Below the pieces are notes generated by a model that had not been told where the DNA came from, searched no databases, and saw nothing but the letters and a program-made list of their open reading frames with translations. 64,000 nt of DNA from assembly GCA_004017535.1 (NCBI GenBank), contig SAJS01000009.1, positions 1 to 64,000 of the forward strand, given 5' to 3'. Position numbers and translations under genes: made by a program. This document shows, in pieces, positions 1 to 64,000 of this stretch (its first letter is position 1; the number at the start of each line of letters is the position of its first letter). This DNA comes from Mesorhizobium sp. GTDB lineage: Bacteria > Pseudomonadota > Alphaproteobacteria > Rhizobiales > Rhizobiaceae.

Positions 1-15
1 CACTCGATCGACCAT
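1..15 (-). CDS. 5' end of an unidentified leftward gene (partial)
   Basis: On the minus strand an ATG at 15-13 is followed by four sense codons (reads MVDRV) and then the window ends. A near-perfect Shine-Dalgarno (AAGGAGG, complement of 23-29) sits seven bases before it, which is the reason for calling it. Too little is present to name a product. Confidence 0.5.
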
Positions 16-122
16 CGCGAATCCTCCTTGCCGGATATCCGCATGGAATCACTGATCCGATTCTGTGCAAAGCCCTCGTTCCGGCACAGGGAAGCGCGTT
101 CGCTTAAAAAATCACCGCCGCG

Positions 123-137
123 TTAAGGGTTCGTTAA
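123..137 (+). promoter_or_regulatory. CtrA-type box overlapping the -35 of the small RNA
   Basis: Two TTAA half-sites (123-126 and 134-137) are separated by exactly 7 bases, the alphaproteobacterial CtrA recognition pattern TTAA-N7-TTAA. A -10-like TACTAT lies at 152-157, so the box covers the expected -35 position, the usual arrangement at CtrA-activated promoters. It could also serve the leftward gene at 1-15. Confidence 0.5.
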
Positions 138-162
138 GCTTTACAGGCGTTTACTATGGGCA

Positions 163-260
163 TCCAGTTTTGCTGGATTCTTACCGAGTGGTTGGAGCCA
201 CTTTGTTTGACGCCTCCCTGTTAAACTCCTGAGAGCCGCCTTATCCGCGGCTCTTTTTTT
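163..260 (+). ncRNA. Probable trans-acting small RNA
   Basis: A roughly 98-nt transcript is predicted from a -10-like TACTAT (152-157) to a strong terminator. It folds as three hairpins: ATCCAG/CTGGAT (162-178), AGTGG/CCACT (187-202) and the GC-rich terminator stem (233-253). The single-stranded stretch between hairpins two and three carries CCTCCC (213-218), an anti-Shine-Dalgarno type seed typical of rhizobial sRNAs. No ORF explains this conserved-looking architecture. A CtrA-controlled rhizobial cell-cycle sRNA such as GspR of Sinorhizobium is a possible relative, but homology could not be tested. The 5' end is inferred. Confidence 0.6.
231..260 (+). terminator. Rho-independent terminator of the small RNA
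   Basis: Stem GAGCCGC (233-239) pairs with GCGGCTC (247-253) around a 7-nt loop and is followed directly by seven T residues. Confidence 0.85.
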
Positions 261-293
261 GTCCGCAGGCGGCTGGCTCCAAAGCAGCCGGCG

Positions 294-308
294 TTAACCG
301 TTTGTTAA
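294..308 (+). promoter_or_regulatory. CtrA-type box upstream of the DUF1465 gene
   Basis: TTAA (294-297), 7 bases, TTAA (305-308): a second perfect TTAA-N7-TTAA within 190 bp of the first. It lies about 115 bp before the chosen start of the next gene and just after the sRNA terminator, so it most plausibly belongs to that gene's promoter. Confidence 0.45.
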
Positions 309-424
309 ACATGCGCTTGCCTTCACGGGCATCGAAGCGCATTTTCAAGCCTCAGTCATTTAAGGGTGTTGGCCACGTCGGCAAGGATAGTCGAATCGGC
401 TGGCGGCAGTGCAGGGGCGTATCG

Positions 425-955
425 ATGAACGAGCCTTCGAAGGGCAGCGCGAAAACCATCAAGCTGGCGGAGCGCCGGGTTTTCTCCCAATCCTTCAAGC
501 CGCTCTACCAGGAAGGCATGGGGCTGGTCGAGCAGGCCGCCGAATATCTCGATGGCAAGGGCAGGCTAGAGGCCAAGAAATTGTCGCGCACGGCGGCTAC
601 GCTCTATGCGGCGGAATCGATGCGGCTGACCACCAGGCTGATGCAGGTCGCCTCCTGGCTTTTGCTGCAGCGCGCGGCGAATTCAGGCGAGATGACGCGC
701 GACCAGGTGGCCTCGGAGAAATCCAAGGTGCGGCTGGATACCGCGTCGGCGCATGACGAGGCGCTTGGCTGGAACGAGCTGCCGAAGGAATTTCTCGATC
801 TGGTGACGCGCTCGCTGCGCCTGCAGGCGCTGGTGCGGCGCATGGACGAGGAAATCTATGGCGGCGTCGTCGCCGAGACGCACGCCCCCAGCCGCCGGGC
901 CAATCCGGTTTCCGACCAGATCAGCCTCTTGAACACGGCGTTCGCGCGCGGCTGA
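425..955 (+). CDS. DUF1465 family protein
   Basis: A 176-aa mostly alpha-helical soluble protein recognised as DUF1465, a family restricted largely to alphaproteobacteria with no settled function. The core runs from KLAERRVFSQSFKPLYQEGMG through the SRTAATLYAAESMRLTTRLMQ helix to a C-terminal LVTRSLRLQALVRRMDEEI helix. The reading frame is open from 302, but the ATG at 425 is preferred because family members begin close to the FSQSFKPLYQEG segment and AGGGGC lies 8 bases upstream. A CtrA-type box upstream hints at cell-cycle control. The last ~20 residues are Ala/Pro-rich and probably disordered. Confidence 0.75.
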   Translation: MNEPSKGSAKTIKLAERRVFSQSFKPLYQEGMGLVEQAAEYLDGKGRLEAKKLSRTAATLYAAESMRLTTRLMQVASWLLLQRAANSGEMTRDQVASEKSKVRLDTASAHDEALGWNELPKEFLDLVTRSLRLQALVRRMDEEIYGGVVAETHAPSRRANPVSDQISLLNTAFARG

Positions 956-1168
956 CACCGCGATTGCGATAAACGCTGAGATAGCGCCGGCGGCTTCCCC
1001 CATCGAGCCGTCGCATTGAAGCCGTGCTGGCCTTGCGGGAAGAAATACCCTTGCCGTGAAGCGATGGAAGCCTAGTTGGAGCCGTTCGCCGCAGCCGGGT
1101 CGACCCGAGCCGGATTTGCAGAAAAATCACCGTCACTGTGACCAAAGCAGATTGCGAGGCTTGATCCC

Positions 1169-2233
1169 GTGCATTCGCCATTGGACCGCATTCCGGTATC
1201 GATCATCATCCCCAACTACAATTACGAACAGTTTCTCGGGCGCGCCATCGACAGCGCGTTGGAGCAGGACCACCGAAATGTCGAGGTCGTGGTCGTCGAC
1301 GACGCATCGACCGATGCGTCGGTGGCCGTCATCGAATCCTACGGCGACAAGATCCGTCCGTGCCTGAGGCGCAGGAATGGCGGGCATGGCGCAGCATTCA
1401 ACACCGGGTTCGAGGCAAGCACCGGGGAGATCGTCCTTTTCCTGGACGCCGACGATTATCTCTATCCGAACGCCGTCTCCGAGGTCCTGGACGAGTGGGA
1501 TGCGGATGTCGCCCAGGCGCAATTCCGACTGCATCTCGTTGATGAGGACCAGCAGATCAAGGATATCTTTCCCCCTCCGGAACAGCCGTTCGATTCAGGC
1601 GACGTCGTGCCGGAATTGTTGCGCAAGGGGCGCTACCATACCACTGTGACAAGCGGGCTGGCGTTCGACCGCGAGGCGCTGGAACCGATAATGCCCATGC
1701 CTGAAAGCGATTTCCGGCAAGGCGCCGATGGCTATCTGGCGACACTGGCGCCGCTTCACGGAGAGGTGAAATCCATCGACACCTGCCTTGGCGCCTACCG
1801 CATCCACGGCTCCAACCATTCGGTCTTCGCCGAGAAGCTTGCCGAGCGGGCGCGCTGGCGCATGCAGCATGACTTCCGGCGCCTCGAAGCCTTGTCCGGC
1901 CGGGCGGCCGAGATCGGCTTGACGGTGCCGCCGGATGCCGGCCTTCACGATCCGGTTCATCTGGAAGAGCGGCTGGCTTCGCTCTGCGTCGACGAGCCCC
2001 AGCATCCGGTTGAAACCGACTCCCGGCTGGGGCTGGCAAGGGCCGGCGCCGCCGCCAGCCTCGAAATGAAGGCATCCTGGCGGCGGCGGGCTGCCCTGGC
2101 GGCATGGTTTCTGTGCATCGGACTGCTGCCGCGGCGCATGGGCAATGCGGTGCTGGCATGGAAGCTGGTCGCGTCGTCCCGGCCGGCGGTCCTCACGCGG
2201 CTGTCGAAAACCATCCGTCGCGTGACGAACTAG
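1169..2233 (+). CDS. Family 2 glycosyltransferase
   Basis: A 354-aa inverting GT-A fold glycosyltransferase. The N-terminal nucleotide-sugar-binding fold is clear: SIIIPNYNYEQFLGRAIDSAL, then VVVDDASTD (41-49), and the metal-binding DXD as FLDADDYLYP (DAD at 93-95). The GTG start at 1169 puts the first beta strand 9 residues from the N-terminus, as usual. The C-terminal ~50 residues are hydrophobic then basic (around WFLCIGLLPRRMG), which may give membrane association. Donor and acceptor cannot be read from sequence; exopolysaccharide, LPS or a glycoconjugate are all possible. It stands alone, with no polysaccharide cluster around it. Confidence 0.85.
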   Translation: MHSPLDRIPVSIIIPNYNYEQFLGRAIDSALEQDHRNVEVVVVDDASTDASVAVIESYGDKIRPCLRRRNGGHGAAFNTGFEASTGEIVLFLDADDYLYPNAVSEVLDEWDADVAQAQFRLHLVDEDQQIKDIFPPPEQPFDSGDVVPELLRKGRYHTTVTSGLAFDREALEPIMPMPESDFRQGADGYLATLAPLHGEVKSIDTCLGAYRIHGSNHSVFAEKLAERARWRMQHDFRRLEALSGRAAEIGLTVPPDAGLHDPVHLEERLASLCVDEPQHPVETDSRLGLARAGAAASLEMKASWRRRAALAAWFLCIGLLPRRMGNAVLAWKLVASSRPAVLTRLSKTIRRVTN

Positions 2234-2235
2234 GT

Positions 2236-2345
2236 TCTAAAAGCGCGTCGCGATCCTTCGGATTCGCTCCATCCGCTTTAGGTCTTTGATTTTACACATG
2301 TCCTTATCCCCGAAACCGGTTCCCACTTTCGGGAGACATGCTTTA
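2236..2345. repeat. Dispersed intergenic palindromic repeat
   Basis: The interval between the glycosyltransferase and ruvC contains a rhizobial-style mosaic repeat: a segment ending in GATTTTACACATGTCC followed by an arm pair built on CCGAAACCGG...CTTTCGGGAGACATG. The same core (GAAACCGGTTCCCACTTT-like) recurs at 50886-50935. No ORF is credible here. Confidence 0.55.
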
Positions 2346-2464
2346 AGCAGGCAGGCCGCCATCGGCCGCTCAACGGGATTTTTGGAGCGATCTTGGGATC
2401 GCGACCGTTTTCGGTTTGTTCACATTTCGCTGGCATCGCTTGCCGCCGAGGTTAAACTTGGCGC

Positions 2465-2974
2465 ATGGGGGAAGCGATTCGCATCATCGGCATCGATCCG
2501 GGCCTGAGGCGCACCGGATGGGGCATCATCGATAGCCTCGGCAATTCGCTGCGCTTCATCGCGTCCGGCACCGTGCGCTCGGATGACAAGGCGCCGCTCG
2601 CGACGCGGCTCTGCCAATTGCATGACGGGCTGGCCGAGGTGCTGCATCAGGCCATGCCGCACGAGGCGGCGGTCGAACAGACCTTCGTCAACAAGGATGC
2701 GACGGCGACGCTGAAGCTCGGCCAGGCGCGCGGCATCGCCATGCTGGTGCCGGCGCGCGCCGGGCTGGTCGTCGCCGAATACGCGCCCAATGCGGTCAAG
2801 AAGGCGGTGATCGGGGTCGGCCATGGCGAGAAGAAGCAGATCCATATGATGGTCAAGGTGCTGATGCCGAAGGCGGTCTTCGACACGGATGACGCCGCCG
2901 ACGCCCTTGCCATCGCCATCTGCCACGCGCATCACCGCCCGAGTGTCGCCTATCGGATGGCGGTTGCGGGGTGA
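2465..2974 (+). CDS. ruvC: Crossover junction endodeoxyribonuclease RuvC
   Basis: A 169-aa Holliday-junction resolvase that cuts the junction after RuvAB branch migration. The RNase H-like fold keeps all four acidic catalytic residues: D11 in [12 protein letters not shown]71 in VEQTF, and D143 and D146 in TDDAADALA. Length is normal for the family. It starts the ruvC-ruvA-ruvB operon, with a 10-bp gap to ruvA. Confidence 0.97.
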
Positions 2975-2984
2975 GGGGAAAATC

Positions 2985-3605
2985 ATGATCGGCAAGCTGA
3001 AAGGCACGCTGGACGAGATCGACGAGGATAGCTGCGTCATCGACGTGCATGGTGTCGGCTATGTCGCTCATTGCTCGGCGCGCACGCTTGCCGCGCTGCC
3101 GTCGCCCGGCGAAGCGGTGGTGCTGTTCATCGAGACCTATGTGCGCGAGGACATGATCCGGCTCTATGGCTTCCAGAGCGGACTGGAACGCGAGTGGTTC
3201 CGCCTCTTGATGAACAATGTGCAGGGTGTCGGCGCCAAGGTGGCGCTGGCGGTGCTGTCGACGCTGGCGCCGGCCGACCTCGCCAATGCGATCGCGCTGC
3301 GCGACATCGCCATGGTTTCCCGCGCGCCCGGCGTGGGCAAGAAGGTGGCCGAGCGTATCGTCACCGAGTTGCGCACCAAGGCGCCGGCCTATGCGGGCGC
3401 GGCGACCGGCACGATCGGGCTCAAGCAGGAGCTCGGCGAAGGGGTGGCCGCAGAACCGATCACGGATGCGGTCTCGGCGCTCGTCAATCTCGGCTATTCG
3501 CGCGACATTGCAGCGAATGCGGTCGCGGCTGCGCTGAAGTCGGCTGGCGAGGGCGCGGATGCGTCCAAGCTGATCCGCTTCGGCCTCAAGGAACTGGCGC
3601 GGTGA
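2985..3605 (+). CDS. ruvA: Holliday junction branch migration protein RuvA
   Basis: A 206-aa junction-binding subunit that loads the RuvB motor. It begins [26 protein letters not shown], the OB-fold domain I. Domain II carries two helix-hairpin-helix signatures ([15 protein letters not shown] and [14 protein letters not shown]). Domain III (about 155-206, [15 protein letters not shown]) is the RuvB-contacting three-helix bundle. The frame is open from 2889, but the ATG at 2985 is chosen because it gives the canonical N-terminus and sits 7 bases after GAGGGG. Confidence 0.97.
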
Positions 3606-3648
3606 GGCGGCGCTTGTCCCGCCGTCGGTCCTATGCAAGGAAGGCGGC

Positions 3649-4686
3649 ATGAGCCTATCGCCCCGCCTCATTGCCCCCGACAAGCGCGGCGAGGATGTCG
3701 ACCAGACGCTGCGGCCGCAGTCGCTCGACGAGTTCGTCGGCCAGGCGGCGGTGCGCGCCAATCTCAAGGTCTTCGTCGACGCCGCCAAGGGTCGCGGCGA
3801 GGCGCTCGACCATGTGTTGTTCGTCGGCCCGCCGGGGCTAGGAAAGACGACGCTGGCGCAGATCATGGCGCGCGAGCTCGGCGTCAATTTCCGCTCCACT
3901 TCCGGCCCGGTCATCGCCAAGGCCGGTGACCTCGCGGCGCTGCTCACCAATCTTGAGGAGCGCGACGTCCTTTTCATCGATGAGATCCATCGCCTCAATC
4001 CGGCGGTCGAGGAAATCCTCTATCCGGCGATGGAGGATTTCCAGCTCGACCTGATCATCGGCGAGGGGCCGGCGGCGCGCTCGGTCAAGATCGACCTTGC
4101 CCGTTTCACCCTGGTCGCGGCGACGACGAGGCTTGGGCTGCTGACCAATCCGCTGCGGGACCGCTTCGGCATCCCGGTGCGGCTCAATTTCTACACGGTC
4201 GAGGAGCTGGAGCAGATCGTGCGCCGCGGCGCCCGGATCCTTTCGATGCCGCTCGGCGACGACGGCGCGGTCGAGATCGCGCGCCGCGCGCGCGGCACGC
4301 CGCGCATCGCGGGCCGGCTGTTGCGCCGGGTGCGCGACTTCGCCAGCGTCGCCGGCGCCGCGCATGTCGACAGGAAGATCGCAGACGAGGCGCTGACCAG
4401 GCTGGAGGTCGACGCGCTCGGCCTCGACGCGCTTGACCGCCGCTATCTGTCGATGATCGCGCGCAATTTCGGCGGCGGGCCGGTCGGCATCGAGACGATC
4501 GCGGCGGGGCTTTCCGAGCCGCGCGACGCGATCGAGGACATTATCGAGCCATATCTCATCCAGCAGGGCTTCATCCAGCGCACGCCGCGCGGCCGCGTGC
4601 TGACCGCCAATGCCTGGCGGCATCTGGGGCTCGATCCGCCAAAGGATATCGCGCAGCAGCAGATCAGCCTGTTTCACGAAGAGTAA
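3649..4686 (+). CDS. ruvB: Holliday junction branch migration helicase RuvB
   Basis: A 345-aa AAA+ motor that drives branch migration with RuvA. Walker A is GPPGLGKTT (60-68), Walker B is FIDEIHRL (D111-H114), sensor 1 falls in VAATTRLG and the arginine finger in NPLRDRFG. The C-terminal winged helix ([30 protein letters not shown]) binds DNA. It follows ruvA after 43 bp in the same operon. Confidence 0.97.
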
Positions 4687-4818
4687 CGCGGATTTGTTCG
4701 CCTTCTGCCGCGCGCGGGCCGATCTGCGCGGAATCTGCGCGCTTCGGCCCAGCTCAGGGCGCAATTGCCGCCTTTAAGGCAGCTTCCTGTCAGAATCCCA
4801 AAGGGCTTGGGCCGATCC

Positions 4819-5721
4819 ATGATCACCAGACGCGCCTTCCTGCGCCTTGTCGGCGGCTCAGCCTTCGCCATGGTGTCGCTCGGCGCTTATGCCGTCGGCA
4901 TCGAGCCGATGCTGCTCACCCATGTGAAGCGCTATATGCTGACGCCGCCGCATTGGCCGGCCGGCCTCAAGCTGCGCGTCGTGGCGCTTGCCGACATCCA
5001 TGCCTGCCGCCCATGGATGACGCCGGAGCGTATCGCCTCGCTGGCCGAACAGGCCAATGCGCTGCAGCCCGACGTCATCGTCATGCTTGGCGACTACACC
5101 GCTGGAACCAGGATCGTTACAGGCTCGGTGCGCGTGGAGGAATGGGCCGAGGCTTTGTCCGGGCTGAAGGCACCGCTCGGCGTGCTGTCCATCCTTGGCA
5201 ATCACGACTGGTGGACCGATTTCTTTGCGCAGCGTGCTGAGGCCGGCCCGACCCAGTCGCGCAAGGCGCTCGAGCATGTCGGAATCCCAGTGCTGGAAAA
5301 CGACGTCGTGCGGCTGCAAAAGGACGGGCACGGTTTCTGGTTCGCCGGGCTTGCCGATCAGCTCGCGCTGCTGCCGAACAAGGCCAAGGGACGCGAGAGT
5401 TTCCAAGGCTTCGACGATCTCCCCGGCACCTTGGCCAAGATCCGAGGGAGCGAACCGATCATCCTGCTCGCGCATGAGCCGGACATTTTTCCAAAAGTGC
5501 CATGGCGAGTTTCGTTGACGTTGTCTGGGCACACGCATGGCGGGCAGGTACGGCTGTTCGGCTATTCACCAGTGGTGCCCTCGGACTACGGCAACCGCTT
5601 CGCCTATGGCCATGTTGTGGAGAACGACCGCAACCTGATCGTTTCCGGTGGTCTCGGATTCAGCATCCTGCCGGTACGTCTTGGTGTGCGGCCGGAGATT
5701 CTGCAGATCGATCTCGGCTGA
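4819..5721 (+). CDS. Tat-exported metallophosphoesterase
   Basis: A 300-aa calcineurin-like metallophosphoesterase (YkuE-type subgroup). The dimetal motifs are in order: LADIHAC, MLGDYTAG, ILGNHDWW, LLAHEPD and LSGHTHGGQ. The N-terminus MITRRAFLRLVGGSAFAMVSL has a twin-arginine motif followed by a hydrophobic stretch, so Tat export or membrane anchoring is likely. The ATG at 4819 is preferred over an upstream in-frame codon at 4765 because it places the twin arginine at residues 4-5. The substrate is unknown; relatives act on phosphodiesters or UDP-diacylglucosamine-like lipids. It converges on the GH5 gene, the stops being 24 bp apart. Confidence 0.85.
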   Translation: MITRRAFLRLVGGSAFAMVSLGAYAVGIEPMLLTHVKRYMLTPPHWPAGLKLRVVALADIHACRPWMTPERIASLAEQANALQPDVIVMLGDYTAGTRIVTGSVRVEEWAEALSGLKAPLGVLSILGNHDWWTDFFAQRAEAGPTQSRKALEHVGIPVLENDVVRLQKDGHGFWFAGLADQLALLPNKAKGRESFQGFDDLPGTLAKIRGSEPIILLAHEPDIFPKVPWRVSLTLSGHTHGGQVRLFGYSPVVPSDYGNRFAYGHVVENDRNLIVSGGLGFSILPVRLGVRPEILQIDLG

Positions 5722-5745
5722 GATGCGTCGACACACCTCGCTGCT

Positions 5746-6996
5746 TTACCGCAGCGACCTGATCACATCCATCACATCGGGTTCCGCCTTCTCGCCATCG
5801 AACGCGTCGACGACGCCGAAGGCGCCGCCATAGCTCCACGCCGACCAGGAGAACCCATGCGCCTCGGCGCGGGCGATCATGTCGCGCACATAGGCGGCGC
5901 GGTAGGCGGCCGGCATGACGAAGCCGTTGCCGTATTCCTTGCGGATCATGCCGAATTCGCCGAGCGTGATATTCTGCGGCCTGACGCCGTTGGCTTTCGC
6001 CCACGCGTCGACCGTCCTGAACGGGGCATCCATGACGGCGGCCAGCTTTTCGGGACTATCCATCGCTGCCACCTGTTCGTCGAGATAGGCGAGCATGCCG
6101 CTCTGCCGCGCCCAGGGCGCCTCGATCCTGATCCGGTCGCGGATCGTGTCCAGCGTCATGCCTAACTGCGCCTTCGGAACGGCTGTGAGCGGATAGGGCA
6201 GGCCGGTGACGTATTGGATGAAATCGCCGGCCCAGGTCGCGCCCTGGTGTGTCAGAAGGAACGGGTCGTAGGAATGGAAGGTCCAGATGATGTTGTCGTC
6301 CGGGATCGTCCCGGGGTCGATCCTGGCCAGGGACTCCGCGTTTGAATAGCAGCCGCCGGTCAGGATCAGCGTGAGCCTGGTGGCGGAAGCTCGCGCGGCC
6401 GCGAACAGCTTTTTCTGGCGGTCGGGCCAAAGGTGGGTGCCGTTCGCGTCGCAATCGACGATCGGCTCGTTCATCAGCTCCAGCGCGACCTGCTTAGGGT
6501 CTTCCCGGGCCAGCGTCTTTGCCATGTTGCGCACGACCTCGGCATAGGCATCGAAGACGGCCGGGTCGTCCATCACCTCGCTCATGCCGATCTTGCGGGT
6601 GCCGCCTGCGGGGATCAGATGCAGGTCGACGATCACCTTCAGGCCGGCGCGGTTGATCATGCGCGCCGAGTCGAGCACGCTGGCATAGAGGTCGTCGCGA
6701 AGCGCCGCGGTCCGGTCCGAGAGAAAGGGCGAGGGATCGACCGGCATGCGCAGGAAATCGAGACCGGCCTCCTTGAGCGCCTTGAGGTCGTCCTGCTTGA
6801 GGAATTTGCGCCACTCCGGGTAGGGAAGGATCGCCTGGCGGTCGCCCCATTTTTCCTCGCTGAGCCAGGTGACCCATTGGTCGAGATTGAGGCCGCGTTT
6901 CATCGAGAACGTCGCTGCCCCGGCCGGCAATGCCAGCGCGCCGAGCGCAAGCAGCGCCGCCATCAAGCTCTTGATCATCGTGCCCAACAGTGCCAT
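5746..6996 (-). CDS. Secreted glycoside hydrolase family 5 (cellulase-like)
   Basis: A 416-aa protein with a Sec signal peptide (about 1-27, hydrophobic core SLMAALLALGALALPAGA). It has a GH5 TIM barrel: the acid/base glutamate is E177 in ALELMNEP and the nucleophile is E347 in ITLGEFGM, with VIVDLHL, WTFHSYDPF and FSWSAWSYGG as supporting barrel motifs. GH5 enzymes cut beta-1,4 or beta-1,3 glucans or mannans; which one is not decidable here. An alternative start at 6978 (MIKSLMAALL) would give a more typical signal peptide. It is oriented against its neighbours and divergent from ybgC. Confidence 0.85.
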   Translation of the reverse strand: MALLGTMIKSLMAALLALGALALPAGAATFSMKRGLNLDQWVTWLSEEKWGDRQAILPYPEWRKFLKQDDLKALKEAGLDFLRMPVDPSPFLSDRTAALRDDLYASVLDSARMINRAGLKVIVDLHLIPAGGTRKIGMSEVMDDPAVFDAYAEVVRNMAKTLAREDPKQVALELMNEPIVDCDANGTHLWPDRQKKLFAAARASATRLTLILTGGCYSNAESLARIDPGTIPDDNIIWTFHSYDPFLLTHQGATWAGDFIQYVTGLPYPLTAVPKAQLGMTLDTIRDRIRIEAPWARQSGMLAYLDEQVAAMDSPEKLAAVMDAPFRTVDAWAKANGVRPQNITLGEFGMIRKEYGNGFVMPAAYRAAYVRDMIARAEAHGFSWSAWSYGGAFGVVDAFDGEKAEPDVMDVIRSLR

Positions 6997-7001
6997 CCCG
7001 C

Positions 7002-7021
7002 CTAAAGCCCGAGGGCTTTAG
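7002..7021. promoter_or_regulatory. Perfect 20-bp palindrome between divergent GH5 and ybgC genes
   Basis: CTAAAGCCC (7002-7010), its reverse complement following after GA. It lies in the 56-bp gap between the divergent GH5 and ybgC starts. It could be an operator for a dimeric regulator or a short hairpin; no flanking T tract is present. Confidence 0.4.
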
Positions 7022-7052
7022 CTGCCTGTTCAGGCCAGAAAAGGAAAGCGCG

Positions 7053-7523
7053 ATGGACGATCATGGTGAATCGGCGGCGCTCAGTGCCGGGCTTTCCGGC
7101 GCGCTGACGGATTTCGGCCACCGGCTGATGGCGAGGGTCTATTATGCCGACACCGATTTCTCCGGCGTCGTCTACCATGCGCGCTATCTCGAATTCCTCG
7201 AGCGCGGCCGCTCCGACTATCTGCGGCTGACCGGCGTCCACCACACCGAGCTGCTGGACGGCAAGCATGGCGAGCGCATCGTCTGGGTGGTGCGGCGCAT
7301 GGAGATCGACTTCCGCTCGCCGGCGCGCATGGACGATATCCTGACCATCGACACGCGCACCGACGATATTTCCGGCGCGCGCATCTTCATGGGCCAGCAG
7401 CTGAAGCGCGGCGGCGATGTGCTGGTCGAGGCGAAGGTCGAAGCGGCGATCGTCGGCGAAAGCGGGCGCCCGAAGCGATTCCCGAAGGAGTGGATTGCGG
7501 CTTTTATGCCTCGGGTACGCTGA
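7053..7523 (+). CDS. ybgC: Tol-Pal-associated acyl-CoA thioesterase YbgC
   Basis: A 156-aa hotdog-fold acyl-CoA thioesterase (4-hydroxybenzoyl-CoA thioesterase family). The catalytic motif is intact in RVYYADTDFSGVVYHARYLEFLERGRSDYLR, with the aspartate of ADTDFSG. YbgC is the usual first gene of tol-pal operons and in E. coli is linked to acyl carrier protein and phospholipid synthesis. ATG 7053 is chosen for its AAGGAAAG ribosome site, although the frame is open from 6990. Its stop codon lies inside the 5' arm of a dispersed palindromic repeat. Confidence 0.93.
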   Translation: MDDHGESAALSAGLSGALTDFGHRLMARVYYADTDFSGVVYHARYLEFLERGRSDYLRLTGVHHTELLDGKHGERIVWVVRRMEIDFRSPARMDDILTIDTRTDDISGARIFMGQQLKRGGDVLVEAKVEAAIVGESGRPKRFPKEWIAAFMPRVR

Positions 7524-7650
7524 TATTCAGGTGATGCCGGCCTGCGAATGATGGCTTCCTGCGCTTCCGGTGCTCACGTACTCGCTCCGCTCCGGTTCTC
7601 GGAAGCCATCGTTCTCGACTCGGCCTGACCTGAATCTCAGCATACCCTTG
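7516..7650. repeat. Dispersed palindromic repeat, family A copy 1
   Basis: An imperfect hairpin-forming element between ybgC and tolQ. Its 5' arm contains GATATTCAGGTGATGCCGGC and its 3' arm GGCCTGACCTGAATCTCAGC, which pair. The middle holds the word TGCGCTTCCGGTGCTCACG. Related copies are at 21198-21297 and 54587-54729. Small ORFs in this interval are artefacts of the repeat. Confidence 0.75.
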
Positions 7651-7708
7651 CGGCGGCGCTTGTTGATTGGTCGCCTGCCAAGCGCGGCAATGCGCCGCGC
7701 CTGACATC

Positions 7709-7723
7709 CTAACCCATCCTTAA
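7709..7723 (+). promoter_or_regulatory. CtrA-like half-degenerate box upstream of tolQ
   Basis: CTAA (7709-7712), 7 bases, TTAA (7720-7723) followed by CC, one mismatch from TTAA-N7-TTAACC. It lies about 195 bp before tolQ in an otherwise gene-free 390-bp interval, most of which is the family A repeat. Confidence 0.3.
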
Positions 7724-7916
7724 CCATAACGGTTCATGAAGGAATTGGCGAAGATTGGCGCAATTCGTGCGCCTTCCTTTCAACAATATTTGCCTCGAAA
7801 AGGCCGCGAAACGGTGCATTCGGGGCGTGTCCCGCAAGCTTCACGCTTCGCGCGATCGGACCAAAGGATGCCCATGGGCCAGCCGCCAGCGATGCCCGGA
7901 AAATCTTAAGGACTAA

Positions 7917-8630
<714 letters not shown>

Positions 8631-8639
8631 GGAACGATC

Positions 8640-9101
8640 ATGGGGATGTCTGCTGCTGGCGCAGGTGGCTCGGGGCGAGGCGGACGCGGTCATAGGCGCC
8701 GTGGCCGTCATCATGGCCTTATGTCGGAAATCAACGTCACGCCTATGGTCGACGTGATGCTGGTGCTGTTGATCATCTTCATGGTCGCGGCGCCGCTGCT
8801 CACCGTCGGAGTTCCGATCGATCTGCCGGACACGCAAGCCAAGGCGATGAACGTCGACACGCAGCCGATCACCGTCTCGATCGACGCCACCGGCAAGATT
8901 TTCCTCCAGGAAACCGAGATCCCGATCGAGGAACTGGTGGCCAAGCTGCAGGCGATTTCGAAGACCGGCTATGACGAGCGCATCTTCATCCGCGGCGACA
9001 AGTCGACCGACTACGGCACGGCGATGAAGGTCATGGCCCGCATTTCAGCGGCCGGCTACAAGAATATCGGCCTGGTCTCGCTGCAGGAACAGGATCAGTA
9101 G
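8640..9101 (+). CDS. tolR: Tol-Pal system protein TolR
   Basis: A 153-aa partner of TolQ. It has a single TM (VDVMLVLLIIFMVAAPLLTVGVP) preceded by the MSEINVTPMVDVML signature, whose aspartate is the protonated residue of the channel, and a periplasmic C-terminal domain. The N-terminus is unusually extended and Gly/Arg/His-rich (about 28 residues before MSEINVTP). A start at the internal ATG encoding MSEINV is possible, but AGGAACG before 8640 supports the longer form. Confidence 0.95.
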   Translation: MGMSAAGAGGSGRGGRGHRRRGRHHGLMSEINVTPMVDVMLVLLIIFMVAAPLLTVGVPIDLPDTQAKAMNVDTQPITVSIDATGKIFLQETEIPIEELVAKLQAISKTGYDERIFIRGDKSTDYGTAMKVMARISAAGYKNIGLVSLQEQDQ

Positions 9102-9108
9102 ACGCCAG

Positions 9109-10263
9109 ATGCGCACGGGCCTCACCTCATCGGTGATCTTGCATGCGGTGGCGCTGGCCTTCGGGCTGTTCACACTGTCCTCGCCGCCTGCCATGCCGGC
9201 CGCCGACGTGGAATCGGTGGCGGTCGATATCGTGCCGATGGAAGCCATCGCGCAAACGCTGCAGGGCGACAAGAAGGCGGTCATGCATGACAAGCCGGCA
9301 CCTGTTCCGACCAAGCGCCCGGACGTCGTTCCCAATGCCCAGAAGGTCGGAGAGAACACGGTCGACACCGAGAAGCCGGTGACGGACGAAGCCAAGCCGA
9401 AGCCGGTCGAGAAGACTGCGGCGCCGCCGCCCGCGCCGACGCCAACCGAGAAGCCTGCGGTCGAGGACGTGCCGAAGCCGCCGGAGAAGCCGAAGCCGAC
9501 GCCCGCGACGGAAGTCGCGCCGACGCCGACGCCGAAGGAAGAGGTCAAGCCCGAGCCGGTCAAGCAGACCGAGCCGAAGCCGACGCCGGCGAAGGAAGCG
9601 ACGCCGACGCCCGACAAGACCGCGGCCATCCAGAAGGAAGAGGTCAAGCCGGACGCGGTGGCCGAGGCGATCTCGCAGGACCAGCCGGCGGATGAGGCGA
9701 AGCTGCCGGATTCGGCGCCCGCGCCGGAAGCACGGCCGAAGCCGCAGCCGCAGCCGGCCCAGGCCGAGAGCGCCAAGGCGCCGGATCGCAAGGACGCGGA
9801 AAAGCCGGTGAAGGAAGCGTCCTCCAAGAAGAAGTCGGACGAGAAGCAGTTCAACGCCGACGAGATAACCGCGCTGCTCGATAAGCAGAAGCCGTCCGGC
9901 GGCGGCGCCAAACGCTCGACGCAGCAGGCTTCGCTGGGCGGCGAGAAGGATCAGGGCCAGAAGCTCTCCAAATCGGAGCAAGGGGCGTTGGAGGATCAAC
10001 TCGGCGGTTGCTGGACCCTTCCGGTTGGCCTCGAGGGCTCCGAAAACTTCACCGTGGTCATCCGTTTCAACCTGAATGCCTCCGGCAAGCTCGAGGGCCG
10101 CCCGACCGTCGAGAAGTCCAGCGGCAACCCCCAGTTCGACGCCAGCGCGGTTCGCGCCGTGCAGAAATGCGATGTCGCAGGTCTGCAGGTTCCCGCCGGA
10201 AAGCAGGACATATGGTCTGACGTTCGCGTCAACTTCGATCCGAGAGCGATGCTTGGCCTGTAG
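9109..10263 (+). CDS. tolA: Tol-Pal system protein TolA
   Basis: A 384-aa periplasm-spanning protein with one N-terminal TM ([21 protein letters not shown]). A long Lys/Pro/Glu-rich domain (about 60-285) is mostly PKPxP-type low complexity rather than the Ala/Lys helix of E. coli TolA. The globular C-terminal domain (about 290-384: [12 protein letters not shown]...[13 protein letters not shown]) contacts TolB/Pal. The low-complexity part makes several spurious long ORFs on the opposite strand. Confidence 0.93.
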
Positions 10264-10303
10264 CCTGAGCACCCAAAAAAATCAGCAAGAGAAGCGAGAA
10301 GAC

Positions 10304-11617
10304 ATGAAATCCATCCTCAAGCCGCTCCTGATGGTCGCCGCGATGGCGGTAGGCATAAGTTCTGTCACCACCTTGCCCGCTCAAGCAACTCTTGAGCTGA
10401 ACGTCAACAAAGGCAATGTCGAGCCGATGCCGATCGCCATCCCTGACTTCCAGGGGGGGCTTGGCCCGCAGATATCGGAGATCGTGACAGCCGACCTGAA
10501 ACGGTCGGGGCTGTTCGCGCCGATCGACAAGGCCGCCTTTGTCGAAAAGATCACCAATCCGGATGCCTCGCCGCGTTTCGAGGATTGGAAAGTCATCAAC
10601 GCGCAGGCGCTGGTGACCGGCAGCGTCAGCAAGGAGGCGGACGGCCGCATCCGCGCTCAGTACAGGCTGTGGGACATTTTCGGCAACACGCAGCTGGCCG
10701 GTGAGCAGTTTTTCGCCAACGACGCCAATCAGCGCCGCGTCGCGCACATCATCGCCGATGCGATCTATGAGAAGATCACCGGCGAAAAAGGCTATTTCGA
10801 TACACGCGTCGTCTTCGTCGACGAATCCGGCGCCAAGAACGCGCGCAAGAAGCGGCTCGCCATCATGGACCAGGACGGCGCCAATGTGCGCTATCTGTCG
10901 GACGGCCGTGCCATCGTGCTGACGCCGCGCTTCTCGCCGAACCGGCAGGAAATCACCTATATGTCCTATGAAAGCGGGCAGCCGAAGGTCTACCTGCTGC
11001 AGATCGAGACCGGGCAGCGCGAGCTGGTCGGCAATTTCCCGGGCATGACGTTTGCGCCGCGCTTCTCGCCGGACGGCCAGAAGGTGATCATGAGCCTGCT
11101 GCGCGACGACGGCAATTCCAACATCTTCGCCATGGACCTGAGGAGCCGCTCGACCACGCGGCTCACCGATTCGACCGCGATCGACACCTCGCCGTCCTAT
11201 TCGCCAGACGGCTCGCAAGTCGTCTTCACCTCCGACCGCGGCGGCGGCAGCGGGCGCTCGCAGATCTACGTCATGGGCGCGGACGGCTCCAATCCGCACC
11301 GAATCTCCTTCGGCGACGGCGTCTATTCAACGCCGGTCTGGTCGCCGCGCGGCGACCTCATCGCCTTCACCAAGCAGAGCGGCGGCGAGTTCCAGATCGG
11401 CGTCATGAAGACCGACGGCTCGGGCGAGCGCATCCTGTCCTCAGGCTTCCAGCAGGAGGGCCCGACCTGGGCACCGAACGGCCGCGTCTTGATGTTCTTC
11501 CGCGACTCCGGCGGCGGCCCCAAGCTGGTCTCGGTCGACCTCACCGGCCGCAACGAGCAGCCGATCCCAACCGCGAACTATGCTTCAGACCCGGCTTGGT
11601 CGCCGTTGCTGGAGTAG
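10304..11617 (+). CDS. tolB: Tol-Pal system beta-propeller protein TolB
   Basis: A 437-aa periplasmic protein with a signal peptide ([28 protein letters not shown]), an N-terminal alpha/beta domain (about 30-170) that receives TolA, and a six-bladed propeller with repeated FSPDGQKV and [10 protein letters not shown]-type motifs that docks Pal. ATG 10304 is chosen for the signal peptide and upstream GAAGCGAGAAG. The frame is open back into tolA. It is normally followed at once by pal, but here the S23 cassette intervenes. Confidence 0.96.
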
Positions 11618-11646
11618 AGGCGAGGCGGGAGAGGAGAGGCAGGAGA

Positions 11647-11682
11647 GGAATTGAAGAACTGATGAATTGAAGAATTGAAGAA
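11647..11682 (+). repeat. Left 36-bp inverted repeat (8-bp units)
   Basis: Reads as GAATTGAA-type octamers in tandem (one copy altered to GAACTGAT). Its reverse complement matches 12065-12100 with three differences. Confidence 0.85.
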
Positions 11683-12059
11683 TGGAGAAAGAGGGCAGCT
11701 ACATCAAGCGCGCGAAGGATTTGGAAGTCTATAGGCGTGCTTATGCAGTTTCTCTTGACGTCCACAGAGCCACGCTCGTTTTTCCAAAAATCGAGCAATA
11801 TGCGCTGGCGGACCAAATGCGTCGATCCAGCAAGGCGATTTGCGCCAATCTCGCTGAGGGCTTTGCCAAGCAGACCCATTCCAGGCCCGAATTCGCGCGG
11901 TTCATTTCGATGGCTCTGGGGTCGTGCAGCGAAATGGAAACGTGGATTTCCTATGCCTTCGATCTTGGCTACGTCGCACAGGCGCAGCGCGACGAATGGC
12001 TGCAGTCCTATGTTTATATCTATGGAATGCTGGTGAATCTGAGGGAGAGGCTGAAGTGA
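11682..12059 (+). CDS. Four-helix-bundle protein, S23/IVS (23S rRNA intervening sequence) family
   Basis: A 125-aa protein of the S23/IVS four-helix-bundle family. Its signature segments are present: KDLEVYRRAYAVSLDVHRAT, FPKIEQYALADQMRRSSKAICANLAEGF, and EFARFISMALGSCSEMETWISYAFDLGY. Relatives are encoded in intervening sequences of 23S rRNA genes (Leptospira, Coxiella) or as free genes, and the Avd accessory protein of diversity-generating retroelements has the same fold. They form basic pentameric bundles that may bind nucleic acid; the cellular role is unsettled. No rRNA or reverse transcriptase is nearby. It lacks a clear Shine-Dalgarno because the inverted repeat runs up to the ATG. Confidence 0.85.
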   Translation: MEKEGSYIKRAKDLEVYRRAYAVSLDVHRATLVFPKIEQYALADQMRRSSKAICANLAEGFAKQTHSRPEFARFISMALGSCSEMETWISYAFDLGYVAQAQRDEWLQSYVYIYGMLVNLRERLK

Positions 12060-12064
12060 CCCTT

Positions 12065-12100
12065 TTCCTCAATTCTTCAATTCCTCAATTCTTCAATTCC
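12065..12100 (-). repeat. Right 36-bp inverted repeat (8-bp units)
   Basis: Tandem TTCCTCAA/TTCTTCAA octamers, the reverse-complement partner of 11647-11682. Confidence 0.85.
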
Positions 12101-12290
12101 CCTTTTCCGCGGCTTGGTCGCGTTTTAGCCGCATTTCCGCCTACGGTCCGCGCGCAGTGTGAGCCCGACGAAAAACAGCCGCGGACGGCGGCCGAAACCA
12201 AAAATTAACCGTGTTTCTTGAATGCCGGTTAACCCAAACGTGGTTACTGGGTGATCAACGAAATCACTCGAATGCTAAGGAGAGGGCGGC

Positions 12291-12797
12291 ATGGGCCGTA
12301 TCGCAGCACTTACCAGAAACCCGGCGATGATCGCGTTGGTGGCGGCTCTCGCCATCACCGGTTGCGCGTCGAAGAAGACGCCGAACAGCGCGGCCGATCT
12401 CGGGCTCAACGGCGCCGGCGCCGCCACGCCGGGTTCCGCGCAGGACTTCACCGTCAACATCGGCGACCGCATCTTCTTCGACACCGACTCCTCGTCGATC
12501 CGCGCTGACGCGCAGACCACGCTGGCGCGCCAGGCGCAGTGGCTCAACCAGTATCGCCAGTACGCCATCGTCATCGAAGGCCATGCCGACGAGCGCGGCA
12601 CGCGTGAGTACAATCTGGCGCTGGGCGCCCGCCGCGCCGCCGCCACCCGCGACTTCCTCGTTTCCAAGGGCGTGTCCGCCAGCCGCCTGAAGACGATCTC
12701 CTATGGCAAGGAGCGTCCGGTCGCGGTCTGCGACGACATCTCCTGCTGGTCGCAGAACCGCCGCGCCGTCACCACGTTGTCGGGCGCCGGTTCCTGA
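12291..12797 (+). CDS. pal: Peptidoglycan-associated lipoprotein Pal
   Basis: A 168-aa outer-membrane lipoprotein that tethers the outer membrane to peptidoglycan and is positioned by TolB. The lipobox is AITGC with the lipidated cysteine at residue 25. The OmpA-like peptidoglycan-binding domain (about 55-165) has the diagnostic VIEGHADERGTREYNLALGARRA. AGGAGAGGGCGGC precedes the ATG. The 190 bp upstream contain two GGTTAAC-type words and may hold its own promoter downstream of the S23 cassette. Confidence 0.96.
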   Translation: MGRIAALTRNPAMIALVAALAITGCASKKTPNSAADLGLNGAGAATPGSAQDFTVNIGDRIFFDTDSSSIRADAQTTLARQAQWLNQYRQYAIVIEGHADERGTREYNLALGARRAAATRDFLVSKGVSASRLKTISYGKERPVAVCDDISCWSQNRRAVTTLSGAGS

Positions 12798-12866
12798 TAA
12801 CCAGGCCCCATGGACGCCGCGTGGCGCGACGCCACAGGCGGCAAAAATACAACATCCAAAAATCGA

Positions 12867-12890
12867 AGGTGGCCTCAGGGCCGCCTTTTT
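12867..12890 (+). terminator. Rho-independent terminator after pal
   Basis: AGGTGGCC pairs with GGCCGCCT (one G-U) around a short TCAG loop, followed by TTTTT. Confidence 0.8.
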
Positions 12891-13017
12891 CATTTGCAAC
12901 GGCTTGAAACAAAATTTGGCCGAAGTCTCGCGTCCTGCTATGAGCGCGAGGGCGCTTGCTCCCATTGTCTGATTTGGAAAGGCGCATCGGGCCAACACAT
13001 CCACCGCGAGAGACAGA

Positions 13018-14178
13018 ATGCACTTCAGAACGGTCCTGAGCGGCACGCTTGCGCTGCTGCTCGTATCAAGCTTCCCGAGCCTTGCCGCCTCGGCCGACAG
13101 CGCCGCGCGGGCCTCCGACGGCGGGTTCACCTTCCATCTGCCGACGCTCGGCATCTTCGGCGACAAGAAGAAGCCGGAACAGTCGCAGGTCGCGCAGGAC
13201 AACAGCGGTGGCATGACGGGTCTGGAAGACCAACTGCGTCAGCTGAACGGCAAGATCGAAGAGATGAACTTCCAGATCCTGCAGATGCAGGAACAGATCC
13301 GAAAGCAGCAGGAAGACAATGAGTTCCGCTTCCAGCAGCTCGAGGGCGGTTCGCAAGGAGGCGCCAAGCCGACCGGGCAGAAGAAATCGGAAGCCGCGCC
13401 TCAGGACGGAACCGGCGGCAACACCAACCTCGGCGATGCCGGCACCGGGGATTCCGGCACCGGCGTCGCCGGAACCGACAACAGCGTTGCCCAAGCCCCG
13501 GCGACACAGGCGCCGGCCGACACCGGCGGGCAAAATGGCGGCGGCAAGACGGTCGGCGACGTCATCGTGGAATCGCAGACCGGCGATCCCGGCAAGCTGA
13601 TCACCGGCGCGCCGCCGAAGACTTTCGGCACCATCACCGTCGACAAGAACGGCAATGTCGTCAATGCCGAGACCGACCCGCAGGCCAGCGCGCCGGCGCA
13701 GGCTCCCTCGGCCACGGCAAGCGCTCCTTCCGCCGAAACGCCTGCCAAGAAGAACAAGTCCGGCGACACGCAAGTCGCGGCCCTGCCGTCGACCAACGAT
13801 CCGGACGAGCTCTACCGCAATTCCTACCAGTTCATCCTGTCGGGGGACTATCCGACGGCCGAACAGGGTTTTCGCGACCATATCTCCCGCTTCCCCAAGG
13901 ACGCGAAGGCTGCGGACGCGCATTACTGGCTGGGCGAGTCGCTGCTTGGTCAGCAGAAATACCGCGACGCGGCCGAGATTTTCCTCGCCGCCAGCAAGGA
14001 TTATCCGAAGGCCAAGAAGGCGCCCGACATGCTGCTCAAGCTCGGCGTTTCGCTGGTCGGCCTGAAGCAGAACGACGTCGCCTGCGCCACCTTCAACGAG
14101 ATCGGCAAGCGCTATCCCGATGTTTCCGTCACGCTCAAGGAACGCATCAAGCAGGAAAAGGCGCTGGCGGCGTGCTGA
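13018..14178 (+). CDS. cpoB: Cell division coordinator CpoB (YbgF)
   Basis: A 386-aa periplasmic protein with signal peptide MHFRTVLSGTLALLLVSSFPSLAASA. A trimerising coiled coil follows (about 65-107: GLEDQLRQLNGKIEEMNFQILQMQEQIRKQQEDNEFRFQQLE), then a long Gly/Thr/Ala-rich linker (about 110-255) and C-terminal TPRs (about 261-386, starting DPDELYRNSYQFILSGDYPTAEQGF). CpoB links Tol function with septal peptidoglycan synthesis in E. coli. The linker is longer than in enteric homologues. Its last 7 bases overlap tilS. Confidence 0.92.
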   Translation: MHFRTVLSGTLALLLVSSFPSLAASADSAARASDGGFTFHLPTLGIFGDKKKPEQSQVAQDNSGGMTGLEDQLRQLNGKIEEMNFQILQMQEQIRKQQEDNEFRFQQLEGGSQGGAKPTGQKKSEAAPQDGTGGNTNLGDAGTGDSGTGVAGTDNSVAQAPATQAPADTGGQNGGGKTVGDVIVESQTGDPGKLITGAPPKTFGTITVDKNGNVVNAETDPQASAPAQAPSATASAPSAETPAKKNKSGDTQVAALPSTNDPDELYRNSYQFILSGDYPTAEQGFRDHISRFPKDAKAADAHYWLGESLLGQQKYRDAAEIFLAASKDYPKAKKAPDMLLKLGVSLVGLKQNDVACATFNEIGKRYPDVSVTLKERIKQEKALAAC

Positions 14179-15566
14179 CGCCTGATACCAAACCCGACCT
14201 TTCAGACGACCTTTTCCGTGACCTAGACTTTTCGACCGGCGCCGTTGCGGCCGTGTCCGGCGGCAGCGACTCGACCGCCCTTCTTCTCCTTCTCAAAGAT
14301 CACCTCGACCGGTCTGCACCCGCCGCCAAGCTGCTTGCGGTGACGGTCGATCATGGCTTGAGGCCGGACTCGGCCATTGAGGCACGGCTGGTTGCCGATT
14401 TTTGCGCCCAGAGCGGCATCGCGCATCGCATTCTCGCCTGGCACGGCGACAAGCCTGCCACCAGCCTGCCGGCCGCAGCGCGCGAGACGCGCTACAGGCT
14501 GCTTGCCGAAGCAGCCGATGCCGAAGGCATCAAGCTGATCCTGACCGGCCACACCGCGGACGACCAGGCCGAGACGGTGCTGATGCGCCAGGCGCGCGAC
14601 GATGACGGCCGCGGCCTTGCCGGCATGGCACCCGCAACGCTCTACGACTGGCGGACCTGGATCGTCCGGCCGCTGCTCGGCACAAGGCGCGCGGCGCTGC
14701 GCGACATGTTGCGGCGTCGCGACATCGGCTGGATCGAGGACCCGACCAATGTGGATGTCCGCTTCGAGCGGCCGCGCATGCGCGCGGCGCTCGCGCAAGG
14801 CGAGGGCGAACGGCGCATCGCCGAGGCGTTGGCGCGGTCGGCCCAGGCGGCTCATGCGCGCCACGACATCGGTCGCCGCGCCGCCAGGCTCATCGACGCT
14901 TTCGCGAGCAGGCCGGTTCCGGGCCTCATCCGCCTCGATCGCGATTTCGCTGGGCATGAGGACGGCCAAGCGGCCGTTTACGCGCTGCGCGTCCTGCTGG
15001 CCACGGCTGGCGGCATGTCGTTCCTGGCCGACGAGGCGCGTTGCGCCGCATTGCTTGCCCGCCTGCGCTCAGCGCCGCTTTGCGCCACATTGTCGCGGAC
15101 GGTGGTCGACGCGCGCCGGTCCGGCATCTTCCTTCGCCGCGAGAACCGCAACCTGCCCGCCCCCGCTCCACCGGTGGACAACCAGCTTTGGGACAACCGA
15201 CGTCGCGTCACCTTGGATGGGCGCATCACTTTGAAAGACCAACCGGGCGGTTTGGTGATCGCGCCGCTTGGGGCTGCGGCTGCCGGGCGAGCGCCCCCGG
15301 TCGAGGATATCCCACCTAGCCTGGCGCGCGCAGCGCTAGCCGCGGAGCCGTCGCTGTGGTCCGGCGGCGAACAGCTTGATTTTGCTGGCGGCAATGCCGG
15401 CCTGCAACCGGTGTCGGTCGTTCCGGCGGTTGCCCCTTTTGCACGCTTCCTGCCGTCCTTCGACCTTGAGCCGGCTGCCGCCGTCGCGGCGCTTGTCTGC
15501 GCACCGCCGTTGCCGGCGTCGCCTTTTCGCGGCCATGATGGTGGGAGAGGGTGGGCGAAAGCTTAA
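14172..15566 (+). CDS. tilS: tRNA(Ile)-lysidine synthase TilS
   Basis: A 464-aa N-type ATP pyrophosphatase that converts the C34 wobble base of tRNA(Ile2) to lysidine. The PP-loop SGGSDS is at 29-34 (AVSGGSDSTALLLLL). Other family motifs are VTVDHGLRPDS, LTGHTADDQAETVLMR and GWIEDPTN. The GTG start at 14172 overlaps cpoB, indicating translational coupling. The C-terminal third is poorly conserved and Ala/Pro-rich. Confidence 0.92.
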   Translation: MLTPDTKPDLSDDLFRDLDFSTGAVAAVSGGSDSTALLLLLKDHLDRSAPAAKLLAVTVDHGLRPDSAIEARLVADFCAQSGIAHRILAWHGDKPATSLPAAARETRYRLLAEAADAEGIKLILTGHTADDQAETVLMRQARDDDGRGLAGMAPATLYDWRTWIVRPLLGTRRAALRDMLRRRDIGWIEDPTNVDVRFERPRMRAALAQGEGERRIAEALARSAQAAHARHDIGRRAARLIDAFASRPVPGLIRLDRDFAGHEDGQAAVYALRVLLATAGGMSFLADEARCAALLARLRSAPLCATLSRTVVDARRSGIFLRRENRNLPAPAPPVDNQLWDNRRRVTLDGRITLKDQPGGLVIAPLGAAAAGRAPPVEDIPPSLARAALAAEPSLWSGGEQLDFAGGNAGLQPVSVVPAVAPFARFLPSFDLEPAAAVAALVCAPPLPASPFRGHDGGRGWAKA

Positions 15567-15669
15567 CCGATACATGCTGTTCTGCTTGGCAAGGGGTGAC
15601 GCTCTCCCTATGTTAGGCCAAGCTTCTCAATCATCGCGGGCCCGCAGGCGGGCCCCAACGGGACAATAG

Positions 15670-17604
<1,935 letters not shown>

Positions 17605-17631
17605 GGTTGGTGCGCGAAAAGACCGATCGAG

Positions 17632-17661
17632 AAACGCCGCGGCTTGGTCCGCGGCGTTTTT
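17632..17661 (+). terminator. Rho-independent terminator after ftsH
   Basis: AACGCCGCGG pairs with CCGCGGCGTT across a CTTGGT loop, followed by TTTTT. Confidence 0.9.
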
Positions 17662-17706
17662 GTTCGGGAATTGGAGACAAGGCAAGGCTTCCCTCGTCCT
17701 GGCGCC

Positions 17707-17745
17707 TAGAGCGGTTCACCGTTTCACGGAAACGGTGAACCGCTC
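17707..17745. repeat. Perfect palindrome (17-bp arms), intergenic repeat
   Basis: AGAGCGGTTCACCGTTT and its exact reverse complement flank CACGG. It sits just 5' of the repeat at 17761-17808; together they look like a composite mosaic element. Confidence 0.7.
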
Positions 17746-17760
17746 TAATCCCTTTGTTTT

Positions 17761-17808
17761 TACGCAATTCCGTACGGAAAACCGCTCACACTTTTCCTGG
17801 AATTGCTC
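17761..17808. repeat. Dispersed intergenic repeat, family B copy 1
   Basis: GCAATTCC...GGAATTGC arms enclose ACGGAAAACCGCTCACACTT. A nearly identical copy in the opposite orientation is at 30918-30965. Confidence 0.7.
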
Positions 17809-17907
17809 CAGATATCGCCCGACAGCAGATCCTCGGACACGCTCGAGGATGATGGCTCAACGTCTGCGGGGAAAAACGGTGAACCGCTTTATCCGCCGTA
17901 TTCGGTT

Positions 17908-18366
17908 TTATGATTCAGCCTTCAGCCGCGCATTGCAGAGGCTGTAGTAGCCGCCGCCCTTCTGGATCCAGCGAAGGCCGTTCAACGTACCCGCCTCCTT
18001 GTTGTCGTGATAACCCTGGAGGCAGGTCTTCATCCGGGCCTTCGCGGGCTTTTCGGTCTTGAACTCGGCGGCGAGGGTGGTCGGGAATGTCACGCCCGCT
18101 GGCGCTACAGTGGGGGCGACCGCCGCGCTGGCATCCTTTTCTACTGGCTCCGCAGTCTTGACCGAATCCGCGCTGACGCTCTCCGCGGCGGACGTCGCGC
18201 ATTTCTCCTTGCGGAAAGCGGCCCAGTCCATGCCGTTCAGAGTGCCGCCTTCCTTGGCGGCCCGATAGGTCTCGCCGCATTCCTTCATCGTCAGTGCGCT
18301 CGCAGGTGAGGCGCTGCAAGCGACCAGTGCCGTCACGGCCAACGCCGCCAATTTCAAACTGAACAT
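17908..18366 (-). CDS. Small secreted protein with Cys-flanked YxAAKxxGTLNGxxW repeats (one repeat plus C-terminal module)
   Basis: A 152-aa protein of unrecognised family with a signal peptide ending PASA (about residue 24). It has one repeat (TMKECGETYRAAKEGGTLNGMDWAAFRKEKC, about 26-56), a variable linker, and a C-terminal module (TCLQGYHDNKEAGTLNGLRWIQKGGGYYSLCNA). Each unit starts and ends with cysteine, so disulfide-closed periplasmic or extracellular mini-domains are likely. It is a shorter paralogue of the gene at 18612-19478. The ATG has a strong AGGAGGG site and a near-consensus promoter upstream. Confidence 0.75.
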   Translation of the reverse strand: MFSLKLAALAVTALVACSASPASALTMKECGETYRAAKEGGTLNGMDWAAFRKEKCATSAAESVSADSVKTAEPVEKDASAAVAPTVAPAGVTFPTTLAAEFKTEKPAKARMKTCLQGYHDNKEAGTLNGLRWIQKGGGYYSLCNARLKAES

Positions 18367-18403
18367 TGAGACCCTCCTGGTTGATAATAGTTCAATGTCT
18401 TTT

Positions 18404-18432
18404 TGTATACTGTTTGTTCTCTATATGTTCAA
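18404..18432 (-). promoter_or_regulatory. Sigma-70-type promoter for the 152-aa Cys-repeat gene
   Basis: On the minus strand TTGAAC (complement of 18427-18432), 17 bases, then TATACA (complement of 18404-18409). This is close to the housekeeping consensus, about 40 bp before the start codon. Confidence 0.6.
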
Positions 18433-18550
18433 CTAGAATCTTTGCGAACTACGGACAAGCCTGGCGGTGGGCAATGTGGGCGGATCGATGATGCCGGCAG
18501 TCCTGCGATATGCAGATGCGGGCAAGGCCGCGCGCGTCTCCGCGCGCAAC

Positions 18551-18581
18551 AAAAAGCCCGCGCATCCTGCGACGCGCGGGC
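18551..18581 (-). terminator. Terminator of the 288-aa Cys-repeat gene
   Basis: On the minus strand GCCCGCGC pairs with GCGCGGGC across a 10-nt loop, followed by TTTTT, 30 bp after the stop codon. Confidence 0.85.
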
Positions 18582-18611
18582 CCTTGTCCAGGAATATTGG
18601 GAGCTAAGCGA

Positions 18612-19478
18612 TCAGCTCTTCAGCTTGGCATTGCAGAGGCTGTAGAAGCCGCCGCCCTTCTGGATCCACTTTAGGCCGTTCAGCGTGTTGGCGTCCTTGT
18701 TGGCGTAGTATTGCTCGAGACAGGTGTGCATGCGGCCCTTGGCCGGAGTCTCGGTGGCGAATTTCGGGGAAATCGCCTTCGGGAAGCTCACCCCCTTCGG
18801 CGCGGCGACAGTCGGCTTCGCCGGCTCGCTGGTGTAGGTGGCTTCGCTCGGTGCCGGCACGGTGTCGTCCTCGGCAGCGCTGGCGCCGCACTCGGCCTTG
18901 CGGAAGTCGTTCCACTTCATGCCGTTGAGCTTGTTGGCGGTCTTCGCGGCCTGGTACTTGGTGCTGCACTCGGCCATGGTCAGGCCCTTGCCGCCATCGG
19001 CAGCCGCGGTTGAGGTTTTGGCCGGCTTGGTTTCGGTTGCAGGCGCGGTGGCAGCTGCGGCGGTTGCGCCAGGACCGCACTCGGCCTTGCGGAAGTCATT
19101 CCACTTCATGCCGTTGAGCGTGCCGGCGGACTTTGCCGCCTGGTACTTGGCGCTGCATTCCTTGGAGCTCAGGCCCTTGGCCGCGTCGTCGGCAGCGGCG
19201 GCTGTCTTTGCCTTCTTGGTCGTCTTGGTGTCGGCGGCCTTCGTGTCGGTCGCAGCCTTGGTATCGGTGGCCGCCTTTGTGCCGGTCGCCGCGGAAGCAT
19301 CGCTGCCGCACTGCGCCTTGCGGAACTGGTTCCAGGTCTGGCCGGCAAGCGTTCCCGCATCCTTGGCCGCGTTATACTTGGTGCTGCACTCGGCCATGGT
19401 CAGCGCGTTGGCCGGCGCCACCATGAACAAGGTTGCGACGGCGAGACCCGTCAAAGCTGCAAGTCTATGAATAAGCAT
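18612..19478 (-). CDS. Secreted protein with three Cys-flanked LNGxxW repeats plus C-terminal module
   Basis: A 288-aa protein with signal peptide MLIHRLAALTGLAVATLFMVAPANA. Three repeats of about 30 residues lie at 28-57, 104-134 and 168-197. The pattern is EC-x2-KY-x-AAK-x-A-x-L-x-G-x2-W-x2-FRK-x2-C (pairs C31/C57, C108/C134, C171/C197). They are joined by Ala/Thr/Lys-rich linkers. The C-terminal module (about 248-288, HTCLEQYYANKDANTLNGLKWIQKGGGFYSLCNAKLK) is shared with the 152-aa paralogue. There is no enzymatic motif. A very distant resemblance to PsiF or BA14K-type small secreted repeats was considered but not supported. Function unknown. Confidence 0.78.
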   Translation of the reverse strand: MLIHRLAALTGLAVATLFMVAPANALTMAECSTKYNAAKDAGTLAGQTWNQFRKAQCGSDASAATGTKAATDTKAATDTKAADTKTTKKAKTAAAADDAAKGLSSKECSAKYQAAKSAGTLNGMKWNDFRKAECGPGATAAAATAPATETKPAKTSTAAADGGKGLTMAECSTKYQAAKTANKLNGMKWNDFRKAECGASAAEDDTVPAPSEATYTSEPAKPTVAAPKGVSFPKAISPKFATETPAKGRMHTCLEQYYANKDANTLNGLKWIQKGGGFYSLCNAKLKS

Positions 19479-19844
19479 GGCGTTTTCTCCCTTGCTGCCG
19501 CCACTAGGTGTCCCTATGCCAAATCAATAGCTCTCAATGTCCGGTTGCGCCAGATGCATCCGGCGCGGGACCCGTCACAAAGTGTGTTGCTCCTGATAAG
19601 GTGATGAATTGCTTGCGGGTTCGCCGCCAGCGAAGCTCTGCCGGTGGCCAGGGCGCCGAAAAGCCTCGCGTTGGGCTGTAGCACCGCCAAGTCAAAGGTG
19701 GTGATAGGCTGTCGAACCACTTGCACCGCCTGCGACAATGTTTTTCTAAGGATTGGTAATATACAATCACGAAATTTGATGATCGGATGCGGCCCAATTG
19801 TGGCAATACGGGCCCGCTGAAAAGCCGACGGGGACTGTAAGGAT
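19479..19844. other. Gene-free interval before glmM
   Basis: 366 bp separate the leftward Cys-repeat gene from glmM. A 74-codon leftward frame exists but has no ribosome site and no recognisable protein features. The AT-rich stretch around 19740-19800 probably contains the glmM promoter; no motif stands out enough to call. Confidence 0.4.
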
Positions 19845-21197
<1,353 letters not shown>

Positions 21198-21297
21198 GGG
21201 TGTGCCGATTTCAGGTGAGGCCGGCCTGCAAGCTGGGTAGCTTCGCGCCCGTCTTCGAATCTGGCTAGGCCTGTCCTGATTCTAAACTCACCCTGAT
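21198..21297. repeat. Dispersed palindromic repeat, family A copy 2 (diverged)
   Basis: Starts GTGTGCCGATTTCAGGTGAG, continues GCCGGCCTGC, and ends with arms of GGCCTGTCCTGATTCTAAAC type. It lacks the central TGCGCTTCCGGTGCTCACG word of the other two copies. It begins at the glmM stop codon. Confidence 0.6.
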
Positions 21298-21392
21298 GTC
21301 GCAGGCCAGCCGCCAACCCGGCGGGGCTTCGTCACGCGCGCAGCAACGGTCTACCATCTAAAATTGTATAGATTCGTGGTTAATCGGTACGG

Positions 21393-21407
21393 TTAAACGG
21401 CTTTTAA
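21393..21407 (+). promoter_or_regulatory. Perfect CtrA box upstream of the first OMP gene
   Basis: TTAA (21393-21396), 7 bases, TTAA (21404-21407) followed by CC, matching TTAA-N7-TTAACC. It lies 80 bp before the gene, with a GATTC (CcrM-type) site at 21371. Confidence 0.6.
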
Positions 21408-21486
21408 CCTTTGCAATTCATTATCCAAACCCGAGGTCAATCATCTTCGGGCGGGTGTCGTCCCGAGGCTTCTTAGGGGTGACAGA

Positions 21487-22299
21487 ATGTTCAAGACAGC
21501 AAGAATGGCATTGCTTGCCGTGCTGTTCGCGGGCTCGGCCGGACCGCTCTTCGCGGCCGACCTCTCCGAACCGCAGGTCGAAGAGGCTCCGCCGCCGGTC
21601 GTCGAGCAGCAGCCGATCGATGTCGGTGGCTGGTACATCCGGGGCGACATCGACTATCACAAATCGAGCCTGCGCAGCATCGACTATATTACATATGGGC
21701 CGCCACCCGGCAGCAACGATTTTGATTTCGGCCATCTGAAGGGCGGTTTCTCGCTGGGCGGTGGTGTCGGCTATAAGATCAACAGCTATCTCCGTACCGA
21801 CCTGACCGCGGATTACTGGTTCAAGTCGAACTTCAACGGCCAGACCTCTGATCTGCTCACAACGTCGACCGAAGTCTCAAAGATGAGCGCCCTGCTGCTG
21901 CTCGCCAATGCCTATGTCGACATCGGTACCTGGCACGGCATCACGCCTTATGTGGGTGCCGGTATCGGCGGCGCGCATGTCAAGTGGGACACGGTCCACG
22001 ATCCGAACACCACCGAGACCAATCCGGGTTCCTCCAACTGGCGCTTCGCCTACGCTCTCATGGCCGGCGCGTCCTACTGCCTGACCGACAAGGTGATCCT
22101 AGACGCCGGCTACCGCTTCTCCCACATCCAGGGCGGCCGCATGTTCGAGTTTGATACGAGCAGTTCCGGGCCAGGTTTCGACCACGGCATCAACACGCAC
22201 GAAGTGCGCGGCGGCCTGCGCTACCAGTTCGGTGGCAACAATGGCTGCGCGGAACCGGTCGCCTATCAGCCGGAACCGGAGCCGATCTACACCAAGTAA
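21487..22299 (+). CDS. Outer-membrane beta-barrel protein (Omp25/31-like)
   Basis: A 270-aa predicted outer-membrane protein with signal peptide MFKTARMALLAVLFAGSAGPLFA, a Pro/Glu-rich linker and a barrel of alternating strands (GGWYIRGDIDYH, LGGGVGYKINSYLRTDLTADYWF, GITPYVGAGIGGAHVKW, VILDAGYRFSHI, EVRGGLRYQFGG). It most resembles the Omp25/Omp31 and porin-family OMPs of Rhizobiales and Brucella. The C-terminus carries a PEPEPIYTK tail beyond the last strand, so the terminal aromatic is not at the end. It shares the GWY(I/L)RGD motif with its downstream paralogue. Confidence 0.82.
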   Translation: MFKTARMALLAVLFAGSAGPLFAADLSEPQVEEAPPPVVEQQPIDVGGWYIRGDIDYHKSSLRSIDYITYGPPPGSNDFDFGHLKGGFSLGGGVGYKINSYLRTDLTADYWFKSNFNGQTSDLLTTSTEVSKMSALLLLANAYVDIGTWHGITPYVGAGIGGAHVKWDTVHDPNTTETNPGSSNWRFAYALMAGASYCLTDKVILDAGYRFSHIQGGRMFEFDTSSSGPGFDHGINTHEVRGGLRYQFGGNNGCAEPVAYQPEPEPIYTK

Positions 22300-22325
22300 T
22301 CGCTTCCTGAATCCTGGAACTCGAA

Positions 22326-22357
22326 GCCGCCCGGCGCCAGCCGGGCGGCTTTCGTTT
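22326..22357 (+). terminator. Terminator after the first OMP gene
   Basis: GCCGCCCGGC pairs with GCCGGGCGGC over a four-base loop, then TTTCGTTT. Confidence 0.85.
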
Positions 22358-22410
22358 ATGCGACGCCGGTAAATATCGATCTAAATCAATTCGGTAACTG
22401 GCTGTTATCC

Positions 22411-22425
22411 TTAACCGGCACTTAA
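22411..22425 (+). promoter_or_regulatory. Perfect CtrA box upstream of the second OMP gene
   Basis: TTAA (22411-22414), 7 bases, TTAA (22422-22425) followed by CC. A further GGTTAAC 10 bp downstream extends an inverted TTAACC...GGTTAA arrangement. It lies 81 bp before the gene, the same offset as at the upstream paralogue. Confidence 0.6.
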
Positions 22426-22505
22426 CCACTATGGTTAACAATGCCTCCTGAAACGGCAGCTCTGCTCGCGCTCGCGGCTGGCGCCAACTTCAGGAGCCGG
22501 GGACC

Positions 22506-23384
22506 ATGATATCAAAATCGCGTATCGCACTGGCGCTCGCCTCAATCGTGCTGATGCCGGCGACACAGGCTTTGTCAGCCGACTACGACCCGCCGATCTA
22601 TGTCGACCAGGCGCCGGACTACCAGCCGGTCGAGGTCGGCTCGGGCTGGTACCTGCGCGGCGATGTCGGTTATGCCTTCAGCCATCCGTTTGACGAGACC
22701 AGCAACAATCCGGGCTTTTCGCACAGCCGGACGTTGTTCGATGCTAGCGTCGGCATGGGCTATCATTTCAACGATTACCTTCGTGCCGATCTAAACTTGG
22801 GAATCCTGCCGTCAAACAAGTTCGGCGACAGTGTAGACACCACCTGTAGCGGATCAACAACGACGACAGTCGTTGACAACACCTCCGGCTCGATTACGAG
22901 CCAAATCACGACTCGGCCCACCACTCAACCCTGCAAGGGCTCCAGCAACGCCCTGAACAAAGCTTATAGCCTGATGGCCAACGGCTATATCGATCTCGGC
23001 ACGTATGTAGGTATCACGCCCTATATCGGCGCCGGCGCCGGCGTTGTCTATGATAAGTACGCCAGCACGATCGGCGCGAAAAATTGCGCTCCGTCGAGCA
23101 GCAGCGTCGTCGGCAACGGCACCACCACCACGACGCAATTCAACTGCGATGACCCCGCGGGCTATGACGGGCAGGTCAGTTCGAAGGCGAGCTATGACTT
23201 TGCCTATTCGCTGGCGGCCGGCCTTTCGTACCAGATGACCAGAAACGTTTCGGTCGACCTCGGCTATGAGTATCTCTCAGTTCCGAGCGCCAAATATGTC
23301 GCCTATGACAACGGGCTCTTCAACGTTCACAAGGGTGTGAACTTCCAGACCGTCAAGCTCGGACTGCGTTATGATCTTTGGTAG
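22506..23384 (+). CDS. Outer-membrane beta-barrel protein with Ser/Thr-rich loops
   Basis: A 292-aa paralogue of the preceding OMP. It has signal peptide MISKSRIALALASIVLMPATQALS, the GSGWYLRGDVGYAF strand and a C-terminal strand GLRYDLW ending in an aromatic residue, as BAM substrates do. Two loops are unusually Ser/Thr-rich, each holding a cysteine pair (TTCSGS...QPCKGS and NCAPSSSS...FNCDDP). These suggest disulfide-tied surface loops and are absent from the first copy. Confidence 0.82.
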   Translation: MISKSRIALALASIVLMPATQALSADYDPPIYVDQAPDYQPVEVGSGWYLRGDVGYAFSHPFDETSNNPGFSHSRTLFDASVGMGYHFNDYLRADLNLGILPSNKFGDSVDTTCSGSTTTTVVDNTSGSITSQITTRPTTQPCKGSSNALNKAYSLMANGYIDLGTYVGITPYIGAGAGVVYDKYASTIGAKNCAPSSSSVVGNGTTTTTQFNCDDPAGYDGQVSSKASYDFAYSLAAGLSYQMTRNVSVDLGYEYLSVPSAKYVAYDNGLFNVHKGVNFQTVKLGLRYDLW

Positions 23385-23404
23385 CACAGACGGCAGCAAA
23401 AACC

Positions 23405-23443
23405 GCAGACGGCGGTTCTCTTCAGTCCCGACGTCTGCTTTTT
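23405..23443 (+). terminator. Probable terminator after the second OMP gene
   Basis: GCAGACG (23405-23411) pairs with CGTCTGC (23432-23438) across a 20-nt loop, followed by TTTTT. Confidence 0.5.
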
Positions 23444-23580
23444 GCGGCATTGCTTTTCGCGAGCAAATATCCCGACAGCGACAAAAACTTTGCTCTTGAC
23501 GCCGAAAGGCTGAAAGCATATCGCCGTCCGTGGGCCACCCCTCCCCAACGAGGGGCCACTATCTGGAAGGATAGACCACG

Positions 23581-24756
23581 ATGACGACGCTTACCAAGCC
23601 CGGACTCCGTCCGGCAAACCCCAATTTCTCCTCAGGTCCCTGCGCAAAACGTCCCGGCTGGTCGGCCGAGGCGCTCTCTAAGGCCGCGCTTGGACGCTCC
23701 CATCGCGCCAAAATCGGCAAGAGCAAGCTCGAGCAGGCGATCGAGCTGACGCGCGACATCCTCAAGGTTCCCGCGAACTACCGCATCGGCATCGTGCCGG
23801 CGTCCGATACCGGCGCCGTCGAGATGGCGCTGTGGTCGCTGCTCGGCGAGCGCGGCGTCGACATGGTCGCCTGGGAGAGCTTCGGCTCCGGCTGGGTGAC
23901 GGATGTCGTCAAGCAGCTCAAGCTCGCCGATGTGCGCAAGTTCGAGGCCGGCTACGGCCAGCTGCCCGACCTCAAGCAGATCGATTTCGATCGCGACGTG
24001 GTCTTCACCTGGAACGGCACGACCTCCGGCGTGCGCGTGCCGAACGGCGATTTCATTCCCGCGGACCGCAAGGGCTTGACCATCTGCGACGCGACGTCGG
24101 CCGCCTTCGCGCAAAGGCTCGACTTTGAAAAACTCGATGTCGTCACCTTCTCCTGGCAGAAGGTGCTGGGCGGCGAAGGCGCGCACGGCATGCTGATCCT
24201 GTCGCCCCGCGCCGTCGAGCGGCTGGAGACCTACAAGCCGGCCTGGCCGCTGCCGAAGATCTTCCGCCTGACCTCGGGCGGCAAGCTGATCGAGGGCATC
24301 TTCAAGGGCGAGACCATCAACACACCGTCGATGCTGTGCGTGGAGGATTATCTCGATGCGCTTCACTGGGCGAAGTCGATCGGTGGGCTGGAGGCGCTGA
24401 TTGCCCGCGCCGACGCCAATGCCGCGGTGCTCGACCGGTTCGTTGGCAAGTCGTCGTGGCTCGGCCATCTGGCCGTCGATCCGGCAACGCGCTCGAACAC
24501 GTCCGTGTGCCTCTCCTTCACCGATCCGGATGTTGCGGCGCTCGATGCCGACGGTCAGGCGGCTTTCGCCAAGGGGCTCGTCTCGACGCTCGACAAGGAA
24601 GGTGTCGCCTACGACATCGGCTCCTATCGCGACGCGCCGCCCGGTCTGCGCATCTGGTGCGGCGCCACCATCGAGACCGCCGATCTCGAAGCGCTGCTGC
24701 CCTGGCTCGACTGGGCCTTCGCCGCGCAGAAGGCGTCGCTTAAGGCGGCGGCCTGA
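23581..24756 (+). CDS. serC: Phosphoserine aminotransferase SerC
   Basis: A 391-aa class V aminotransferase making 3-phosphoserine from 3-phosphohydroxypyruvate, the second step of serine synthesis; it can also serve pyridoxine synthesis. The PLP lysine is K194 in [15 protein letters not shown]. Other motifs are [13 protein letters not shown] and [17 protein letters not shown]. It belongs to the long alphaproteobacterial form and lies 65 bp before serA. Confidence 0.95.
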
Positions 24757-24821
24757 AATCCATGGCGGCCTGCGAGCCGCCACCATTCCCGACACATCCA
24801 ATTCCCTTCAAGGAGGCCGTG

Positions 24822-26423
24822 ATGGCGCCCCGCGTTCTCGTTTCGGATAAACTTTCAACCACCGCCGTGCAGATTTTCAAGGATCGCGGCATAGAGGTCG
24901 ACTACCTGCCCGATCTCGGCAAGGACAAGGAAAAGCTGCTCGAGGTGATCGGCCAGTATGACGGCCTCGCCATCCGCTCGGCGACAAAGGTCACCGAGAA
25001 GCTGATCAATGCCGCCACCAGGCTCAAGGTCGTCGGCCGCGCCGGCATCGGCGTCGACAATGTCGATATCCCGGCCGCCAGCCGCAAGGGCATCATCGTG
25101 ATGAACACGCCCTTCGGCAATTCGATCACCACGGCCGAGCATGCGGTGGCGATGATCTTCGCGCTGGCGCGGCAAATCCCGGAAGCCAATGCCTCGACCC
25201 ATGCGGGAAAATGGGAAAAGAACCGCTTCATGGGCGTCGAGATCACCAGCAAGACGCTGGGCGTGATCGGGTGCGGCAATATCGGCTCGATCGTCGCCAC
25301 GCGCGGCGTCGGATTGAAGATGCATGTTATCGCCTTCGATCCGTTCCTGTCGGACAGCCGCGCCGAGGAGCTCGGCGTCCAGAAGGTCGAGCTCGACGAG
25401 CTCTTCGCCCGCGCCGACTTCATCACGCTGCACACGCCGCTGACCGAAAAGACGCGCAACATCATCGACGCGGCCGCGATCGCCAAGATGAAGGACGGCG
25501 TGCACATCATCAATTGCGCGCGCGGCGGCCTTGTCGTCGAGGCCGATCTGGTCGCGGCGCTGAAGAGCGGCAAGGTGGCGGGGGCCGGAATCGACGTGTT
25601 CGAGGTCGAGCCGGCGGAGAACAACCCGCTGTTCGGCATGGAGAATGTCGTGGCGACGCCACATCTCGGAGCCTCGACAACGGAAGCGCAGGAGAATGTC
25701 GCGCTGCAGGTCGCCGAGCAGATGAGCGACTATCTCATCAAGGGCGCCGTCTCTAACGCCATCAACATGCCTTCGATCACTGCCGAGGAAGCGCCGAGGC
25801 TGAAACCCTTCGTCAAGCTCGCCGAGGTGCTCGGCGCCTTTGTCGGCCAGGTCACCGAAGATCCGATCAAGGAGGTCGAGATCCTGTTCGACGGCTCGAC
25901 AGCGACGATGAACACACGCGCGCTGGTGAGCGCCGCCCTTGCCGGCCTGATCCGGCCGCAGGTCTCCGACGTCAACATGGTGTCGGCGCCGATCATGGTG
26001 AAGGAGCGCGGCATCATCGTCGCCGAGGTCAAGCGCGACAAGTCGGGCGTGTTCGACGGCTATATCAGATTGACGGTCAAGACCGAGCACATGACGCGCT
26101 CGATCGCCGGCACCTGCTTCTCCGACGGCAAGCCGCGCTTCATCCAGATCAAGGGCATCAATCTCGACGCCGAAGTCGGCCAGCACATGCTCTACACGAC
26201 CAATGCCGACGCGCCCGGCATCATCGGCCTGCTCGGCACGCTGTGCGGCGAGAACGGCGTCAACATCGCCAACTTCCAGCTCGGCCGCAACCGGCCGGGC
26301 GGCGATGCGATCGCGCTGCTTTATCTCGACGCGCCGTTCCCGGAAAAGGTGCTGGAGCAGGTGCGCGCGCACAAGTCGATCGACTCGGCGAAGCGACTGC
26401 GCTTCGACGTCGGCGCCGAGTGA
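24822..26423 (+). CDS. serA: D-3-phosphoglycerate dehydrogenase SerA
   Basis: A 533-aa first enzyme of serine synthesis. The NAD-binding Rossmann motif is GVIGCGNIGSIVATRG. The substrate-binding and catalytic region includes IINCARGGLVVEADL, the active-site glutamate near FEVEPAENNPLF and the histidine of ATPHLGAST. The length indicates the long form with an intervening ASB domain and a C-terminal ACT domain (MLYTTNADAPGIIGLLGTLCGENGVNIANFQLGR) for serine feedback. ATG 24822 follows a perfect AAGGAGG, so an upstream in-frame start at 24762 is rejected. Confidence 0.96.
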   Translation: MAPRVLVSDKLSTTAVQIFKDRGIEVDYLPDLGKDKEKLLEVIGQYDGLAIRSATKVTEKLINAATRLKVVGRAGIGVDNVDIPAASRKGIIVMNTPFGNSITTAEHAVAMIFALARQIPEANASTHAGKWEKNRFMGVEITSKTLGVIGCGNIGSIVATRGVGLKMHVIAFDPFLSDSRAEELGVQKVELDELFARADFITLHTPLTEKTRNIIDAAAIAKMKDGVHIINCARGGLVVEADLVAALKSGKVAGAGIDVFEVEPAENNPLFGMENVVATPHLGASTTEAQENVALQVAEQMSDYLIKGAVSNAINMPSITAEEAPRLKPFVKLAEVLGAFVGQVTEDPIKEVEILFDGSTATMNTRALVSAALAGLIRPQVSDVNMVSAPIMVKERGIIVAEVKRDKSGVFDGYIRLTVKTEHMTRSIAGTCFSDGKPRFIQIKGINLDAEVGQHMLYTTNADAPGIIGLLGTLCGENGVNIANFQLGRNRPGGDAIALLYLDAPFPEKVLEQVRAHKSIDSAKRLRFDVGAE

Positions 26424-26439
26424 ACGTTGAAAATAAAGA

Positions 26440-26467
26440 CGCCCCGCCTGCACCGGCAGGCGAGGCG
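26440..26467 (-). terminator. Hairpin between serA and the DMT gene, U-rich on the minus strand
   Basis: CGCCTCGCCTGC/GCAGGCGGGGCG (one bulge) read on the minus strand is followed by TCTTTATTTT. It most likely terminates the leftward transporter gene; as a stem it may also slow serA transcription. Confidence 0.55.
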
Positions 26468-26517
26468 TTGACGGGACAGCCGTCGCCGACGGCTGCTTGA
26501 CGCGTGATCGAGAGATA

Positions 26518-27417
26518 TCATCCCGTCTGCAGCGCCGCTCTGCTGCCGCTGTATTCGGCAAGGGCAATGCCGCCGAGGACAAGCGCCAGCGCGAAGACCT
26601 GATAGGGCTGAAACTGCTCGCCGACGATCAGCACCGAAAGCAGCGTGCCGAAGATCGGCACCAGGTTGATGAACAGGCCGGCGCGGTTGGCGCCGATCAG
26701 CTCGTTGCCCTTGATGTAGAGGACCTGCGAGACGACCGAGGCGCCGAGCGCCGTATAGAGGGTGAGCGCCCATCCGCTTGCATCCGGAATAACGGCGCGG
26801 CCGGCCGCGATCTCCCAGGTGACGAAGGGCAGTGAGATCAGCAGCGCGGCGATCGACAGCGCCAGCATGAAACTCTGCCAGCGGATTGCCGGCCTGAGAC
26901 GCAGCCCCACCGAATAGAGGCTGTAGCAAAGCACCGCGACAAGCATGATGGCGTCGCCGAAGTTGAGGTCGAGCTTCAAGAGCTGAACGAGGTCGCCATG
27001 GCTTGCGGTCAGCGCGACGCCGACGATGGTGAGCACGACGCCGACGATCTGCAGAGGCCGCACGCGCAGCCGGAAGAACATGAAATTGGCAAGGATGATG
27101 ACGATCGGGATGGCGGCCTGCTCAATCGAGACGTTGATGGCGGTCGTGAAATTGAGCGCGGTGTAGAAGATGACGTTGAAGATGGTGAAGCCGCACGCGC
27201 CGAGGCCGGCAAGCAGTTTCCAGTGGCTGCGCACTTCGGGCCAGTCCTCGCGCAGTGTCCGCCAGCCGACGGGCAGCAGGATCAGCACCGCCATGACCCA
27301 GCGCAGGAACACCAGCGTCATCGGCGAGACATGGCCGACGGCAAGCTTGCCCGCGACCGAATTGCCGCCCCACAACAGCATGGTCGACAGCAGGAACAGA
27401 TAGGCGGCTCGGTGCAT
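26518..27417 (-). CDS. EamA/DMT superfamily transporter
   Basis: About 300 residues with ten predicted TMs in two EamA repeats (FLLSTMLLWGGNSVAGKLAVGHVSPMTLVFLRW in the first, LYTALGASVVSQVLYIKGNELIGANRAGLFINLVPIFGTLLSVLIVGE in the second). It is an inner-membrane drug/metabolite exporter; the substrate is unknown. A GTG start at 27444 would add nine residues. ATG 27417 is preferred since TM1 then begins about six residues in. Confidence 0.85.
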   Translation of the reverse strand: MHRAAYLFLLSTMLLWGGNSVAGKLAVGHVSPMTLVFLRWVMAVLILLPVGWRTLREDWPEVRSHWKLLAGLGACGFTIFNVIFYTALNFTTAINVSIEQAAIPIVIILANFMFFRLRVRPLQIVGVVLTIVGVALTASHGDLVQLLKLDLNFGDAIMLVAVLCYSLYSVGLRLRPAIRWQSFMLALSIAALLISLPFVTWEIAAGRAVIPDASGWALTLYTALGASVVSQVLYIKGNELIGANRAGLFINLVPIFGTLLSVLIVGEQFQPYQVFALALVLGGIALAEYSGSRAALQTG

Positions 27418-27715
27418 GAGGGATCGGCCTGCAGGGATGTTCACGGGTTCAGGCCGGCCTAGAGTGGCGGCGGCGGCAAGTAAATGATGCGAAAGCTGGA
27501 ATTTGTTATGCCTGATCGGGACGAGGCTTCGCCGGCATCCTTATCCCGATCCAACTCCTGGAGCACGATCGGGTTCCGAAAGCCGGCTCCTGCCTTTTCA
27601 AATCATGTTCCTGAGATGGTTTCGGCGGCAAAGAAAGGGTCGCGCCGGCCGGCGCTTGACGCTATAGAGGCCTGTCGTTTCAGGCCGCCCGCGCGGCATT
27701 TCAAGGGAAAAGAAC
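27418..27715. other. Intergenic region upstream of purA, degenerate repeat remnants
   Basis: It contains two ATCGGG-centred words (around 27512 and 27568) with CCGGCTCC/CCGGCATCC between, resembling a decayed mosaic repeat. Rightward frames here are incompatible with purA and have no ribosome site. Confidence 0.4.
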
Positions 27716-29014
<1,299 letters not shown>

Positions 29015-29083
29015 TTTCACAGCCCTTCCCGGCGTTACGGCTGATTTGCGGCCGGCGGGAGAAGAATGCAGGTCACCTGACGC

Positions 29084-30916
29084 ATGGCAGATTTCGTTAG
29101 TGTTCTGAAAAAGCAGCTCGACAAGAAGGTCGATCCTTCGTTCGAGGTGCGCAAACAGATATACGACGGTGCCCGCGCGGTGCTGGTGAAGAAGCTCGCG
29201 GAGTATTCTCCGCCGCTTGCGCCCGATGTCGTCAGCAAGCAGAAGCGCTCGCTGGAAGACGCCATCTCCAGCGTCGAGCGCGACTATGCCAAAAGCGTTC
29301 CCGCCGCCGATCCGCTGGCGGAGCTGGAGCATATCTTCTCCTCCATCGACCGCAACAGGAACCAGCCGACCCACTCCCGCCAGCCGGTGTCGCCCGCGGT
29401 GCCGGCGCCTGCCAAGCCGGATCCGTTCAAATCAGAACCCCTCAAGCCGTCGCCTGCGCCCGCCAGGACCGAACCGAGCTGGCAAAGCAAGACGGAGCCC
29501 GCGCCGCAAAACCCTGTGAAGACCGAGCCGGCCTGGCAGAGCACGGCAAGGACGGACCCGAGCTGGCAGGCTGCGGCAAAGCAGGAGCCTGCCTGGCAGA
29601 AGGCGCCGCCACCGCCGATGCCGTCGCCGCGCGAGGATGATGTCGGCCTCGCTGGCATGGACGCCGCCGATGACGAGGACGGCAGCGATGTCTTTGCCAA
29701 TGACGAGCAGCCGGCGGCAGATACTTTCCAACGGTTGCGGCCTCAGCCGCAGCGCAAGCGCGGCTATGGCGGCCTGATCGCTGTCGTCATCGCGCTTTTG
29801 GTGCTGGCTGGCGGCGGCTACGGCATATGGCTGAACAAGAACGCGTTCGGCTCGCTCTTCGGCCTCGGCGGCGGCAACAAGACGGTCTCGACCGAGCCGC
29901 TGGTCAAGCCCGCTCCAACCAAGCCTGCAACCGAGACGGCTGCAGCGCCGGCCCCGGCTCCGGCCGCTACAGGCGAGCCCGCCGACACGACCAAGTTCAC
30001 GCAGCGCCTGACGCCCGAGGGCAAGGAGACCGATCCCGGTCCGGCTGGCGGACAGGCCACGATCGGCGAAGGCGAATCCGTCGCGGCGCTGACCTCGCGC
30101 CCGCCGCCCGCCCCGCCCGCCGCGACCGGCACCCCGCCTGTTACGGCAACGCAAACGCCACAGGCGCCTGCCGCGGGAGCAGCGCCTGCGCCGGCGACTG
30201 ACGCCGCCAATCCAACACCGCCTGCAGCCGCCACCACACCACCAGCGGCTGGCGCCACGCCACCCGTGGCGGCGACAACACCACCCGCGGCGGCGACCAC
30301 GCCGCCGGCCGCAGGCGCGGCACCAGCCACAGCCACGCCGGCGACGGCCGAGGCGACCGTGCCGGTCGGACAGAAGGCGATCTTCTATGAGGAGCGCACC
30401 AGCACCCAGCAGGGCACGGCCGAGCCCGGCAGCATCGTCTGGTCGCTGGTGCAGGAATCGCCCGGCGGCGACCTGCCGCCGGAACCGGCGATTCGCGCCG
30501 AAGCGACGATCCCGGGCAAGAACATCCAGCTGCGCATGACAATCCGGCGCAACACCGACCAGACGCTGCCGGCCAGCCACATCATCGAGATGATATTCCT
30601 GACGCCGGAAGGGTTTGACGGCGGCGGCGTCGACAACATCCTGCGCATCGCCATGAAGAGTTCTGAGCAGGACGCCGGCAGCCCGCTGATCGGCATCCCG
30701 GCCAAGATCGCCGACGGCTTCTTCCTCGTCGCGCTTAACGACACCAAGGCCGACGAGGATGCCAATCTGACGCTGCTTCGGGGACAGTCGTGGATCGACG
30801 TGCCGGTGGTCTACAAGACCGGACGCCGCGCGCTGCTCACCATGGAAAAGGGCATCCCCGGCGAGAAGGTCTTCGACGAGGCGCTGAAGGCCTGGGCGGC
30901 GAAGACCTCGGGGTGA
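29084..30916 (+). CDS. Membrane-anchored Pro/Ala-rich protein, unknown function
   Basis: A 610-aa protein. It has an N-terminal charged helical domain (1-85, ADFVSVLKKQLDKKVDPSFEVRKQIYDGARAVL), then a Pro/Lys/Trp-rich stretch with repeated EPxWQxxxK units (about 100-180) and one TM (about 228-248, GGLIAVVIALLVLAGGGYGIWL). A Pro/Ala/Thr low-complexity segment (about 260-425) leads to a C-terminal beta-rich domain (425-610, AIFYEERTSTQQGTAEPGSIVWSLVQE...). The C-terminal domain should lie in the periplasm. The compositional middle generates antisense ORFs. It follows purA by 69 bp. I do not recognise a named family. Confidence 0.7.
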   Translation: MADFVSVLKKQLDKKVDPSFEVRKQIYDGARAVLVKKLAEYSPPLAPDVVSKQKRSLEDAISSVERDYAKSVPAADPLAELEHIFSSIDRNRNQPTHSRQPVSPAVPAPAKPDPFKSEPLKPSPAPARTEPSWQSKTEPAPQNPVKTEPAWQSTARTDPSWQAAAKQEPAWQKAPPPPMPSPREDDVGLAGMDAADDEDGSDVFANDEQPAADTFQRLRPQPQRKRGYGGLIAVVIALLVLAGGGYGIWLNKNAFGSLFGLGGGNKTVSTEPLVKPAPTKPATETAAAPAPAPAATGEPADTTKFTQRLTPEGKETDPGPAGGQATIGEGESVAALTSRPPPAPPAATGTPPVTATQTPQAPAAGAAPAPATDAANPTPPAAATTPPAAGATPPVAATTPPAAATTPPAAGAAPATATPATAEATVPVGQKAIFYEERTSTQQGTAEPGSIVWSLVQESPGGDLPPEPAIRAEATIPGKNIQLRMTIRRNTDQTLPASHIIEMIFLTPEGFDGGGVDNILRIAMKSSEQDAGSPLIGIPAKIADGFFLVALNDTKADEDANLTLLRGQSWIDVPVVYKTGRRALLTMEKGIPGEKVFDEALKAWAAKTSG

Positions 30917-30917
30917 G

Positions 30918-30965
30918 GAGCAATTCCAGGAAAAGTGTGAGCGGTTTTCCGTCGGGAATTGCGTA
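30918..30965. repeat. Dispersed intergenic repeat, family B copy 2 (inverted)
   Basis: Reverse-complement copy of 17761-17808, with arms GCAATTCC and GGAATTGC around GTGTGAGCGGTTTTCCGTC. It lies directly after the stop codon of the preceding gene. Confidence 0.7.
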
Positions 30966-30976
30966 AGGCAGGCGCC

Positions 30977-31276
30977 CTAAAAGCCCTGAAAGAGCATATC
31001 GAGCGCCGCCACGATATCGTCATGGCGGCTCATGAGATTGGTTCGATTTTCGCCGAGTTCGGTTGCGGCCACCGTCGCGATTAGGTGAGTGGCCATCACC
31101 ATCTTCCGGCCGTTGATCTCAAAGACCGGATGCAGCTTGCGCATTGGCGAAGGCGCCGAGGTCAGCGGCAGAAGCGGAACGACAACTCGCGTCTTGAAGT
31201 GGTCGAGCAGGTCGGATTGAACGTCGAGCAGATAGCCGCCTTCGATGCCGCTGGCGAAGACGTCATAGCGCGCCAT
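30977..31276 (-). CDS. ccdB: CcdB-type toxin
   Basis: A 99-aa CcdB-family toxin that poisons DNA gyrase. It begins MARYDVFAS, contains GYLLDVQSDLLDHFKTRVVVPLLP, VFEINGRKMVMATHLIATV, and ends DMLFQGF, matching the C-terminal tail of F-plasmid CcdB (WGI motif region) in position though not exactly in sequence. The start overlaps the ccdA stop by one base (TGATG). It is located immediately beside a dispersed repeat. Confidence 0.88.
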   Translation of the reverse strand: MARYDVFASGIEGGYLLDVQSDLLDHFKTRVVVPLLPLTSAPSPMRKLHPVFEINGRKMVMATHLIATVAATELGENRTNLMSRHDDIVAALDMLFQGF

Positions 31277-31518
31277 CAGAATTGCCGATGTTCGGCAAGC
31301 GGATTGCCGTGCTTGTCGACATAGTCGTTCCAAGCGTCCATCGTCGCACGGTTCTCAAGCTTCCATAGCCGCGTTTTCTCAGCAGCAACCGCTTCCGCTA
31401 TGCCGGCCTCCGCAGCCCGCGATACATTCACGTTGAGCCCCTTGGCTTCCGCCATGAGCTGCGAATCGATCGACAGATTGGCTGGCTGGCGATTTGCGTT
31501 CGTCGCAATCTTGCGCAT
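31276..31518 (-). CDS. ccdA: CcdA-type antitoxin
   Basis: An 80-aa antitoxin. The N-terminal ribbon-helix-helix (NRQPANLSIDSQLMAEAKGLNVNVSRAAEAGIAEAV) binds the operator and the disordered C-terminus (WNDYVDKHGNPLAEHRQF) wraps CcdB. The start at 31518 follows a GAGG site; an in-frame codon further out at 31554 would lie inside the operator palindrome and is rejected. Confidence 0.87.
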   Translation of the reverse strand: MRKIATNANRQPANLSIDSQLMAEAKGLNVNVSRAAEAGIAEAVAAEKTRLWKLENRATMDAWNDYVDKHGNPLAEHRQF

Positions 31519-31532
31519 GACAGTTACCTCGA

Positions 31533-31555
31533 CATGCGCATAGTTTATGCGCATG
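31533..31555. promoter_or_regulatory. Operator palindrome of ccdAB
   Basis: CATGCGCAT (31533-31541), AGTTT, ATGCGCATG (31547-31555): a perfect 9-bp inverted repeat 15 bp before the ccdA start, with another GCGCATGA word at the start itself. Its position fits autorepression by CcdA/CcdAB. Confidence 0.65.
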
Positions 31556-31578
31556 GCTGCGTCAGCGCAATGAGGGTG

Positions 31579-33393
31579 CTATCCCTCCATCTCCTCACGC
31601 AGCATCTCCAGCTCCAGCCACTCCTCCTCGAGTGCTGCGAGCGTCGCGCGCTCCTTGTCGAGCGCGGCGATGGTCTTCTGGAACGAGACGGGGTCACGTT
31701 CGTAGAAGGCGGGATCGGCGATGTTGTTCTCCAGCCTGGCGATCGAAGCTGTCACCGCTTCGATCTTCTTCGGCAGGGAATCCAGCGCGAACTTCTGCTT
31801 GAACGAGAGCTTTTTCGCCGGGCCTTTGGGTGCGGCTTGTTCGGCTTTCTGCGAGGCCTCGGCAGTCTCGGCCTTAGACCTTGCCTTGCGGTCTTCCAGC
31901 TTCGAGCCGCCGCGCTGCGCCAGCATGTCTGAATAGCCGCCGGCATATTCGATCCAGCGGCCGTTGCCCTCCGGCGCGATCACGCTGGTGACGGTGCGGT
32001 CGAGGAAGTCGCGGTCGTGGCTGACCAGGATCACCGTTCCGGCAAAGCCCGCGACCAGCTCCTGTAGCAGCTCCAGCGTCTCCATGTCGAGATCGTTGGT
32101 CGGCTCGTCGAGCACCAGGAGGTTCGCCGGCCGCGCCAGCACACGGGCGAGCAGCAGGCGCGCGCGCTCGCCGCCCGAGAGCTCGCGCACCGGCGTGCGC
32201 GCCTGCTCCGGCTTGAACAGGAAATCCTTCATGTAGGAGACGACGTGGCGCTGCTCGCCATTGACCAGCAGGTTCTCGCCGCGCCCGTCGGTCAAGTAAT
32301 GCGCCAGCGTTTCCTGCGGATCGACCGCTTCGCGTTTCTGGTCGAGCTTCGCGATCTCCAGATTAACGCCGAGCCGCACGGTTCCGGCATTCGGCGCCAG
32401 CTCGCCGGTCAGCATCTTCAAAAGCGTCGTCTTGCCGGCGCCGTTCGGGCCGACCAGGCCGACGCGGTCGCCACGCTGGATCCGGGTCGAGAAACCCTTG
32501 ACCACGGTGAGGTCGCCAAAACTCTTATCGATGCCCTTGGCCTCGATCACCAGCTTACCGGATTCGGCGGCATCGCTCGCCACCATGGTGGCGGTGCCTT
32601 CGGCGCCGCGGTGGCTGCGGAAGCGCTGGCGCATCGTCTGCAATTCGCCGAGGCGGCGCATGTTGCGCTTGCGCCTGGCGGTCACGCCGTAGCGCAGCCA
32701 ATGCTCCTCGCGCACGATCTGGCGGCCGAGCTTGTGCTGTTCGCGTTCTTCCTCTTCCAGCACTTGGTCGCGCCATTCCTCGAAATGGGCAAAGCCCTTA
32801 TCCAGCCGCCGCGTCTGGCCGCGATCGAGCCAGACGGTGGCGCGCGAGACGCGCTCGAGAAAGCGGCGGTCGTGCGAGATCAGGATGACCGCCGAAGAGG
32901 TGCGGGCAAGCTCTTCTTCCAGCCATTCGATCACAGAAAGGTCGAGATGGTTGGTGGGCTCGTCGAGCAGAAGGATATCGGGCTCCGGCGCCATAACGCG
33001 CGCAAGGGCGGCGCGCCGCGCCTCGCCGCCGGACAGGTCGCCCGGCTTCTCCTCGCCGGTGAGGCCGAGATGCTCCATCAGATAGGTGGCGCGATGCGGA
33101 TCGTCGGCTGGGCCGAGGCCGGCCTCGACATAGGCGCGCACGGTGGCGAAGCCCTCCATATCTGGCATCTGCGGCAGATAACGAACGGTCGCCGACGGTT
33201 GGCGGAACACCTCGCCGTCCTGCGGCTCGATCATGCCGGCGGCGATCTTGAGCAGGGTCGACTTGCCGGAGCCGTTGCGGCCGACCAGCGCAATCTTCTC
33301 GCCGGCGGATGCGCTGAGCGCCGCGCCGTTGAGCAGCGGGGTGCCGCCGAAGGTCAGTTTAATGCCGTCGAGGTTGAGAAGTGGCGGCGCCAT
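31579..33393 (-). CDS. ABC-F family ATPase (Uup-like)
   Basis: A 604-aa soluble protein with two tandem ABC domains and no TM. Walker A motifs are GRNGSGKST and GPNGAGKTT, signatures LSGGEARRAALARV and LSGGERARLLLARVL, Walker B LLLDEPTNHLD and LVLDEPTNDLD. The linker carries the ABC-F charged helix (about 240-300), and the C-terminal coiled coil (about 535-604) resembles Uup. Such proteins act on ribosomes or DNA structure. Start 33393 (MAPPLLNLDGIKLTFGG) is chosen to place the first strand normally. It lies 10 bp after thiN and is probably co-transcribed. Confidence 0.9.
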   Translation of the reverse strand: MAPPLLNLDGIKLTFGGTPLLNGAALSASAGEKIALVGRNGSGKSTLLKIAAGMIEPQDGEVFRQPSATVRYLPQMPDMEGFATVRAYVEAGLGPADDPHRATYLMEHLGLTGEEKPGDLSGGEARRAALARVMAPEPDILLLDEPTNHLDLSVIEWLEEELARTSSAVILISHDRRFLERVSRATVWLDRGQTRRLDKGFAHFEEWRDQVLEEEEREQHKLGRQIVREEHWLRYGVTARRKRNMRRLGELQTMRQRFRSHRGAEGTATMVASDAAESGKLVIEAKGIDKSFGDLTVVKGFSTRIQRGDRVGLVGPNGAGKTTLLKMLTGELAPNAGTVRLGVNLEIAKLDQKREAVDPQETLAHYLTDGRGENLLVNGEQRHVVSYMKDFLFKPEQARTPVRELSGGERARLLLARVLARPANLLVLDEPTNDLDMETLELLQELVAGFAGTVILVSHDRDFLDRTVTSVIAPEGNGRWIEYAGGYSDMLAQRGGSKLEDRKARSKAETAEASQKAEQAAPKGPAKKLSFKQKFALDSLPKKIEAVTASIARLENNIADPAFYERDPVSFQKTIAALDKERATLAALEEEWLELEMLREEMEG

Positions 33394-33403
33394 GTCTGGA
33401 ATG

Positions 33404-34048
33404 TCAGCTCTCGGGAAGAGGATAGGGGTGGGCCAGAAGCAGCGCCCGGCCGCGCTCCAATGCGATGCCAAGCTGCCCTTTGACCTCGTTTGATATAGTG
33501 AGCGAGGAGCCGAACGCCACCTCGACATGGTCGAGCGGCCATTTGGCGCCGGTAACCGTCAGGCCGGTGAGCTCGGAGAAGCCGAGCACCGAAAACAGGG
33601 TGCCGTCCGCATAGTCGAAGGCGGCGCTACCCGGCAAAACGGGAACACCTTCCTGCGCGCCGCTTGTCAGCAGAACGGTCGTGCCCGCCTCGGCCAGCCG
33701 CACGGCGAGCGCCAGATGCAAGGAAGCATGGTCGGCGCGCTTGCCGCCGAAGGCGCCGGCCAGCACGAGGCTGGTGGCGCCGCGCTGGAGCGCTTCCGCT
33801 ATGGCGAGCTCGCCATCGGTCATGTCCTTCTCGGCCGGGAAGACTTTTCGTGGGACGGAGGCCAGATCTTCGGGCAGGTTTGCCGGCACCGAGTCGAAAT
33901 CGCCGACCCAGAGTTCCGGCATGAGCCCAAGCGTGCGGGCATGGCCGATGCCGGCATCGGCGGCGATGACGCGCGAACCAGCGATCTGGCGTTCGAGCCG
34001 GGGCGTGCGGATAAGCTCGCCGCCAAGCAGGATGGTGAATGTGCCCAT
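33404..34048 (-). CDS. thiN: Thiamine diphosphokinase
   Basis: A 214-aa enzyme making thiamine diphosphate directly from thiamine. The diagnostic motifs are VIAADAGIGHARTLG, LWVGDFDSVP and AEKDMTDGELAIAEALQRGA, with a C-terminal thiamine-binding beta domain (GTLFSVLGFSELTGLTVTGAKWPLDHVEVAFGSSLTISNEV). Start 34048 (MGTFTILLGGE) is chosen although the frame extends to 34225, into the riboswitch. It is divergent from thiBPQ and not itself behind the riboswitch. Confidence 0.92.
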   Translation of the reverse strand: MGTFTILLGGELIRTPRLERQIAGSRVIAADAGIGHARTLGLMPELWVGDFDSVPANLPEDLASVPRKVFPAEKDMTDGELAIAEALQRGATSLVLAGAFGGKRADHASLHLALAVRLAEAGTTVLLTSGAQEGVPVLPGSAAFDYADGTLFSVLGFSELTGLTVTGAKWPLDHVEVAFGSSLTISNEVKGQLGIALERGRALLLAHPYPLPES

Positions 34049-34182
34049 GGCCGTCGCCCTTACCAGCCCTCCAAGTGAAACGGAAGCCGGATGCGCCGCG
34101 CTTCGGTTCCTGCCCCGGAACATTAGCTGCCCGGCAAACTTCCGCTTGCGCGCCGCTTCGGCCGGGCCTATCTGTCGAGGCG

Positions 34183-34273
34183 CTCTAACGGGGTGCCGGA
34201 CATTATCCGGCTGAGAGGCAATCAAGCCAACCCGCTGAACCTGATCCGGTTTGTACCGGCGGAGGGATTAGAC
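34183..34273 (+). promoter_or_regulatory. TPP riboswitch (THI element)
   Basis: The conserved core words are in order: GGGTGCC, GGCTGAGA (34209-34216), ACCCGCTGAACCTGATC (34230-34246), then TACCGGCGGAGGGA (34255-34268). This is the classic thi-box aptamer sensing thiamine diphosphate, placed on the thiB side of the divergent thiN/thiB interval. Confidence 0.95.
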
Positions 34274-34286
34274 GTTTCGGACCATC

Positions 34287-34327
34287 CGGCGCCTCAATTC
34301 CTTGTCACTCGAACGAAGGAGGCGCCG
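34287..34327 (+). promoter_or_regulatory. Shine-Dalgarno-sequestering hairpin of thiB (riboswitch expression platform)
   Basis: CGGCGCCTC (34287-34295) pairs perfectly with GAGGCGCCG (34319-34327), whose 5' part is the thiB Shine-Dalgarno; the stem ends on the base before the ATG at 34328. There is no T tract, so translation-level control is inferred. Confidence 0.65.
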
Positions 34328-35338
34328 ATGCGCGCAATGCTGTCCAATTTCATTCTCGCAACCGGTCTTTTATCGCTTCTAGCCGGCGTTGCGCCTGCCG
34401 CGGCCAAGGACAAGCTCACCGTCTACACCTATGAAAGCTTCACTGCTGATTGGGGGCCTGGCCCGGCGGTGAAGAAGGAATTCGAAGCCGAATGCGGCTG
34501 CGACCTCGAATTCGTCTCGGTGGCCGACGGCGTGGCGCTCCTCAACCGCGTCAAACTGGAAGGTGCCGGCACCAAGGCCGATATCGTGCTCGGCCTCGAC
34601 ACCAACCTGACGGCGGACGCCAAGGGGAGCGGCCTGTTCGCGCCGCATGGCGAAATCTCCGGCATCAACGTGCCGGGTGGCTGGAGCGACGACACTTTCG
34701 TGCCTTTCGACTACGGCTATTTCGCCGTCGTCTATGACACGCAGAAGCTAAAAGTCCCGCCGAAGAGCCTGAAGGATCTGGTGGAAGGCAGCGGCACCGA
34801 CAAGATCGTCATCCAGGATCCGCGCACCTCGACGCCCGGCCTTGGGCTGCTTCTGTGGGTGAAGTCTGTCTATGGCGACAAGGCGCCGGAGGCCTGGGCC
34901 AAGCTCAAGACGAAAGTGTTGACGGTGACGCCGGGCTGGAGCGAGGCCTATGGCCTGTTCACCAAGGGCGAGGCGCCGATGGTGCTCTCCTACACCACCT
35001 CGCCGGCCTATCACATGGTGGCCGAGAACACCGAGCGCTACCAGGCGGCCTCCTTCGAGGAAGGCGAGTACTTGCAGATCGAGGTCGCCGGCATCACCAC
35101 GACGGGTGCGAAGAACCCGCTGGCGCAAAAATTCATCGCCTTCATGACCGGGCCGAAATTCCAGGACGTTATTCCGGAAACCAACTGGATGTTCCCGGCC
35201 GGCAAGACCGACAAGCCGCTCAACCCGGCCTTCGACAGACTGGTCAAGCCGACCAAGACCCTGCTGTTCAGCCCGGAGGACGTCGCGGCCAACCGCAAGG
35301 CCTGGGTGGATGAGTGGCTGGCGGTGATGAGCAAGTAG
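34328..35338 (+). CDS. thiB: Thiamine ABC transporter, substrate-binding protein
   Basis: A 336-aa periplasmic binding protein for thiamine and its phosphates. Signal peptide [26 protein letters not shown] is followed by [27 protein letters not shown], the typical ThiB N-terminus; [20 protein letters not shown] and [12 protein letters not shown] are further family segments. ATG 34328 has AAGGAGG, embedded in the hairpin described above. First gene of thiBPQ. Confidence 0.95.
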
Positions 35339-35378
35339 GTGGTCATCGTTATTATTCTTCTAAGATGATCGCTCTACG

Positions 35379-35538
35379 GCGCCCCCCTCTGTCCTGCCGG
35401 ACATCTCCCCCACTTGGGGGGAGATTGGCTGTCACCGGCGATTTCGCCAATTGGCAACGTTGCAGGAATGAGGATGGCGCGGACGCTGCTGATCTCCCCC
35501 CTTGTGGGGGAGATGTCCGGCAGGACAGAGGGGGGCGC
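35379..35538. repeat. Rhizobial intergenic mosaic element (RIME-like)
   Basis: Two arms near-identical as reverse complements (GCGCCCCCCTCTGTCCTGCC at the left end, its complement at the right end at 35538) with internal CATCTCCCCC...GGGGGAGATG hairpins and a unique centre. It lies between thiB and thiP, so the read-through mRNA would carry a large hairpin that may lower thiPQ relative to thiB. Confidence 0.85.
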
Positions 35539-35581
35539 GAAGGAACGGGGCGTTCGCTAGTTCAAGCCCACACGGTGCAGC

Positions 35582-37204
35582 GTGCAATCCGCGCCGCGTC
35601 GTGACTCCCGCATAACTGCCGGCGTCGTCGCGCTCGCTGCAATCGCCGTGCTGATCGGCGGCGCCTTCGCTGGCCTCATCCTCGAAGGCGCGCACGACCT
35701 TTCCGGCGCTGCCGCCGCCTTCGATGGCTATCTCCTGCGCGTCGCCCGCTTCACACTCTGGCAGGCGCTGCTGTCGACATTGCTGTCAGTTGCGCCGGCG
35801 CTCTTGGTGGCGCGTGCCTTGTCGCGGCATCCGGCCCTTCCCGGTCGCCGCCTGATCCTGCAGCTCTTCACCGTGCCGCTGGCGTTGCCGGCGATCGTCG
35901 CCGCGCTCGGCATATTGGCGCTTTACGGCCGCGCCGGGTACTTTGCCGGCGTCTTCGCCCGGCTCGGCGGCGGAGAGTGGCCCGGCATCTATGGCCTTTC
36001 CGGCATCCTTGTCGCGCACGTCTTCTTCAACCTGCCTCTGGCGACGCGCTTGTTCCTCGAGGCGCTGGGCACCATTCCCGCCGACCAGTGGCGGCTGGCG
36101 AGCCAGCTCGGCATGGGCGCCCGGCCGGCCTTCCGGCTGCTCGAATGGCCAGTGCTGTGCGCAGCCTTGCCGGGCGTCGCCGGGCTGGTCTTCATGCTCT
36201 GCATCACCTCCTTCACCATCGTGCTGACGCTGGGCGGCGGGCCGGCGGCGACGACGCTGGAAGTCGCTATCTACCAGGCGCTGCGCTTTGATTTCGATCC
36301 CACGCGCGCCGTGGTGCTGACGCTGCTGCAGATCGCGCTCACCTTCGTCGTGGTCGCAGCGCTCACGCGGCTTGGCGCCAACACGGTCGGCGACGCCAAT
36401 CTGCCGGTGGCGCCCCGTCGCTACCTTTCGGCGGGGCGGGTCGAAAGCCTGCTGAATGCCGGCCTCATCGCGCTCGCCCTGCTGTTCGTCGCCGGACCGA
36501 TGATGGCGACGGTGGTTTCGGGCCTTCAGGCCGATCTTGGCCGATTGGCGGGCGAGGAAGCGGTGCGCCGCGCGACGCTCACCAGCGCCGGCCTCGCCTT
36601 GATCGCGGCGCTGCTCAGCGTGTCGCTGTCGCTGGCATTGATCGCGGCACGGCGCGCATTGGCTTTGCGTCGCCGTGCCAGCAGCGCCATGTCGCTGCTC
36701 GAGCATGCCGCCGACACCGGCGCCGGTTTCGTGCTCGTCGTGCCGCCGATCGTGCTTGGCGCCGGCTGGTTCCTGGTGCTGCGCAACATCACCGATGTCT
36801 TTGCCGTTGCGCCGGTCATGGTCGTCGCCGTCAACGGGGTGATGGCGATGCCCTTCGCCATCCGCGCCATTCGCCCTGCCTATGACGCAGCAAGCGAACG
36901 CCATGAGCGGCTTTGCCTGGCGCTCGGCATATCCGGCTGGACCCGGCTCAGCCTGATCGACTGGCCGTCGCTCAGGCGGCCGCTCGCGACCGGCTTCGCC
37001 TTTGCCATGGCGCTGTCGCTCGGCGATCTCGGCGTGATCGCGCTGTTCGGCAGCGATTCCGTGCAGACCTTGCCATACCTTCTGCTCGCGCGGATGGGCA
37101 GCTACCGGACCGCGGACGCGGCGGGGCTCGCCTTGCTGCTCGGCCTCGTTTGCCTGATGCTGGTCGTTGTCGCCGATTGGCTGGGGCGGGAAGCAAAGGC
37201 ATGA
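35582..37204 (+). CDS. thiP: Thiamine ABC transporter, permease
   Basis: A 540-aa fused permease with about 12 TMs in two homologous halves, each with an EAA-type cytoplasmic loop ([31 protein letters not shown] in the first, [25 protein letters not shown] in the second). It starts with GTG at 35582. Its stop overlaps thiQ by four bases (ATGA). Confidence 0.92.
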
Positions 37205-37989
37205 TATCGACGGACAACGGCATCGCGGCAGGCAAGGCGCTGACAGTCACACTCGAGGACGTATGGTTCAGCTATGGCGAATCTTCCTTCCGCTTCCATG
37301 CCGAGTTCTCGGCGGGGAGGATCACCGCCATCATGGGGCCGAGCGGCTCCGGCAAGTCGACGCTGCTCAATCTGATAGCCGGCTTCGAAACACCCGATAG
37401 CGGCAAGGTGCTGATCGGCGGCATCGACATCGGCGCCACCCCGCCCTCGGCGCGACCGGTGTCGATGGTGTTCCAGGAAAACAATCTGTTCGCGCATCTT
37501 TCCGTCGAAGCCAATGTCGGGCTAGGCCGCTCGCCATCGCTGAAACTCGGCGATGCCGATCGCGCCGCCGTCGCCGAGGCGCTGGCGCGCGTCGGCCTGG
37601 CCGGCAAGGAAAAGCGGCTGCCGCGCGAGCTCTCCGGCGGCGAAAGGCAGCGCGTCGCGCTGGCGCGGGTCCTGCTGCGCGACCGGCCCGTCTTGTTGCT
37701 CGACGAACCTTTCGCATCGCTCGGCCCGGCGCTGCGCGAAGACATGCTCGACCTTCTCGCCGGCATTCATGCCGAGCGCAAGATGACGGTGCTGTTCGTC
37801 ACCCACCAGCCGGAAGATGCGCGCCGCATCGGCCAGGACGTGGCCTTTCTCGATGAGGGCAGGATCGCGGCGACCGGGCCGGCTGACGATTTCTTCGAGC
37901 GGTCTGGACCGGATGCGTTCCGGCGCTATATCGGCGATCGAGGCGGCACCGTTGCCGGATCACAACATATTGCCCGGAAGCCGACATAA
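37201..37989 (+). CDS. thiQ: Thiamine ABC transporter, ATP-binding protein
   Basis: A 262-aa ATPase with Walker [11 protein letters not shown]-loop FQENNLF, signature [16 protein letters not shown], Walker [14 protein letters not shown] and switch HQPED. The ATG overlaps the thiP stop, showing translational coupling. It closes the riboswitch-controlled operon. Confidence 0.94.
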
Positions 37990-38142
37990 TTTACGGTCAA
38001 ACCGGCAACGGGTGATCCGGCGTTTGCTTGCCTTGTCCGGGGGAGTATGGCTAGGTCCGGCCATGCTGGTCCGGCGGGGCCGTGATTTGCCGAAAGATTT
38101 CGAAAGGAAGCCGATCTGTCGACCGGCGCTGAGAAAGTGTGG

Positions 38143-39609
38143 ATGAGGCCACTGGCGCGATTTTTCGCGCTGGCGGGCGTTGCCGTGCTGGCGAGTTGTC
38201 AGATGTTCACGCCGCCGGACGTGCAGGAGAGCGGCTTTCAGCCTTCCGACAAGCCGATCACCGTCGACAATGTCGTCGCCAACGCCAAGCTCGCCGAAAT
38301 GGCCAAGGCGCAGCATCCGCGCATTCTCGCTACCTATGGCGGCGAGTATTCGGATCCGAAGCTGGAGCGCATGGTGGCCAAGGTCGTCGGCAATCTGACC
38401 GTGGTGTCGGCCAACCCGACCCAGACCTATCGCATCACCATCCTCAACTCGCCCAACGTCAACGCCTTCGCGCTGCCGGGCGGCTATCTCTATGTGACGC
38501 GCGGGCTGCTGGCGCTGGCCAATGATTCCTCCGAGCTTGCCGCCGTCATCGCGCATGAGATGGGCCACGTCACGGCGAATCACGGGCTGCAGCGGCAGCA
38601 GCTCGAGGCCGAGGAAGGGTTGGCGACCAAGGTCGTTTCCGATGTGCTCGGCGACAGCCCGACCGCCAAGGCGGCGCTGATCCGCGGCAAGCTGAGGCTC
38701 GCGCAGTTCTCGCGCAACCAGGAACTGCAGGCCGACGCCATCGGCATCAAGTCGATCGGCGAGGCGGGCTACGATCCTTACGCGGCTGGCCGCTTCCTGC
38801 AGTCGATGTCGGCCTATACCGATTTCCGCTCGGTCAGCGGCGCCACCGACGCCAGCCTCGACTTCCTGGCCACGCACCCCAACACGCCGCAACGCATCGA
38901 ACTGGCGCAGCGCCTTGCGCGCAATTTCGGCCCGCCCGGCGTCGGCACGCGCGACCGCGACGCATTTCTAGCCGGCATAGATGGCCTGCTTTACGGCGAT
39001 ACGCCGGAAGAAGGCTATGTGCGCGGCCAAACCTTCATGCACCCCAATCTCGGGGTCTCCTTCACCGTTCCGGACGGTTTCGTCATTGACAATTCGGCGG
39101 CCGCCGTCACCGCGACCGGGCCGGGCGACATCGCCATCCGTTTCGACGGCGTGGCGATCGACAAGTCGGTGTCGCTCACGGATTACATTCGCAGCGGCTG
39201 GGTGGCGGGGCTCGAAGACGCCAGCGTGCGCCAAGAGACGATCAACGGCAACGAGGCGGCGATGGCGCACGCCAACGCGCAAGGCTGGCAGTTCGACATC
39301 GCGGTGATCCGCGCCGGCGGGCAGGTCTACCGGCTGCTGACGGCGGCGCCCTCGGCCAGCGCGTCGCTGGATCCAGTGGCGCGCTCGGTCAGCGGCTCCT
39401 TCCGCGTGCTGAGCCCGGCCGAGAAGGCGGCGCTTAAGCCGCTGCATATCCGGGTCGTCACCGTCCAGGCCGGCCAGACCATGGGCTCGCTCGCCGCGCA
39501 AATGGTCGGCGTCGACCGCAAGCTCGACCTGTTCAGGGTGCTTAACGCCATGTCCCCGGGCGCCAGCGTATCTGCTGGCGACAAGGTCAAGATCGTCACG
39601 GACAAGTAA
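38143..39609 (+). CDS. M48 family metallopeptidase lipoprotein with LysM-like C-terminus
   Basis: About 488 aa. Lipobox AVLASC near residue 22 predicts a lipoprotein. The M48 zinc motif HEMGH is at 138-142 (IAHEMGHVTANHG), with the third ligand in the ELQADAIGIKSIGEAGYDP segment, as in BepA/YfgC-type outer-membrane quality-control proteases. The tail (about 430-488, VVTVQAGQTMGSLAAQMVGVDRKLDLFRVLN) looks like a LysM-type peptidoglycan-binding unit. A GTG at 38137 is an alternative start two codons upstream. Confidence 0.88.
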   Translation: MRPLARFFALAGVAVLASCQMFTPPDVQESGFQPSDKPITVDNVVANAKLAEMAKAQHPRILATYGGEYSDPKLERMVAKVVGNLTVVSANPTQTYRITILNSPNVNAFALPGGYLYVTRGLLALANDSSELAAVIAHEMGHVTANHGLQRQQLEAEEGLATKVVSDVLGDSPTAKAALIRGKLRLAQFSRNQELQADAIGIKSIGEAGYDPYAAGRFLQSMSAYTDFRSVSGATDASLDFLATHPNTPQRIELAQRLARNFGPPGVGTRDRDAFLAGIDGLLYGDTPEEGYVRGQTFMHPNLGVSFTVPDGFVIDNSAAAVTATGPGDIAIRFDGVAIDKSVSLTDYIRSGWVAGLEDASVRQETINGNEAAMAHANAQGWQFDIAVIRAGGQVYRLLTAAPSASASLDPVARSVSGSFRVLSPAEKAALKPLHIRVVTVQAGQTMGSLAAQMVGVDRKLDLFRVLNAMSPGASVSAGDKVKIVTDK

Positions 39610-39718
39610 GCCCAGGGCGGCCAGAAGACCGCTATCGCCCGGGGTCGCTTTCAGGTCGGTCCATTACCGCTTGCGCCTGGTTTATTGGTTGTCGGCGATG
39701 GTGGCACCGCCGACGCCA

Positions 39719-41671
39719 TCAACCATTGTTGCTATCGCCGCTGCCGCGTTCGGGCGGCGAGTGATCGTTGTCGCCGCCATTGCCGCGCCAAGGCACTGGG
39801 TCAATTGGCACCAGAGGCGCCTTTGGCGTGGTAATCTTTGGCGGCGGGGCTTTTGGCGCGGGAGTGCGGATCACCTTTATCTTCGTGACCACCTTCGTCA
39901 CCACCTTGGGCTTGCACACCGCGATCGACATTTCGCTTCGCTTGGGCGAGAGACCAAGAATGGCCATCGAATAAGCCTCTTGTCGGTCAATGCCGGCTCT
40001 CAGGAAAGCCAAGGCCCGGGCCTCGTCCGCCGGCACGCCATTGCGGCCGTCCTTGAAGATCACCGCAAGATCGTTCATGGCATCGACATGCCCCATGGCC
40101 GCCGCCTTGAGCAGCAGGTCGAGTCCCTTGTCGGTATCTCGCTGTACGCCGACACCATCGAACAAGCTACGCCCCAAGGCAGTCATGGCGTAGGGGTCTC
40201 CGTTGTCCGAAGCATGCGCATAGAGGCTGTTGGCTTTGGTCAGATCGGGAGCCGCCCCTATTCCGGACGCGGCGATGTAGCCGAGTTGGTAAACGGCGCG
40301 AACGTGCCCCTTGTCCGCGGCCTCCTGAATCGCTTTGGTTGCGTCATCAACCCTGCCCGACGCCAGCAGCGCCCGCCCCAGCTCGTAACGAAAGCGGGCG
40401 ACATCAGGGTAGGAATTCACCGCCGCCTCGCAAGCCTCGACAGCGCCGCCCCCGATCTCGTTTGGCAAGCGGCCCGAGACGACGCCCTGCAGGTCGAGCG
40501 GCTCGCCGGCGGCCTGGTCGCAGGGGTCGACGTTCGGCGACAGTTTCACCGTCGCCTGTTTCGTGGCCTTGCCGACGCGGATCTGGAAGCCGACCTGAAC
40601 TGGAGCGGCCGAGCCGATCTGCGGCTCGTAGCGCAATTTGTCGATCTCGGCGGGCATCAGGCTCGATTGCGGCGAAAGCACGCGGTCGGGCAGGGATAGC
40701 GTTCCGGTCGCCGGGTAGCTCGCAAGCTTGAGGCTGACCCCGGCATCCTTGGCAGGGAAATCCAGCTTCAGCGGAACCGGGCCGACGCCGACCAGGACAC
40801 TGATGTCGCGATTGTCGATCGCTTCGGCGGCAGCGGCGACCTGGATTCCGCGCTCCGCCGTTTGCTGGTCTTGCTCAGCGTCGGGCGGCGGCACCGGCTG
40901 CTCCACCCCGCGCATCAGCACCACGTCGTCGAGCAGTGACGAATTCTCCCAGGGAACCTGCTTGCCGTTGGTCGCCTTGACGACGTCGCGGCGCACGGCG
41001 GCCATGACCGAGCGTATCTCCTGGTTCGGCGCCAGCGCGCGGCGCGAGAAGGCGGACGAGAAGGGGCTGAGGTCGCCGGAGCCGTCATACGCTACCGCAC
41101 CGGGCTCGGTGGCAAAGGCAATCAGCGTGTTCTGCGAACCTGTTACCTGCGCAAGTCCGGCGTCGCCGGCGACGATCAGCTGATCGCGCAGCCAATAATC
41201 CTTGCGCGGGAAAGGATCGTTGCGGCAGGCATCGAGGATGATCATCTGGACTTTCGATCTCGAGCGCAGTTGCCGCAATATGTCGTCGACCTTGATGGCC
41301 TGGACCTCCATGTCGGCCGCATCCTTGAGCGATGCATCGACCGGGATCAGGAAATTCTCCCCGCCGATCTGGAAGCCGTGGCCGGAATAGTAGACGACGG
41401 CCAGATCGGCGCCGTCGGCCGCCGCCAGATAGTTGCGGAACTGCTCCTCGAACTCGAGCCTGGTGAGGTCCTTGGCAGCAAACACCTCGAAGCCGGCTTG
41501 CCGGAAGGTGTTCGAGACGTCCTCGGCGTCCTTGTCAGGGTTCTTGAGGGCTGGGATTGTCTGGTACGCCGAATTGCCGATGACGAGGGCGACCCTTCGG
41601 TCGGCACGGGCGTCCATGGTCGTAATGGCCACGAGGATCAGAGCCGCAAGAAACACACAGCATCGCAGCAT
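39719..41671 (-). CDS. Secreted caspase-family (C14) protein with Sel1-like repeats
   Basis: About 650 aa. A signal peptide (MLRCCVFLAALILVAITTMDARA) precedes a caspase p20 domain (RRVALVIGNSAYQTIPALKNPDKDAEDVSNTFRQAGFEV). The catalytic dyad is intact at H98 (YYSGHGFQIGG) and C149 (IILDACRNDPF). A linker with a beta-rich region is followed by Sel1/TPR-like repeats (about 425-590, GHVRAVYQLGYIAASG, GDPYAMTALGRSLFDG, GHVDAMNDLAVIFKDG) and a Pro/Lys-rich tail. Start 41671 is chosen because GGGGGA lies 7 bases upstream; the frame is open to 41746. The role of periplasmic caspases is unknown. Confidence 0.82.
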   Translation of the reverse strand: MLRCCVFLAALILVAITTMDARADRRVALVIGNSAYQTIPALKNPDKDAEDVSNTFRQAGFEVFAAKDLTRLEFEEQFRNYLAAADGADLAVVYYSGHGFQIGGENFLIPVDASLKDAADMEVQAIKVDDILRQLRSRSKVQMIILDACRNDPFPRKDYWLRDQLIVAGDAGLAQVTGSQNTLIAFATEPGAVAYDGSGDLSPFSSAFSRRALAPNQEIRSVMAAVRRDVVKATNGKQVPWENSSLLDDVVLMRGVEQPVPPPDAEQDQQTAERGIQVAAAAEAIDNRDISVLVGVGPVPLKLDFPAKDAGVSLKLASYPATGTLSLPDRVLSPQSSLMPAEIDKLRYEPQIGSAAPVQVGFQIRVGKATKQATVKLSPNVDPCDQAAGEPLDLQGVVSGRLPNEIGGGAVEACEAAVNSYPDVARFRYELGRALLASGRVDDATKAIQEAADKGHVRAVYQLGYIAASGIGAAPDLTKANSLYAHASDNGDPYAMTALGRSLFDGVGVQRDTDKGLDLLLKAAAMGHVDAMNDLAVIFKDGRNGVPADEARALAFLRAGIDRQEAYSMAILGLSPKRSEMSIAVCKPKVVTKVVTKIKVIRTPAPKAPPPKITTPKAPLVPIDPVPWRGNGGDNDHSPPERGSGDSNNG

Positions 41672-41839
41672 GGCATCCCCCATCCGAATGATTCTGGAGG
41701 CTTCAAGAGGGCCAATTGCGATGCAATGGTCTGTTAAAGACCTCACAATCCAGCAGTATGGATGAAGGAAAATCGCCCCGTTGGCTATATTTTCTTATTT
41801 ACTCAATAACCAAATTGCTGAATTCGCGCGCTGCTAGGC

Positions 41840-42703
41840 TCAAGCGGCTTCCGCCAGAAATTCCGGGTTCTGCTTCACCAGCGCCAGCTTCAGCTTTTCC
41901 ATGGCACGCGCCTCGATCTGGCGGACCCGCTCCTTGGAGATGCCGAGCTGTTCGCCGAGCGATTCCAGCGTGGCGCCGTCATCGCTAAGCCTGCGCTCCT
42001 CGATGATGCGAAGCTCGCGGGCGTTGAGCGCCCCGAGCGCGCTCTTCAGCCAGAGAGCGCGGCGCTGGACATCGATCCTTTCGCCGACGATCTCGTCCGG
42101 CAGCGGGTCTTCGGAGACCAGGAAATCCATCCGCTCGGCGGCGCCGTTTTCGTCGGCAAGCGGTGCGTTGAGCGAGCTGTCTGGGGAGGACAGGCGTGAA
42201 TCCATCATCGCCACGTCCGCTTCGGGAACGCCGAGCGCCACCGAGACCTCACGGTAGAGCGAGGCGTTGGAGAGCGGCTCGGCGCCGTTGGCCAGCCGTG
42301 CGCGCAAGCGCCTCAGATTGAAGAACAGCGCCTTCTGCGCCGAGCTGGTGCCTCCGCGCACGATCGACCAATTGCGCAGGATGTAGTCCTGCATCGAGGC
42401 TCGAATCCACCAGGTGGCGTAGGTTGAGAAGCGCACTTCGCGCGCGGGCTCGAAACGGGCCGCCGCCTCGAGCAGGCCGACATGGCCCTCCTGGATCAGA
42501 TCGCCGAGCGGCAGGCCGTAATGTCGGAATTTCGAGGCCATGGAGATAACCAGTCGCATGTGGGCGACGGTGATCCGGTGCAGCGCGTGCTGGTCGTTCT
42601 CTTCCTTCCAGCGGAGCGCAAGGACATGCTCCTCGTCGCGCTCGAGATAGGGAGCCTTCATTGCCGCCCGGACCAGTGTCCGTCCTGCCGCGTCCTCGAT
42701 CAT
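41840..42703 (-). CDS. rpoH: RNA polymerase sigma factor RpoH (second RpoH type)
   Basis: A 287-aa sigma-32-class factor. Region 2 (VAHMRLVISMASKFRHYGLPLGDLIQEGHVGLLEAAARFEPAREVRFSTYATWWIRASMQDYILRNWSIVRGG) is canonical. The RpoH box appears as SAQKALFFNLRRLRARL, and region 4 HTH is ATLESLGEQLGISKERVRQIEARAMEKL. Its EcfG-type promoter and the divergence of the region 1/3 linker suggest the RpoH2 paralogue known in Sinorhizobium, where RpoE2 controls it; assignment to RpoH2 is inference. Confidence 0.92.
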   Translation of the reverse strand: MIEDAAGRTLVRAAMKAPYLERDEEHVLALRWKEENDQHALHRITVAHMRLVISMASKFRHYGLPLGDLIQEGHVGLLEAAARFEPAREVRFSTYATWWIRASMQDYILRNWSIVRGGTSSAQKALFFNLRRLRARLANGAEPLSNASLYREVSVALGVPEADVAMMDSRLSSPDSSLNAPLADENGAAERMDFLVSEDPLPDEIVGERIDVQRRALWLKSALGALNARELRIIEERRLSDDGATLESLGEQLGISKERVRQIEARAMEKLKLALVKQNPEFLAEAA

Positions 42704-42775
42704 GCCGGCTCCTTTTGGCGGTGATTGCGCCTATGGCGGTTGAAAAGCCGCCGCCGCGCCCTACAACAGCCATGC

Positions 42776-42801
42776 AACGTGTCAGGCGCATGGATGGTTC
42801 C
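42776..42801 (-). promoter_or_regulatory. EcfG/RpoE2-type general-stress promoter of rpoH
   Basis: On the minus strand GGAAC (complement of 42797-42801), 17 bases, then CGTT (complement of 42776-42779), the general-stress ECF sigma pattern of alphaproteobacteria, ending about 70 bp before the rpoH start. The rest of the 306-bp interval to the next gene (42704-43009) shows no other feature. Confidence 0.65.
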
Positions 42802-43009
42802 GCCGCCCGAGGGGGCAAATGTTGCCGGCGGGAACATTCTGTTAGCGGGCTCCGAAATGCCACTTGGCGGATTATCGGGCGATTTTGAGAATCAGATTTC
42901 TGGCAAGGCTGATTTTTGAAATCTGGTTCCTTATTTTGCGGCCTTCCATCTGTCAGTTTCCGGCTCTCACAAATCGCCGGGGCACCGGTCAAAACGGGAT
43001 CACAGAAAA

Positions 43010-43783
43010 ATGAAATGGCTTAAATCGCTCCTCATCGCCGGAACGCTGCAGGCTCTCGCGGTTACCGCCGGCCATGCCGGCGCCAATCTCGACCAGATCA
43101 AGCAGGCCGGCGTGCTCAAGGTCGGCACGGAAGGCACCTACGCGCCCTTCACCTATCATGACGAATCCAACGCGCTGGTCGGCTTCGATGTCGAGATTGC
43201 CAAGGCAATCGCCGACAAGCTCGGCGTCAAGGTCGAGTTCCTCGAAGGCAAGTGGGATGGGCTGATCGCCGGCCTTGACGCCAACCGCTACGACGCCGTC
43301 ATCAACGAGGTCGGCATCACCGACGCGCGCAAGGCCAAGTATGATTTCTCCGATCCCTACATCGCCTCCAAGGCGGTTCTGATCGTGCGCGGCGACAACA
43401 CCGACATCAAGACCTTCGCAGATCTCAAAGGCAAGAAGTCGGCGCAGTCGCTGACCTCCAATTTCGGCAAGCTTGCCGAGAAGAACGGCGCGGAACTCGT
43501 CGGCACCGACGGCTTCGACCAGTCGATCCAGCTTCTGCTCACCGGCCGCGCCGACGCCACCATCAACGACAGCCTGTCCTTCCTGGATTTCAAGAAGCAC
43601 AAGCCGGACGCCAATGTGAAGATCGCCGCGCAGGAAGAGAATGCAGACTATTCCGGCGTCATCGTGCGCAAGGGCGATCCGGAACTGGTCGCGGCCATCA
43701 ACAAGGCGCTGGCCGACATCAAGGCCGACGGCACCTACAAGAAGATCGCCGACAAGTATTTCGGCCAGGACGTCTCGCAGTAA
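43010..43783 (+). CDS. Amino-acid (cystine-type) ABC transporter, substrate-binding protein
   Basis: A 257-aa family 3 solute-binding protein with signal peptide ending GHAGA. The signature GFDVEIAKAIADKLGVKVEF and the FDVEIAK and SDPYIASKAVLIV segments fit polar amino-acid/cystine binders such as FliY/TcyA. It is followed by a terminator, then by its permease and ATPase, an arrangement that makes the binding protein more abundant. Confidence 0.88.
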   Translation: MKWLKSLLIAGTLQALAVTAGHAGANLDQIKQAGVLKVGTEGTYAPFTYHDESNALVGFDVEIAKAIADKLGVKVEFLEGKWDGLIAGLDANRYDAVINEVGITDARKAKYDFSDPYIASKAVLIVRGDNTDIKTFADLKGKKSAQSLTSNFGKLAEKNGAELVGTDGFDQSIQLLLTGRADATINDSLSFLDFKKHKPDANVKIAAQEENADYSGVIVRKGDPELVAAINKALADIKADGTYKKIADKYFGQDVSQ

Positions 43784-43806
43784 GCCGAACAGTCTTTTGC
43801 CTGAAT

Positions 43807-43841
43807 GCCGGCGGGCCGTCTTTGACGGCTCGCCGGTTTTT
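43807..43841 (+). terminator. Terminator/attenuator after the binding-protein gene
   Basis: CCGGCGGGCCGTC pairs with GACGGCTCGCCGG (one mismatch) over TTT, then TTTTT. It sits inside the transporter operon. Confidence 0.85.
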
Positions 43842-43901
43842 GCATGATAGTCAGTCCATACGGGGGAACGCGCCGCCGTATCTGGAAAGGAGAAGCGCCC
43901 C

Positions 43902-44578
43902 GTGCCGCACTGGCTGCAATTGATGCTGGAATCGCTGCCGACGCTGTTGTGGGCGGCGCTGATCTTCACAGTACCGCTGACGCTCCTGTCGTTCGCGCTC
44001 GGCCTCATCGCCGGGCTGGTGACGGCGCTGATCCGGCTGTTCGGCCCTAAGCCGCTGGTCGCACTGGTGCGCTTCTATGTCTGGATCTTCCGCGGCACGC
44101 CGCTGCTCGTCCAGCTGTTCCTGATCTTCTACGGCCTGCCCTCGGTCGGCATCCTGCTCGATGCCTTTCCCGCGGCGCTGATCGGCTTCACGCTCAACAT
44201 CGGCGCCTATACGTCCGAGATCATCCGCGCCGTCATCGGCTCGGTGCCGAAGGGCCAGTGGGAGGCGTCCTATTCAATCGGCATGACCTGGAGCCAGGCG
44301 ATGCGGCGCACCATCCTGCCGCAGGCGGGTCGCGTCGCGGTGCCGCCGCTCTCCAACACCTTCATCTCGCTGGTCAAGGACACCTCGCTGGCAGCCGCTA
44401 TCACGGTGCCCGAGATGTTCCAGGCCGCGCAGCGTATCGTCGCCACCACATACGAGCCGCTGATCCTCTATGTCGAGGCAGCGGCGCTCTATCTCGTGCT
44501 AAGCTCGGTGCTGTCGGCGCTGCAGGCGCGGCTGGAGGTCCGGCTCAACCGCTATGGCGGCTTCCTGGAGGCCAGCGC

Positions 44579-44582
<4 letters not shown>
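43902..44582 (+). CDS. Amino-acid ABC transporter permease
   Basis: A 226-aa HisM-type permease with about five TMs. The membrane-entry region LIFTVPLTLLSFALGLIAGLVTALIRLF and the EAA-like loop EASYSIGMTWSQAMRRTILPQAGRVAVPPLSN are clear. GTG start with AAAGGAGAAG. Its stop overlaps the next gene (ATGA). Confidence 0.9.
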
Positions 44583-45349
<767 letters not shown>

Positions 45350-45380
45350 GCCTCCTGCCTGTCTTTTGTGGGGCCATCGG

Positions 45381-45484
45381 GGCCACCTTCTCCCCGACGG
45401 GGAAGAAGAGCTTGGCGCCGGCGCTGACAGCCTCCCTCGGGGAGAGGTCAGCCGAGCGAAGCGGAGGCTGGGTGAGGGGGGCGC
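45381..45484. repeat. RIME-like palindromic repeat
   Basis: Arms GGCCACCTTCTCCCCGACGG and CCTCGGGGAGAGGTCAGCC, plus AGCGAAGCGGAGGCTGGGTG, form a compound hairpin between two convergent transcription units. Confidence 0.7.
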
Positions 45485-45502
45485 CGTAATGCGAGAGCCC
45501 GC

Positions 45503-45532
45503 AAACAAAAAACCCGGCGCGAGGCCGGGTTC
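45503..45532 (-). terminator. Terminator of carD
   Basis: On the minus strand AACCCGGC pairs with GCCGGGTT, followed by TTTTG, 24 bp after the carD stop. Read on the plus strand it has a weaker U tract, so it may also stop the ABC operon. Confidence 0.85.
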
Positions 45533-45556
45533 TTCGTAACTTAAGGCGAAAAAAGC

Positions 45557-46138
45557 TCAGGCAGCTTCTTCCTGTTCGGATTCTTCGTTGTCGGCCTTGG
45601 CGCCGCGCTTCGGGCCCTTGTTGAGGTTGACCTCGATGAGGCGCACCGCCTCGGTCTCCGACATGCGGTTCACCGCGGCGATCTCGCGAGCCATGCGGTC
45701 GAGCGCGGCTTCATAGAGCTGACGCTCGGAATAGGACTGCTCCGGCTGGTTGTCGGCGCGGTAGAGATCGCGGACGACTTCAGAGATCGAGATCAGGTCG
45801 CCGGAATTGATCTTGGCATCATATTCCTGGGCGCGGCGCGACCACATGGTGCGCTTGATGCGGGCGCGGCCCTGCACGACCTTCAGCGCGCGGTCGACAT
45901 AATCCTCTTCCGACAGCTTGCGCATGCCGATCGAGGTCGCCTTGGCGACCGGCACCTTCAGCCGCATCTTGTCCTTCTGGAAATCGATGACGAACAGTTC
46001 CAGCTTGTGACCCGCAACTTCCTGCTCGTCGATCGCCACGATCTGGCCGACGCCATGCGCCGGATAGACGATGAACTCGCCGGTCTTGAACCCGTGGCGG
46101 GCCGCGGTGGACTTCTTCTGCGGGGTGATCGTTGCCAT
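45557..46138 (-). CDS. carD: CarD/CdnL family RNA polymerase-binding regulator
   Basis: A 193-aa CdnL-like factor. The Tudor-like RNAP-interaction domain (FKTGEFIVYPAHGVGQIVAIDEQEVAGHKLELFVIDF) is followed by an all-helical DNA-contact domain (about 75-165), including the tryptophan of KRTMWSRRAQEY that wedges promoter DNA. It stabilises open complexes at rRNA and other strong promoters in relatives. The C-terminal tail is acidic (NEESEQEEAA). Confidence 0.92.
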   Translation of the reverse strand: MATITPQKKSTAARHGFKTGEFIVYPAHGVGQIVAIDEQEVAGHKLELFVIDFQKDKMRLKVPVAKATSIGMRKLSEEDYVDRALKVVQGRARIKRTMWSRRAQEYDAKINSGDLISISEVVRDLYRADNQPEQSYSERQLYEAALDRMAREIAAVNRMSETEAVRLIEVNLNKGPKRGAKADNEESEQEEAA

Positions 46139-46505
46139 TACGCCCTGAACTCCTTAGTTGTGCCGCCGGCATCATGCCGGCGCGAACCCATGGGGCCGGC
46201 GATAGCCGACCGTTAGCCGCGCAACAGGATGAACCCACCGGAATAGCAGGGGACCGGCATATCGCACGAACACGACCGCCTGCCCCAGATCGCTCTGGTC
46301 CGGAAGCTCACCTTTCAGTGATTTGGGGCGTTAGCGCCATAAATCGACGTCGTGTCACCGGCATGTTTTGCTTATGTAACACAAAAAGTCGGAAGAATCA
46401 AGGTTTTGCCGCATTAGCTAACGCCAAGCGGCAGTGCTGCCTGTCAAGACAGTATTTGTATCGGCCCCGTTACGCGGCGTCATGCCAGCGCTATCGGCCT
46501 CTTTC
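46139..46505. other. Interval upstream of carD
   Basis: The 367 bp between carD and fdxA contain the carD promoter candidate and nothing else recognisable; a rightward frame from 46132 crosses into antisense fdxA and is rejected. Confidence 0.5.
46374..46402 (-). promoter_or_regulatory. Candidate sigma-70 promoter of carD
   Basis: On the minus strand CTTGAT (complement of 46397-46402), 17 bases, TTACAT (complement of 46374-46379), close to the rhizobial CTTGAC-N17-CTATAT pattern. The leader would be about 230 nt. Confidence 0.45.
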
Positions 46506-46844
46506 TCAGTCACCCTCGCCGGGTTCGGCCGAGAAATATTTCTCGAACTTCCCGGTCTCGCCGTCGAAGGTCTTGGCGTCGGCCGGCGGTTCTTTCTTAG
46601 CCGTGATGTTGGGCCACTTCTCGGCGTATTCGGCGTTGATCTGCAACCATTTGTCGAGACCACCCTCGGTGTCCGGCTTGATCGCGTCCGCCGGGCATTC
46701 GGGCTCGCACACGCCGCAGTCGATGCACTCGTCGGGATGGATGACGAGCATGTTCTCGCCCTCGTAGAAACAGTCGACCGGACAGACCTCGATGCAGTCC
46801 ATATATTTGCATTTGATGCAATTATCGGTCACGACATAGGTCAT
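46506..46844 (-). CDS. fdxA: 7Fe ferredoxin FdxA
   Basis: A 112-aa ferredoxin with one 3Fe-4S and one 4Fe-4S cluster. Cysteines fall at 9, 12, 17, 21, 25, 40, 43, 46 and 50 ([20 protein letters not shown] and [14 protein letters not shown]), and the C-terminal extension is the usual FdxA type. Start 46844 ([13 protein letters not shown]) is certain by homology; the 69 in-frame residues upstream are not coding. Confidence 0.95.
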
Positions 46845-47047
46845 TGCAGGCTCCGGAACGTCCCATTTTGTCGGGCTTTTTGGCTGAGGTAACGCCTTTG
46901 CCCGCCGCATGCAAGGGTAGGGATTGCCGGCGGAGCCGGAGGGGCCGGAAAGGGATTTCGGCCGGAAGAGCGGATCGACGTCACCGAGCTTGATCGCCGC
47001 GCAGTTTTCGCGGAATTTGCTCGGGGCGTGCCCCGGCAGGTCATGTT

Positions 47048-47434
47048 TCAATCGTCGCCGAGCAGACGGTCGGTCTGCCGGCGCTCGCGTTTGGTCGGGC
47101 GGCCGCTGCCGGCCTCGCGCAGCGCCGGAATGGCATCCGCAACGGCCTCGCCTTTGGGCGTCGGCGCCGGCGACATGTCCTGGTAAAGCAGGCGCGCTTC
47201 ATCGGCCGGCCCGCGCCGCGTGCCGCAATCAAGCACCTTCCAGACCAGGATGCGGCCCTCGAGCGTGATGGTCAGCACGTCGCCGGGCTTCACCAGATCG
47301 GAGGCCTGCGCTGCTTTGTCGCGATTGATGCGCACGCGTCCGGCGACGACGACCTTCGCGGCCAGGGACCGCGACTTCACCGCGCGCGAGAAGAACAGCC
47401 ATTTGTCGATGCGCTGGCGGCCTTCTCCAACCAT
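47048..47434 (-). CDS. S4-domain RNA-binding protein (Hsp15-like)
   Basis: A 128-aa protein with an N-terminal S4 RNA-binding motif ([31 protein letters not shown]) and a basic C-terminus, like heat-shock protein 15 (HslR), which recycles stalled 50S subunits with nascent chains. It lies 15 bp after the helicase stop and 200 bp before fdxA. Confidence 0.85.
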
Positions 47435-47449
47435 TGCAACCGACCGAGG

Positions 47450-50400
47450 TTATTTCTTCAGCTGGTCGCGCAGGACGGCGAGCTTGGCGAAGGGCGAATC
47501 CGGATCGAAACGCTGCGGGCGTTCCTCGCGCGGCTTGCCCTGGAAGGCCGGCTTGCCGCCCGGAGCGTTGCCTTTGCCTTCCTGCCTGTTGCCCTTCCAG
47601 TCAGGCCGGCCCTCGCGGCGGTCGCCTGCATCCGGCCTCGGCTTGAATTTCGACCGGTCGAAGCGCGGCTTGCCGGCGCCCTCGCGCTGCTCGCGGCGGC
47701 CTTCATGGGCCGGCCGGTCGCCGGGCTGGCCGCCCGCGGCGCCCGTCTGGCTGTCGCGCGCCGGCTGGCCACCGCGCGGGCGATTGTCGCGACGGTTGTC
47801 GTGACGCTGGCGCGGGCGCTGATGGTCGAAACGCGCCTGGCGCCACAGAAGGACAGGCTTCGGTTCTTCAGCCTCGGCCGGTGTTTCGTCGGCCTTACCC
47901 TCCCCCTCGTGGGGAGCGTCGGCGCGCAGCGCCGGGGCGGGGGGAGCGCCGGCCGTACCAGGATCTGCATCGTCGGCACCATCACCCCCACCCGCGTCGC
48001 TTTGCGCCGCGACCTCCCCCATCGAGGGAGAGGTAAGGGCGTCGGCGCCTTCGGCCGCCTCAAGCACTGCAGCGGGGGCTTCCACAGTGGGAACCTCTTC
48101 CGCGACCTCGGCCGCAACTTCTGCCGGCTCTTCAACGGCAGGTTCCGCTGCTGCTTCCGAGCTGGCTTCGGCCGGAACTTCAGCGACAGGTTCCGCCGCT
48201 TCCGCGACGGCTTCAGTCGGAGCTTCGACGGCTGCCGGCTCCGAGCCCTCGGCTGTTGCCTCTGCGACCGCGGCTTGCGCCTCTGTCGCCTGCGCGGCAC
48301 GCGCCGCTTCTTCCACCGCCAGCTTCGCCGCCGCCGCCTCGCGGGCGGCATTGTCCTGGGCTTCGAGCTTCGCCTTCACTTCGGCGGCAGGCTTCGCCTC
48401 GGAACGATAGCCGAGACCCTTGAGGATCTCTTCCATGTCGTCGGCGGTGGCGCCGAGGATCGACATCATCGGCGGCGTCACCATGAAGGCGTGGCCGTCA
48501 TAGGCGCCGTCCGGACGCTGACCGAGACCGGGCTTCCAGTTGGTCGCCGGGCGGATGAGGTCGGCAAGCCGTTCGAGGATATCGACGCGCACGGCGCGGC
48601 GGCCGAGATTGCGGTAGCCGGCGAGCTTGTAGAAGGTCTTGTCGAAGGCCGGGTCGATGACCACCGAGGTGCGGCCGGAGGCCAGCGCATGCACCACGTC
48701 GCCGAAGCCCGGCTTGTCCTTGCCGTCATTCCTCAGCGCCCATAGCAGCGTCACCAGGCCGGCCGGAGCCGGCTTGATCAGCGCCGGCACGAAGACATGG
48801 TAGGCGCCGAAGCGCACGCCGAGCCGGCGGAGCGCGGCGCGGCCTTCCTGATCGAGCGACTTCATCTCCTCCGCGATGTCGCGGCGATTGATCAGGCCGA
48901 AATGCTCGACGAGCTGGAAGGCAATGCCGCGCGCGATGCCGGTGAGCTGGTCGGCATTCTTCAGATCGACCAGGGGCTTCAGCAGCGACTCGATCTGGAA
49001 ATTGACGAAACGCTCGGCACGCGCCGCGACCTTGTCGCGGGCAGGGCCGGTCAGCTGCTCGTCGGCAAGCAAGACAAGGCGCGGCTTCAGCGCCTCGTCG
49101 CCGCCGACCAGCGTGCCGATCGGCGCGCCGATCCAGCGCAGGACGCCGTCGGAGCCCAAGGCCAGGTCGCCATTGGCGCAGGCGGCAAAGCGCTCGGCGC
49201 GCGCGTCGAACTCGGCCGCGAGCGCCTTCTGGGCGGCGGTGCGCACCGCCTTGGCGTCCTCGCCGCCGGCGCTTTGGTCGGCGGTGAAGCGGAACCCCTG
49301 CAACTCGCCGACATGATGGCCTTCGACGAGGACGGTTCCGGTTGGGCTGATTTCGGCTTCAGGCATGGTATTTTCTCTAAGGCGCCGCATGAGGACGGAA
49401 GTCCTGCGGTCTACGAAGCGTTTCGTCAACCGCTCATGCAACGCATCCGACAATCTGTCTTCGATTTCGCGCGTCTTTTCCTGCCAGTGTAGCTGATCGG
49501 CCAGCCATCCGGGGCGGTTGGAGACGAAAGTCCAGGTGCGGATCTGCGCGATCCGGTGCGAGAGCGTGTCGATATCGCCTTCGGTCGTGTCGGCGCGCCG
49601 CACCTGCTCGGCCATGTAATTCTCATCGACATGGCCATGGCGCGCAAGGTCCATATAGATGGAGGCGATGAGGTCGGCGTGCTGGGCCGGCGCGATCTTG
49701 CGGTAGTCGGGGAGCGCGCAGGCTTCCCAGAGCAGCGCGACACGCTCCTTGCCGGTGGCCAAAGCGCGGATGTCGCCGTCCTTCGACAGATGCTCCAGCG
49801 CCTGCGCGTCGACGGCCGGCAGCGCGCGGGTCAGCCCCTCGACCGGCGCATTGGTCTCTGTCGAGCGCTTGAGCGCGTCGAGGCTGGAAAAATCGAAATC
49901 GGCGGTGCGCCATTGCAGCACCTTCACCGGGTCGAAGTCGTGCGCCTCGATCTTGGCGACCAGATCTTCGTCGAACGGGTCGACCTGGCCGGTGACGCCG
50001 AACGTGCCGTCGCGCAGGTGCCGGCCGGCGCGTCCGGCGATCTGGCCGAGCTCGGCCGCGCTCAGGTTGCGGTATTGGTAGCCGTCGAACTTGCGGTTCT
50101 GGGCGAAGGCGACGTGTTCGAGGTCGAGGTTCAGCCCCATGCCGATGGCGTCGGTCGCGACGAGATAGTCGACGTCGCCGGACTGGAAGATCTCCACCTG
50201 CGCGTTGCGGGTGCGTGGGCTAAGCGCGCCGAGCACGACGGCCGCGCCGCCCTGCTGACGGCGGATCAGCTCGGCGATGCCATAGACCTCGTCGGCCGAG
50301 AAAGCGACGATCGCCGTGCGCCGCGGCAGCCGGGTCAGTTTCTTCGAGCCGGAATAGGCAAGATGCGACAGGCGCGGCCGGGTCACCACCGACACGCCCT

Positions 50401-50845
50401 TCAACAGGCGCTGCAGGATGCCATGCATGGTGGCCGCGCCCAGCAGCAGCGTCTCCTGGCGGCCGCGCAGATGCAGGATACGGTCGGTGAAGATATGGCC
50501 GCGCTCGAGATCGCCGGCGAGCTGCACTTCGTCGATGGCGACGAAGGCGGCGTCGGTCTCGCGCGGCATCGCCTCGACGGTGCAGACCGAATATTTCGCG
50601 CCCGCAGGAACGATCTTCTCCTCCCCGGTGATCAGCGCCACCTTGTGGGCGCCGACCTTTTCGCAGACGCGCGCATAGACCTCGCGGGCAAGCAGCCTCA
50701 GCGGCAGGCCGATGATGCCGGTCTCATGCGCGACCATGCGCTCGATGGCGAGATGGGTCTTGCCGGTGTTGGTGGGGCCGAGCACGGCCGTCACGTCGCG
50801 GCCCGAAAGGATCAGCGGCTGGGAGTGTTTCGGCTGGATATTCAT
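47450..50845 (-). CDS. SUV3-like DEx(H/D) RNA helicase with long disordered tail
   Basis: An 1131-aa superfamily 2 helicase resembling mitochondrial SUV3 (SUPV3L1). Walker A is GPTNTGKT (23-30), motif II DEVQ (105-108), motif III GAATMHG and motif VI QIAGRAGR. The helicase and SUV3 C-terminal domains cover about 1-840. From about 850 to 985 the chain is Ala/Glu-rich, followed by a translated palindromic repeat (47893-48038) and an Arg/Gly/Pro/Asp-rich tail ending FAKLAVLRDQLKK. It likely acts on RNA, perhaps with exonucleases. It heads the leftward block helicase-S4-fdxA. Confidence 0.88.
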   Translation of the reverse strand: MNIQPKHSQPLILSGRDVTAVLGPTNTGKTHLAIERMVAHETGIIGLPLRLLAREVYARVCEKVGAHKVALITGEEKIVPAGAKYSVCTVEAMPRETDAAFVAIDEVQLAGDLERGHIFTDRILHLRGRQETLLLGAATMHGILQRLLKGVSVVTRPRLSHLAYSGSKKLTRLPRRTAIVAFSADEVYGIAELIRRQQGGAAVVLGALSPRTRNAQVEIFQSGDVDYLVATDAIGMGLNLDLEHVAFAQNRKFDGYQYRNLSAAELGQIAGRAGRHLRDGTFGVTGQVDPFDEDLVAKIEAHDFDPVKVLQWRTADFDFSSLDALKRSTETNAPVEGLTRALPAVDAQALEHLSKDGDIRALATGKERVALLWEACALPDYRKIAPAQHADLIASIYMDLARHGHVDENYMAEQVRRADTTEGDIDTLSHRIAQIRTWTFVSNRPGWLADQLHWQEKTREIEDRLSDALHERLTKRFVDRRTSVLMRRLRENTMPEAEISPTGTVLVEGHHVGELQGFRFTADQSAGGEDAKAVRTAAQKALAAEFDARAERFAACANGDLALGSDGVLRWIGAPIGTLVGGDEALKPRLVLLADEQLTGPARDKVAARAERFVNFQIESLLKPLVDLKNADQLTGIARGIAFQLVEHFGLINRRDIAEEMKSLDQEGRAALRRLGVRFGAYHVFVPALIKPAPAGLVTLLWALRNDGKDKPGFGDVVHALASGRTSVVIDPAFDKTFYKLAGYRNLGRRAVRVDILERLADLIRPATNWKPGLGQRPDGAYDGHAFMVTPPMMSILGATADDMEEILKGLGYRSEAKPAAEVKAKLEAQDNAAREAAAAKLAVEEAARAAQATEAQAAVAEATAEGSEPAAVEAPTEAVAEAAEPVAEVPAEASSEAAAEPAVEEPAEVAAEVAEEVPTVEAPAAVLEAAEGADALTSPSMGEVAAQSDAGGGDGADDADPGTAGAPPAPALRADAPHEGEGKADETPAEAEEPKPVLLWRQARFDHQRPRQRHDNRRDNRPRGGQPARDSQTGAAGGQPGDRPAHEGRREQREGAGKPRFDRSKFKPRPDAGDRREGRPDWKGNRQEGKGNAPGGKPAFQGKPREERPQRFDPDSPFAKLAVLRDQLKK
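47893..48038. repeat. RIME-like palindromic repeat inside the helicase coding sequence
   Basis: CCTTACCCTCCCCCTCGTGG near the left end and ATCGAGGGAGAGGTAAGG at the right end are near-reverse-complements, with GCGCGCAG/CTTTGCGCC inner arms. In the helicase frame it reads ALTSPSMGEVAAQSDAGGG ... ALRADAPHEGEG, the typical translation of such intergenic repeats. Confidence 0.75.
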
Positions 50846-50885
50846 CGGCTCGGAAATAAGTGTTTCTGCCGCTTTGATTGTTCAA

Positions 50886-50935
50886 GCATGATCTTCTCCG
50901 AAAACCGGTTCCCACTTTTCGGGATCATGCCTTTG
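50886..50935. repeat. Dispersed palindromic repeat
   Basis: GCATGATCTTCTCCGAAAAC with the complementary CTTTTCGGGATCATGC closes a hairpin around CGGTTCCCA. It is related to the element at 2236-2345 and lies just upstream of the helicase gene. Confidence 0.7.
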
Positions 50936-51024
50936 GTCGGAAGCGCGGCGCCGCCGCGTGTGACAGCCGACACATAGGGATTTAGGACGCTGAGCGAAAG
51001 CGGAATGTTCTTTTGGGCAGGCGG

Positions 51025-51453
51025 GAATCGACGGACCCGGTCAAAACCGCCTGCCGTTAACGGCTGGAACGAGTCTGGAACGAATCAGCGACGAATCGCT
51101 GACTCGTTCTGATTCAGGTTTTGTTCACGGCTATATGTGGATTTTTTGACGGTGAGTCTCACCACATGCTGAATCGGGAAACTGGCCCGATTTTGCTTTG
51201 CCTCCGCCGGGATCGAGTCGCCATTAACTTTTGCCGATGAACGGTCGCGGTCGATTCGAGAGCTGCCGTCAAGGTTATGAATTTGTTGATTTTTCTTAAT
51301 CGCTTTTAACGAATTGAGTAACGTTTTGGGCTTCTGCGGTTAACTTTTCGGCCAAAGCCAGAACGAATCGGCGACGAATCAGAGATGCAGGAAGTTTCCC
51401 GGTTTGTTCACCCCTAGATATGGTGTTATCCACAGCTTGCCCACCGAGGATTC
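51025..51453. other. GANTC-dense noncoding region with DnaA-box-like sites
   Basis: Within an ~800-bp interval lacking genes (50846-51655), thirteen GANTC sites fall in 429 bp: 51025, 51071, 51082, 51093, 51101, 51111, 51154, 51171, 51215, 51253, 51365, 51376 and 51449. GANTC is the CcrM methylation site. A duplicated module, GAACGAATCRGCGACGAATC followed by GTTTGTTCAC-type and CTAKATRTGG words, occurs at about 51079-51140 and 51361-51424. An AT-rich stretch (51273-51330) and three TTAACTTTT words accompany them. It looks like a replication or cell-cycle control locus; function is inference. Confidence 0.6.
51426..51434 (+). promoter_or_regulatory. DnaA box (perfect consensus)
   Basis: TTATCCACA matches the DnaA 9-mer exactly. 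A reverse near-match (TGTGGATTT) is at 51136-51144 and weaker TTGTTCAC words are nearby. Confidence 0.55.
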
Positions 51454-51529
51454 ACAGTTTGTCGGAGGGGTTGCGCACAGAGCGCGGCCGGGCCGTTAAC
51501 TTTTGTGTCCTGAATTGAGGCAAGTTGGA

Positions 51530-51626
51530 GCGAATAGAGAGTAGCGAATAGGGAATAGCGATCTGATAGCCGCCGCGCTGACGCCGCCGTTCTTCCCTAT
51601 TCGCTACTCCCTATTCGCTGGTCGCT
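51530..51626. repeat. Palindromic repeat, family C copy 1, downstream of phaB
   Basis: GCGAATAGAGAGTAGCGAAT and GGGAATAGCG on the left are complementary to CCCTATTCGCTACTCCCTAT and CGCTGGTCGC on the right. A related copy lies at 52411-52500. Confidence 0.75.
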
Positions 51627-51655
51627 AACAGGAGCCGCCATGGCGACAAATGCTG

Positions 51656-52381
51656 TCAGGCGAAGTACTGGCCGCCATTGGCGGTGATGGTCGAGCCGGT
51701 GATGAAACCGGCCTCGTCGGAAGCCAGGAAGACGACGCAGCGCGCGATTTCTTCCGGCTCGCCGAGGCGGCCGACCGGGATCTGCGGGATGATGCGCTCG
51801 TTGAGCACCTTCTCGTCGATCGCCTTGACCATCTCGGTTGCTATATAGCCGGGGCAGATCACGTTGACAGTGATGCCGGCGCGGGCGCCTTCCTGGGCAA
51901 GGGCCTTCGAGAAGCCGATGTCGCCCGCCTTCGACGCGGAATAATTGGCCTGGCCGGCCTGGCCCTTCTGGCCGTTGATCGAGGAAATGGTGATGACGCG
52001 GCCGAACTTGCGGTCGCGCATGCCGCTCCACAGCGGGTGCGTCATGTTGAAGACGCCGGAAAGGTTGGTGTCGATCACTTCCTTCCACTGCGCGGGCGTC
52101 ATCTTGTGGAACATGGCGTCGCGGGTGATGCCGGCATTGTTGACCAGAACCGAGACCGGGCCGAGATCGGCCTCGATCTGCTTGATGCCGGCGGCGCAGG
52201 CATCGTACTCGGCGACGGACCATTTGTAGACCGGGATGCCGGTCTCGGCCTTGAATTTCTGGGCCGCGTCGTCATTGCCGGCATAGTTGGCCGCGACCGA
52301 ATAGCCGGCATTCTTCAAGGCGACGGATATCGCAGCACCAATGCCGCGCGTCCCGCCGGTGACGATTGCTACCTTGCTCAT
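51656..52381 (-). CDS. phaB: Acetoacetyl-CoA reductase PhaB
   Basis: A 241-aa short-chain dehydrogenase reducing acetoacetyl-CoA to (R)-3-hydroxybutyryl-CoA for polyhydroxybutyrate. The NADPH motif is TGGTRGIG (8-15). The active site is S134, Y147 and K151 (ISSINGQKGQAGQANYSASKAG), with the NNAGITRD motif at 81-88. It is second in the phaA-phaB operon, separated by a hairpin repeat. Confidence 0.95.
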   Translation of the reverse strand: MSKVAIVTGGTRGIGAAISVALKNAGYSVAANYAGNDDAAQKFKAETGIPVYKWSVAEYDACAAGIKQIEADLGPVSVLVNNAGITRDAMFHKMTPAQWKEVIDTNLSGVFNMTHPLWSGMRDRKFGRVITISSINGQKGQAGQANYSASKAGDIGFSKALAQEGARAGITVNVICPGYIATEMVKAIDEKVLNERIIPQIPVGRLGEPEEIARCVVFLASDEAGFITGSTITANGGQYFA

Positions 52382-52410
52382 GTGGTCCTCCCTTTAGAAA
52401 TCGACTGATC

Positions 52411-52500
52411 GAATAGGAAGTAGCGAATAGCGAGTAGGGGTGATGTCCCGCCGCGACGCTTTTTCTTCCCTATTCGCTACTTTCTATTCGCTATTGGCTG
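52411..52500. repeat. Palindromic repeat, family C copy 2, between phaA and phaB
   Basis: GAATAGGAAGTAGCGAATAG on the left pairs with CCCTATTCGCTACTTTCTAT on the right around a GC-rich centre. It ends at the phaA stop, so it forms a hairpin in the phaA-phaB mRNA. Confidence 0.75.
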
Positions 52501-52501
52501 G

Positions 52502-53686
52502 TCAGATCGCCTCTACGCACATGGCGACGCCCATGCCGCCGCCGATGCACAGCGTGGCAAGGCCTTTCTTCGCGCCGCGGCGGCGCATCTCGTAGACCAG
52601 CGTGTTGAAGATACGGGCGCCGGACGCGCCGATCGGATGGCCGATGGCGATGGCGCCGCCGTTGACGTTGACGATCGAAGGATCCCAGCCCATGCCCTGG
52701 TTGACGGCGCAGGCCTGCGCGGCGAAAGCCTCGTTGGCCTCGACGAGATCGAGGTCCTTGACCGACCAGCCGGCCTTCTCCAGTGCCCGCTTCGAGGCGG
52801 GGATCGGCCCGGTGCCCATGATCGCCGGGTCGACGCCGGCGGTCGCCCAGGAAGCGATGCGCGCCAGCGGGGTGATGCCGCGGCGGGCGGCCTCGGCCTC
52901 GGTCATCAGCAGCGCGCCGGCGGCGCCGTCATTGATTCCGGAAGCGTTCGCGGCGGTGACTGTGCCGTCCTTGTCGAAGGCGGGCCTCAGCTTGGTCATG
53001 GCGTCGAGCGTCGCGCCATGGCGGATATATTCGTCCTGGTCGACGATGGTGTCGCCCTTCTTGCCCTTGATGGTGAAGGCGACGATCTCGTCCTTGAATC
53101 TGCCTGCCTTCTGCGCGGCCTCGGCCTTGTTCTGCGAGGCAAGCGCGAACTCGTCCTGGGTTTCGCGGGTGATTTGGAACTGACGGGCGACGTTCTCGGC
53201 GGTGTTGCCCATGTGGTAGCCGTTGAAAGCGTCCCACAGGCCGTCCTTGATCATGGTGTCGATCATCTTGTAGTCGCCCATCTTGACGCCGGCGCGCAAA
53301 TGCTCGGCATGCGGCGACAGCGACATCGATTCCTGGCCGCCGGCGATGATCACCTTGGCGTCGCCGGCGGCGATCTGCTGCATGCCGAGCGCGATGGCGC
53401 GCAGGCCCGAGCCGCAAACTTGGTTGAGGCCCCAGGCCGTGGTTTCCTTCGGCAGGCCAGCATTGATCGACGCCTGGCGAGCCGGGTTCTGTCCCTGAGC
53501 GGCGGTCAGCACCTGGCCGAGGATGACCTCGTCGACCTCCGCGGCTTCGACGCTCGCACGGGCGAGTAATTCCTTGATGACCACGGCGCCGAGCTCATGC
53601 GCCGGCGTGGCGGCGAAGCTGCCGTTGAAGGAGCCGACCGCGGTGCGAGCGGCGCTGGCGACGACGATTGAATTGGAAGCGGCCAT
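52502..53686 (-). CDS. phaA: Acetyl-CoA acetyltransferase (beta-ketothiolase) PhaA
   Basis: A 394-aa thiolase condensing two acetyl-CoA. Catalytic residues are C91 ([10 protein letters not shown]), H350 ([11 protein letters not shown]) and C380 ([11 protein letters not shown]). First step of PHB synthesis; divergent from phaR. Confidence 0.96.
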
Positions 53687-53861
53687 TTTCTTCTCCAGAC
53701 TTCGAGGTGTCGTATCTTAGGCTATCGTTGAAGACTTTTCTTGCCCGTCCAATGATCTGAGTCAAACCGGAAATGGGCATGGCCTCCATGCGCGGCAAGC
53801 AGAGCGCGGGCCAGTCGCGGTAACGTGACGTTGGTCGCACGACGGATTTTGCAATGGCTGT

Positions 53862-53890
53862 GCAGCATTAATTGATGCCGCAGTGCACAA
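53862..53890. promoter_or_regulatory. TGC-rich motif in the phaA/phaR intergenic region (candidate PhaR operator)
   Basis: GCAGCATTAATTG (53862-53874) and GCAGTGCACAA (53880-53890) lie between the divergent phaA and phaR starts. The first 13-mer recurs exactly at 55942-55954 upstream of a citrate synthase gene, and the second resembles 57373-57387 before the patatin gene. Confidence 0.5.
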
Positions 53891-53992
53891 ACCACTTGGA
53901 ATTGTGACGCTTTTGCGCGTATCCTCGATAGAGGGCGCAATCGTTACCGGCCGCTTACTCCTAGAGGTGCCGGTGTCCTGGGGAGGATACGG

Positions 53993-54586
53993 ATGGCCGC
54001 AAAAGACGACCCGATCGTCATCAAGAAGTACGCCAATCGCCGGCTCTACAACACCGGCACAAGCACCTATGTGACGCTCGAGGACTTGGCCGAGATGGTC
54101 AAGAAGGGCGAGGAGTTCACCGTCCAGGACGCAAAGACCGGCGACGACATCACGCATCCGGTGCTGACGCAGATCATCTTCGAGCTGGAGAATAAGGACG
54201 GGCAGAACATGCTGCCGATCCCGTTCCTGCGACAGCTCATCTCCTTCTATGGCGATCAGATGCAGATGATCGTGCCGAGCTTCCTCGAGCAGTCGATGAT
54301 CGCCTTCTCCAAGGAGCAGGAGCGGTTTCGCGAGCAGATGAAGGGCGCCTTCGGCAAGACGCCGATGGACATGATGAAGACGCCGATGAAGGCGCTCGAG
54401 GAACAGACGCGCCGCAATGTCGAGATGTTCCAGAACGCCATGCGCATGTTCACGCCGTTCCCGCCCGCCGGCAGCAATGCCGCGACACCGGCCGAGCCGC
54501 CGAAGAAGGAAGAGAAGTCCGACGATCTGCAGGAACTGAAGGCGCAGATCGCGGCAATGCAGCGCAAGCTCGACACGATGTCGTAG
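53993..54586 (+). CDS. phaR: Polyhydroxyalkanoate synthesis repressor PhaR
   Basis: A 197-aa regulator. The N-terminal PHB/PHA accumulation DNA-binding domain (IVIKKYANRRLYNTGTSTYVTLEDLAEMVKKGEEFTVQDAKTGDDIT) is diagnostic and is followed by the PHB-binding region and a C-terminal helix (LQELKAQIAAMQRKLDTM). In relatives PhaR represses phasin genes and itself until PHB granules titrate it. Confidence 0.95.
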   Translation: MAAKDDPIVIKKYANRRLYNTGTSTYVTLEDLAEMVKKGEEFTVQDAKTGDDITHPVLTQIIFELENKDGQNMLPIPFLRQLISFYGDQMQMIVPSFLEQSMIAFSKEQERFREQMKGAFGKTPMDMMKTPMKALEEQTRRNVEMFQNAMRMFTPFPPAGSNAATPAEPPKKEEKSDDLQELKAQIAAMQRKLDTMS

Positions 54587-54729
54587 GTATGCCGATATTC
54601 GGGTGAGGCCGGCCTGCGAACGACGGCTGCCTGCGCTTCCGGTGCTCACGTACTTTAAGGACGTTCCGCTCCGGTTCTCAGCAGCCATCGTTCTCGACTC
54701 GGCCTGACCCGAATCTCGACACACCCTGG
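54587..54729. repeat. Dispersed palindromic repeat, family A copy 3
   Basis: The best-formed copy: GTATGCCGATATTCGGGTGA at the left pairs with TGACCCGAATCTCGACACAC at the right, with TGCGCTTCCGGTGCTCACGT inside. It has an extra CTTTAAGGACGTT segment compared with 7516-7650. It lies between convergent phaR and the HTH-citrate synthase gene. Confidence 0.8.
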
Positions 54730-54735
54730 CGCGCT

Positions 54736-55890
54736 TTACCCGTCGCTCACCGCTCTCTTGACCGGCCCGTCATAGCGGGCGCGGGGCCGGATCAGCCTTT
54801 TGCTGGTCACTTGCTCGATGGCATGCGCCGTCCAGCCGACGCTGCGGCCGAGCGCGAAAAGGCGGAAGGGCGCGTCGGCGGGCAGGCGCAGGCTGCGCGT
54901 TATAGCAGCCAGGGCGAAATCGATGTTGGGATGCAGGCCGGTCGCGGCAAGGACTGCCTTGCGCAGCCGCGACAGCCCGTCGTCCAGCTTGAGATCGGAG
55001 AACAGGGCCTCGGCGCGCGGGTCGCCTTCCGGATAGAGCGGGTGGCCGAAGCCGGGCAGCGGCCGGTCATGCGCCAGCCAGCGGGCGATCGCCTCGTCAG
55101 CCCCCAGCCGCTCCGCATCCTCGACCAGCGCGATCGCCGCAGCACCCGCGCCGCCATGACGCGGGCCGGTGAGCGTCGCAAGGCCGGCGAGCAGGCAGGC
55201 GGCGATCGGCGCGCCGGTCGAAGCCGCGACGCGGGCGGCGAAAGTTGAGGCGTTGAGCTCGTGATCGGCCAAAAGCACCAGCGCCTTGCGGATGAGATCG
55301 GCGCCGGCGGCTTCCACCGACCAGCCCTGCGCCAGCCTCGCATGCACGGGTTCAGAGCCCGGCGTCGCGCCGAGCGCGGTCGCCAGCGCGCTGGTCGCGG
55401 CGGCGCCGTCCTGCTGCAGCATGGCCGGCCTACGGCCGAGCGAGGACCAGCCTTCGGCGGCAAGCGCCGAGAGCCGGGCGAATGCGGTGGGCGTGCCCCT
55501 TTGCCGGGCGGCCGAAGCGGTCAGCGAGGCGAACGACACCGGACGGTCGGAAGCCCACAGCAGTCCGGCGGTCTCCTCGAGCCTCGCCGTCGCCGAAAAC
55601 TCCGCCGCGTCTTTGCCGCGATAGATGAGGCGGCCATGCAGCACCGTCGAGATCGAGGTGGCGATGGCCGGCTCGCCCCAGGCGATGGCGCTTTCAGCAA
55701 TCGCCTGCGGGCTCCGTCCGCGATCGCGGCGCGTGGCAAGTGCTGCGATGTCGTCGGCGCGGTACTGGCTGCGGCGCGGATCGGCCTCGTCCGGCCTCAT
55801 GCCGATGCGACCACGGCTGACATAGGCATAAAGCGTCTGCGGCCGAACGTTCAGCCGCTGCAGCGCTTGCTCCCGCGTCAGCCACTCCGT
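54736..55890 (-). CDS. Citrate synthase family protein with N-terminal helix-turn-helix
   Basis: About 384 aa. The first ~55 residues form an excisionase/MerR-type HTH (WLTREQALQRLNVRPQTLYAYVSRGRIGMR), fused to a citrate synthase fold. The three catalytic positions are kept: histidine in GPRHGGA, histidine in GFGHPLYPEGDPR and aspartate in NIDFALAAI, but the usual arginine after the second histidine is proline. It may be an enzyme, a regulator or both. Start 55890 (MTEWLTREQ) leaves a palindrome at 55913 in the intergenic region. Confidence 0.82.
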   Translation of the reverse strand, partial: TEWLTREQALQRLNVRPQTLYAYVSRGRIGMRPDEADPRRSQYRADDIAALATRRDRGRSPQAIAESAIAWGEPAIATSISTVLHGRLIYRGKDAAEFSATARLEETAGLLWASDRPVSFASLTASAARQRGTPTAFARLSALAAEGWSSLGRRPAMLQQDGAAATSALATALGATPGSEPVHARLAQGWSVEAAGADLIRKALVLLADHELNASTFAARVAASTGAPIAACLLAGLATLTGPRHGGAGAAAIALVEDAERLGADEAIARWLAHDRPLPGFGHPLYPEGDPRAEALFSDLKLDDGLSRLRKAVLAATGLHPNIDFALAAITRSLRLPADAPFRLFALGRSVGWTAHAIEQVTSKRLIRPRARYDGPVKRAVSDG

Positions 55891-55912
55891 CATTTGCCGC
55901 CTTATATTGATT

Positions 55913-55926
55913 ATCTTGATCAAGAT
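55913..55926. promoter_or_regulatory. Perfect palindrome between divergent citrate synthase genes
   Basis: ATCTTGATCAAGAT, a 14-bp perfect palindrome in the 92-bp divergent interval; a plausible operator, perhaps for the adjacent HTH-citrate synthase. Confidence 0.45.
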
Positions 55927-55941
55927 TGATGCATTGATTGC

Positions 55942-55964
55942 GCAGCATTAATTGCAAAGCACAA
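55942..55964. promoter_or_regulatory. TGC-rich motif shared with the phaA/phaR promoter region
   Basis: GCAGCATTAATTG (55942-55954) is identical to 53862-53874 and is followed after CAAA by GCACAAA, like the phaR site but with shorter spacing. It is about 20 bp before the start of the next gene. Confidence 0.5.
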
Positions 55965-55982
55965 AAGGTCAAGGAGACGATC

Positions 55983-57083
55983 ATGGCGAATGGGCTCGAT
56001 GATGTTGTGGCGGCCGACACGGTGCTTTCCGATGTCGACGGCGCGGGCGGGCACCTCACCATCCGCGGACATTCGCTGGCGGAACTCGCCGGCCGCTGGC
56101 GCTACGCGCAGGTGGTGCGGCTGCTGTTCGACGGCTTCTTCGACGATCTCCCCGGCGACGCCGAACTGGAAAACGCGATCGGCAAGGCGCGGGTGGAGGT
56201 ATTCGATCGTGTGAAACCGTTGCTTGCGCAGCTCGCCCGGCTCGATATCTACAGCGGCATGCGAGCGGGCATGGCGGTCCTGCCGGACGGCGACGGACTT
56301 GCCGACGCGCTGCGCTTGATCGCGGCGCCGGCGGTGCTGACGCCGACCCTGCTGCGCCTTGGCCAGGGCGAGACGCCGATCACGCCCGACGAAAAGGCTG
56401 ATCATGCCGGCGATATGCTGCGGATGCTCGCTGGGACCGCCTCGCCGGCGCTTGCCAAGGCGCTGGACAGCTATCTGGTGACGGTCTGCGACCACGGGCT
56501 AAACGCCTCGACCTTCGCGACCCGCGTGGTGGCCTCGACGCAGGCGGGGCTGACCTCGGCGATCCTGGCCGGGCTCGGCGCGCTGAAGGGTCCGCTGCAT
56601 GGCGGCGCGCCGGGGCCGGTGATCGAGATGCTCGACGCCATCGAGGCCAGCGGCGACGCGACCGCCTGGCTCAGCGCCGAGATCGCGCATGGCGAGCGCA
56701 TCATGGGCTTCGGCCATCGCATCTACCGCGTGCGCGATCCGCGCGCCGACGCGCTGAAGGCGGTCGTCCGACAGCTTGGTTCCCGCAACGAAGCAAGCAG
56801 CAAGAAGATGGGCAGCCGGCTGGCTTTCGCCGAGACCGTGGAGCAGGCGGCGCTCGAAGTGCTCAGGATCGCCAAGCCGCAGCGTTCGATCCAGACCAAT
56901 GTCGAGTTCTACACCGCGCTTCTGCTCGAAGCGGTCGGCTTCCCGAAAGAGGCATTCTCCAACGTCTTCGCCGCCGGCCGCGTCGCCGGCTGGATCGCGC
57001 ACGCCCGCGAGCAGCAGGCTACCGGGCGGCTGATCAGGCCGCAGTCGCACTATGTCGGGCCGGTGCCGGATCTGGTGGCTTGA
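55983..57083 (+). CDS. Citrate synthase/methylcitrate synthase family protein
   Basis: A 366-aa citrate synthase fold without an HTH. Catalytic segments are GPLHGGAP, GFGHRIYRVRDPRAD and NVEFYTALLLEAVGFP; the last carries glutamate where the classical enzyme has aspartate, as in several short CS-like families. It is divergent from the HTH-fused paralogue, and both share DHxLNASTFAxRVxASTxA. ATG 55983 follows AAGGAGACG. It may supply citrate or 2-methylcitrate synthase activity; substrate unknown. Confidence 0.85.
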   Translation: MANGLDDVVAADTVLSDVDGAGGHLTIRGHSLAELAGRWRYAQVVRLLFDGFFDDLPGDAELENAIGKARVEVFDRVKPLLAQLARLDIYSGMRAGMAVLPDGDGLADALRLIAAPAVLTPTLLRLGQGETPITPDEKADHAGDMLRMLAGTASPALAKALDSYLVTVCDHGLNASTFATRVVASTQAGLTSAILAGLGALKGPLHGGAPGPVIEMLDAIEASGDATAWLSAEIAHGERIMGFGHRIYRVRDPRADALKAVVRQLGSRNEASSKKMGSRLAFAETVEQAALEVLRIAKPQRSIQTNVEFYTALLLEAVGFPKEAFSNVFAAGRVAGWIAHAREQQATGRLIRPQSHYVGPVPDLVA

Positions 57084-57089
57084 CCTTGC

Positions 57090-57300
57090 TTCCTCGCCCC
57101 CGCAACGCGGGGAAGAGGTGGCCCGGCGAAGCCGGGACGGAGAGGGGGACGCCGGCCGTGAAGCAGCGGCTCTTCCGGCGAAGTGCCGATGAATCCCCGG
57201 TCTGCCGAGGTTCCCAAAGCAAATTTCGACGGTCGAGAAGGCCCCTCTCCGTCCCGGCTGCGCCGGGCCGCCTCTCCCCACTTTCGTGGGGCGAGGAAAG
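57090..57300. repeat. Large RIME-like inverted repeat
   Basis: Left arm (57090-57149, CTTCCTCGCCCCCGCAACGC...) and right arm (57242-57298, CCCCTCTCCGTCCCGGCTGC...) are near reverse complements of about 58 bp around a 90-bp unique centre. It fills most of the 367-bp gap before the patatin gene. Confidence 0.85.
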
Positions 57301-57372
57301 AGCTTTCGCATGGACAAAAATTTATCCGATCACGCTTGTGTGTTCGTGTTCTTGCCTTGGTTCGTCCCTATA

Positions 57373-57387
57373 TGCTGCACTGCAACA
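57373..57387. promoter_or_regulatory. TGC-rich motif upstream of the patatin gene
   Basis: TGCTGCACTGCAACA. Its reverse complement resembles the GCAGTGCACAA part of the phaA/phaR intergenic site, and it fits the TGC-rich type reported for PhaR binding in Paracoccus. Confidence 0.4.
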
Positions 57388-57450
57388 TAGGCAGGCAGAA
57401 GCCGCCCTTTGCAAATGACGCAAGGGCAGGCCAGCGCATCAAGGAACGCC

Positions 57451-58581
57451 ATGGCGAAGAACGGCAAGGCGGAGGAAAAGAAGAAGATCAACGTCGCGCT
57501 GCAGGGCGGCGGCTCGCATGGCGCCTTCTCCTGGGGTGTGCTCGACCGTCTGCTGGAGGACGGGCGGCTGGAGATCGCGGCGGTGTCCGGCACCAGCGCC
57601 GGCGCCATGAACGCGGTGGCGCTGGCTGACGGCTTCGTCCGCGGCGGCGTGGAAGGCGCGCGAAAGAAGCTCGATGATTTCTGGCGGGCGGTGGCCTCGA
57701 AGGGCCGTTTCAGCCCGGTGCAGCGCATGCCGTGGGACGTCGCTTGGGGCAACTGGTCGATCGAGAACACGCCGGGCTATCTCTTCTTCGACACGATGTC
57801 GCGCGTATTCTCGCCCTATGTCGCCAATCCGCTCGGCCTCAACCCGCTGCGCGACGTGGTGGCGAAGGAGATCGACTTCGGCAATGTGCGCGCCTGCAAG
57901 TCGATGGAGCTGTTCATCTCGGCGACCAATGTCGAGACCGGACAGCTGCGCGTCTTCTCCGACGGCGAGATCGACCTCGACACGGTGATGGCGTCGGCCT
58001 GCCTGCCGCAATTGTTCCGCGCCGTCGAGATCAAGGGCGTGCCCTATTGGGATGGCGGCTATGGCGGCAATCCGGCCCTCTTTCCGTTCTTCAAGGCGGC
58101 GGTCACCGAGGATGTGCTCCTGGTGCAGATCAATCCGGTGGTGCGCGAAGGCACGCCGAAAAGCGCCAATGAGATCCAGAACCGCATCGACGAGATCACC
58201 TTCAATGCCGGGCTGCTGCGCGAATTCCGTTCGATCGCCTTCGTCAAGGAACTGATCGCGGCCGGACGGCTGCCGCATGGCGAATATCGCGACATCCGCA
58301 TGCACCGCATTGATGCCGACGAGGCCTTCAAGGACCTCTCCGCGTCGTCCAAGGTCAATGCCGAATGGGCTTTCATCGCCTATCTGCGCGACCTCGGCCG
58401 AAGTGCTGCAAGCGACTGGCTGGAAGAGAATTACGACGCCGTCGGCCAGCGGCCGACACTCGATCTTTCAGGCGAGCTCGACGACGGCTTCAAGCCGTTG
58501 CGCGGCCCGGCGCCGGGGCGCCGGGTGAAGGAGTTCCTCGCCGCGCATATCAAGCCGGAGTCGGCGCGACGTCGCGCTTAA
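57451..58581 (+). CDS. Patatin-like phospholipase
   Basis: A 376-aa Ser-Asp dyad acyl hydrolase. The oxyanion loop is LQGGGSHGAF (17-26), the nucleophile S49 in SGTSAGAMNAV, and the aspartate D201 in WDGGYGGNPAL. No signal peptide, so cytoplasmic. ATG 57451 is chosen for CAAGGAA upstream; the frame extends to 57409. Its place next to PHB genes and the TGC-rich upstream motif suggest a link with granule-associated lipid or polymer turnover (inference). Confidence 0.88.
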   Translation: MAKNGKAEEKKKINVALQGGGSHGAFSWGVLDRLLEDGRLEIAAVSGTSAGAMNAVALADGFVRGGVEGARKKLDDFWRAVASKGRFSPVQRMPWDVAWGNWSIENTPGYLFFDTMSRVFSPYVANPLGLNPLRDVVAKEIDFGNVRACKSMELFISATNVETGQLRVFSDGEIDLDTVMASACLPQLFRAVEIKGVPYWDGGYGGNPALFPFFKAAVTEDVLLVQINPVVREGTPKSANEIQNRIDEITFNAGLLREFRSIAFVKELIAAGRLPHGEYRDIRMHRIDADEAFKDLSASSKVNAEWAFIAYLRDLGRSAASDWLEENYDAVGQRPTLDLSGELDDGFKPLRGPAPGRRVKEFLAAHIKPESARRRA

Positions 58582-58705
58582 GGTCTTCCATGCCTGTCAG
58601 GAAATCCGTTCCGGCTGTCAGCATCTTCCCCAACGGAACCGGGAGGGCGCTGGATCATGCCTGCGGCGCGATGTAGTCTTACCTGAACGTAAAGGGGAGG
58701 TTGCG

Positions 58706-60136
58706 ATGCTGCAGACAAGGCAGAACGCTCTTGGCGTCCGGTTTGAAGCGCAATGCCGGGCCTTCGAGAAGGAGCCGTTCCCGACGCTGGATGTGCGCAA
58801 GGACCGGCTGAAGCGTCTGCTGGCGCTCACCGAAAAGCATGAGGCCGAGATCTGCGCGGCGATCGACAGCGATTTCTCCGCCCGCTCGGCTGAGGAAACG
58901 CGGCTCGCCGAATTGTTCGTCGTGCGCGCCGGAATCAGGCATGCGCTGTCGCATCTCAGCGCCTGGATGCGCGAGCGCCGCGTCGCCACCAGCCTGCCGT
59001 TCCTGCCTGGACGCAACCGCCTCTTGCCGCAGCCGCTCGGCGTCGTCGGCATCGTCTCGCCCTGGAATTATCCGTTCCAACTCGCCGTCGCGCCGGCGAC
59101 CGCCGCACTCGCGGCCGGCAACCGCGTCATGATCAAGCCGTCTGAGCTGACGCCGAAGTTTTCGGACCTGCTTGCCAGCCTGGTCGAGAAATATTTCGCC
59201 GCCGACGAGGTCGCCTTGATGGTGGGCGACGCCGATGTCGGCAAGGCGTTCGTGTCGTTGCCGTTCGACCACCTCCTGTTCACCGGCTCGACCGCCGTCG
59301 GCCGCCAGGTGGCGCTGGCCGCCGCCGCCAATCTGACGCCGGTGACGCTGGAACTCGGCGGCAAGTCCCCGGCGATCTTCGATCCGTCCTGCGATCTCGA
59401 CGCGGCGGTCGCCAGCGTCGCCTATGGCAAGCTGCTCAATGCCGGCCAGACCTGCATCGCGCCGGACTATCTGATGGTCCCGCAAGGCCAGGGCGCGGCT
59501 GTCGCGGCCAAATTCGCGGTCGCCATGGCTAAGCTCTACCCGCGCCTCGGCGACAACCCCGACTATACGGCGATCGTCAGCGAGCGGCATCACCGGCGGC
59601 TGAGCGACATGGTCGCCGAAGCGCGCGACAGCGGCGCCGATATCACCGAAGTCAATCCGGCAAACGAGACGCTCGGCGTCAGTGACCGCAAGATGGCGCC
59701 GGTGCTGGTGCGCAACGCGGGCGACAATCTGCGGCTGATGCGCGAGGAGATTTTCGGGCCGGTGCTGCCGATCGTCGAATATGGCACGGTCGACGAGGCC
59801 ATCGGTCACGTCAATCGTGGAGACCGTCCGCTTGCCCTCTACTGGTTCGGCAAGCACAGCGGCAATCGCCGGAGGATGATGCGGGAAACGGTGGCCGGCG
59901 GCGTGACCGTCAACGACTGCATGATGCACCTTGTGCAGGAACGGCAGCCATTCGGCGGCGTCGGCGCCAGCGGCATGGGTGCCTACCATGGCGAATGGGG
60001 CTTTGGAACCTTCAGCACCTTCAGCAAGGAGAAGCCGATCTTTCACCAGTCCCGCTTTAGTGCCGCAAGCCTTTTACGGCCACCCTACGGCAAGACGTTC
60101 GAGCGGCTTTTCCGGCTGCTGAACCTTATTACTTGA
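58706..60136 (+). CDS. Coniferyl-aldehyde-type aldehyde dehydrogenase
   Basis: A 476-aa NAD(P)-dependent aldehyde dehydrogenase of the short CalB-like group. The general base is E216 (VTLELGGKSPAIF), the nucleophile C250 (NAGQTCIAPDY), and the entry motif VSPWNYPFQLA. The C-terminus is hydrophobic and basic (FSAASLLRPPYGKTFERLFRLLNLIT), as in membrane-associated fatty-aldehyde relatives. The true substrate is open. Preceded by GGGGAGG. Confidence 0.9.
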   Translation: MLQTRQNALGVRFEAQCRAFEKEPFPTLDVRKDRLKRLLALTEKHEAEICAAIDSDFSARSAEETRLAELFVVRAGIRHALSHLSAWMRERRVATSLPFLPGRNRLLPQPLGVVGIVSPWNYPFQLAVAPATAALAAGNRVMIKPSELTPKFSDLLASLVEKYFAADEVALMVGDADVGKAFVSLPFDHLLFTGSTAVGRQVALAAAANLTPVTLELGGKSPAIFDPSCDLDAAVASVAYGKLLNAGQTCIAPDYLMVPQGQGAAVAAKFAVAMAKLYPRLGDNPDYTAIVSERHHRRLSDMVAEARDSGADITEVNPANETLGVSDRKMAPVLVRNAGDNLRLMREEIFGPVLPIVEYGTVDEAIGHVNRGDRPLALYWFGKHSGNRRRMMRETVAGGVTVNDCMMHLVQERQPFGGVGASGMGAYHGEWGFGTFSTFSKEKPIFHQSRFSAASLLRPPYGKTFERLFRLLNLIT

Positions 60137-60486
60137 CAGCAACTCACAGCATTATCGCTGGCGATTGATGCGTTTTCGGCCGATGGCGGCGGTCATTTCC
60201 GGAGAAGTTGCGCATCATGCTGACGGCTGCTGCCAGTAACCTTGGGGAAACCTGCCGGCGCGCCGGCAAAAGTGCCAACCGGCTGGCAGAAACGCTCGTG
60301 TTTGTGGAGGTACAGCGTTCCTCGCCGCAATGTTCCCGCAACTTTTCCGACTATATTGCGCCGCAACTTTCAGGTAGAAGCGCGCGTCCGCCGATCACGG
60401 CAAATTGAACTAGGCCCCGCGCACACCCATATCGGCCGCGCGCCCAAGTCGGAAGCGCCGACCTCGCCAGGTCCTGCTACGGAAAA
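60137..60486. other. Interval upstream of the RND operon
   Basis: 350 bp without a credible gene. It contains GCCGGCGCGCCGGC near 60254 (GC palindrome) and probably the promoter of the efflux operon; no regulator gene is adjacent. Confidence 0.4.
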
Positions 60487-61668
60487 ATGACGATGCCGAA
60501 AATCAGGTTTCACAAGCTTGCAGCCATTGCCGTGCTCATCGGTTTCGCGGCCTGGATGGGAACGGGCGAATTTTCCTCCGTCGGCAGCGCCGCGGACAAG
60601 TCGGTCACGACCGACAAACAGGCCGGCGCCGGCCAGCCGGAGGCCGCCAAGGCGAAGACAGCCGAGGCTGAGCCGAAGGCGGCGCCGCGCACCGTCGCGG
60701 TGGTGACGCCGCCGCGCAAGACCTTCGCACGCGCCATCCGCATCTCCGGCCTGACCGAGGCCGACAAGCGCGCCGTGCTGGCGACGCGGGTCGCCGGCGT
60801 CATCGAAAAGCTGCCGGTCAAGCAGGGCGACCATGTCAAGACCGGCGACCTCGTGCTGATGCTCGCGGCCGAGGAGAAGATCTCCAATGTCGACAACGCC
60901 AAGCAGTTGCTTGTGCAGCGCAAGGCCGAGCTGGACGCCGCCGAGCGATTGGCCAACACCGGCAATCTGCCGAAGCTGCAGCTCGACACTGCCCGCTCCA
61001 ACCTGACGCTCGCGCAATCGCAGCTCGATACCGCGCAAGCGGAGCTCGACCGCAATGAGGTGAAGGCGCCGTTCGACGGCGTCATCGACCGCATCCCGGT
61101 GGAGCTCGGCAGCTCGGTGATGCAGGGCGGCGAGGTGGCGACGATCCTGAAGCTCGATCCGGTGATCGCGCGCGGCGAGATCAGCGAGCGCGACCTGCGC
61201 TACGTCAAGACCGGCGACCAGGCCGATGTGCGCCTCGTCAACGACCAGAAGGTCACCGGCACCGTGCGCTACATCAGCCGCGATGCCTCGGCGCAGACCC
61301 GCACCTTCCGCGTCGAAGTGGCGATCCCCAATGGCGACGGTTCCATCCCCGCCGGCATGACGGCCGAGATCACGCTCAGCGCCGAGCCGACCAATGCGGT
61401 CATGCTGCCGCGTTCGGTGGTGACGCTCGGCGACAAGGGCGACCTCGGCATCCGCGCCGTCGGCAAGGACGACAAGGTGGCCTTCTTCCCGATCGATCTC
61501 GTCGACGACACGCCGCACGGCCTGGTGCTGGGCGGCATTCCGGAAGATGCGCGCATCATCGTCGCCGGCCAGGAGCTGGTGAAGGAAGGCGACCTGGTGA
61601 AGCCCGTCGAGGCCGACCAGGCGACCATCAGCAAGCTGATCGGCGAAGCCACCGCCGGCACGCAGTAA
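60487..61668 (+). CDS. RND efflux periplasmic adaptor (membrane fusion protein)
   Basis: A 393-aa HlyD/AcrA-type adaptor. An N-terminal anchor ([15 protein letters not shown]) is followed by the lipoyl half-motif region (RVAGVIEKLPVKQGDHVKTGDLVLML), a short hairpin (about 135-185), the second lipoyl half (NEVKAPFDGVIDRIPVELGSSVMQGGEVATIL) and beta-barrel/MP domains. It links the following pump to an outer-membrane channel. Confidence 0.92.
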   Translation: MTMPKIRFHKLAAIAVLIGFAAWMGTGEFSSVGSAADKSVTTDKQAGAGQPEAAKAKTAEAEPKAAPRTVAVVTPPRKTFARAIRISGLTEADKRAVLATRVAGVIEKLPVKQGDHVKTGDLVLMLAAEEKISNVDNAKQLLVQRKAELDAAERLANTGNLPKLQLDTARSNLTLAQSQLDTAQAELDRNEVKAPFDGVIDRIPVELGSSVMQGGEVATILKLDPVIARGEISERDLRYVKTGDQADVRLVNDQKVTGTVRYISRDASAQTRTFRVEVAIPNGDGSIPAGMTAEITLSAEPTNAVMLPRSVVTLGDKGDLGIRAVGKDDKVAFFPIDLVDDTPHGLVLGGIPEDARIIVAGQELVKEGDLVKPVEADQATISKLIGEATAGTQ

Positions 61669-61742
61669 AGCACGACGCGTCCGTCGCCGGGCCAATCCCG
61701 CGACGGCGGTCCGCAGCCTTGGAAGCATAACAGGCCGAAGTC

Positions 61743-64000
61743 ATGGATATTGTCAGACTCGCCATCAACAACGCCCGCCTCACAATATCGGCGCTGCTGT
61801 TCCTGCTCGTCGCAGGCTGGGTCGCCTATCAGTCGACACCGAAGGAAGCGGAGCCGGACGTTCCGATTCCGATGATGTATGTCAGCCTGATCTATCAGGG
61901 CATTTCTCCGGAGGATTCCGAGCGGCTGCTGCTGAGGCCAATGGAGAGCAAGCTCAAGAGCCTCAAGGGGCTGAAGGAGATGCGCTCTGCCGCCTTCCAG
62001 GGCGGCGGCTACGTGCTGGTCGAATTCCAGCCGCAGACCGATCTCGCGACGGCGCTGCAGGACACGCGCAGCAAGGTGCAGGACGCCAAGGCCGACCTGC
62101 CGCAAGCGGCCGAGGAGCCGACGGTCAACGAGGTCAATGTCTCGGAATTCCCGGTCCTGGTCGTGACGCTTTCCGGCGATGTGCCGGAGCGCGTGCTGAC
62201 AGCCGCCGCGCGCGAGCTGCGCGACCGCATCGAGGAAGTGCCGGGCGTGCTGGAAGGCTCGCTGCAGGGCGCGCGCGACGACCTCGTCGAGGTTGTCATC
62301 GACCCGGTCAAGCTTTCCTCCTACGGGCTGCAGCTCGATCAGGTGATCCAGGGCGTCGCTTCCTCGAACAGCCTGGTCGCGGCCGGCAATCTCGAGGGCT
62401 CGGAAGGCAAATATGCGGTCAAGGTGCCGTCGCTGATCGAGACGCCGGAAGATGTCGCCAACCTGCCGGTGGTCGCCACGCCGAACGCCGTGGTCCAGGC
62501 CAAGGATGTCGCCACCATCCGCTCGACCTTCAAGGATGCCGAGACGGTGACCCGGCTCGACGGCAAGCCGGCCATCGCCATCGAAGTGAAGAAGCGCATC
62601 GGCGCCAATCTCATCGACACCCTGGCCCATGTCAGGGAAGTGTCGGACAATTTCATCAAGACGATGCCCGAGGGCATGCATGTCACCTACACGCAGGACA
62701 AGTCCGTCTTCGTCAACCAGCTGCTCGGCGACCTGCAGAACCATGTGATGATCGCGGTCATCCTGGTGTTCATCGTCATCCTGTACGCGCTGTCGGGACG
62801 CGCGTCGCTGCTCATCGGCCTTGCCATCCCGTCATCCTTCCTGATGGGCATCCTGCTGCTCGCCATGATGGGCTACACGATCAACATGATCGTGCTGTTC
62901 AGCCTCATCCTGGCTGTCGGCATGCTGGTGGATGACGCCATCATCGTCACCGAATTCGCCGAACGGCGCATGAGCGAGGGCATGCCGAAGGCGGACGCCT
63001 TCGCGCTGGCCGCCAAGCGCATGGCCGGCCCGGTCATCGCGGCGACGATGACGCGCATCGCCGCCTTCTCGCCGCTCTTGTTCTGGCCCGGCATCATCGG
63101 CGACTTCATGAAATACATGCCGATCACGCTGATCGTGACGCTGTCGGCCTCGATGCTCTACGCGCTGGTCTTCGCGCCGACTTTGGGCGCGATCTTCGCC
63201 AAGGCGCCGGAGCATCACGAGGAAGGCAATCGCGACGGCTGGTACATGGCCGTGGTCAAGCAGGCGGTGCGCTTCCCGATCACCATCATCCTGCTCACCG
63301 TCGGGCTTCTGGTCGGCGTCGGCTTCGCCTATTCGAAATATGGCGCGGGCGTCGAGTTCTTCCCGAGCGTGGAGCCGGATTACGGCCTGCTTTATGTGCA
63401 TGCGCGCGGCAATCTTTCGCTGGCCGAAATGGACGCCGCCACCAAGACGGCGGAAAACCGGCTGCTCGGCTGGCCCGGCGTGAAGTCGGTCTATACGCGC
63501 GTCGGCAAGACCCAGGGCGGCGGCCAGGACATTCCCGAAGACGTGGTCGGGGTCATCCAGTACGAGTTCGTCGACTGGCGCCAGCGCAAATCCGCCAACC
63601 AGATCCTCGATGATCTGCGCGGCGTGATGGCCGGCATTCCCGGCGTCGATGTCGAGGTGCGCGTTCCGGAAGCCGGCCCGCCGACCGGCAAGCCGATCCA
63701 AATCCGGCTGTCGGCCGCCGATCCGGCCGGGCTCGACGACAAGGCGCGCGCGGTGGCGGCGCGCATCGCCACGATCCCCAATGTCATCGATATTTCGGAC
63801 GGCCTGCCGCCGCCTGGCGTCGACTGGGCGCTCGAGGTCGACCGCGCCAAGGCGGCGCAATACGGCATCAGCCCGACCTCGGTTGGCACGGTGGTGCAGT
63901 TGGTGACCAATGGCCTCAAGCTCTCGGAATACCGGCCGGCCGGCGCCGACGACGCGGTCGACATAAGGCTGCGCCTGCCAGAAGACCGGCGCACGCTGTC
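61743..64000 (+). CDS. RND efflux pump permease, 3'-truncated by the window edge
   Basis: 752 codons are visible, starting MDIVRLAINNARLTISALLFLLVAGWVAYQSTPKEAEPDVPIPMM and still open at 64000. It is an AcrB/HAE-type transporter: TM1, the periplasmic porter domain (residues ~40-330), TM2-TM6 (from about 338), and the TM4 proton-relay pair D397-D398 in VGMLVDDAIIVTEF. It follows the adaptor by 74 bp. Substrate unknown; the motif pattern fits the ACR family often paired with such adaptors. Confidence 0.93.
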   Translation, partial: MDIVRLAINNARLTISALLFLLVAGWVAYQSTPKEAEPDVPIPMMYVSLIYQGISPEDSERLLLRPMESKLKSLKGLKEMRSAAFQGGGYVLVEFQPQTDLATALQDTRSKVQDAKADLPQAAEEPTVNEVNVSEFPVLVVTLSGDVPERVLTAAARELRDRIEEVPGVLEGSLQGARDDLVEVVIDPVKLSSYGLQLDQVIQGVASSNSLVAAGNLEGSEGKYAVKVPSLIETPEDVANLPVVATPNAVVQAKDVATIRSTFKDAETVTRLDGKPAIAIEVKKRIGANLIDTLAHVREVSDNFIKTMPEGMHVTYTQDKSVFVNQLLGDLQNHVMIAVILVFIVILYALSGRASLLIGLAIPSSFLMGILLLAMMGYTINMIVLFSLILAVGMLVDDAIIVTEFAERRMSEGMPKADAFALAAKRMAGPVIAATMTRIAAFSPLLFWPGIIGDFMKYMPITLIVTLSASMLYALVFAPTLGAIFAKAPEHHEEGNRDGWYMAVVKQAVRFPITIILLTVGLLVGVGFAYSKYGAGVEFFPSVEPDYGLLYVHARGNLSLAEMDAATKTAENRLLGWPGVKSVYTRVGKTQGGGQDIPEDVVGVIQYEFVDWRQRKSANQILDDLRGVMAGIPGVDVEVRVPEAGPPTGKPIQIRLSAADPAGLDDKARAVAARIATIPNVIDISDGLPPPGVDWALEVDRAKAAQYGISPTSVGTVVQLVTNGLKLSEYRPAGADDAVDIRLRLPEDRRTL

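Follow-up and report, generated by a model that had tools for sequence, protein, structure and literature searches.

A phased array of GANTC-containing modules upstream of a Suv3-type helicase gene in Mesorhizobium and other Alphaproteobacteria

The stretch of Mesorhizobium sp. DNA analysed here (64,000 nucleotides, hereafter the window) contains 13 GANTC sites within 429 noncoding bases, at 51025-51453, and the question is what such a cluster represents. An earlier note, made from the sequence alone, had reported this count, and it is correct; the other 63.6 kb of the window have 95 sites. GANTC is rare in the window as a whole, with 108 sites observed and 316 in shuffled sequences. Under a first-order Markov model, 429 simulated bases had a mean of 2.6 sites (sd 1.6, maximum 9), and 0 of 5000 trials gave at least 13, while the whole intergenic region of 810 bases gave a mean of 4.0 and a maximum of 13. 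A chance origin of the cluster is very unlikely, the figure for the whole intergenic region being less extreme. From the complete chromosome of a relative, G004, 1,970,860 bases (29%) were sampled, and the orthologous locus was the densest window, with 11 GANTC in 429 bp compared with 6 in the runners-up. The second densest place in this sample consists of three adjacent 429-bp windows with 6 sites each (L368, G004:C1:1401130-1404200).

The cluster is located in the intergenic region 50846-51655, between the ATG (50845) of a helicase gene and the end of phbB (51656), both on the minus strand. The helicase is 98% identical over the best segment to three named records, and its named relatives are mostly from Mesorhizobium. 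Among the matches listed, no literature was found on the role of a Suv3-type helicase in these bacteria. The middle of the intergenic region is present in all 24 other genus genomes searched, and its outer parts contain dispersed repeats found in many other places in the genus. The segment 50872-50942 is a dispersed repeat with many copies in the genus and beyond. It is similar to two Rfam 'Brucella sRNA' models (RF02600, RF02599) without reaching the gathering score of either, and these families may thus include a mobile or repeated element. The segment 51529-51619 is a hairpin repeat with 32-nt arms that are 91% complementary, and related copies are located about 0.9 kb past the array, beyond phbB, in several relatives. 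The outer module (module B, below) lies at a variable distance from phbB: 54 loci have values of 207-327, and three have about 1050-1090.

The GANTC cluster is the visible part of a module of about 110 bp, which is present twice upstream of the helicase gene, with cores 283 bp apart. The earlier note had described a duplicated module of about 60 bp; the duplication is real, and its size is larger, about 90 bp, made up of segments of 47 nt (72%) and 28 nt (75%), each repeated at a distance of 283 bp. The features of the locus are as follows.

47450-50845, minus strand: Suv3-type helicase gene (1131 amino acids), which regularly adjoins the array; matches Pfam DEXQc_Suv3 (E 3.8e-26) and Helicase_C; also next to modules in other families and orders.
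51025-51453, no strand: the 13 GANTC sites of the original finding (motif count).
51056-51175, plus strand: module A, with GTTAAC, GAAC-N7-GAAC at 51067-51081 and CGAATC cores at 51081-51086 and 51092-51097 (alignments A2 and A3; profile of 63 first modules).
Within module A, plus strand: further units TTTTGTTCAC at 51119-51128, CTATATGTGG at 51131-51140 and CCACATGCTGAATC at 51162-51175.
51176-51338, no strand: inter-module spacer with an AT-rich stretch, loose in sequence and fixed in length (spacing class 273 or 284).
51339-51423, plus strand: module B, with GTTAAC at 51339-51344, CGAATC cores at 51364-51369 and 51375-51380, TTTGTTCAC at 51403-51411 and CTAGATATGG at 51414-51423 (duplication, alignment A2).
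51426-51456, plus strand: three DnaA-box-like 9-mers in 11-bp steps, TTATCCACA at 51426-51434, TTGCCCACC at 51437-51445 and GGATTCACA at 51448-51456 (read from the sequence).

From the helicase side outward, the module is composed of GTTAAC, GAAC-N7-GAAC, two CGAATCR units 11 bp apart, CTGAC, nTTC, TTYGTTCAC and CnAnATnTnG, and the outermost unit is a second CnAnAT-like site ending in GAATC. The units start about every 11 bp. This anatomy is based on alignments of 25 genus genomes and of 52 family modules (alignment A3, 52 of the 62 listed modules), and on profiles of 63 first and 48 later modules. A sequence-only model, R1, matched module A at 51055-51172 (E 5.6e-28) and module B at 51355-51435 (E 2.6e-13). 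Inside CnAnATnTnG, no palindrome covariation was found (p 0.71 and 0.97). With E up to 1, a model of the helicase-side block matched 11 genomes, a spacer model 8, and module A 63 or more; the flanks within the intergenic region are thus far less conserved than module A. Across the family, GANTC density is 28 per kb in modules, compared with 2.6 in the remainder of the first 800 bases upstream.

Conservation between close species, a check named in the earlier note, is confirmed: the cluster is kept in the genus and far beyond, in the order and in other orders. In the family, 111 genomes have a helicase match, from which 70 upstream regions were taken (30 loci given, 40 fetched). Modules are present in 63 of these regions: one in 19, two in 39, three in 4 and five in 1. 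At locus L242 (G083), five tandem modules, spaced about 276-289 bp, reach more than 1 kb upstream of the helicase gene. The seven regions lacking modules belong to G048, G049, G061, G065, G128, G130 and G142, and a whole-genome search for modules found none in six of them and a best E of 0.06 in G142. With the sequence-only model, 109 of 150 order genomes (64 of 89 genera) have modules, as do 14 of 140 genomes from other alphaproteobacterial orders, two of the latter below E 1e-13. Among 51 stretches fetched from the order and the class, 44 include the helicase gene, and by inspection the orientation of module to helicase is identical in all 44. One of the remaining seven, from G288, has a helicase about 740 bp from the module, in the order rpmB, DUF3108, array, helicase, and an older arrangement of the array near rpmB is possible because of this gene order. 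Other copies are found away from the helicase. G044 has no match to the helicase N-terminus and contains two modules 10.6 kb apart, with rpmB between them, and G342 has a module with no helicase within the 9 kb fetched. In G169, one module is on the helicase side, and three others form a second array near rpmB (L349, G169:C3:65500-72500, modules at 3087-3730). In three genomes of family f35 (L350, L351 and L352), a single module unlinked to the helicase is located just 3' of a GST gene, and G228 has weak modules away from the helicase. Among the open-licence PubMed Central papers listed in searches for an earlier description, none names the element in its title or abstract. Searches of open-licence papers for the literal motif text gave, among the matches listed, only papers unrelated by title.

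The spacing between modules appears to change in steps of roughly one helical turn. Of 76 named loci, 43 have a first module spacing of 272-274 and 31 one of 282-285; the two others, from Pseudaminobacter with three modules, have 247 and 259, and the range 275-281 is empty. These are 76 of 80 named loci, after L135 (a match to the helicase C-terminus) and three loci without a second aligned core were dropped; the conclusions rest on them, since a larger set of 104 loci contains some genomes twice. The spacer has a median pairwise identity of 63%. The extra 11 bases map to four positions in the spacer alignment (34, 4, 1 and 1 of 91 distinct sequences), although their placement is uncertain. 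On the helicase tree, 4 changes of spacing class are needed per class and 5 for all groups together. The tree was made by a quick method and leaves 35 of 73 inner branches open; its well-supported branches force 2 to 3 changes. In the family, 22 of 48 spacings are at 270-275 and 16 at 280-284, and ten fall outside both peaks, three of these at 277-279. Periodicity was not significant in the order and class spacings alone (p 0.15), and significance was lost when each distinct spacing was counted once (p 0.07 for all, 0.42 for the genus). Shared ancestry inflates all of the spacing tests, and the register argument therefore rests on the empty gap at 275-281 and on the repeated changes of class. 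In the family, the distance between the helicase start and the first module shows no phase (R 0.09), although phasing was apparent in the genus; register of the array with the gene start is thus not supported.

The substitutions at the GANTC sites indicate what is conserved in the core. At core site 33, the middle base has 0 substitutions versus 8 at the other four positions in first modules and 0 versus 11 in later modules; at core site 44 these values are 0 versus 1 and 0 versus 0. The middle base never varied at these two sites, and a motif more specific than GANTC is therefore kept there. At site 62, the values are 1 versus 13 in first and 0 versus 16 in later modules. Site 22 has four middle-base substitutions versus none at the other positions, site 122 has 3 versus 1 (first) and 3 versus 4 (later), and site 52 has 1 versus 5 (first) and 4 versus 2 (later). 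Selection would thus be mostly not for GANTC itself at the core, and some selection for GANTC at outer sites is possible, because two outer sites exchange the middle base. In 221 of 222 cases a purine (A or G) follows the CGAATC core, so that the opposite strand reads YGATTCG. The available text of one paper gives YGAKTCG as the GcrA/CcrM consensus and reports no such extended motif in Brevundimonas (PMC7987155). The core YGATTCG falls inside this consensus, and the modules therefore carry the extended site of a GcrA/CcrM-controlled promoter. YGAKTCG accounts for 6 of the 13 GANTC sites in the cluster; elsewhere in the window it accounts for 16 of 95, and in sampled G004 DNA for 297 of 1531. 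For the idea of the earlier note that the locus may be a methylation-gated switch, the evidence is indirect: the cores fit this consensus and keep a motif more specific than GANTC, and the exchanges at two outer sites are compatible with selection for GANTC.

The source genome encodes GcrA (E 1.8e-59). Outside the order, GcrA is above the cut-off in 14 of 14 module-bearing genomes versus 7 of 20 module-free genomes, the latter being the first 20 of 126. GcrA is also present in every module-free family and order genome tested, and it would thus be at most necessary for modules; the two may share their distribution by ancestry. The array is like the GcrA/CcrM-controlled promoters of the Caulobacter type in this co-occurrence and in having YGATTCG sites that CcrM would methylate. 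Unlike these promoters, it has its sites in tandem pairs and in phased modules with a fixed middle base, and in one genome it extends over more than 1 kb.

Tentatively, we favour a reading in which the modules form a cooperative, cell-cycle-linked nucleoprotein array that acts in cis in front of the Suv3-type helicase gene and controls it. This is the best reading because the neighbour and the orientation are fixed, the units recur every 11 bp and the copies are in register. The anatomy of the modules, their conservation, their register and their neighbour are observed; for this model we infer the binding proteins, the role of methylation and the direction of control. Each module would be a row of recognition units about one helical turn apart, an arrangement that would place bound proteins side by side on the same face of the helix. 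The modules, two here and one to five elsewhere, would act together by looping or wrapping, which is probable because they are held in helical register with each other. Cell-cycle proteins would bind the array and set the timing or the strength of helicase production. The CcrM-methylated YGATTCG pair would be read by GcrA or a protein like it, DnaA would occupy the boxes in lineages that have them, and LexA might bind GAAC-N7-GAAC in the first module. When a replication fork passes, the sites would become half-methylated, which would reset the array. Against this reading are the copies away from the helicase, the 7 of 70 family regions without modules, whose genomes have GcrA, the unphased distance to the gene start, and GAAC-N7-GAAC being intact in only 8 of 21 later modules. 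No promoter was identified.

The main alternative is a DnaA control site similar to datA or DARS, which would titrate or recharge DnaA near the origin and have the helicase as a mere neighbour; we regard it as rather unlikely. The earlier note had linked the locus to DnaA. Its exact box, TTATCCACA, is indeed the sole exact match in the window, and its reverse near-box is TGTGGATTT at 51136-51144, with two mismatches. The three 9-mers of the window are at offsets 51, 62 and 73 from the module B core and match the family lattice. The 70 family regions contain 6 exact boxes versus 0.0 expected, and 25 boxes with at most one mismatch versus 4.4 expected. Within 20-100 bases 3' of a module core, 14 of 63 family genomes have 16 such boxes in total, every one of them beyond the last module; 15 of the 16 share one orientation, and 11 of these 15 are at offset 51 modulo 11. 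Their density is 1.77 per kb just 3' of the module versus 0.118 elsewhere in the fetched regions, a 15-fold difference. The 51 order and class loci have 5 boxes 3' of a module (0.78 versus 0.063 per kb), 3 of them in the same orientation, and the lattice is absent there. Within the module, TTYGTTCAC resembles a DnaA box and is the best average match to it (5.1 of 9 bases), on the lattice at offset 29. DnaA of E. coli can line up on low-affinity sites 11 bp apart.

Because of these DnaA-like sites and the copies away from the helicase, a function in chromosome control is possible. Furthermore, hemE is a neighbour of oriC in Rhizobiales, and among 18 further family genomes in which the helicase and hemE share a contig, 16 have them 92-624 kb apart (in G072, which has two copies, the nearer was used; G061 and G065, among the 16, lack modules). 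However, the DnaA link is confined to 14 of 63 family genomes and 5 boxes in the order and class loci, the nearness of hemE may merely follow gene order, and the helicase stays next to the array across orders. The datA and DARS loci of E. coli are noncoding chromosomal sites near the origin with repeats of the DnaA box. The array is like them in being noncoding, in having DnaA-box-like repeats and in its location in the origin-near part of the chromosome, and unlike them in that its boxes are not conserved in most genera, its core is not a DnaA box and it is tied to one gene. Like the RctB sites and crtS of Vibrio, the array lies on the main chromosome and consists of short repeats, each about one turn in length and with a methylase site in it; unlike them, it is also present in single-contig genomes of the group, for example G140.

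Equally improbable, in our estimate, is that the units bind another protein and that the fits to the GcrA, DnaA and LexA motifs are accidental. The middle base of the core GANTC is stricter than YGAKTCG requires, and CnAnATnTnG fits no motif known to us. On the other hand, three short motifs each fit a protein known in the group. We give no more weight to a third possibility, that the modules are an ancient alphaproteobacterial element, older than the order, which would sense methylation state and DnaA at fork passage through its registered modules and independently of the helicase. Such independence is suggested by the copies that are kept in places without that gene.

Another proposal is an SOS operator, in which LexA would bind GAAC-N7-GAAC and the helicase would belong to the DNA-damage response. 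The available text of two papers describes GAAC-N7-GAAC as the alphaproteobacterial LexA box (PMC3091678, PMC9578287). All 61 first modules that have letters at this place keep the box intact, and the recA upstream region has the exact pattern in 6 of 16 genomes. The other 10, including the source genome, lack it; of the later modules with letters at this place, only 8 of 21 keep the box, and most of the conserved module is unexplained by it. The array thus resembles the LexA box in this one motif and differs in keeping it strictly only in the first module, embedded in a much longer conserved row. We consider this reading distinctly improbable. In 1.17 Mb of sampled G004 DNA, direct repeats of GAAC/GTTC reach their minimum at a spacing of 7 bases (14, versus 18-68 at the other spacings from 3 to 12), as would be expected if stray LexA boxes are avoided.

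A set of conserved noncoding repeats in front of a gene could also represent tandem small RNA genes or a structured RNA leader. This is very improbable: none of the 14 pairs predicted for the minus strand (25 modules) and none of the 8 for the plus strand (52 modules) has changes on both sides, and no Rfam match in the region exceeds its gathering score.

Finally, the DnaA box, the GANTC cluster and the AT-rich spacer could be taken for a chromosome replication origin, one of the possibilities named in the earlier note, but this is ruled out almost completely by the distance to hemE and by KOPS polarity. In 6 of 6 complete Mesorhizobium chromosomes, hemE is 426-829 kb from the locus (the nearer of two copies was used in G009). 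By the octamer rule for strand polarity, the KOPS-like octamers GGGNAGGG of G004 switch strand near 60-220 kb and near 3.5 Mb. The likelihood at the locus (6.249 Mb) is 11.2 log units below that of the best origin (60-220 kb), and at hemE (about 0) it is 3.6 below. As a proxy, KOPS places the G004 origin in the hemE region without pinning the exact site. GC skew was too weak to place the origin, and a search for parS with two patterns in 7 genomes found nothing. Of the earlier interpretation, then, the origin falls, the DnaA link holds in part, the evidence on methylation is indirect, and the conservation is borne out.

The noncoding element in front of the helicase gene ties a Suv3-type helicase to cell-cycle motifs. 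The coupling of replication, methylation and expression in Alphaproteobacteria outside Caulobacter is poorly known, and a conserved element built on an 11-bp lattice makes this question testable.
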